A stretch of DNA of 33,572 nt. Origin: Dehalococcoidia bacterium (GTDB lineage: Bacteria > Chloroflexota > Dehalococcoidia > SHYM01). The notes under the pieces were generated by a model. It did not search any database and was not told the origin of the DNA. It saw only the letters and a program-made list of their open reading frames with translations. The stretch is taken from NCBI GenBank assembly GCA_009692805.1, contig SHYM01000006.1, positions 1 to 33,572 on the forward strand. Reading direction: 5' to 3'. Numbering within the stretch: the stretch's first letter is position 1; each line of letters opens with the position of its first letter. The translations under genes and the position numbers were made by a program. Of this stretch, positions 1 to 33,572 are shown piece by piece.

Positions 1-41
1 CGCTGGCTCCTTCTGGGCCCTTCGCTCTCGGGGCAGGGGCC

Positions 42-620
42 GTGGCGGCTGACCGGGCCATCCTGCTTTGGCTCAACGGCTTCGTGGGGCGGCTGCCCTG
101 GCTGGACCGCGTTTTCGCCCTGATCGTCAACGACTACTTCGTCCCCACGGCGTTGGCCCTGCTGCTGGTTGGGCTCTGGTACTCAGGCCGCAGCGAGGCG
201 CAACGCGAGCGGGGCCAGCGGGCCGTCGCCGACGCAGCCGTGGGCCTGGGTTTCGCCAACCTGGCCCTGGCGGTCTTGAACCACTTCTACTACCGGCCTC
301 GGCCCTTCGTGGAGCACGATCTCCAGCTGCTTTTCTATCAGCCTCCCGATTCCTCCTTCCCAAGCAACCCGGCAGCGGTGGGCTTCGCCTTGGCGGTGGG
401 CGTGGCGCTCAGCCACCGGCGCTTGGGCGGCGTGATGCTGGCCCTGGCCTTCCTGTGGGCCGCAGCGCGGGTCTACGCCGGTGTCAACTTCCCCTCCGAC
501 GTCCCGGCTGGGGCCGCCATCGGCGCCCTGTGCCCCCTGTTGGCCCGCGGATTCCTGCGGTTGCTGGAGCCGGCGCCTACGTTGATGCTGAACCTCTGGC
601 GCCGGCTCTACCTGGCCTAG
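42..620 (+). CDS. PAP2-superfamily phosphatase, undecaprenyl-diphosphatase-like (GTG start)
   Basis: Multi-TM protein with PAP2-type motifs: RPRPF, PSNPAAVGFALAVG, and RVYAGVNFPSDVPAGAAIG. Confidence 0.8.
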   Translation: MAADRAILLWLNGFVGRLPWLDRVFALIVNDYFVPTALALLLVGLWYSGRSEAQRERGQRAVADAAVGLGFANLALAVLNHFYYRPRPFVEHDLQLLFYQPPDSSFPSNPAAVGFALAVGVALSHRRLGGVMLALAFLWAAARVYAGVNFPSDVPAGAAIGALCPLLARGFLRLLEPAPTLMLNLWRRLYLA

Positions 621-685
621 TGGGCGCGCAGTCTAGTTAAGACCCCCTCTCCGCCCCCCGCAGGGTGCGCTGGTCTCTGTCTGGC

Positions 686-691
686 TATAAT
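686..691 (+). promoter_or_regulatory. -10 element TATAAT upstream of mutS2
   Basis: Consensus TATAAT about 35 nt before the GTG start, with AAAGGA SD between. Confidence 0.5.
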
Positions 692-725
692 CTGTAAGCG
701 CAGTTGTTCCCCACAAAGGAAATCC

Positions 726-3110
726 GTGGACCAGCTACAGGAACACGCCCTGCGGGTGCTGGAGTTCGAGAAGGTGCTGGAGCGCCTGGCCGCCCACACC
801 AGCTTCTCCGTTGGCCGCCAGGAGGCCCTGGCCATCCGCCCGGCCTACGACTTCGAGGAGGCCCAGCCCCGCCAGCAGGAGACGGACGAGGCCCAACGCC
901 TGCTGCAGGAGGCGCCCCGCCTGGCCCTGGGCGGCGCCAGCGACATACGACCCCAGGTCCAACGCGCCTCCATCGAGGGTGTCCTGGAGCCCACCGATTT
1001 CCTGGGCATCGTCTCTACCCTGGAGGCGGTCCACTATATTGCCGCCACCTTGGAGCGAGCGCGGGGGCCGCTGCCTTTCTTGCAAGCCCTGGCCCAGGGG
1101 CTGGACGAGCTGCGCCCGCTTCAGGAGCAGCTCCGGCGCGCCATCGGCTCGCGCGGGGAGGTGGTGGATGGGGCCAGCCCGGAGCTCCGAGCCGTCCGGG
1201 CCGAGCTGCGCGTCACCCAGGAGCGGCTCCAGGGCAAGCTGCAAGCGCTGGTGGGCTCCGACCTGGGCCGCCAGGTCCTCCAGGAGCAACTTATCACCAT
1301 CCGCAACGACCGCTTCGTGGTGCCCGTCAAGGCCGAGCTCCGGGGGCAACTGAAGGGTCTCATCCACGATGTCTCGGGCAGCGGAGCCACCGTCTTCATC
1401 GAGCCCCTAGCCACGGTGGAGCTGGGCAACGCGGTGCGCGAGCTGCAACTGGGCGAGCGCCGCGAGGTGGAGCGCATACTGCGCCGGCTGAGCCGGCTGG
1501 TAGGCGAGGCCGCCCCCGCCCTGGAGAGGGACGTGGCGCTGCTCGCGCGCCTGGACGTGGCGCTGGCGAAGGCGCGGCTGGCCCAAGAGCAGCAGGCGAC
1601 CCGGCCCCTCCTGCTAGACCCGGAGAGCGACCAGGCTGGGGCGCGCCTGTTACACCTCAAGGGCGCGCGCCATCCCTTGTTGAAGGGACGGGCGGTGCCC
1701 ATCGACATCTGGGTCGGACAGGACTTCCCCGTGCTGGTCATCACCGGCCCCAACACCGGCGGCAAGACGGTAGCTCTGAAGACCCTGGGCCTGTTGGCCC
1801 TCATGGCCCAGGCTGGACTCTTCGTGCCCGCGACGGAGGGGAGTCAGGTGCCGGTCTTCACCGGCGTCTACGCCGACATCGGCGACGAACAGAGCATCGA
1901 GCAGTCCCTCTCCACCTTCAGCTCCCACATGGGCCACATCGTGGCGATCTTGCAGCAAGCCCCGACCAGCTCCCTGGTGCTGCTCGATGAGCTGGGGGCT
2001 GGCACCGATCCCGCCGAGGGCTCGGCCTTGGCCCGGGCGGTCCTTCAGCACCTAATCCAGCGGGGCGTGACCGTCGTGGCCACCACCCACCACAGCGAGC
2101 TGAAGGCCTTCGCCCACGAGACTCCTGGTGTCCAGAACGCCAGCGTGGAGTTCGATCCCGAAAGCCTGGCCCCAACCTATATCCTCACCATTGGCCGCCC
2201 GGGGCGCAGCAATGCCCTGGCAATCGCCGCCAGGCTAGGGCTGGCTCCTACCCTAATCGAGGCAGCCCGGTCCCTGGTGGGAGCCGAGCAGACCAGGATG
2301 GACGGCCTGTTACAGGAGCTCGAGCGGGAGCGGGATGCCCTGGCCCAGGAGCGGCTCCTGGCGGAGGCGGCGCGGGTGGCCGCTGAAGGTCTGCGCGCCC
2401 GCCTCCAGCTCGAGGTGCAGGACTTGGCCGCCCGCAAGGACGCCCTGGTGGCCGCCGAACGGGCGCGGCTCTTGGAACAGGTCCGGGCCCTGGAGGAGCA
2501 CCTCCTGGCCGTCGAACGCGCTCTGGAGCGCGCCGACCGGCAGCAGCTAGCCGAACTGGCGACGCAGTTGAAGGCGGCCCGCCAGGAACTCCAAGAGGCG
2601 GCCCCGTGGCAGCCCGCAGCCCCCACCCCCGGCGACGGCGCGGTCCAGCGCCCCCCGCGGCGGGGGGACCTAGTGCACCTGCGAGGCTTCCCACAGGCGG
2701 GCGAGGTGCTGGCAGAGTCCCTGGATGGTCAGCTAGAGGTCCAGATCGGCGCCCTGCGTATCAAGGTCGGGCGGGACGAGGTAGCAGCCATCCTCGATGC
2801 GCCTCCTCAGAGAGAGGGAGGGGTCTCCCTGGGCGCTGAGCGGAGGCCCGGGGCGGGGCTGGCGCCCGACGCCGAGATCCACCTGCGTGGGCTGCGCGTG
2901 GAGGAGGCCCTGGAGCGCCTGGAGAAGCATCTGGACCAGGCCTTCCTGGCGGGCCAGCGCGAGGTGCGGATCGTTCACGGCAAGGGCACAGGCACCATGC
3001 GTCAGGCCGTGCGCCAGGTGCTGGCGCGCCACCCCCTGGTGCGCTCCCACCGCACCGCCGAGCTCAACCGAGGCGGCGAGGGCGTAACTGTCGCGGAGCT
3101 AGCGCTCTAA
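726..3110 (+). CDS. mutS2: Endonuclease MutS2 (GTG start)
   Basis: Walker A GPNTGGKTVALKTLGLLALMAQAG, LLDELGAGTDPAEGSALA, C-terminal Smr domain (DAEIHLRGLRVEEAL...IVHGKGTGTMR). Confidence 0.95.
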   Translation: MDQLQEHALRVLEFEKVLERLAAHTSFSVGRQEALAIRPAYDFEEAQPRQQETDEAQRLLQEAPRLALGGASDIRPQVQRASIEGVLEPTDFLGIVSTLEAVHYIAATLERARGPLPFLQALAQGLDELRPLQEQLRRAIGSRGEVVDGASPELRAVRAELRVTQERLQGKLQALVGSDLGRQVLQEQLITIRNDRFVVPVKAELRGQLKGLIHDVSGSGATVFIEPLATVELGNAVRELQLGERREVERILRRLSRLVGEAAPALERDVALLARLDVALAKARLAQEQQATRPLLLDPESDQAGARLLHLKGARHPLLKGRAVPIDIWVGQDFPVLVITGPNTGGKTVALKTLGLLALMAQAGLFVPATEGSQVPVFTGVYADIGDEQSIEQSLSTFSSHMGHIVAILQQAPTSSLVLLDELGAGTDPAEGSALARAVLQHLIQRGVTVVATTHHSELKAFAHETPGVQNASVEFDPESLAPTYILTIGRPGRSNALAIAARLGLAPTLIEAARSLVGAEQTRMDGLLQELERERDALAQERLLAEAARVAAEGLRARLQLEVQDLAARKDALVAAERARLLEQVRALEEHLLAVERALERADRQQLAELATQLKAARQELQEAAPWQPAAPTPGDGAVQRPPRRGDLVHLRGFPQAGEVLAESLDGQLEVQIGALRIKVGRDEVAAILDAPPQREGGVSLGAERRPGAGLAPDAEIHLRGLRVEEALERLEKHLDQAFLAGQREVRIVHGKGTGTMRQAVRQVLARHPLVRSHRTAELNRGGEGVTVAELAL

Positions 3111-3165
3111 CCTTCGGGCTTCTTGCCCGGCCCCCAGCGCCACGACGTCGGACGCCACAGGGGCC

Positions 3166-4485
3166 TTAGCTGACGGCAACTGGACCCTGGGTGGCAGGGA
3201 TGCCCCGAGCATAGACCAGCCTGAGCTGGGTAGCCAGCAAGCTACCTAACACCAGGGCTACGAAGAGCAGACCGGTGCCACTGAGCAGGATAGGCGCCGT
3301 CATCCAGGGCAGGTCCATCAGGACGCCGTTGATGCCGTTGAAGCCGGCCATGGTGCCCTGGACATGCCAGGTGTTGGCGCTCATCACCCGGCCCCGGAGA
3401 GCGTCGGGGGCAGCGGCCTGGACTATCGTATGGCTAATAGTCATGAAGGCAGCCGTGGTCGCTCCTATGGCCGCGGCCGCCATGACGGCCTGGGGGATGT
3501 TGGAGGCAAAGCCCAGGGCGATGGGACTCAGCCCGCTCAGCAAGCCCAGCCAGAGGAAGAGGCGCCCCCTCATCTTCTGGCCCTCGATCCTGGCCAGCGC
3601 CAGGTTCCCCACGATAGACCCGGCCCCCACCCCTATCATCAGATAGGTGGGGCCTTCAAAAAGCTCTTTCCCCGTCTCCATCCCTAGCTGGGCCCGCGAG
3701 AAGAAGGGGAATACGGACTCAAAGGCCATCGTCAGGGCGCAGTGCAGCACCGTCAACACCATGACGGATAGAAGCAAGGGGTGAGTGTAGATGTAGCGTA
3801 CCCCAGCCACCAGGTTCAGCATCACCCCTTGCGCAGGCTCTATGACGCCCCGGGAGACGGTGCCTATGCGCAGCACCTGGCTCCAACCCACGGCGTAGAG
3901 GACGGCGCCCACGATGAAGGCCGGCTCCGGGTCTGCGAGAGTGACCACTGGCAAGACCAGCAACGGCCCCACCATGCGCGAGCCCTGCTGCATCAGTTGG
4001 TTCAGGGCCACGGCGTTGAGCAGGCGACCGGGCGGCACCAGGTTGGGCAGGAGCGCCTGGCCCATTGGCATCTCGGCCGCCCGAATGGAGCCGTTCAGCA
4101 CCGCCAGTCCCAGGAGCTGCCACTCGGTGATGCCCCCGCTCAGGGCGAGGAGAGCAAGGAGCAGGTTGTGGGCCGTATTGAGGCCGAAGGTGAGGGCCAG
4201 CAGCTTCCGGCGGTCGAAACGGTCAGCCAGAAAGCCCGCCACCGGCGTCACCACCAAGCCGGGCAGCAGGGCCGCCATGGTGACCAGCCCGACCCAGGCG
4301 TTGGAATCGGTCAGCCGGTATACCAGGGCGCCCCGCAACACCAGCAACGCCCAGGCGGCCGACTGGCCGCAGAGGGTGGCTACCCACAGCCGCCGATAAT
4401 CGGGATACGCCAAGGATGAAAAGAGCCCCGGCCTGTCCGAGGCCGTCCCTCTGTTCAGGAGAGAACCCTCGCTTTCTGGCCCCAA
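3166..4485 (-). CDS. MFS transporter
   Basis: About 12 hydrophobic segments; MFS motif GFLADRFDRRKLL. Confidence 0.85.
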   Translation of the reverse strand: MGPESEGSLLNRGTASDRPGLFSSLAYPDYRRLWVATLCGQSAAWALLVLRGALVYRLTDSNAWVGLVTMAALLPGLVVTPVAGFLADRFDRRKLLALTFGLNTAHNLLLALLALSGGITEWQLLGLAVLNGSIRAAEMPMGQALLPNLVPPGRLLNAVALNQLMQQGSRMVGPLLVLPVVTLADPEPAFIVGAVLYAVGWSQVLRIGTVSRGVIEPAQGVMLNLVAGVRYIYTHPLLLSVMVLTVLHCALTMAFESVFPFFSRAQLGMETGKELFEGPTYLMIGVGAGSIVGNLALARIEGQKMRGRLFLWLGLLSGLSPIALGFASNIPQAVMAAAAIGATTAAFMTISHTIVQAAAPDALRGRVMSANTWHVQGTMAGFNGINGVLMDLPWMTAPILLSGTGLLFVALVLGSLLATQLRLVYARGIPATQGPVAVS

Positions 4486-4510
4486 GCAGCCGCCTGCAGC
4501 ACCGTCATCC

Positions 4511-4714
4511 GGCCTTGTACAGAAATGACATCCTGCCGGTATAGAGGGAGTGCAGAGGGGGTCCTACCCTCTGCCGGGCGGCCAAAGGGGGTGCCCCCCT
4601 TTCTCTCCCTTTTATACTACCCCCTTCCTGGCCAGGAAGGGGGTCCGCCGCAGGCGGGTCGAGGGCGTCTTCAGGGGAGAGCTGATCGAAGAAAACGAGA
4701 CTTTGTGCAAGGCC
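4511..4714 (+). mobile_element. MITE-like element copy 1 (204 bp, complete)
   Basis: TIRs GGCCTTGTACA (4511-4521) and TGTGCAAGGCC (4704-4714); 9-bp flanks CCGTCATCC (4502-4510) / CCATCATCC (4715-4723), 8/9 identical; 24-nt palindrome at 4620-4643. Confidence 0.85.
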
Positions 4715-4855
4715 CCATCATCCCTTGTTTGTCAGACTCCACCCTTTAGCTGACGACCCCTGCCGCTCAACGCGCGGCGCGGCATCCACATCTACCTGGG
4801 AGGGCGGCGCCGCCTGGAGCTATCCCTCTGTCCGATAGGGTATACTCGTCCTGAG

Positions 4856-5113
4856 ATGACGCCCAGGGCGCGGTCAACGCCACCCTCTAAAGACTACCGC
4901 TGCCGCCGCTGTGGCCACCTATTTCCGGTCTTCTGCGACGCCGCCGGCAACCCCCTCTGCCCGGTATGCGGCAAGCACAAGCCCCTCTGCTGCCTGCGCT
5001 GCGAAGCCCCCGATGTGGAGGAGGCCGTCCCCGACGAGCGCTACCTCCTGGGCCAGCCCGGGGCCGCGGGGCTGACCGAGGAGGACTATTACGAGGCGGT
5101 TTTGAAGCCTTGA
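4856..5113 (+). CDS. Small zinc-ribbon protein, function unknown
   Basis: CRRCGH...CPVCGKHKPLCCLRC cysteine pattern; TATACT -10 just upstream. Confidence 0.6.
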   Translation: MTPRARSTPPSKDYRCRRCGHLFPVFCDAAGNPLCPVCGKHKPLCCLRCEAPDVEEAVPDERYLLGQPGAAGLTEEDYYEAVLKP

Positions 5114-5238
5114 GGCCTCCAGTGCATGGGGGGCGCGTGACGCCCCGCGACGGGTGAGGGGAAATCCTCTGATACCTCAAGGGGCCAGGCACTGCCAGCG
5201 AGGCCCCGCCCGCGCTCCAGGCGTAGCCCAGGCGTAAA

Positions 5239-6657
5239 ATGAAAGGCATGAAGAGCCCCAAGCGCGCCCCACTACAGCAGCGTCGCCCCCGGGACGCGCA
5301 ACCCCTGGCGGCGCGGATGCGCCCCCGCTCCTTCGAGGAGTTCGTGGGGCAGGAGCACCTGATAGCCCCCGGCCGCGTGCTGCGGACGGCGGTGGAGGCT
5401 GGCCGGCTCCCCTCCATGATCTTCTGGGGCCCCCCCGGCACCGGTAAGACGACCCTGGCCCGCCTCATCGCCCAGCTCAGCGGCGCCCACTTCTCCGAGC
5501 TCAGCGCCGTCGCGGCGGGCGTCGCCGATGTCAGGCGCATCATCGAGGAGGCGCAAGCCCGCTTCGGCCCTGGCGCCCCCGTCCATCAGCTAGCGCTCCC
5601 GCTGACGGCGCCGCCCGCCCCCGCCGTAGGCGGGTCGCCCCGCACGGTGCTGCTCATCGACGAGATCCACCGCTTCAACAAGGCCCAGCAAGACGTGATC
5701 CTGCCCTCCGTGGAGGACGGCACCATCATCCTCATCGGCGCCACCACCGAGAACCCCTCCTTCGAGGTCATCGCCCCCTTGCTCTCCCGCTGCCGGGTGT
5801 ACACCCTGAAGCCCTTGACCCCCGAGCTCCTGCGCACCATCGTGGAGCGGGCGCTGGCGGACACGGAGCGCGGCCTTGCAAGACTGCGGGTCACGCTGGA
5901 GCCGGAGGCCCTGGACGGGCTGCTCCGCATGGCCGACGGCGATGCCCGGGTGGCCCTCAACGCCCTGGAGCTGGCGGCGGAGACCACCGCGCCTGATCCC
6001 CAGGGCCAGCGCCGCGTCGCGCTCCCCACGGTGGAGGGCGTGATGCAGCGCCGGAGCCTGCTCTACGACCGCGCCGGCGACCAGCACTACGACACCATCA
6101 GCGCCTTCATCAAGTCGTTACGGGGCTCCGACCCTGACGCCGCCCTGTACTACCTGGCGCGCATGATCGAGGCCGGCGAGGACCCCCTCTTCATCGTCCG
6201 CCGCCTGGTGATCCTGGCCGCCGAGGACGTGGGGCTCGCCGATCCCCAGGCCCTGACGGTGGCCACGGCCTGCCAGCAGGCGGTCCACTTCGTGGGCATG
6301 CCGGAAGGATTCTTGCCGCTGGCCGAGTGCGTCGTATACCTGGCCACCGCGCCCAAGAGCAACTCCGCCTACGCCGCCTACCAGCGGGCGGCGGCCGACG
6401 TCAAGGCCCGTGGACCGCTGCCCATCCCCCTTCACGTGCGCAACGCGCCCACGCCGCTGATGCGAGAGCTGGACTACGGGCAGGGCTACCAGTACGACCA
6501 CGGCGCCCCGGAGCACTTCGCCGGCCAGAGTCACCTGCCCGAGGCCATCGCCGACCACGTCTACTATGAGCCCTCGGAGGAGGGCGCCGAGCGCGCCTCC
6601 GGCGAGCTCCACAAGCGGCGCTGGGCGGGCAAGAAGGGCCGCCCCAAGGGAAGCTAG
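5239..6657 (+). CDS. rarA: Replication-associated recombination protein A (RarA/MgsA AAA+ ATPase); start may be 5248
   Basis: [31 protein letters not shown]-terminal MgsA region. Confidence 0.93.
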
Positions 6658-6705
6658 CCCCTATAAAGAAGCCCTAGGCAGATGAAAAACGGGAGGTGCA
6701 GAGGG

Positions 6706-6727
6706 GGCGTCCGCCTAGGCGGACGCC
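6706..6727. repeat. 22-nt perfect palindrome GGCGTCCGCCTAGGCGGACGCC inside a partial repeat fragment (GTGCAGAGGGGG...)
   Basis: Read directly; shares the CCGCC-n-GGCGG core with 4646-4660 and 5620-5634. Confidence 0.7.
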
Positions 6728-6749
6728 AGGGGCCCTGGAGTTGTCCCCC

Positions 6750-6905
6750 AGCTTTGCACTAAGGGCATCCTGCCGGCAGAGGGAGTGCAGAGTCCCGATG
6801 CTCGGGATCTGCCGGGGGTCGAAGTCCCGACGCTCGGGATTCTCTCCCTTTCATGGTTCCCCCTTCCTGGCTAGGAAGGGGGCCAGGGGGATGGTTCGTG
6901 GAGGG
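6750..6905 (+). mobile_element. MITE-like element copy 2 (right end eroded) with two nested short palindromes
   Basis: AGCTTTGCACTAAGGGCATCCTGCCGGCAGAGGGAGTGCAGAG...; core CCCCCTTCCTGGCTAGGAAGGGGG (6859-6882); contains TCCCGATGCTCGGGA and TCCCGACGCTCGGGA. Confidence 0.75.
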
Positions 6906-6919
6906 TTCTTAACACCCTG

Positions 6920-7552
6920 CTAGCCCTCCAGCACCCCGTCGGGATCGGTGTCGGCCAGGGCCGCCAGGTACTCCGGCAGGATGCGCTGGTTGTACATCTC
7001 TTCCAACTTGTCCAGCAGGCGGACCGGGTCGGCGTCGGAGACAATAGTGGCGCCCGTCTTCTTGGGGACCAAGGCTACGATCTCCCGTATATGCCCCGTG
7101 ACGCCCCCGCTCCCTTCCAGCACGCCGATGACCTTGCCCTCGTCGTAGGCGATGGCGAACTCCCCCAGGGTGCCCGTGCGGCCGCCGGCGAAGACCACCA
7201 CGTCGCTGGAGCGGATGTTCTCGATCTCTCGACCCATTAGCCCCGAGCCGGTGTAGATCATGACGTCGTAGCCCCGGGTGGGGGAGGTGTACTTGACCAC
7301 GTGCTCCTTGAAGTTCAGGGCGGGGGAGACACCGACCACGAATCCCCCCTCGCTCTTGGCTCCCTTGACAGCCTCGTGGGGGATCCCCGGGCAGGCCCCC
7401 GTGATAAGCACGTGGCCGCGGCGGGCGACCTCCTGGCCCAGGCGGTACACCCGCGCCAGCACCTCGGGGTCCAGGCGGCCTCCTGCCGAGCCCATCACAC
7501 CCACCGTCAGCCGGGGGTAACGCAGTTCGGTGCCGGGGGCGAGGGACGGCAT
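6920..7552 (-). CDS. LOG-like Rossmann protein (TIGR00725/lysine decarboxylase-like family)
   Basis: VGVMGSAGG, ITGACPGIPHEAVKGA, GGRTGTLGEFAIAYDEGK. Confidence 0.8.
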   Translation of the reverse strand: MPSLAPGTELRYPRLTVGVMGSAGGRLDPEVLARVYRLGQEVARRGHVLITGACPGIPHEAVKGAKSEGGFVVGVSPALNFKEHVVKYTSPTRGYDVMIYTGSGLMGREIENIRSSDVVVFAGGRTGTLGEFAIAYDEGKVIGVLEGSGGVTGHIREIVALVPKKTGATIVSDADPVRLLDKLEEMYNQRILPEYLAALADTDPDGVLEG

Positions 7553-7556
7553 GGGA

Positions 7557-7976
7557 CTAGACAGGCCGAAACCGTAGCAGGCGGATCTCGGGGCTTATCC
7601 AATCGAAGGCGGCACTGACCCGCATCCCAATTTTGACCTGCTCGGGCTTGCCGCCCACGATGTTGGCCGTCACGCGAGGCCCTTCGTCCAGGTCAATGAG
7701 GGCGAAGACGTAGGGCAGCTCCTCGCGGAAGCCCGGCTGCCCGTTCTGGTAGGTGAGGGTGAAGGAGTGGACGGTGCCCTGGCCGCTGCACCGCAACCAC
7801 TCCAGATCCGTGGACCAGCACTTAGCGCACAGCGGCCGGGGGTAGAACTGGCGCTGGCCACAGCCCTTGCACTGCTGGACCAGGAGCTCGCCGCGCTGGG
7901 CGCCTTTCCAGTAGGTTTTGGAGACCTCGTCCACATAGGGGATCGGTTTGCGGTAGCCGGTGCTCGGGGTTGTCAT
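7557..7976 (-). CDS. Zn-ribbon/OB-fold protein (DUF35 family), acyl-CoA-associated
   Basis: CKGCGQRQFYPRPLCAKC zinc ribbon followed by OB-fold-like region; adjacent to thiolase-like gene. Confidence 0.85.
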   Translation of the reverse strand: MTTPSTGYRKPIPYVDEVSKTYWKGAQRGELLVQQCKGCGQRQFYPRPLCAKCWSTDLEWLRCSGQGTVHSFTLTYQNGQPGFREELPYVFALIDLDEGPRVTANIVGGKPEQVKIGMRVSAAFDWISPEIRLLRFRPV

Positions 7977-8036
7977 GATCCCTCCTTATTCATATGCGGG
8001 CCACGGAGCAGGTCGCCCCCTCGGCTTCCCTCCGGG

Positions 8037-9191
8037 CTAGCGAGACTCTATGCTCAGGATGGCGGTGGCGCCGCTGGACAGGGAGCCGCCGGTGCCGTGG
8101 CAGAGGGCCACCTTAGCGTCCTTGACCTGGGCTTTGCCCCGCTGTCCCCGGAGCTGCCGCGTGGCCTCGATAACGGTGAAGATGCCCCGCATGCCGGGGT
8201 GGTTGGACGAGAGGCCACCACCGTCGGTGTTCAGGGGGAAGGCGCCTCCCGGGGCCGTGCGCTGGCCCTTCACAAAGTCGGCGGCCTCGCCCCGCTTGCA
8301 GAAACCCAGCCCCTCCAGGGAGAGCAGCACCGTGATGGTGTAGGAGTCGTAGATCTCCGCCACCTGAATGTCGGCGGGCTTGAGTCCGGCCAGGCGAAAG
8401 GCCTTCTCCCCTGAGACCTTCGCGGGTATGGTCAAGAGGTCCGCCATCTGGTTCATGCTGGTGTGGCTCACCGCCTCGCCCACGCCCAGGATGTAGACCG
8501 GCTTCTGCTTCAGGTCGCGAGCCCGCTCGGCGGAGGTCATCACCACCGCTCCCCCGCCGTCCGAGATGACGCAGCACTCGAAGAAGCGCAGGGGCGACGA
8601 GATAACGCGGGACTTGACCACGTCCTCGATGGTCAGGGGCTCCCGGAACATGGCGTCGGGATTGAGCTGGGCCCACTTACGGGTAGCTACCGAGACCTCG
8701 GCCCGTTTCTCCACCGTCCCGCCGAACTCGTGCTCGTAGCGCTGCGCGGCCAGGGCGTAGGAGCCGACCGTGGTGGGGCCGTAAGGCACCTCGAACTGGT
8801 CCCAGTAATCGCCCTGGGCGCGGCCGCCAGTGCCGATGGCGGTGAGCTGGCTCCAGGAGGTGCTGCCGTAGGTGATCAGGGCCACGTTGCACAGGCCCGA
8901 CGCGATGGCCCCCGCGGCGTGGCCCACGTGGGAGACGAAGGACGACCCGCCTATGGAGGTGGAGTCCACGTAGGTGGGACGCAGGCCCAAGAACTCGCAC
9001 ATCGCCACGGTGGGCATCCCTCCCACACCCGAGGTGAAGTAGCCGTCCACATCGTCCTTGGTCAGCCCGGCTTCCTCCAGCGCCGCCTTGGCGCAAAGGG
9101 CATGGATCTGGAGAGCGGTGACCGTCGGATCGCGGCGCTTAGGGTACTCATTGACCCCCACGATGGCGCTCTTGCCACTGATCGCTGCCAT
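8037..9191 (-). CDS. Thiolase-like (SCP2-thiolase/lipid-transfer) protein; start MAAISGKSAIVG at 9191
   Basis: Thiolase-fold motifs; paired with DUF35 protein; nucleophile position reads STSIGGSSFVSHVGHAAG. Confidence 0.85.
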   Translation of the reverse strand: MAAISGKSAIVGVNEYPKRRDPTVTALQIHALCAKAALEEAGLTKDDVDGYFTSGVGGMPTVAMCEFLGLRPTYVDSTSIGGSSFVSHVGHAAGAIASGLCNVALITYGSTSWSQLTAIGTGGRAQGDYWDQFEVPYGPTTVGSYALAAQRYEHEFGGTVEKRAEVSVATRKWAQLNPDAMFREPLTIEDVVKSRVISSPLRFFECCVISDGGGAVVMTSAERARDLKQKPVYILGVGEAVSHTSMNQMADLLTIPAKVSGEKAFRLAGLKPADIQVAEIYDSYTITVLLSLEGLGFCKRGEAADFVKGQRTAPGGAFPLNTDGGGLSSNHPGMRGIFTVIEATRQLRGQRGKAQVKDAKVALCHGTGGSLSSGATAILSIESR

Positions 9192-9289
9192 AGACACCCC
9201 CTTTTTCACTAGCCAGTTCCGCGGCAGAATCCTACCACATACTGGAGCCCCATAACGGGGCCCCAAAGGGCCCCACCATGGGGGCGACT

Positions 9290-9490
9290 AGCCTTGCACA
9301 TGAAGAGCATCCTGCCGGCAATTGAGGGAGTGCAGAGGGATCCTCCCTCTGCCGGGGGTCGAAGGGGGTGCCCCCCTCTGACCCCCTTCAAACTACCCCC
9401 TTCCTGGGTAGAAAGGGGGCCAGGGGGATGGTCGCGGGCATACTCATGGAGGGAGCGTGATCGAGAAAATGCGGTTTTTTATGCAAAGCC
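9290..9490 (+). mobile_element. MITE-like element copy 3 (201 bp, complete)
   Basis: Ends AGCCTTGCACA / TATGCAAAGCC; perfect 9-bp direct repeats GGGGCGACT at 9281-9289 and 9491-9499; core palindrome variant at 9396-9419. Confidence 0.88.
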
Positions 9491-9678
9491 GGGGCGACTC
9501 TTCAGGCCCTACACCCCTGTGGCGCGTGCTAGAATGGAGTCCGCCAGAAGCGCAGGCCCGGGCAGAATATCAGCAGGCGGCCAGCTTCCCGCTTGGGCTA
9601 GGCCCAGGAGGGCCTCTGGCACGAACCAAGCCACCGGCAAGTCGCAAGGGCGAATACTGCATTGGGAGGACGTACTGC

Positions 9679-10632
9679 ATGGTGACGGTACAGCCCCTGC
9701 CCACGACAGCGGCGCCAGCCAACGTCCGCACCCTCGCTCACGGCTCCATCACCTGGATAGACATCCAGGAGCCCGACCGGGACGGCCTGGACTACCTGGC
9801 CAGCCGCTTCCCTTTTCACGAGCTGGACCTGGACGATGTCCTGAGCAAACGCCAGCGCCCCAAGGTGGACGAATATGACGATTATCTGTTCATCGTCCTC
9901 CACTTCCCCGTCTTGGACGCCCGCACCCGCCTCACCGCCCGCAGCCAGGTGTCCATTTTCCTGGGCACCGATTACCTGGTGACCGCCCACAGCGGCAACC
10001 TGCGGCCTCTGCTCCAGCTCTTCGAGGAGGCGCGCCGCCAGGAGCAGCTCCGGGAGACCGTCATGGGCCGTTCCTCCAGCTATCTCTTCTATCAGCTCTT
10101 GGACCGGCTGGTGGACTACTGTGGCCCCATCATCAACCGGGTCGCCGTCACCACGGACCAAATGCAGGAAGAGCTGCTGAGCCAGAACACCCGCTACGTA
10201 GCCCAGGAGATGGTGCGCCTGCGCCGAGAGCTCATCGGCCTGCGCCGCATCATCCGACCCCAGATGGGCCTGATCACCTCCCTGGAGCACCACCGCTATA
10301 AGCTGCTGGCCTCGGAGCTGGACGTCTACTTCAGCGACGTGGCAGACCACATCCGGCAGAGCTGGGACGCCCTGGAGGACCTGCGCGAGGTGGTGGAGGG
10401 GCTGGACGACACCTTCAACTGGCACACCAACACCCGCACCAACGAGACAGTGAAGGCCCTCACCGCCGTAACAGCTAGCGTCTTGCCCGCCCTGATCCTG
10501 TCCCAGGTGTACGCCCAGAACGTACCCCTGCCATTGGGCGACAGCCGCTACGTCTTCTGGGTCATCACGGGCGCCCAGGTGCTGATAACCGGGGGGCTGA
10601 TCCTGTTGTTCCGCTGGCGTCGCTGGATCTAG
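9679..10632 (+). CDS. corA: CorA-family magnesium/cobalt transporter (start MVTVQPLPTT; the longer ORF runs into the repeat)
   Basis: CorA-like coiled region and C-terminal TM pair; terminal motif appears as YAQN rather than the classic GMN. Confidence 0.8.
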   Translation: MVTVQPLPTTAAPANVRTLAHGSITWIDIQEPDRDGLDYLASRFPFHELDLDDVLSKRQRPKVDEYDDYLFIVLHFPVLDARTRLTARSQVSIFLGTDYLVTAHSGNLRPLLQLFEEARRQEQLRETVMGRSSSYLFYQLLDRLVDYCGPIINRVAVTTDQMQEELLSQNTRYVAQEMVRLRRELIGLRRIIRPQMGLITSLEHHRYKLLASELDVYFSDVADHIRQSWDALEDLREVVEGLDDTFNWHTNTRTNETVKALTAVTASVLPALILSQVYAQNVPLPLGDSRYVFWVITGAQVLITGGLILLFRWRRWI

Positions 10633-10647
10633 GGCACTCACCTTACG

Positions 10648-11133
10648 ATGCCGTTCAAGCGGGTGGCCCCCCTCGTCCTGGAGGTGAACATCCAGCTGGC
10701 AGCCGCCTACCGGGACCGCCTCGACCCCGCGTGGGTGGAGCAGGTAGCGCGGGCTGTCCTGGAGACGGAGGGGACAAGCGGGCCCATCGAGGTGGGTATC
10801 CTCATCTGTGGGGCCAAGCGGGTCCGGGCGCTAAACCGACGCTACCTGGGACACGATTACGATACCGACGTCATCGCCTTCGCCCTGACGGAGGGCGAGG
10901 GGCGATCCCCTCCCGACGGCGTCATCCATCTGGGGGAGGCCATCATCAGCTACCCCCAGGCCCGCAAGCAGGCCGCTCGCTACGGTCATTCGCTCCAGCG
11001 CGAGCTGGCGCTGCTTATCGCCCACGGCGTGCTCCACCTTCTTGGCTACGACGACCAGGACCCTCAGCGGGAGCCGCGGATGCGCGCCCGCGAGGCCGCC
11101 GTGCTGGAGCGCCTAGGCGAGCTGGCCCGCTGA
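10648..11133 (+). CDS. ybeY: Endoribonuclease YbeY
   Basis: LNRRYLGHDYDTDVIAF and zinc motif HGVLHLLGYDDQD. Confidence 0.93.
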   Translation: MPFKRVAPLVLEVNIQLAAAYRDRLDPAWVEQVARAVLETEGTSGPIEVGILICGAKRVRALNRRYLGHDYDTDVIAFALTEGEGRSPPDGVIHLGEAIISYPQARKQAARYGHSLQRELALLIAHGVLHLLGYDDQDPQREPRMRAREAAVLERLGELAR

Positions 11134-11309
11134 GATGTGACTTGCCCAAGGGACCGCTGGACGAACGCAGTACAATGGGCCCTGTCCGACGCGGTACGCC
11201 GGCGCTAATGCCTCCAGGTCAGCGGCTACATCTAAAGCGGCCCCTCCTCGCGGGCGTGGCCGCCTTCATCCAATCCATCGCCCAATCAGTCGTAGGTTGG
11301 TAAGTCAGA

Positions 11310-13109
11310 ATGCCTGAGAGCCTGCTCCCAGAGTTGGGCGGCGAGCCCGCTGCTCCGCCCGGCCTCTCCCCCTTGGGAGAGGCCCATGCCCTCTACCGCA
11401 AATACCGGCCTCAGGCCCTGGTCGAGGTGGTGGGCCAGGAGCCCATCATCCGCACCCTTTTGAACGCCCTCGCCAGCGGGCGGGTTGCCCACGCCTACCT
11501 GTTCGCCGGCCCTCGGGGGACCGGCAAGACCAGCACCGGCCGTATCCTGGCGAAGGCGCTGAACTGCCTCGCCAACGGTGGCCAGGGCGAGCCCTGCAAC
11601 GCCTGCGAGAGCTGCCGCGCCATCGCCGAGGGGCGGGCCCTGGACCTGGTGGAGATGGACGCCGCCAGCAACCGCGGCATCGACGAGATCCGGAGGTTGC
11701 GCGACCGCGTCAACTTCGCTCCCACTCAAGCCCGCTTCAAAGTCTATATCGTGGATGAGGTCCACATGCTTACCCCGGAGGCCTTCAATGCCCTGCTGAA
11801 GACGCTGGAGGAGCCGCCCGGTCACGTGGTCTTCATCCTGGCGACTACGGAGGTGCACAAGGTGCCCGCCACCATCCTGTCCCGCTGTCAGCGCTTCGAT
11901 TTCAGACGCATCGCCGCCGGGGCGGTGGTGGCCCGTCTCCAGCACATCGCGGCCCAGGAGAACATCGCCGTCGAAGAGGCGGGGCTACACCTCATCGCCA
12001 GGGCCGCTACCGGCAGCCTCCGCGATGCCACCAACCTGCTGCAACAGGCAGCCACTTTCTACGGCTGGCAGATTGGCGCCGGCCAGGTGGAGGAGCTGCT
12101 GGGGCTGGTACGCGACGAGCGGGTGCTCCGCCTGGCCCAAGCGGCCTTGGCCGCGCGGCTGGCGGAGGGCCTCACCATCATCCAGGGCGTAGCCGAGGAC
12201 GGGCTGGACCTCAGGCTCTTCCAGCGCCAGCTGCTAGAGCAGTTGCGGCTGCTGCTGCTGCTGAAGTCGGGCGCCGGCGCGGCCGTGGAGCTGTCGGAAG
12301 GGGAGCGCAGCGCCCTGGAAGAGCTGGCGCGGGGAGCCAGCCTCCACGATATCCTGGTGGCCATAAGGTATTTTAGCCAGGCCGACCTGCGCCAAGACGC
12401 TTACTCCTCCCTGCCCATGGAGCTCGCCCTGGCGGAGATCGCCGCCGCAAAGGAGGTCAGGGAGTCCCGCCCCGCAGGCCCGGCGGCTCGCCCCGCGGCC
12501 CCGGCACACCAGTCAGATTCTCCGCGGAGGACGCAGCCGGAGGAGGGCCGCCGGGAGCCCCGCCCCGCGGTGCCCCAGGCGAGTCCCCGCCCGCTCGCCG
12601 CCGCTGCGCCCACTCCTCCCACTTCGTCCCCTCCTCCCGCTTCGCCTCGTGAAGCACCGAGCGAGCCGACCCCCGCCAGCCAGTCTAGCCCAGCGACTCC
12701 TCGGGAAGCCCCGCCAGCCCCTGGTACGCCCGCACCCACGGGGCTGGCGGCCATCAGCGGGCGCTGGCGGGAGGTGCTGGAGACGGCCAGAGGCCTGAAG
12801 CCTAACCTGGACGCCTTGCTGAGGGGCTCCTGCGAGCCCGTCGGCCTCGGCGACGGGGTGCTGACATTGGGCTTCTTTCCCAACCGCCAGTTCCACCGCG
12901 ACCTGCTAGAAAAGCCAGAGAATCTCAGGGCCCTGGAGCAGGCGGTCTCCCGGGTTACCGGGCTTCAGCTGCGCATAAAGTGCGCCAAGGAGGAGCTTCA
13001 CCGCGGAGCGGCCCGGCGCGCCCGCACCCACCTCATCGACGCCGCCACTCAAGAGCTGGGCGCCGTCGTGATGGAGGAACCCGAGGGGCCTCCGGGTGAG
13101 CGCGACTAA
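11310..13109 (+). CDS. dnaX: DNA polymerase III subunit gamma/tau
   Basis: YRKYRPQALVEVVGQEPI, GPRGTGKTSTGRILAKALNC, Zn-binding cysteines, Pro-rich tau-like linker. Confidence 0.95.
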   Translation: MPESLLPELGGEPAAPPGLSPLGEAHALYRKYRPQALVEVVGQEPIIRTLLNALASGRVAHAYLFAGPRGTGKTSTGRILAKALNCLANGGQGEPCNACESCRAIAEGRALDLVEMDAASNRGIDEIRRLRDRVNFAPTQARFKVYIVDEVHMLTPEAFNALLKTLEEPPGHVVFILATTEVHKVPATILSRCQRFDFRRIAAGAVVARLQHIAAQENIAVEEAGLHLIARAATGSLRDATNLLQQAATFYGWQIGAGQVEELLGLVRDERVLRLAQAALAARLAEGLTIIQGVAEDGLDLRLFQRQLLEQLRLLLLLKSGAGAAVELSEGERSALEELARGASLHDILVAIRYFSQADLRQDAYSSLPMELALAEIAAAKEVRESRPAGPAARPAAPAHQSDSPRRTQPEEGRREPRPAVPQASPRPLAAAAPTPPTSSPPPASPREAPSEPTPASQSSPATPREAPPAPGTPAPTGLAAISGRWREVLETARGLKPNLDALLRGSCEPVGLGDGVLTLGFFPNRQFHRDLLEKPENLRALEQAVSRVTGLQLRIKCAKEELHRGAARRARTHLIDAATQELGAVVMEEPEGPPGERD

Positions 13110-13110
13110 G

Positions 13111-13273
13111 CGACTTTATACGAAGCCGCATTTTCTCCGATCAGGCTCTCTCTATGAGTATGCCCGCGACCATCCCCCCGGCCCCCTTCCTGGCCAGGAA
13201 GGGGGTAGTTTGAAAAGGAGAGAATCCCGAGGGTCGCTCCTTCTGCCGGCAGGATGCCCTTTTAGTGCAGAGC
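13111..13273 (-). mobile_element. MITE-like element copy 4 (163 bp, internally deleted, reverse orientation)
   Basis: Flanked by GCGACTAAG at 13102-13110 and 13274-13282 (shared match extends to 13 bp, GAGCGCGACTAAG, 13098-13110/13270-13282); core palindrome 13182-13205. Confidence 0.85.
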
Positions 13274-13395
13274 GCGACTAAGGCACAATCTGAAGCCGGC
13301 TTCGATGCCGGTCGGGCCGCGCTCTAGCCGTCTCGCCTAGTCCACAACGGGATGACCAACCCTGAGGCAAGGCTGGCGCCCGCGCCAGTGGTTCG

Positions 13396-13424
13396 TTGAC
13401 GCCCCCCTGGGCCTGTGCTATAAA
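13396..13424 (+). promoter_or_regulatory. Sigma70-type promoter of infC operon: TTGACG-17 bp-TATAAA
   Basis: -35 at 13396-13401, -10 at 13419-13424, exact 17-nt spacer. Confidence 0.8.
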
Positions 13425-13457
13425 GGAGCAGTATTCAGGGCTGGGAGGGGACGCAGC

Positions 13458-14042
13458 ACGGTTAGAGAGCTACGCATCAACGAACGGATTCGCGCCCGCG
13501 AGGTGCGGGTCATCGGGGATCAGGGGGAGCAGCTGGGGGTGATGACCATCGCCCAGGCGCTCCAGATCGCGCGTGAGCGCGGGACAGACCTGGTGGAGGT
13601 GGCCCCCACGGCTGCTCCGCCCGTGTGTAAGTTCCTGGACTACGGGAGGTTCAAGTTCCAGCAGTCCAAGAAGACCCGCGAGTCCCGCAAGGGCCAGAAG
13701 ACCAACGCGCTGCGCGAGATTAGGATCCGCCCCAAGATCGACGAGCACGATATCAACTTCAAGCTGCGTACGGCGGTGAAGCTCCTCGGCGAGGGCGACA
13801 AGGTAAAGGTCTCGGTCGTCTTCCGCGGCAGGGAGATCACCCATCCCGAGATCGCGAGGGCACTCCTAGAACGGGTCTGGCAGACGATCAAGGAGCAGGC
13901 CAGCATCGAGCGACCACCGATGCTGGAGGGGCGCAGCATGAGCGTGATATTCGCACCTGGCAAACACGTCGCGCTCAAGCCTCCGGTGGGCCCGGCGGCG
14001 GTCCCCTCCGAGGCTACAGGCGCAGGGAGCGGCGGTGCCTAA
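13458..14042 (+). CDS. infC: Translation initiation factor IF-3 (start approximate; non-canonical start codon)
   Basis: RELRINERIRAREVRVIGDQGEQLGVM...DLVEVAPTAAPPVCKFLDYG; conserved N-terminus lies upstream of the first GTG (13503). Confidence 0.92.
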   Translation, partial: TVRELRINERIRAREVRVIGDQGEQLGVMTIAQALQIARERGTDLVEVAPTAAPPVCKFLDYGRFKFQQSKKTRESRKGQKTNALREIRIRPKIDEHDINFKLRTAVKLLGEGDKVKVSVVFRGREITHPEIARALLERVWQTIKEQASIERPPMLEGRSMSVIFAPGKHVALKPPVGPAAVPSEATGAGSGGA

Positions 14043-14244
14043 ACAGAAGCTGAAAAGCCATCAGGGGGCGAAGAAGCGCTTCCGGATCACCCCCACCGGA
14101 AAGATCCTCCGCACCAAGGGGATGAAAAGCCACCTGCGGCGCAAGAAGCCCGCGCGGGTGAAGCGCCAGTTCGACGCTATGATCCCCGTGAGCAAGGCCG
14201 ACGCGCCCCGCCTGAGGCGAGCGCTCCCCTATGGGGCGGGTTGA
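14035..14244 (+). CDS. rpmI: 50S ribosomal protein L35 (GTG start)
   Basis: MPKQKLKSHQGAKKRFRITPTGKILR; follows infC. Confidence 0.93.
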   Translation: MPKQKLKSHQGAKKRFRITPTGKILRTKGMKSHLRRKKPARVKRQFDAMIPVSKADAPRLRRALPYGAG

Positions 14245-14300
14245 AATCGGGCCCCTTTTCCGCTAAACTGCCACCGTTTCCAGAGGGCGGGTGAAAAGCT

Positions 14301-14657
14301 ATGACACGTATCAAGGGCGGCTACGCTGGTTCTCGCCGCCACAAAAAGCTCCTAGACCAGACCAAGGGGATGCGCGGCACCAAGAGCAAGGTGTATCGCC
14401 GCGCCCACGAGGCCTGGCTCAAGAAAGAAAGCTACGCCTTCCGCCACCGCCGCGAGCGCAAGGGCGACTTCCGCCGCCTGTGGATCGTCCGCATCAACGC
14501 CGCGGTGCGCCCCTCCGGAATCTCTTACAGCCGGTTCATGTCCGGCCTCAAGGCGGCCGGCATCGAGCTCGACCGCAAGGTCCTGGCCGACCTGGCGGTG
14601 AGGGATAGCGTGGGCTTTAACGTACTCGTGGAGGTCGCCAAGGGCGCCGCAGCTTAA
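14301..14657 (+). CDS. rplT: 50S ribosomal protein L20
   Basis: [26 protein letters not shown]...[19 protein letters not shown]. Confidence 0.97.
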
Positions 14658-14677
14658 CCCCAGCATCAGCGAATTAA

Positions 14678-14712
14678 AGGAGCGGCCCCTCGACCAAGGG
14701 GCCGCTCCTGTT
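14678..14712 (+). terminator. Rho-independent-type terminator after rplT
   Basis: Perfect 13-bp stem AGGAGCGGCCCCT-CGACCA-AGGGGCCGCTCCT followed by GTTTGT. Confidence 0.85.
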
Positions 14713-14843
14713 TGTGCCGGTACGCGCATGTCAGGTCCGCGCGAGCTCAGGGAGGGCCAAGCAACCGTGTTCTGTAAGGTATGAGAGCGGGTAGTTGGGC
14801 AAGGCCACGCCTGTTACATAGGAGACGTAGCGAAATCGCCTGC

Positions 14844-14849
14844 TATAAT
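14844..14849 (+). promoter_or_regulatory. -10 element TATAAT upstream of pheS
   Basis: Consensus hexamer between the rplT terminator and pheS; no obvious -35. Confidence 0.4.
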
Positions 14850-14916
14850 CGGGCTTAAGCACCGGGCGAGTCCAGAGAGGCGGAGCCATCTTTGGCAGTG
14901 GTTTAGGGGGTGTCAG

Positions 14917-15113
14917 CAGCTTGCACAAGGAGTCAGTCAGCATGGCGGGAGTGCAGAGGGCAGGCAGTCCTCTGCCGGGGGTCTAAGGGGGTGTTCCCCC
15001 TTTCCCTCCTTTTATACCATCCCCTTCCTGGCCAGGAAGGGGGCCGGGGGGGTGGTGATGGACATACTCATAGAGAGAGCCCGCTGCAGCGAAGAATGGG
15101 CGTGAGAAGCACG
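14917..15113 (+). mobile_element. MITE-like element copy 5 in the pheS leader (right end approximate)
   Basis: CAGCTTGCACA left end, GGGAGTGCAGAGGGC...CCTCTGCCGGGGGTC, core palindrome 15021-15043, CATACTCATAGAGAGAGC. Confidence 0.75.
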
Positions 15114-15115
15114 AC

Positions 15116-16213
15116 ATGACGACCGAAGGTACCTCCGCTAACGAGGCGCTCCGCGCCCGCGTCGCCGCCCTTCGCCGCGACGCTACTAAAGAGCTAGCTA
15201 GCGCGGGCGGCACAGACCAGCTCGAGGGCTGGCGCGTCAAATACCTCGGTCGCAGGCAAGGCACCCTAACCGCCCTCATGAAGGAGCTCGGCACGCTCGC
15301 GCCGGCGGAGCGCCGCGCCCTGGGCGCTGAAGCGAACCCGCTTCGCCTGGAATTGGAGGCGGCCTTCGACGCTCGCAAGCAGGCCATGGAGACCAGGGCC
15401 CAGGCGGGCGCCGCCGCGACGAAGCCCCTGGATGTGACCCTGCCCGGGCGGGCGCCGACCCTGGGGAAGCTGCACCCCACCACCCTGGTCCTGCGGGAGA
15501 TCACCTCCGCCTTCGCCTCCCTGGGCTTTCAGGTCATGGAGGGGCCCGAGGTGGAGTGGGACAGCTACAACTTCGAGGCCCTGAACATCCCCCAGGACCA
15601 CCCGGCGCGGGACATGTGGGACACCATCTGGATAGACTACACCGATCCCGACAAGTCGGGAGGACGGCCCATGCTGCTGCGGACCCATACCTCGCCCATG
15701 CAAATACGGATCATGGAGCGCACCCGCCCACCCATCCGGGCCATCGTGCCGGGCCGCGTCTATCGGTATGAGGCCATGGATGCCACCCACGAGTCCAGCT
15801 TCTTCCAGGTGGAGGGGCTGGCCGTGGACGAGCAGCTCACCTTCGCCCACCTGAAAGGCTGCCTCTTCGAGTTCGCCAAGCGGCTCTTCGGACCCCAGCG
15901 CCAGGTGCGCTTCCGCTGCGATTACTTCCCCTTCGTGGAGCCAGGAGTAGATCTCTCCATAGACTGCTTCGCCTGCGCCCAGGATGCAGCCAAAAGGCCG
16001 GGCTGTCGGGTATGCAAGCAGACGGGATGGATAGAGATCATGGGCGCTGGGATGGTCCACCCCCAGGTCTTGCGCCGGGTGAACATCGACCCCGAGCGCT
16101 ACGCCGGCTTCGCCTTCGGCCTGGGGGTCGAGCGCATCGCCATGCTGAAGTACGGCATCGAGGACATCCGGCTCTTCTACGCCAACGACCTGCGCTTCTT
16201 GCGGCAGTTTTAG
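15116..16213 (+). CDS. pheS: Phenylalanine--tRNA ligase alpha subunit
   Basis: LLRTHTSPMQIRIME, GRVYRYEAMDATHESSFFQVEGLAVD, FAFGLGVERIAMLKYGIEDIRLFYANDLRFL. Confidence 0.96.
   Translation: MTTEGTSANEALRARVAALRRDATKELASAGGTDQLEGWRVKYLGRRQGTLTALMKELGTLAPAERRALGAEANPLRLELEAAFDARKQAMETRAQAGAAATKPLDVTLPGRAPTLGKLHPTTLVLREITSAFASLGFQVMEGPEVEWDSYNFEALNIPQDHPARDMWDTIWIDYTDPDKSGGRPMLLRTHTSPMQIRIMERTRPPIRAIVPGRVYRYEAMDATHESSFFQVEGLAVDEQLTFAHLKGCLFEFAKRLFGPQRQVRFRCDYFPFVEPGVDLSIDCFACAQDAAKRPGCRVCKQTGWIEIMGAGMVHPQVLRRVNIDPERYAGFAFGLGVERIAMLKYGIEDIRLFYANDLRFLRQF
15646..15661. repeat. Short palindrome TCCCGACAAGTCGGGA within pheS
   Basis: 7-bp stem, 2-nt centre; in frame at DPDKSGG, just before LLRTHTSP. 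Confidence 0.6.
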
Positions 16214-16228
16214 CGGACAGCAGGGGGG

Positions 16229-16747
16229 ATGGTCCCGGCGATGGCGAAGAAGGCATCACCACCCCCTCCAGCCGAAGGGCGGCGCGTCGAGGAGTGGGCG
16301 CGGCTGCGACAGGCCCTCGAGCTCGCCGCCCATGACCCGGCGCTGCGCGAGCAGATCGCCGGCGCCGAGGCCGTTTCCACCTGGCGCTGCGAGGCCGAAG
16401 ACCTCGCCTGGGGCATCTCCATCGCCGGGGGCGGAGTCCAGTTCCTGGAGACGCCCTCGGAGCAGGCGCGCATAAGCTTTAGCTTCCGTAGCTGGCGCGA
16501 CCTGGAGGACGACCTGCTGGGCAGGACCTCCAGCGCGGCCGACCACGAGGTCCAGCGCAGATTCCGGTATCGCGGCAATCATCGGCTCGTGAAGTACTTC
16601 GGCCCTCTCTACTATGCCCTCCAGCGGGCCTACCGCGAGCTGGCGAGCGCGGCTGCCACGCCGCCCGCCCCGGATAGCAGGCTTACGGGGCAGGCCACGG
16701 ACAAAGGGGCGCGGCCAGGGGGTAGGAAGCCATCGCCACCCAGATAA
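16229..16747 (+). CDS. Hypothetical protein, possibly SCP2/sterol-carrier-like
   Basis: Long ORF between pheS and the phosphoesterase gene; only a vague SCP2-like pattern. Confidence 0.5.
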   Translation: MVPAMAKKASPPPPAEGRRVEEWARLRQALELAAHDPALREQIAGAEAVSTWRCEAEDLAWGISIAGGGVQFLETPSEQARISFSFRSWRDLEDDLLGRTSSAADHEVQRRFRYRGNHRLVKYFGPLYYALQRAYRELASAAATPPAPDSRLTGQATDKGARPGGRKPSPPR

Positions 16748-17298
16748 CAGTAATCAGCGACACCCACATCCGGCACGCCGACGCCCTGCCGCCGGCCATC
16801 CTGGAGGCCGTCCGCGGCGCCGACCTGGTCGTCCACTGCGGCGACTTCACCGGCGAGGCGCTGCCCGAGGAGCTGCGCTCCTTGGCGCGACAGTTCGTCG
16901 GCGTTCTGGGCAACTCCGACCTGCCGCCCCTGCGCGACCGCCTGCCGCGCCGCGAGGTGCTGCGGTTGCACGGGTGGGCCATCGGTGTCTGCCACCCCTA
17001 CTGGGGCGGCTTCCCCGATGGCATCGCCGACGAAATCTTGGGGCGCGACTTTGCCGACCTGCGCCTGGACGTCCTGCTCTTCGGCCACACCCACGACCGG
17101 CTGGCGGAGCGCCGCAGTGGGAGTCCAGAGGGGCCTCGCCCCTCTGACGGGGGGGACTGGGGGGTGTCCCCCCAACTCCTGCTGGTGAACCCCGGCCCCG
17201 GCTACGCCGACTTCATGTCGCCCGCCTCCTTAGCCCGCCTGCGCGTCTCGCCCGCGGGAATCGAGGCGGAGCTGGTGGTCTTGGGCGAGGGCAGGTGA
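16732..17298 (+). CDS. YfcE/MJ0936-type metallophosphoesterase; no canonical start codon (ATC at 16732 is the candidate)
   Basis: QITVISDTHIRH, HCGDF, GVLGNSD, LFGHTHD motifs; stop codon TAG at 16723 bounds the frame. Confidence 0.85.
   Translation: MATQITVISDTHIRHADALPPAILEAVRGADLVVHCGDFTGEALPEELRSLARQFVGVLGNSDLPPLRDRLPRREVLRLHGWAIGVCHPYWGGFPDGIADEILGRDFADLRLDVLLFGHTHDRLAERRSGSPEGPRPSDGGDWGVSPQLLLVNPGPGYADFMSPASLARLRVSPAGIEAELVVLGEGR
17113..17178 (+). repeat. Repeat-derived in-frame insertion inside the phosphoesterase gene
   Basis: GGGAGTCCAGAGGGGCCTCGCCCCTCTGACGGGGGG...GGGGGGTGTCCCCCC resembles GGGAGTGCAGAGGG...CCCTCTGCCGGGGGTC...GGGGGTGCCCCCC of the intergenic elements; encodes about 21 extra residues. 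Confidence 0.65.
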
Positions 17299-17301
17299 GG
17301 A

Positions 17302-18579
17302 ATGGCGCCGGCGACTGAAGATATCCAGGCTAGCCCCCTCGCCCGGGTGGGGGAGCGGCTGGGCCGCGTGCGGACGCTCCAGTCCCTGACCTACCGGAAC
17401 TACAGATACCTCTGGGCAGGGGTTATCTGCACCGGCATCACCTTCGGCATGGAGTTTGTGGCCCTAGCGTGGTATGTCTACCAGGCCACCGACTCGCCGC
17501 TGCTGGTCGGCGCCCTCCAGGGCGTCCGCATCGCGCCCATGCTCATCTTCGGCCCCCTGGGCGGGGTGCTGGCGGACCGCTTCGACCGCCGCCGCCTGAT
17601 GATCCTGGCCAATACCATTACCGGCGCCTGCGCCCTGATCCTGGGGCTGCTCCTGGTCACCGGCGAGGCCCGGCTGTGGCACGTGTTCCTGCTCTCGGCC
17701 CTCACCGGGGCGGCTTTCGCCTTCGGCATCCCACCCCGCCAGGCGCTGCTGCCCAACCTCGTGGAGCGCCGGCACCTCATGAACGCCGTGGCGCTCCAGA
17801 TCATGGCCTTCCAGCTCACGGCAGTGGTGGCGCCGGCCATCGCGGGCGTGATGGTGGAGCGCCTCAACACCGGGGCGGTGTTCCTGGTCAACGCCGGACT
17901 CTTCGCCCTGGTCGTACTCTTCACCACCAGGGTTAGGCTGCCGGCCCAGCAGCCGGCCCCCACCACAGAGTCGATGTTCGCTCACTTCGGGCAGGGGCTG
18001 AGCTACGTCGCCCGCGAGCCGACCATGCGGACGGTGCTCGCGCTCGGCTTCTTCGTCGTGGTTTTCGGGATGCCGGTGACGACCCTGCTGCCGGTCTTCG
18101 CCCGCGACCTGTTCCAGGTAGGTTCCAGCGGCCTGGGCTACATGAACTCAGCCTTGGGCCTCGGCGCCTTCATCGCCACCGCCACGGTGGCCTCCCTGGG
18201 CAACCTGCCGCGGCGAGGCTGGGTGTTGATCGGCGGCTGCCTGGGGCTGGGCTTGGGGCTCCTCCTTTTTGGGTTCAGTCCGCTGTTGCCCGGTGGCCTG
18301 GCGCTGGGCATCATCGCCCTCATGCTGGCGGGGGCCGGCCAGTTCACGTTCGTGGCCACCATGGACGTGATCATCCAGCTCGGGGTCCCGGACCACCTGC
18401 GCGGTCGGGTGATGAGCATAGTAAGCTTGACCTTCGGGATGACACCCCTGGGCAATCTGCTAGCGGGGGCCGTAGCCGGCGTGAGCACCGCCTCCATGGC
18501 GGCCTGGAGTCTGAGCGCCGTGGTCTTGAGCGCGGGGGCCTACTCCATGGCCTTCGTCAAACGGCTGCGGAGCGTCTGA
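17302..18579 (+). CDS. MFS transporter
   Basis: GGVLADRFDRRRLMILAN motif, about 12 TM segments. Confidence 0.88.
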   Translation: MAPATEDIQASPLARVGERLGRVRTLQSLTYRNYRYLWAGVICTGITFGMEFVALAWYVYQATDSPLLVGALQGVRIAPMLIFGPLGGVLADRFDRRRLMILANTITGACALILGLLLVTGEARLWHVFLLSALTGAAFAFGIPPRQALLPNLVERRHLMNAVALQIMAFQLTAVVAPAIAGVMVERLNTGAVFLVNAGLFALVVLFTTRVRLPAQQPAPTTESMFAHFGQGLSYVAREPTMRTVLALGFFVVVFGMPVTTLLPVFARDLFQVGSSGLGYMNSALGLGAFIATATVASLGNLPRRGWVLIGGCLGLGLGLLLFGFSPLLPGGLALGIIALMLAGAGQFTFVATMDVIIQLGVPDHLRGRVMSIVSLTFGMTPLGNLLAGAVAGVSTASMAAWSLSAVVLSAGAYSMAFVKRLRSV

Positions 18580-18662
18580 CGAGCATGGGGACTCTCTTTA
18601 AAAGTGGCGGGGCTGAGTCCAGACAGGGAACATGGCCCCTTCTCTGGTACGGGGCCTGGGGG

Positions 18663-18734
18663 ATGTCGCCTGCCTCCTTCGCCCGCCTGCGCGTCGGGCC
18701 GGAGGGAATTAAGGCGGAGTTGGTGGTCATCTGA
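18663..18734 (+). pseudogene. Detached duplicate of the phosphoesterase 3' end
   Basis: MSPASFARLRVGPEGIKAELVVI* versus MSPASLARLRVSPAGIEAELVVL at 17215-17280; 57/66 nt identical without gaps. Confidence 0.85.
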
Positions 18735-18743
18735 GGCGCTGCC

Positions 18744-19640
18744 ATGCAAGACCTCTTTTCACGCCGATACCCGGTTAAGCCGCCACTGACGCGACTCATA
18801 TACGACGACGTGCCCTTCGACCTTCGCAGGGAATTCCTGCGCATGCTTGCTGAATACTCCCGTCGGGCGCCAATCTTAGTGGACTATGAAAAACTGTACG
18901 ACAAGCTCTTCAGAATTCCGGAGATAAAGCGAAAGTATGACTTCTTGCAAAGCGTCGCCAACTGGTCCCATGACGGTTTTGACGAATTAGTGAACAGGGT
19001 CGAGTGGTTCACGTTCCTGGACTGTGTGCAATCGATCATGCGCCATCTGCATGAAGAGGCCCTAGAGAAGGGACTCGTCTACAAGAAAATACACGCTGCT
19101 CTGCGCCACCCGGAGGAGGCCACCGTAGAGGAATTCCCGCGAGATGTGAATTACCTCTTCCAAGACCACGGCCTAGGCTACGAGATCAGGGAACTCCGTG
19201 TTGAAAGGGTGGGTAGCACGTTCGTCGACAAGGGCGTCGAAAGAGCACGTGTGCTTCTCCAAGACCCGCGGTTCGCCGGCCCTGACCAGCAGTTCCAGCG
19301 GGCGCTGGGCGCCTTCAACACGCGACCCGAGCCGGATTGCGCGAACGCCATCAAGGACGCAGTCGGGGCACTCGAGGGCACGGCTCGAATTGTAACCGGT
19401 GACTTGAAATCAACTCTATCCGACATTCTCAAAGCGAACCAAACACTGAAGTCAATGGTCGCCCCACAGCTTTACCCAATTTTCGAAAAAATCTATGCTT
19501 ACAGGGGAGCCGAGGAAGGTGTTGCACACGGACAAACTCAGTCTCTGGCGCTGTCTGTGGAAGATGCAGAACTCATTATTGGTGTTTGCGCCTCTCTCAT
19601 CATCTATCTCGCCAAGAAGGCTAGCGCTAGGACTGTTTAG
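18744..19640 (+). CDS. AbiJ_NTD4/Abi_C-type abortive infection family protein (HEPN-like C-terminus)
   Basis: N-terminal FSRRYPVKPPLTRLIYDDVPFDLRREFLRML; C-terminal ANAIKDAVGALEGTARIVTGD...IYAYRGAEEGVAHGQ; visibly more AT-rich than neighbours. Confidence 0.7.
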   Translation: MQDLFSRRYPVKPPLTRLIYDDVPFDLRREFLRMLAEYSRRAPILVDYEKLYDKLFRIPEIKRKYDFLQSVANWSHDGFDELVNRVEWFTFLDCVQSIMRHLHEEALEKGLVYKKIHAALRHPEEATVEEFPRDVNYLFQDHGLGYEIRELRVERVGSTFVDKGVERARVLLQDPRFAGPDQQFQRALGAFNTRPEPDCANAIKDAVGALEGTARIVTGDLKSTLSDILKANQTLKSMVAPQLYPIFEKIYAYRGAEEGVAHGQTQSLALSVEDAELIIGVCASLIIYLAKKASARTV

Positions 19641-19648
19641 GAGTTTCC

Positions 19649-22141
19649 ATGCGAATACCCCTGAAGTGGCTGGCTGAATATGTGAACGTGACGCTGCCGC
19701 CGGAGGCGCTGGCGCGGCGCCTCACCCTGGCCGGGCTCGAGTGCGCCGCCATCGAGTCCTTCCCGCCCGGAAGGAGCGACTGGGAGAACGTCTTCGTGGC
19801 CCGCGTCCTGCAAGTGGCGCCCCACCCCAACGCCGACCGCCTGCGGCTGGCGACGGTGGAGTGGGGCGCCGGCGAAGCGGGACGCCTCACCGTGGTCTGC
19901 GGCGCCCCCAACGTCGCCGCCGGCCAGAAGATCGCCTTCGCCCGCGCCGGCGCCCGCCTGATAGACGGCCACACCGGCAGGCCCACGGCCCTCAAGGTCG
20001 CCCGCATCCGCGGCGTGGAGTCGGCCGGGATGGTCTGCTCCGAGAGGGAGCTGGGGCTGTCGGAGGAGCACGCGGGCATCCTGGTGCTGCCCGACGATGC
20101 CCCCGTGGGCGCGCCCCTGGCTGACTACCTGGGAGACACCGTCCTCGACCTGGAGGTGACCGCCAACCGCCCCGACTGCCTCTCGGTCCTGGGCATCGCC
20201 CGCGAGGTCGCGGCCCTCACCGGCCAGGCTGTGCGTGAGCCGCCCGCCAGCTATCCCGAAGGGCCGGAGCCCGTGGAGCGCCTGGCCTCAGTCGCCGTCG
20301 AGGCGCCCGACCTCTGCCCCCGCTACTGCGGCGCCGTGATAACCGGCGTGAAGGTCGGAGAGTCGCCCGCCTGGCTCCAAGAGCGGTTGAAGGCCGCCGG
20401 GATGCGCTCGATCAACAACGTGGTGGACGTGACCAACTACGTGATGCTGGAGTACGGGGAGCCCCTCCACGCCTTCGACCTGGAGCGGCTGCTGGACCGG
20501 CGCATCGTGGTGCGGCGGGCGCGCCCCGGCGAGGCCCTGGTGACCATCGACGGCGGGCGGCGTCCCCTGGCGCCCGAGATGCTGGTCATCGCCGACTCGC
20601 GGGTGCCGCTGGCGCTGGCCGGTGTGATGGGAGGCGCCGAGAGCGAGGTGACGGAGGCGACAACGGAGCTGTTGCTGGAGGCGGCGAACTTCAACCGTGC
20701 CAGCATCCGCCGCACCGCGCGGGCGCTGGCGCTGCGCAGCGAGGCCTCCCTGCGCTTCGAGAAGGGGCTTAGCCCCGAGCTGCCCGGGCCCGCCCTCCGC
20801 CGCGCCTGCCGGCTGCTGCACGAGCTCGCTGGGGGCACGGTGGCCAGGGGGACCATCGACATCTACCCCGGCAGAGAGCCGCCGCGCTCCCTGCGGCTGC
20901 CGCGCGCCCAGATCGCTCGCATCCTGGGCACGACCATCCCCGACGAGCAGGTGGAGCGCGCCCTGCGCGGCCTGGGTTTCGGCGTGGAGCCCGCGCCGAG
21001 CGCAGCCGAAGGGGGTAGGGGTGAGCGTGTAGTCGGCACCGTCGGCTGGGAGGTGGCGGTGCCTTACTGGCGCACCGACATCGACTCCTACTTCGACCTG
21101 GTGGAGGAGCTGGCGCGGGTGGTGGGCTACGATGTCCTGCCCACGGCGAGCCTGGCCGGGCCCCTGCCCGCTTATCAGCCCCAACCCATGCTGGAGCTCA
21201 AGGAGCGCCTGCGCGACCTCCTGGCCGCCGCCGGCCTCCAGGAGGTGATCACCTACCCCCTGGTGAGCAGAACCATGCTGGCCCAGGGTGCTAGTGGCGG
21301 CGAGGGCACGCCGCTGCGGGCCTACAACCCCATGAGCCCCGCCCAGGAGCACCTGCGCACCGACCTGCGGCCCAGCATCCTGGCCACCATCGCCGCCAAC
21401 GAGGACCGAGGGGAGCGCGGCCAAGCCCTCTTTGAGGTGGGCCGCGTCTATCTGCGCCGGCCTCGCGACCTGCCGGAGGAGCGGGAGACCCTGGTCGCCG
21501 CCTTCGCCGGGCCCCGGCAGTCCCGAGAAGCGGGATGGCTGGCGCAGGAGTCCCGACACGTCGGGACCGACTTCTACGACGCCAAGGGCGCCCTAGAGGG
21601 GCTGCTGGCGGCGCTGCACTTGGAGGCGTCCTTCGAGCCTGTCCTGAGTCCCGACCCTGTCGGGACCGAGGACCCGCTGCTGCTGCCGGGCCGCAGCGCC
21701 CGGGTCAGCGTCGGGGGTGTGCAAGTCGGTATGGTCGGCGAGGTGCGACCGGAGGCGCTGCGCGCCTGCGATATCTCCGCGCCCACGGTGGCGCTCTTCT
21801 CGGTCGAGCTGGCGGCGCTGCTCCCGCTCGTCGGCGCGGGCCGCGGCTACACCCCGCTCTCGCGTTATCCGCCCGTGGGCCGCGACATCGCCATCCTGAT
21901 CGATAAGGACACGCCCTCGGCCCGGGTGGAGGGCATCGTTCGCGCCCAGCCCTTGGTGGCGAGCGTGGCCCCCTTCGACGTCTACCAGGGCGAGGGCATC
22001 CCGCCTGGCAAGGTGTCCCTGGCCTACCACATCGTCTACCAGTCGTCCGAGCACTCCCTCAGGGATGAGGAGGTGGAGCGCGCCCAGGCTGGCATCCTGC
22101 GGCGGCTGGAGCGGGAGCTGGGGGCGACGCTGCGAGGATGA
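19649..22141 (+). CDS. pheT: Phenylalanine--tRNA ligase beta subunit
   Basis: MRIPLKWLAEYVNV, VCGAPNVAAGQKIAFA, INNVVDVTNYVMLEYGEPLHAFD, C-terminal FDX-ACB domain. Confidence 0.96.
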   Translation: MRIPLKWLAEYVNVTLPPEALARRLTLAGLECAAIESFPPGRSDWENVFVARVLQVAPHPNADRLRLATVEWGAGEAGRLTVVCGAPNVAAGQKIAFARAGARLIDGHTGRPTALKVARIRGVESAGMVCSERELGLSEEHAGILVLPDDAPVGAPLADYLGDTVLDLEVTANRPDCLSVLGIAREVAALTGQAVREPPASYPEGPEPVERLASVAVEAPDLCPRYCGAVITGVKVGESPAWLQERLKAAGMRSINNVVDVTNYVMLEYGEPLHAFDLERLLDRRIVVRRARPGEALVTIDGGRRPLAPEMLVIADSRVPLALAGVMGGAESEVTEATTELLLEAANFNRASIRRTARALALRSEASLRFEKGLSPELPGPALRRACRLLHELAGGTVARGTIDIYPGREPPRSLRLPRAQIARILGTTIPDEQVERALRGLGFGVEPAPSAAEGGRGERVVGTVGWEVAVPYWRTDIDSYFDLVEELARVVGYDVLPTASLAGPLPAYQPQPMLELKERLRDLLAAAGLQEVITYPLVSRTMLAQGASGGEGTPLRAYNPMSPAQEHLRTDLRPSILATIAANEDRGERGQALFEVGRVYLRRPRDLPEERETLVAAFAGPRQSREAGWLAQESRHVGTDFYDAKGALEGLLAALHLEASFEPVLSPDPVGTEDPLLLPGRSARVSVGGVQVGMVGEVRPEALRACDISAPTVALFSVELAALLPLVGAGRGYTPLSRYPPVGRDIAILIDKDTPSARVEGIVRAQPLVASVAPFDVYQGEGIPPGKVSLAYHIVYQSSEHSLRDEEVERAQAGILRRLERELGATLRG
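21550..21567. repeat. Short palindrome GTCCCGACACGTCGGGAC inside pheT
   Basis: 8-bp perfect arms; encodes SRHVGT. Confidence 0.7.
21648..21666. repeat. Second short palindrome GTCCCGACCCTGTCGGGAC inside pheT
   Basis: 8-bp perfect arms, 3-nt centre; encodes SPDPVGT. Confidence 0.7.
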
Positions 22142-22192
22142 GCCACACTCCCTCTGCATCTGGTGGAGTCGCTGTATAATGGCGGCGAGAAG

Positions 22193-22405
22193 ATGGACAC
22201 GAACGAGATCATTTTCCTAGTCGAGGATTCAGCCGAGGGAGGCTATGAAGCCAGGGCCCTCGGCCACTCCATCTATACCCAGGCCGAGTCGCTGGACGAG
22301 CTCCGAGCTACCGTCGAGGATGCTGTTCGGTGCCATTTCGAGGAGAAGGAACGGCCCCGGATGATACGCCTTCATCTGGTCAAGGACGAGGTCATCCCCG
22401 TTTGA
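22193..22405 (+). CDS. hicB: HicB-family antitoxin-like protein (start at 22193)
   Basis: IFLVEDSAEGGYEARALGHSIYTQAESLDELRATVEDAVRCHF; overlaps hicA. Confidence 0.75.
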   Translation: MDTNEIIFLVEDSAEGGYEARALGHSIYTQAESLDELRATVEDAVRCHFEEKERPRMIRLHLVKDEVIPV

Positions 22406-22651
22406 GGCTCCCCCGCGACCTCTCGGGAACGGAATGGGCCTCGTTGCTCCAGCATTATGGCTATGCCACCACCAGGCAAACCGGAAGTCACCTGCGATTG
22501 ACCTCAAGAGCCAAGGGCAGCGAGCACCACATCAGCATACCCAGCCACAGAGCGTTGAAGGTGGATGCCCCTAAGCAGCATCCTTGCCGATGTTGCCGGC
22601 TATCTCGAAATCGACCGCGAGACCCTGGCACAGGCGCTCTTCGAGCGGTAA
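22402..22651 (+). pseudogene. hicA: HicA-family mRNA interferase toxin, frameshifted
   Basis: LPRDLSGTEWASLLQHYGYATTRQTGSHLRLT...HHISIPSHRALKV, then LSSILADVAGYLEIDRETLAQALFER* in another frame; shift at C-run 22568-22571. Confidence 0.8.
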
Positions 22652-22746
22652 GCTGCGGCGCTCGCGCTTCGCGGTAGGCAGTGCCGGCCTCCAGTGGCCG
22701 GCGCAGTTGCCGCCATGCCGCGGGATTCATGCCGCCGGGGTGCATC

Positions 22747-22774
22747 CGCCCTCAGCCTCTCGAAAGGCGTCCTC
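22747..22774. repeat. Degenerate REP-like sequence (CGCCTTTCGAGAGGCTGAGGGCGGATGC on minus strand)
   Basis: Resembles the widespread CCCTTCGACAGGCTCAGGGCGAACGG repeat. Confidence 0.5.
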
Positions 22775-23014
22775 CCTGCCCTTTGCCCCTTGCTCTCGGC
22801 GCCCTCGCCGACTATCCTCCACATGTGAGCATGTTTCCTGACCATCGCAAGCGCCGCCGGCCCCAATCCCCACCATGCTGGCCAGACCCCGATTCGTTTT
22901 CGCAAAAAAATGTGCTACAGATACAAAGCGCCCGGAACGAATTCACCGGGCCGCCGCCGGAGCGCCCCGCCGACCACCATCCGCCCGGCCATCGCCCCTA
23001 CAGGGTGCCAACCC

Positions 23015-24313
23015 ATGCCTGACAAGAAGCTGATGCCTTCCTGGCTCTCCTTCGAGGAGGCCCTGGAGCGCCTGCTGGCCTTTTTCGAGCCCCTGGAGCG
23101 GGAGGAGCGGCCCCTGCTGGAGACGCTGGGCCAGGCGCTGGCCGAGGACATCGTCGCGCCTCTCGATGTGCCCACTGTCACCAACTCCTCCATGGACGGC
23201 TACGCCGTGCATGCCGCCGATACGTCAGCGGCGGGCCGCCAGACGCCCGTAACCCTGCCGGTGGACGGCTACGTAGCGGCGGGCCACGTCTACCCCCGGC
23301 CCGTGCCGCAGGGCCACGCCCTCCGGATTATGACGGGCGCGCCCATCCCGCCCGGCGCCGACGCCGTGGTGCCCTTCGAGGATACCGACGAGCTGGAGCA
23401 GAAGGGGCAGGGCGCCCAGGCCATTCAGTCCGTGCGTATCTACCGAGAGGCCGCTGCCGGCGCCAACGTCCGCAGGGCGGGCGAGGATGTGCGCCAGGGA
23501 CAGCTGGTGCTGGCGCGGGGCACCATCATCAAGCCCGCCACCATCGCCGTCCTCGCCTCCCTGGGGCGGAGCACGGCGCCCGTCTTCCGGCGCCCCACCG
23601 TCGCTATCCTCTCCACGGGCGACGAAGTGGTGCCGCCAGGGCAGCCCCTGGGCCCCGGCCAGCTCTACGATAGCAACAGCTACGGCCTCGCCTCCCTGGT
23701 CGCGCGCTACGGCGGCATACCCCGGCTGCTGGGCATCGCTCGCGACACGGTGGAGGCGGTGGAGGAGAAGCTGGCCGAGGGGATGGAGGCGGACATGGTG
23801 CTGACCGCGGCAGGGGTCAGCCGGGGCGACTACGATGTGGTGAAAGACGTGCTTCTGCGCCACGGCGAGATCGATTTCTGGACGGTGCGCATCCGCCCGG
23901 GTAAGCCCCTGGCCTTTGGCGCCCTAGTGGGCACGGACCGCCAGGGCCGGCCGCGGCGAGTGCCGCAGATCGGCCTGCCGGGGAACCCCGTGAGCGCCCT
24001 GGTGACCTGCGAGCTCTTCGCCCGGCCCGCCATCCTCAAGATGCTGGGCCACACCCAGTTGGCCCGGCCCAGCGTCAGCGCCGTCTTCCACGGCTCGCTG
24101 ACTAACCCGGACGGCCGCCGGACCTTTGCCCGGGCGATACTGGAACGCCGCGGGGACAGCTACCACGCCACCCTGAGCGGGGGCCAAGGGTCCCACATCC
24201 TCTCCGCCCTCGCCCTGGCCAACGCCCTGGTGGTCCTGCCCGAAGAGCGCCTCGCCCTGCGGGACGGCGATTTGGTCCAGGCCATCCCGCTGGACGCCGA
24301 CATCCCGGGCTGA
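23015..24313 (+). CDS. moeA: Molybdopterin molybdenumtransferase
   Basis: VPTVTNSSMDGYAVHAADT, RIMTGAPIPPGADAVVPFEDT, STGDEVVPPGQPLGPGQLYDSNSY, GLPGNPVSALVT. Confidence 0.95.
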   Translation: MPDKKLMPSWLSFEEALERLLAFFEPLEREERPLLETLGQALAEDIVAPLDVPTVTNSSMDGYAVHAADTSAAGRQTPVTLPVDGYVAAGHVYPRPVPQGHALRIMTGAPIPPGADAVVPFEDTDELEQKGQGAQAIQSVRIYREAAAGANVRRAGEDVRQGQLVLARGTIIKPATIAVLASLGRSTAPVFRRPTVAILSTGDEVVPPGQPLGPGQLYDSNSYGLASLVARYGGIPRLLGIARDTVEAVEEKLAEGMEADMVLTAAGVSRGDYDVVKDVLLRHGEIDFWTVRIRPGKPLAFGALVGTDRQGRPRRVPQIGLPGNPVSALVTCELFARPAILKMLGHTQLARPSVSAVFHGSLTNPDGRRTFARAILERRGDSYHATLSGGQGSHILSALALANALVVLPEERLALRDGDLVQAIPLDADIPG

Positions 24314-24334
24314 CCCTGTCCGCTGGCGGCCACC

Positions 24335-24380
24335 GCCTCACGCTGCTAAGATAGGTTGGCTGATTATATCAGCGTGAGGC
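24335..24380 (+). promoter_or_regulatory. Overlapping inverted repeats in leader of downstream hypothetical gene
   Basis: GCCTCACGCTG (24335-24345)/CAGCGTGAGGC (24370-24380) and GCTGAT-TAT-ATCAGC (24359-24373) share bases 24370-24373. Confidence 0.5.
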
Positions 24381-24419
24381 TGTCGACATTCGCCATGACA
24401 GCCGGAGAGTAGGTATCCC

Positions 24420-24920
24420 ATGGCCAAGCTTTCGCCTCCCGAGGTCGAGCCCTCTTTGCCCGTCGCCAAGGAGCTCCCCCTTTACCGCATAGACCGGGAA
24501 CAGTTCGAGGCCAGCGGCCGGTCCTTCTGGGCCACGGCAAGCGCCCGGTTCTGTAAGTCCTGTCAACGCAAGTACGGGGCTTCGGGCGCCGAGGATGGGC
24601 GCTCGCGCGCCAAGCGGCCGGCCAAGGGCGCCAAAGCGCCGGACCCCTTCGCCGTGGTCAAAGACTGCTGTTCCAAGACGGCAGGCTACCTGGACAACGG
24701 CCTGCCCATCACCGAGGCGATGTTCCGGATCCTCTTGGCCCACGGGCACAGACCGCTAGACCTAGCTGAGATGCAGGGCCGCTTGGAGTCCTGGGCAGCG
24801 ACGGCGGAACGGCGGCGCGATCTGTCGCTCCCCACCATCCGGCGCATCCTGGACCACGCCACCTTCTACAACATTAATCGGGTGCCGCCGGAGGCTGCCG
24901 AAAGTACCAAACGGGCCTAG
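24420..24920 (+). CDS. Conserved-looking hypothetical protein with CxxC motif
   Basis: ORF with CKSCQRKYG and DCCSKTAGYLDNG; ATG soon after structured leader. Confidence 0.6.
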   Translation: MAKLSPPEVEPSLPVAKELPLYRIDREQFEASGRSFWATASARFCKSCQRKYGASGAEDGRSRAKRPAKGAKAPDPFAVVKDCCSKTAGYLDNGLPITEAMFRILLAHGHRPLDLAEMQGRLESWAATAERRRDLSLPTIRRILDHATFYNINRVPPEAAESTKRA

Positions 24921-24943
24921 GCCCGAGCCGCGGCCTAGGCCGC
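24912..24943. repeat. Two adjacent 14-nt perfect palindromes centred on GCCTAGGC
   Basis: CGGGCCTAGGCCCG (24912-24925) and GCGGCCTAGGCCGC (24930-24943). Confidence 0.75.
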
Positions 24944-24978
24944 TTGCCCAAGCCACTGGGGTACGGACTACAAGGTCG

Positions 24979-25208
24979 GCGCTAGCGCACGCGGAAGTTC
25001 AGGACCTGCCCCGTCGCCGGGGCCCAGGCTACTCCAGGGCCGCCCGCGAACCCTCCGCCTCCACCAGCACCTCCTCGCCGGAGGGCAGGTTGAGGGCGTA
25101 GCCTCGCAGCCGCAAGGATACCGCCTGGCGGCGCACGAAATCGCGGTAGCCCACCATCTGCACCCGGCCTCTGGCCACCGCCATCAGGCGGGCCTGCTCC
25201 TCCGCCAT
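24979..25208 (-). pseudogene. Acylphosphatase remnant with internal out-of-frame deletion
   Basis: ARGRVQMVGYRDFVRRQAVSLRLRGYALNLPSGEEVLVEAEGSRAALE* then AWAPATGQVLNFRVR* in another frame. Confidence 0.75.
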
Positions 25209-25233
25209 CGCGCCCCCATTTTCGTAAGGGCCC

Positions 25234-26181
25234 CTACCTTCCCGTAGTTCCATAAAAGCCGACGCCGTTGATGTAAGGCGGATCCGCCGTGATGTGATAG
25301 TGATAGACGCCCTCCGGGTAGTCCGTGGTCTTGTGCCAGTGGCCGTGGAATTCGTCTAGGTCGGCGCTGCGCAGCGTCTTGCCGCCCTCTTCGGAACCGT
25401 ATACGGGGAAGCCATCCAGCAGGAATCCGACCAGCGCATCGCGGCCGTACCTTGATGTTAGGCTCGTCGGCTCGACATGGTAATGATACATTCCCGTCAT
25501 CTGCGGATGCCCGTTGTAGTGATCGAAGGAGTCTATTTCCTGAGTGAGCAGGCGATTTGGCCCGGCGTACTGGTTAAAAAGCGGGACCCCGTTGATCGCA
25601 ACGCCAATGGGACCCAAAGGTGTTGGAACTAGGTGGTCGGATTTCTGAGGGTGCAGGGGGAGCCGCAGGACGAGCGATTGCGCTGCAATCTGATTGGGAT
25701 TCTGCCGAAAGTACACGTTGCCGCCGGTGTATGGTTCGTAGCGGCTGTCGCTCCTGGGGAAATACGGGCTCGGATGGTCCGGGACCCCTGTCGCCCTGAT
25801 GATCAGGTAATCGCCATCGACCGTGATGGAAAGTAGTGGGGGGAACTTCTGAAAAGGCGCGGGTATCTCGCCTAGCCGAGGAACCGCAGAGGACGTCGGG
25901 GGAGGGACCGGACTAGGAGCAGGGTTCGACGTGGGCGTCGGTGTGGCCGTGGGCGTCGGTGTGGCCGTGGGCGTCGGTGTGGGCGTCGGTGTGGGCGTCG
26001 GTGTGGCCGTGGGTATAGCTAGGGGCAGAGGTGCGAAGGCAGTGGTTAGAGCCGCGTCCGTCGAGGTTGCTGTCGGGACCTCGGCCGGCGCCGGCGCGGC
26101 CTCCTGCGCGCAACTGGCTGACACCAGCAAGAGCACGCCACTAAGAGCGGCGGGCATACGCCGCCGCCAGTTTCTGCCCAT
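25234..26181 (-). CDS. YHYH-domain protein, probably secreted, with Thr-Pro-rich linker
   Basis: Two YHYH motifs (GMYHYHVEP, GVYHYHITADPPYINGVGFYG), N-terminal signal-like segment ending near Cys. Confidence 0.8.
   Translation of the reverse strand: MGRNWRRRMPAALSGVLLLVSASCAQEAAPAPAEVPTATSTDAALTTAFAPLPLAIPTATPTPTPTPTPTPTATPTPTATPTPTSNPAPSPVPPPTSSAVPRLGEIPAPFQKFPPLLSITVDGDYLIIRATGVPDHPSPYFPRSDSRYEPYTGGNVYFRQNPNQIAAQSLVLRLPLHPQKSDHLVPTPLGPIGVAINGVPLFNQYAGPNRLLTQEIDSFDHYNGHPQMTGMYHYHVEPTSLTSRYGRDALVGFLLDGFPVYGSEEGGKTLRSADLDEFHGHWHKTTDYPEGVYHYHITADPPYINGVGFYGTTGR
25931..26012. repeat. Hexamer-based tandem repeat encoding (PT)n/(AT) linker
   Basis: Iterated GTGGGC GTCGGT GTGGCC units. Confidence 0.85.
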
Positions 26182-26304
26182 GTGATCGATTATAGAGGGC
26201 TGCGTAGCGAAATAGTGATGCGACGGCACCGCTTGCGAGGCAAGTGCTCACCTTCCGGAGCGCTACAGTGCAGCGTATACTAAGGCCGCTTTCCAAGGAG
26301 GGCT

Positions 26305-27222
26305 ATGCCGCCAGACCGCGTCACCGTCCACGTGCCGGCGACCACCGCCAATCTGGGCTCTGGCTTCGATTGCCTGGGGCTCGCCCTCGACCTGCAGAAC
26401 ACAGTGACGGTGGAGCGGAGCGACCGGCTGCGTATAGAGATCGCGGGCGAGGGGGAGAAGGAGCTGTCCCGCCAGACCGACAACTGGGTCTATCAGGGTA
26501 TGGCCGCCCTCTGCAAGCGTATCGAGCTGGCGGTGCCTCCGGTGCGGATCATCTGCCACAACCGCATCCCGCTGAGCCGGGGGTTGGGGAGCAGCGCGGC
26601 CGCCGCCCTCTCCGGCGTGCTGGCGTCCAACGCTCTTTGCGACGACGCCCTTCCCCAGGGGGAGCTGCTCCTGTTGGCTGCCACCCTGGACGGCCACCCG
26701 GACAATGTGGCGCCGGCGCTACTGGGTGGCTGCCAGATCGTGGTGCGAGATGACGAGCAGGGCCTGGTGACCGCCCCCATCCCGGTGCCACCCGAGCTCC
26801 GAGCAGTCCTGTTCCTGCCCGATTTCGCCATGCCCACCGCCCAGGCGCGAGCGGTGCTGCCCCTGTTGGTCACCCGCCAGGACGCCGTGTTCAACATCGG
26901 GCGTACGGCACTCCTGGTAAGCAGCCTCTTCACGGGCAGGCTGGAGTCGCTGCGCCTGGCGACCCAGGACCGCCTGCACCAACGGCCCCGGGAGGTCCTA
27001 TTCCCCGCCATGCCCAAGCTCCTTCAGGCTGCCCTGGACGCCGGCGCCTTCGGCGCTTTCCTCTCTGGAGCGGGCTCCTCCATCATCGCCTTCACCGGCA
27101 GCGATGGCCAGGCCCAGACGGTCGGCCGGGCCTTGCAGGCGTCCGCCCAGGACAACGCGGTGGCTGGAAGCTGGCGGGTGCTCCTGCCGGCGGCCCGGGG
27201 AGCGCAGGTGCTAGCCCAATAG
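26305..27222 (+). CDS. thrB: Homoserine kinase
   Basis: VTVHVPATTANLGSGFDCLGLALDL, NRIPLSRGLGSSAAAALSG, SGAGSSIIAF (GHMP). Confidence 0.95.
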   Translation: MPPDRVTVHVPATTANLGSGFDCLGLALDLQNTVTVERSDRLRIEIAGEGEKELSRQTDNWVYQGMAALCKRIELAVPPVRIICHNRIPLSRGLGSSAAAALSGVLASNALCDDALPQGELLLLAATLDGHPDNVAPALLGGCQIVVRDDEQGLVTAPIPVPPELRAVLFLPDFAMPTAQARAVLPLLVTRQDAVFNIGRTALLVSSLFTGRLESLRLATQDRLHQRPREVLFPAMPKLLQAALDAGAFGAFLSGAGSSIIAFTGSDGQAQTVGRALQASAQDNAVAGSWRVLLPAARGAQVLAQ

Positions 27223-27326
27223 CGCTGGGGACGCTCCCCTTTACCACCCGCGGCCCTACGGCTACAATTAGCCATCGCTAGGCGCCTTCCGCCGTCGCTA
27301 GCAGGAGAACGGAGCAAGGGTCCGCC

Positions 27327-28547
27327 ATGGCCCTCATCGTCCAGAAATACGGTGGCACCTCCCTCGCCCATGCCGACAATTTCAAGCATGTGGCGCGCCG
27401 GGTGGCAGCCCTCAGGGACCAGGGCCACGACGTGGTCGTGGTGGTCTCCGCGCGGGGCGATACGACCGACGAACTGCTGGGGCTCGCCCTGGAGATCACC
27501 CCGGAGCCCGACGAGCGCGAGCTGGATTTGCTCCTCTCCACGGGAGAGATGGTCTCCTGCGCCCTCTTGGCGATGGCCCTCAAGGCGCTGAGCAAAGAGG
27601 CGGTGAGCCTCACGGGCCTGCAGGCGGGCATACTCACCGATAAGGCCCACAGCAAGGCGCGCATCACGGGCGTGGACCCAGGGCGGATCCAGCGGGAGCT
27701 AAAACGAGGACAGATAGTCATCGTGGCCGGGTTCCAGGGAGTCACCACGGATATGGATGTTACCACCCTGGGCCGCGGCGGCTCCGACACCACGGCGGTG
27801 GCCCTGGCAGCCCGGCTCAAGGCCGGGCGGTGCGAGATCTACACCGACGTGGAGGGAGTCTACACCGCCGACCCCCGTATCGTCCCCGAGGCGCGCCGCC
27901 TGCAGGACATCGGCTACGAGGAGATGCTGGAGCTGGCCACTTACGGGGCCAAGGTGCTGCATCCCAGGGCCGCGGAACTGGGCCTGCTTTACGATATCCC
28001 GATCCTGGTGGCATCCACCTTCGTCGAAGGCCCGGGCACCCTCGTCTGCAAAGGAGTAACCATGGAAGCCGAGAACAAGGTGCGCGGCATCGCCCATGAC
28101 CTGGATGTCGCCAAGATCACCATGCGCGGCGTCCCCGACCGCCCGGGCATCGCCGCCGCCATCTTCGAGCCTCTGGCCCAGGCCAACATCAGCGTCGACA
28201 CCATCGTCCAGAACGCTAGCCTGGAGAACGTGACCGACCTCACCTTCACCGTGGCCAAGGGCGACCTCACCAAGGCGATGAAAGTGGTGGACAAGCGGGC
28301 CAAGCAGGTGGGATTCAAGCAGGTCCTAGCCGACGGCACCCTCGGCAAGGTGAGCATCGTGGGCACCGGGATGCAGCACACCCCGGGCTACGCCTCCAAG
28401 ATGTTCCGTGCCCTGTCCGACGCCGGCGTCAATATCCACCTCATCACCACCTCCGAGGTCCGCATCACCTGTATCGTGGACGGGGCCAAGGTGCCCTTGG
28501 CGGTGCGGGCCCTCCACGAGGCCTTCGAGCTGGCGAAGCCGCAGTAG
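27327..28547 (+). CDS. lysC: Aspartate kinase with ACT domains
   Basis: [50 protein letters not shown]-terminal ACT repeats. Confidence 0.96.
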
Positions 28548-28582
28548 GGAGAGGGCACAACCGGGAGACCACAAAGGCCAGA

Positions 28583-29512
28583 TCAGCTCCGTCCCAAGAG
28601 CCCGCCGATGGTGAGCCAGTAGTAGATGAGGAACAGCCCCGCCAGCACCAGCAGGGCCGCGCCCGCCCGCTCCAGGTAGGGGATGAGGCGGGTCACGGAG
28701 CGGGCGACGGCGCCCTTGAACAGGGCCGCGGCCAGCGAGACCACCGTCAGGATCAGGCCCATCCCCAGGGCATACAGGATGAACTGCCCGACGCCCGCCG
28801 CGATGCCCTGGGCCGCTAGGGCGCTACCCACCACCGCCAGGAACACCGGCAGGGTGCAGCTCAGCGACGCCACGCCGTAGGCGAGGCCGTAGAGGAAGAG
28901 CGCCCGCCAGCCCCGGCCGCCGGGTATGGGGATGCGGCTGGCGGCCAGGATGCCCAGATAACGCCCCGACAGGCTCCATAGGCCCAGGACGACCATGGCC
29001 CCGCCCACGGCCAGGGCTGCCCACGGCACCACCTGTATCAGGCCCCGCCCACCCGCGGCGATGATGGCACCGGCAGCGGCGAACATGGCCACGAAGCCCG
29101 CGGTGACCACAAGCCCCATACCCAGGGCCCTCGCCGCCCTGGGCGCCAAGTGGGCCCCTGGCTGGGCCCCTACCCTGTCATCCAACTGAAACGCGACAAA
29201 GGCCGGCAGCATGGCGAAGCCGCAGGGGTTCACCGCCGAGACCATGCCCGCGGCGAAGGCGAAGCCGAAGGGCAGCGCCTTCGCCAGCGGCTCCAACCAG
29301 GAGCGGCTCCAGCTCACGGCGCGCTCGAACCCCTGGCCGAGGGGTCCGCCGAAGGGCTGGCCCACGGACCAGGCGATGAAGTACGCCAGCCCGCCCATGG
29401 CCAGCAGCAAGCCCAGAGCCAGGCCCGCCAGGCGGTAGCGGGGCAGCCCTTTAAAACCCGCTACTGAAGCCTCTGAGCCCTCCAGCACATGCTCTGGCGA
29501 AGTATCCGCCAT
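28583..29512 (-). CDS. Cytochrome c biogenesis protein CcdA/DsbD-like membrane protein
   Basis: AAGMVSAVNPCGFAMLPAFVAF and YGVASLSCTLPVFLAVVGSAL. Confidence 0.88.
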   Translation of the reverse strand: MADTSPEHVLEGSEASVAGFKGLPRYRLAGLALGLLLAMGGLAYFIAWSVGQPFGGPLGQGFERAVSWSRSWLEPLAKALPFGFAFAAGMVSAVNPCGFAMLPAFVAFQLDDRVGAQPGAHLAPRAARALGMGLVVTAGFVAMFAAAGAIIAAGGRGLIQVVPWAALAVGGAMVVLGLWSLSGRYLGILAASRIPIPGGRGWRALFLYGLAYGVASLSCTLPVFLAVVGSALAAQGIAAGVGQFILYALGMGLILTVVSLAAALFKGAVARSVTRLIPYLERAGAALLVLAGLFLIYYWLTIGGLLGRS

Positions 29513-29600
29513 CGAACCAACCCCTCGTCCCATGAGCCACCCACGCCGCTATTGTATGCCAGTGCGATGGGCGGTGAGCAGGGCTGCCCATGCACGCCGC

Positions 29601-29606
29601 TATAAT
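29601..29606 (+). promoter_or_regulatory. -10 TATAAT, 7 nt before the glycosyltransferase ATG
   Basis: Position implies a leaderless or near-leaderless transcript. Confidence 0.5.
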
Positions 29607-29613
29607 GCGGGCA

Positions 29614-30363
29614 ATGCAGGAGAGCCCGCCGTACCTTTCCATCGTGGTGCCCGCCTACAACGAGGAGGCGCGGCTGCCGGAGAGCCTGGCCCAGATCGTC
29701 GCCTGTCTGCAAAGCAGGCCCTTCGACTGGGAGGTGCTGGTGGCCGACGACGGCAGCAACGACCGCACCGCCGCCATCGTGCAGGAGTGTAGCGCCCGCG
29801 AGGGGCGGGTGCGGCTGCTCTCCGGCCCTCATCTGGGAAAGGGCGGCGCTGTCCGGCGCGGGATGCTGGCCGCCAGGGGACGCTACCGCTTCCTGGCCGA
29901 CGCCGATCTCTCCATGCCCATCGAGCAGGTGGAGCGCTTCCTCCCACCGTGCCTCGACGACTGCGACGTGGCCATCGCCTCTCGGGAGGCGCCAGGGGCG
30001 CGGCGCCTCGGCGAGCCCCGGAGACGCCACCTGGTGGGGAGGGCCTTCAACCTGCTAGTCCGGCTCGTGGCCCTCCCGGGCGTCCGCGACAGCCAATGTG
30101 GCTTCAAGCTCTTCACCGCGGCGGCCGCCCAGGCGCTCTTCCCACTCCAGCGGCTCCAGGGCTGGGGCTTCGACGTGGAGGTGCTCTACCTGGCCCGCTT
30201 GCAGGGCCGGCGGCTGGTGGAGGTGCCCATCGACTGGCACTATCGCAAGGAGAGCAAGGTGCGCCTATTCCCCGACGCCCTGCGCATATTGGGAGAGCTC
30301 GTGCTGATCCGCTGGAACCACCTGCGGGGCCGCTATCGGGCGCGGCCTGCGCGCCAGACCTGA
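29614..30363 (+). CDS. Family 2 glycosyltransferase (dolichyl-phosphate glucose/mannose synthase-like)
   Basis: YLSIVVPAYNEEARLPESL, VLVADDGSNDRT, YRFLADADLSMP, DSQCGFKLF. Confidence 0.92.
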   Translation: MQESPPYLSIVVPAYNEEARLPESLAQIVACLQSRPFDWEVLVADDGSNDRTAAIVQECSAREGRVRLLSGPHLGKGGAVRRGMLAARGRYRFLADADLSMPIEQVERFLPPCLDDCDVAIASREAPGARRLGEPRRRHLVGRAFNLLVRLVALPGVRDSQCGFKLFTAAAAQALFPLQRLQGWGFDVEVLYLARLQGRRLVEVPIDWHYRKESKVRLFPDALRILGELVLIRWNHLRGRYRARPARQT

Positions 30364-30365
30364 CA

Positions 30366-31208
30366 GTGGGCACCCTCTACCTGGTCTCCACCCCCATCGG
30401 CAATCTGGAGGACATCACCCAGCGGGCGCTGCGCGTCCTGCGGGAGGCGTCGCTCATTGCCGCCGAGGATACCCGCACCGCCCGCATCCTGCTGTCCGCC
30501 TATGGGATCACCACGCCCGTGGTCAGCTATCACGAGCAGGGCGGCCAGCCGCGAGTGGAACCGATACTCCAGCGGCTTCAGGGAGGAGACGTCGCCCTCA
30601 TCTCCGAGGCGGGGACCCCAGGGATCAGCGACCCGGGCTTCGAGCTGGTGCACGCGACCCTGGCCGCCGGGCATCAGGTGGTGCCGGTCCCCGGCCCCTC
30701 GGCCCTGACGGCGGCGCTGGCCGTCGCGGGAGTGCCCCTGGACCAGTTCACCTACGTGGGGTTCCTCCCCCGGCGGCGGGCTCAGCGGCGCCGCCTGCTG
30801 GGGGAGCTGGCCGCCTCGCCCCGGACCAGCGTGGCCTTCGAAGCGCCCCACCGCCTCCGCGCCGCCCTGGAGGACATGGCGGAGGCCCTGGGCCTGCGCC
30901 CGCTGGCGGTCTGCCGGGAGCTGACCAAGCTCCATGAAGAGGTCTTCCGCGGCACCCCGGAGGAGGCCCTGGCCCATTTCCAGCAGCCGCGAGGAGAGTT
31001 CACGCTGGTGTTTGCCGGGGCGCCGGCTGAGGACCGGCGCTCCGCCACGGGCGACTCCGCCGCTCTCCGTCGCCGGCTGGGCGCGCTGCGACGCCAGGGG
31101 CTCAGGGCCAGGGAGGCGGTAGGGCAAGTCGCCGTCGAGACGGGCGTCTCACGTCGCCTGGTGTACCAGGAGTGGCTGCGGCTGTCCCCACCCCGGACAC
31201 CGGCCTAG
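30366..31208 (+). CDS. rsmI: 16S rRNA (cytidine(1402)-2'-O)-methyltransferase (GTG start)
   Basis: GTLYLVSTPIGNLEDITQRAL, AAEDTRTARILL, LISEAGTPGISDPG, FEAPHRL. Confidence 0.95.
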   Translation: MGTLYLVSTPIGNLEDITQRALRVLREASLIAAEDTRTARILLSAYGITTPVVSYHEQGGQPRVEPILQRLQGGDVALISEAGTPGISDPGFELVHATLAAGHQVVPVPGPSALTAALAVAGVPLDQFTYVGFLPRRRAQRRRLLGELAASPRTSVAFEAPHRLRAALEDMAEALGLRPLAVCRELTKLHEEVFRGTPEEALAHFQQPRGEFTLVFAGAPAEDRRSATGDSAALRRRLGALRRQGLRAREAVGQVAVETGVSRRLVYQEWLRLSPPRTPA

Positions 31209-31210
31209 TA

Positions 31211-31335
31211 CTCCGCGACCATCCCCCTGGCCCCCTTCCTGGCCAGGAAGGGGGTAGTTTGAAGGTGTCAGAAGGGGGACACCCCCTTCGACCCCCGGTA
31301 GAGGGAGACCCCTCTGCGCTCCCCCCAGCCTGGGT
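31211..31335 (-). mobile_element. MITE-like element copy 6 (terminally truncated, reverse orientation)
   Basis: CCATCCCCCTGGCCCCCTTCCTGGCCAGGAAGGGGGTAGTTTGAAGG...; perfect core palindrome 31231-31254. Confidence 0.75.
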
Positions 31336-31348
31336 TGTGGGCGGGTGC

Positions 31349-32314
31349 CTAGCGGCTGCGATCCAGGACGTAGTCCACCAGCCCGTGGAGGGAGTCCTGG
31401 GCCGGGGAGGACGGCAGGCGCCGTAGCTCACGCCGGGCCTCCTCGGCGTAGCCGCGGGCGATGGCATAGGCCTCGTCGATGACGCCGGAGTCGCGGATGC
31501 GGGCGACGGCCTCCCGTACCGCCGCCTCGCGGTCGGGCCCCTCGCAGGCGCGGCGGATGGTGGCATCGGCGGGCTCGCGCTCCAGGAGAAGGATCGCCGG
31601 CAGGGTCACGGTGCCCTGGAGCAGGTCGTTGCCCACCGGCTTGCCCAGGTCCTCCTCGGTCCCCATGTAGTCGAGGATGTCGTCCACGATCTGGAAAGCC
31701 AGGCCCAGGGCGTGGCCGAACCGCCGCAGGGCCAGCACCTCCTCCTCGGGAGCGCCGCTGAGGACTGCTCCCGCCTCCGTGGCCATGGAGAAGAGGGAGG
31801 CGGTCTTGCGCTCGATGCGCTGGAGGTAGTGCTGCCGGTCCTGCTTGGCGTCGAAGGCGCTGAAGAGCTCGTTCAGCTCGCCCTTGCACAGGGTCATGAC
31901 GGTGCGCGCGAAGAGGTGGACGCAGCGCAGGTTGCCGGTGGAGGTGCACAGGTCGGCGGAGTTGGCGAAGAGGTAGTCGCCCAGCAGGATGGCGGTGCTG
32001 TCTCCCCAGAGGCTGTGAACGGTGGGGTCGCCCCGCCGCAGGGCGCTCTTGTCCACGGTGTCGTCGTGCACCAGGGTGGCAGTGTGCAGCAGCTCGGCGG
32101 CCGCGGCCATGGTCACGACGTGGGTCGTATCGTGGGGGTGGAAGCGGGCTGAAAGCAGGCAGAGCGCTGGCCTTATCTGCTTGCCTCGCTGGCGCAACAC
32201 ATGGTCCAGCATCTGGCCCAGCCAGGGGAAATCCACCTGGGCCAGCTCGCGCAGCCGCTCCAGCACCAGGTCCAGTTCCGCCTCTATGGGGGCATAGATC
32301 GCTAGGACGGACAT
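31349..32314 (-). CDS. Polyprenyl synthetase (trans-isoprenyl diphosphate synthase)
   Basis: LVHDDTVDKSALRRGDPT and FQIVDDILDYMG motifs; start MSVLAIYAP overlaps tatD stop by 13 nt. Confidence 0.93.
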   Translation of the reverse strand: MSVLAIYAPIEAELDLVLERLRELAQVDFPWLGQMLDHVLRQRGKQIRPALCLLSARFHPHDTTHVVTMAAAAELLHTATLVHDDTVDKSALRRGDPTVHSLWGDSTAILLGDYLFANSADLCTSTGNLRCVHLFARTVMTLCKGELNELFSAFDAKQDRQHYLQRIERKTASLFSMATEAGAVLSGAPEEEVLALRRFGHALGLAFQIVDDILDYMGTEEDLGKPVGNDLLQGTVTLPAILLLEREPADATIRRACEGPDREAAVREAVARIRDSGVIDEAYAIARGYAEEARRELRRLPSSPAQDSLHGLVDYVLDRSR

Positions 32315-33141
32315 TTGCAGACCCCAGCGGCCACCGCGCCCAGACGGTACACTCCCAGGGCGTTGGCGGTAGTCGTACGCGCCAGCTCCTCCAGGCTTAT
32401 ACCGCGCAGGGCGGCTACCTTGGCTGCTGTCTCGATGAGATAAGCGGGCTCGTTCCTCTGGCCTCGGTGGCCCTGGGGCGCCAACACCGGGGCGTCGGTC
32501 TCCAGCACCAGCCCATGAGCGGGGACTGCGCGGGCGACCTCCTGGGTGCGCTCCGCCCCGGGGAAGGTGACGGGCCCCGCCACGGAGATAAGGAAACCCA
32601 GGTCGAGGAGGCGGCCGGCTGCCGCGGCATCGCCGCTGAAGCAATGCATCACGCCGAAGGGTGGCGCCTCGCCCAGGGCTCGCCTGGCCCTCGCCCAGGG
32701 CTCCAGGAAGCGCAGGCAGTCCTCCAGCGCCTGGCGCTGGTGCACCACCACGGGCAGGTGCAGCTCCGCGGCCAGCTCCAGTTGCAGACGGAAGACCCGC
32801 TCTTGCTCTTCCCTGGGCGCCCGGTCCCGATAGAAGTCCAGGCCGATCTCGCCGATGGCCACCACCTTGGGGTGGCGGGCCAGCTCGCCCAGGGCTTGCA
32901 GATCGCCCGGCCTCATCTCCCCCGCCTTGTTGGGATGGATGCCCAGGGCGGCGTAGACCTCCGGATAGCGCTCGGCAATATCAAGGGTCAAGGGGGAGCT
33001 TCCCAGGTCTTCGGCAGTCGTTATCAGGAGGGCCACGCCAGCCTCGCGGGCGCGCTCCAGCGTCTCGTCCCGGTCGCGGTAAGAGCCGTCGTCCAGGTGG
33101 CAGTGGCTATCTACCCACACAAGCTGCCTCGCGTGGCTCAC
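32302..33141 (-). CDS. tatD: TatD-family metal-dependent hydrolase
   Basis: WVDSHCHLDD, AIGEIGLDFYRD, LVLETDAPVL. Confidence 0.94.
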   Translation of the reverse strand: MSHARQLVWVDSHCHLDDGSYRDRDETLERAREAGVALLITTAEDLGSSPLTLDIAERYPEVYAALGIHPNKAGEMRPGDLQALGELARHPKVVAIGEIGLDFYRDRAPREEQERVFRLQLELAAELHLPVVVHQRQALEDCLRFLEPWARARRALGEAPPFGVMHCFSGDAAAAGRLLDLGFLISVAGPVTFPGAERTQEVARAVPAHGLVLETDAPVLAPQGHRGQRNEPAYLIETAAKVAALRGISLEELARTTTANALGVYRLGAVAAGVCKCPS

Positions 33142-33168
33142 CCTGCGACGGGCTCAGGGCGAACGCTG
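33141..33168 (+). repeat. REP-like sequence CCCTGCGACGGGCTCAGGGCGAACGCTG
   Basis: Close to the common CCCTTCGACAGGCTCAGGGCGAACGG repeat; lies between metG and tatD. Confidence 0.6.
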
Positions 33169-33180
33169 TACCGGCCTGGC

Positions 33181-33572
33181 TAGCGACCGACATGGGCTTC
33201 CTGCAGGCGCTGGAGCTCCGTCTGGGCCACCTGCTCGTCCAGCTTCTTGAAGAGCGGGGCAGGCTCGCGCAGGGGGTGGCCCGGGATGGGCTCCTGGATG
33301 GTCCAGCCGGCCTGGGCGGCGGTGCCCTCCAGCCCCAGGAAGTGATGGAGCCTTTCGGAGCTGAAGGGCAGGAAGGGGCACAGGACAGTCTTCAGGGCGG
33401 CGATGACATAGAGGGCGACCCATAGCGTGGTGGCGGTGCGCTGGGGGTCCTCCCGCAGGCTCTTCCAAGGCGCCCGCTCCTCCAGGTAGCGGTTGCCTTC
33501 CTGGGCCAGGCTGAAGGCCTCGCGGATCCCCTCGCGGAAACTGGTGTGGGCCAGGGCCTTGTCCACCGCCTG
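33181..33572 (-). CDS. metG: Methionyl-tRNA synthetase, C-terminal part (runs off window end)
   Basis: AQEGNRYLEERAPWKSLREDPQRTATTLWVALYVIAALKTVLCPFLPFSSERLHHFLG. Confidence 0.9.

Follow-up and report, generated by a model that had tools for sequence, protein, structure and literature searches.

Closest Described Elements

Bacterial MITEs such as QMITE2 of Coxiella consist of a core of 113–145 bp with a stable fold, bounded by TIRs and direct repeats of 7–9 bp, and are mobilised in trans; MITEs are typically AT-rich (review PMC10969869). Insertion sequences of the IS903 group, about 1,050 bp in length (table in PMC3281130), generate 9-bp target duplications (same table; PMC9769513), and those of the IS5 group mostly generate duplications of 4 bp (PMC3281130, table). 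In the open-licence literature, we found no paper on the Dehalococcoidia MITEs described below, nor on chimeric bacterial MITEs of such a kind.

The window analysed here comprises 33,572 nt (SHYM01000006.1), contig 72 of a metagenome-assembled genome (MAG) of a Dehalococcoidia bacterium, which is 1.35 Mb in size and 71% complete and is called the host genome hereafter. At positions 4511–4714, the window includes a 204-bp element that resembles bacterial MITEs like QMITE2 in its TIRs, direct repeats and stable fold. It differs from these in that it is GC-rich and, which is unusual, in that its core, a cassette of three hairpins, is common to two MITE families that differ in their ends and in TSD length, both of which occur in the host genome. 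We have termed these families type A, to which the element at 4511–4714 belongs, and type B. That the element is something of an ordinary kind, a MITE, with a candidate transposase group is well supported. In our assessment, it is very probably a type A MITE for which an IS5-family, IS903-like transposase would act in trans, with a 9-bp TSD and with the shared cassette as its interior.

Structure and Gene Context of the Element

The element and its parts are listed here, with what each assignment is drawn from.

4511–4714, plus strand: complete 204-bp MITE, type A (TIR-bounded homology of the copies)
4502–4510, no strand: left 9-bp target-site duplication (TSD), CCGTCATCC (sequence; family-wide 9-bp TSD signal)
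4511–4521, plus strand: left TIR, GGCCTTGTACA; family consensus, GGCTTTGCACNAAAAG
about 4547–4576, plus strand: hairpin H1, GTGCAGAGGGGG..CCCTCTGCC (fold; covariation in other genomes)
about 4583–4604, plus strand: hairpin H2, AAAGGGGGTGCCCCCCTTT (fold; covariation in other genomes)
4620–4643, plus strand: hairpin H3, perfect 24-nt palindrome, CCCCCTTCCTGGCCAGGAAGGGGG (sequence; exact match in Chloroflexi/Dehalococcoidia MAGs)
4644–4659, plus strand: CCGCCGCAGGCGG hairpin, which in this copy replaces the usual CCAGGGGGATGGTCG tail (alignment A1)
4704–4714, minus strand: right TIR, TGTGCAAGGCC (sequence)
4715–4723, no strand: right 9-bp target-site duplication, CCATCATCC (sequence)

Upon re-reading of the sequence, the TIRs (10 of 11 positions matching), the flanks (8 of 9) and the 24-nt palindrome stand with the coordinates and letters reported in the initial annotation. 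Hairpins H1, H2 and H3 are all present in the interior, and the 204 bp indeed carry no transposase ORF. The strand shown folds better than each of 200 dinucleotide shuffles (z −4.3 as RNA, −3.5 as DNA). At the gathering threshold, no Rfam family matches anywhere in the window.

Gene context was deduced with a simple, home-made gene caller based on codon usage. The copy at 4511–4714 is located between divergent genes. All 53 copies placed in this way are intergenic; they occupy 21 convergent, 26 tandem and 6 divergent gaps, to be compared with 5 convergent, 23 tandem and 4 divergent gene pairs in the window.

Related Copies in the Window and in the Host Genome

Related copies had been said to recur across the window, and they were found at the following positions.

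9290–9490, plus strand: second complete type A element, with a TSD, GGGGCGACT, identical at 9 of 9 positions (9281–9289 and 9491–9499)
13111–13273, minus strand: third type A element, internally deleted, with a TSD, GCGACTAAG, identical at 9 of 9 positions (13102–13110 and 13274–13282)
6674–6923, plus strand: nested hybrid bounded by type B ends (CTAG...CTAG); inside it are a single complete cassette and, at 6750, the left arm of a type A element
about 14917–15080, plus strand: degenerate copy with a complete cassette
about 31216–31321, minus strand: truncated copy, cassette only

Elsewhere in the window (25912–26031), a short coding tandem repeat with a period of 12–18 bp gives rise to a Thr-Pro-rich stretch in the predicted protein encoded at 25234–26229 on the minus strand.

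A BLAST search of the host genome with a 222-bp query returned 70 matches from 40 scored candidates. No fewer than 40 copies can be aligned, many over their full TIR-to-TIR length, and the alignments of copies that reach both ends begin at query positions 8–11 and stop at 212–213, the TIR boundaries, so that the limits of homology coincide with the TIRs in many copies, just where the element had been delimited from the window alone. The TIR motif RGCYTTGCACNAAAAG, with at most two mismatches, has 146 matches in the host genome versus 4 for a reversed-pattern control; together with the 40 or more aligned copies, this shows that the element is not a product of chance. From the host genome, 44 places were extracted and aligned. 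The consensus of the ends is GGCTTTGCAC[N]AAAAG, and the right arm splits the copies into at least two subfamilies, GAGCCAGATCGAAGAAAACGAGACTTT (the one closest to the 4511 copy) and GAGCCTGATCGGAGAAAATGCGGCTTT. The median nearest-neighbour identity between copies is 87% and the highest is 96%, implying that most of the spread of copies is old. An apparent inversion of the core in some copies was rejected, as these are the same element seen on the opposite strand.

In four host-genome loci (L201, L203, L205 and L206), small modules (TCCCGAnnnTCGGGA, CCTTCGGCAGGCTCAGGGCAGGCTC and CCCGCCTGCGGCGGG) replace or interrupt H1, H2 or H3. Adjoining an element copy, a stretch at L064:1258–1538 matches the T-box leader (RF00230) with 69 bits, below the gathering score of 93.

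Target-Site Duplication and Empty Sites

In 16 out of 40 two-ended copies, the two flanks agree at no fewer than 8 of the 9 positions, with 0.42 expected and a maximum of 5 in 1,000 shuffles; this count allows a one-base shift, in copies and control alike. For the 40 copies, the TSD signal has a z of 12.0 at 9 bp, as against 3.7 at 8 bp and 5.1 at 10 bp, and in a first set of 20 copies with two good ends, the excess of flank identity over the shuffled control lay chiefly around 9 bp (z 8.3). Perfect TSDs border L063, L061, L200 and L216 as well as the window elements flanked at 9281/9491 and 13102/13274, and also occur in other genomes (L192, L193, L183 and L185). For the type-A-like elements in the JADFRC, JACQUM and JACQUK MAGs, clear 9-bp TSDs were not found, and we therefore name their ends A-like only.

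A related empty site comes from L194, in a genome of the same class (G018), where a 142-bp type A sibling element sits in the H3 of a cassette. When the element and one 9-bp copy are taken out, the remaining sequence aligns with uninterrupted cassettes at 74–81% identity, apart from a small number of short gaps. The earlier claim that the 9-bp flanks are duplicated thus holds across the family (the 16 of 40 copies) and, by the related empty site, for this sibling; an orthologous empty site for the 4511 copy itself was not obtained. Taken together, TIRs, a fixed 9-bp TSD, many copies and the lack of a transposase gene bear out the reading as a MITE, a non-autonomous mobile element.

L194 shares with L180 and L183, likewise in other genomes, type A ends and TSDs of 8/9 or 9/9, and a different interior (GTCATTCTGAA.. 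inverted repeat); type A ends therefore serve several MITE interiors.

A Candidate Transposase for Type A

The TIR motif was found in 15 of 295 genomes of the class. A full-length insertion sequence with matching ends, the search for which had been suggested on the basis of the window, exists outside the host genome, in genome G015. This locus, L188, has a TIR pair (GGCCTTGCACAATAAG / GGCCTTGCACAAAAAG) spanning 2,140 bp, with a perfect 9-bp TSD, TACCTTTAA, on both sides. Its 401-aa ORF matches SWIM (2e-5) and DDE_Tnp_1 (PF01609; 1e-19). The best NCBIfam match of the protein is transpos_IS5_2 (1e-33), with 117 bits versus an equivalog cut-off of 140, for which reason we call it IS903-like and do not file it in the IS903 group; its annotated relatives in tblastn searches are IS903B. 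The initial annotation had supposed a transposase of an IS4-, IS1- or IS256-like group; the ends, TSD and protein matches of L188 replace this with an IS5/IS903-like enzyme.

The ends of IS903-group elements start with GGCTTTG. L188 is like the members of that group (IS903B; ISPam1, ISPko1 and ISPpa8 of Paracoccus) in its 9-bp TSD, in having ends of this kind and in the similarity of its DDE_Tnp_1 transposase, but it is 2,140 bp instead of some 1,050 bp long, has an extra ORF, and shows about 25% identity. L188 further carries a SWIM zinc finger. The window element differs from all of these in having no transposase. Within L188 (1070–3209), extra internal end motifs (ACTTTTTGTGCAA) occur near both ends, along with the second ORF.

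Of 148 relatives, 15 have homologues of the L188 transposase, and for several of these, GGCYTTGC-type ends lie near the gene's end. Second ends with a TSD were not found for these other IS903-like transposase loci, and L188 alone is consequently counted as a complete autonomous element. In the host genome, neither a PF01609 transposase nor a relative of the L188-type protein (P0001) was found; with only 71% of that genome present, the missing transposase is weak evidence, and incompleteness may account for it. G015, which holds L188, yielded no cassette match at E ≤ 1e-5.

The Three-Hairpin Cassette, Type B and the Hybrids

The cassette comprises, in this order, H1 (GAGTGCAGAGGGG..CCCCTCTGCC), H2 (GGGGGTGTCCCCC), a spacer, H3 (CCCCCTTCCTGGCCAGGAAGGGGG) and a tail (CAGGGGGATGGTCG). 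It is also present in other genomes, mostly without type A ends. When species genomes were scanned for the exact H3 palindrome, at least 111 stretches came up, and, among the matches listed, all records are titled Chloroflexi, Dehalococcoidia or Dehalococcoidales. Most of the exact-H3 copies listed belong to elements of about 150 bp with CAGGCTGNTGAAAAA ends and YTAR flanks; these are the type B MITEs, with a TSD of 4 bp (CTAG/YTAR). A type B element also exists in the host genome (L260), and L130 provides a related empty site for this family. A full-length partner of type B, L178, was found in a genome of the same family as the host genome (G001): it is 1,354 bp long with CTAG on both sides, and its transposase falls in the IS5_4 equivalog (transpos_IS5_4, 262.6 bits versus a cut-off of 140). 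In both respects, L178 is like the IS5 group, and it serves type B, the second cassette-bearing family, not the element at 4511–4714.

Besides the nested element at 6674–6923, the host genome holds a hybrid, L056, that combines a type A left arm with a type B-like right arm. Both appear to stem from a type A element that inserted into a type B element, with later recombination of one cassette with the other.

A covariance model (E ≤ 1e-5) detected the cassette in 48 of the 119 class genomes and in 25 of the 201 genomes drawn from the phylum, with per-genome counts listed up to at least 33 (class) and at least 20 (phylum); weak matches in the phylum may be looser hairpin repeats. One locus from another class of the phylum (L269, in G312) matches the cassette strongly and has a longer H3 (CCCCCTTCTCCC..GGGAGAAGGGGG). 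Similarly built hairpins in tandem (GGGTGCAGGGGG..CCCCCTGCCGGGTCCAGGG..CCCTGG) occur in viral contigs (L244–L248), where a scan with the H1 pattern revealed only such hairpins, without H3 or the tail.

Amongst 28 sequences from other genomes, the helices H1–H3 pair in 96% of cells. There are 26 double-change cells, a number that no shuffle out of 500 reached. This evidence of compensatory change comes from H1 and H2, and H3 is invariant, in part because most copies were fetched by an exact H3 match. Pairs were counted in the single-type alignment A3. The mixed alignment A1, tried in RNAalifold, was dropped for this count; H2 is mis-registered between the types in it.

The Rfam model RF02937 (Clostridiales-2) matches H1 in 12 of 16 host-genome loci (E from 9e-5 to 0.19) and in other genomes too. 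The likeness comprises the sequence and hairpin of H1 (GGGRGUGCAG..CUGCCG); type B copies also share a 3′ end of the GUCGAA type. The best score, however, is 35.1 bits, below the gathering score of 58.6; the model has no match as such to H2, H3 or the tail, and RF02937 is named for Clostridiales.

Alternative Explanations

With regard to mobility, short GC-rich palindromes in many intergenic copies are what one would see for REP/BIME-type repeats moved by a RAYT (Y1) transposase. REP/RAYT units are not known to have TIRs or TSDs, whereas the type A element has both, of 9 bp in the latter case, with a related empty site and a candidate DDE transposase as partner; the TIR and TSD data contradict a REP/BIME origin, which we find hardly credible. 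Another family of transposases with 8–9-bp duplications (IS1, IS256, IS4/IS10/IS50 or IS6) would be permitted by the length of the TSD taken by itself, but L188, in which matching ends and TSD go together, encodes an IS5/IS903-like enzyme, making such an alternative very unlikely.

Two further explanations concern the cassette. It could quite possibly be a passive by-product, its palindromes kept perfect by hairpin-templated repair and recombination between its many copies, and its sharing due to descent or exchange without any function. The existence of nested and hybrid elements, the close similarity of H3 across copies and the free swapping of hairpin modules all agree with this, although the invariance of H3 owes something to exact-match fetching, and the fixed order and spacing of H1, H2, H3 and tail in most copies throughout the class exceed what a by-product would need. 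Alternatively, the cassette might itself be a functional RNA or a regulatory element, such as a Clostridiales-2-related sRNA or a transcription attenuator, for which the transposon ends are only the vehicle; this competes with the cassette part of our explanation and not with the MITE part. The compensatory changes in H1 and H2, the RF02937 matches to H1 (up to 35 bits) and the fact that both MITE families, and 48 of the 119 genomes from the class, have kept the cassette speak for such an RNA. Against it, the RF02937 scores all remain below 58.6, with much of the middle of the model skipped in the alignments. Furthermore, scanning of 4400–4900 gave no promoter-like site, and no terminator-like site was found inside the element, whereby the idea of a bidirectional terminator was dropped. 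H1 and H2 are, moreover, sometimes replaced by unrelated hairpins, which fits better with "any hairpin will do" than with a specific RNA. On balance, we consider a functional RNA rather unlikely.

Proposed Origin and Significance

For a type A MITE mobilised in trans, the IS903-like transposase would recognise the GGCYTTGCACNAAAAG ends, move the element and duplicate 9 bp of the target. The copies in the host genome were presumably moved by the L188-type transposase or by a close relative that is now lost or was not binned. Type B, with its CAGGCTGNTGAAAAA ends and 4-bp YTAR TSD, carries the same cassette, with an IS5_4-type transposase as its partner. Arms appear to have been exchanged between the families through nested insertion and subsequent recombination between cassettes, a route with which the two nested or hybrid host-genome elements are consistent. 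Our best guess for the cassette is that it makes insertions tolerable beside genes, as a structured spacer that often lies at gene 3′ ends; the gene context suggests this, as the copies are intergenic, with many in gaps between convergent genes. More tentatively, and with some doubt, the cassette may be viewed as a cargo module that travels on at least two transposase systems (IS903-like with a 9-bp TSD and IS5-like with a YTAR TSD) across the Dehalococcoidia and parts of the Chloroflexota, is transferred by nested insertion and recombination, and benefits the carrier or the host by way of its hairpins, for instance by insulating the ends of genes or by acting as an RNA related to Clostridiales-2.

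These results document a high-copy MITE system and its candidate transposase in a little-studied class of bacteria. The occurrence of one structured interior in two families makes it testable whether the interiors of bacterial MITEs are under selection or merely carried along. They also suggest that at least one candidate RNA in Rfam, Clostridiales-2, may relate to repeats of this kind and merits re-examination.
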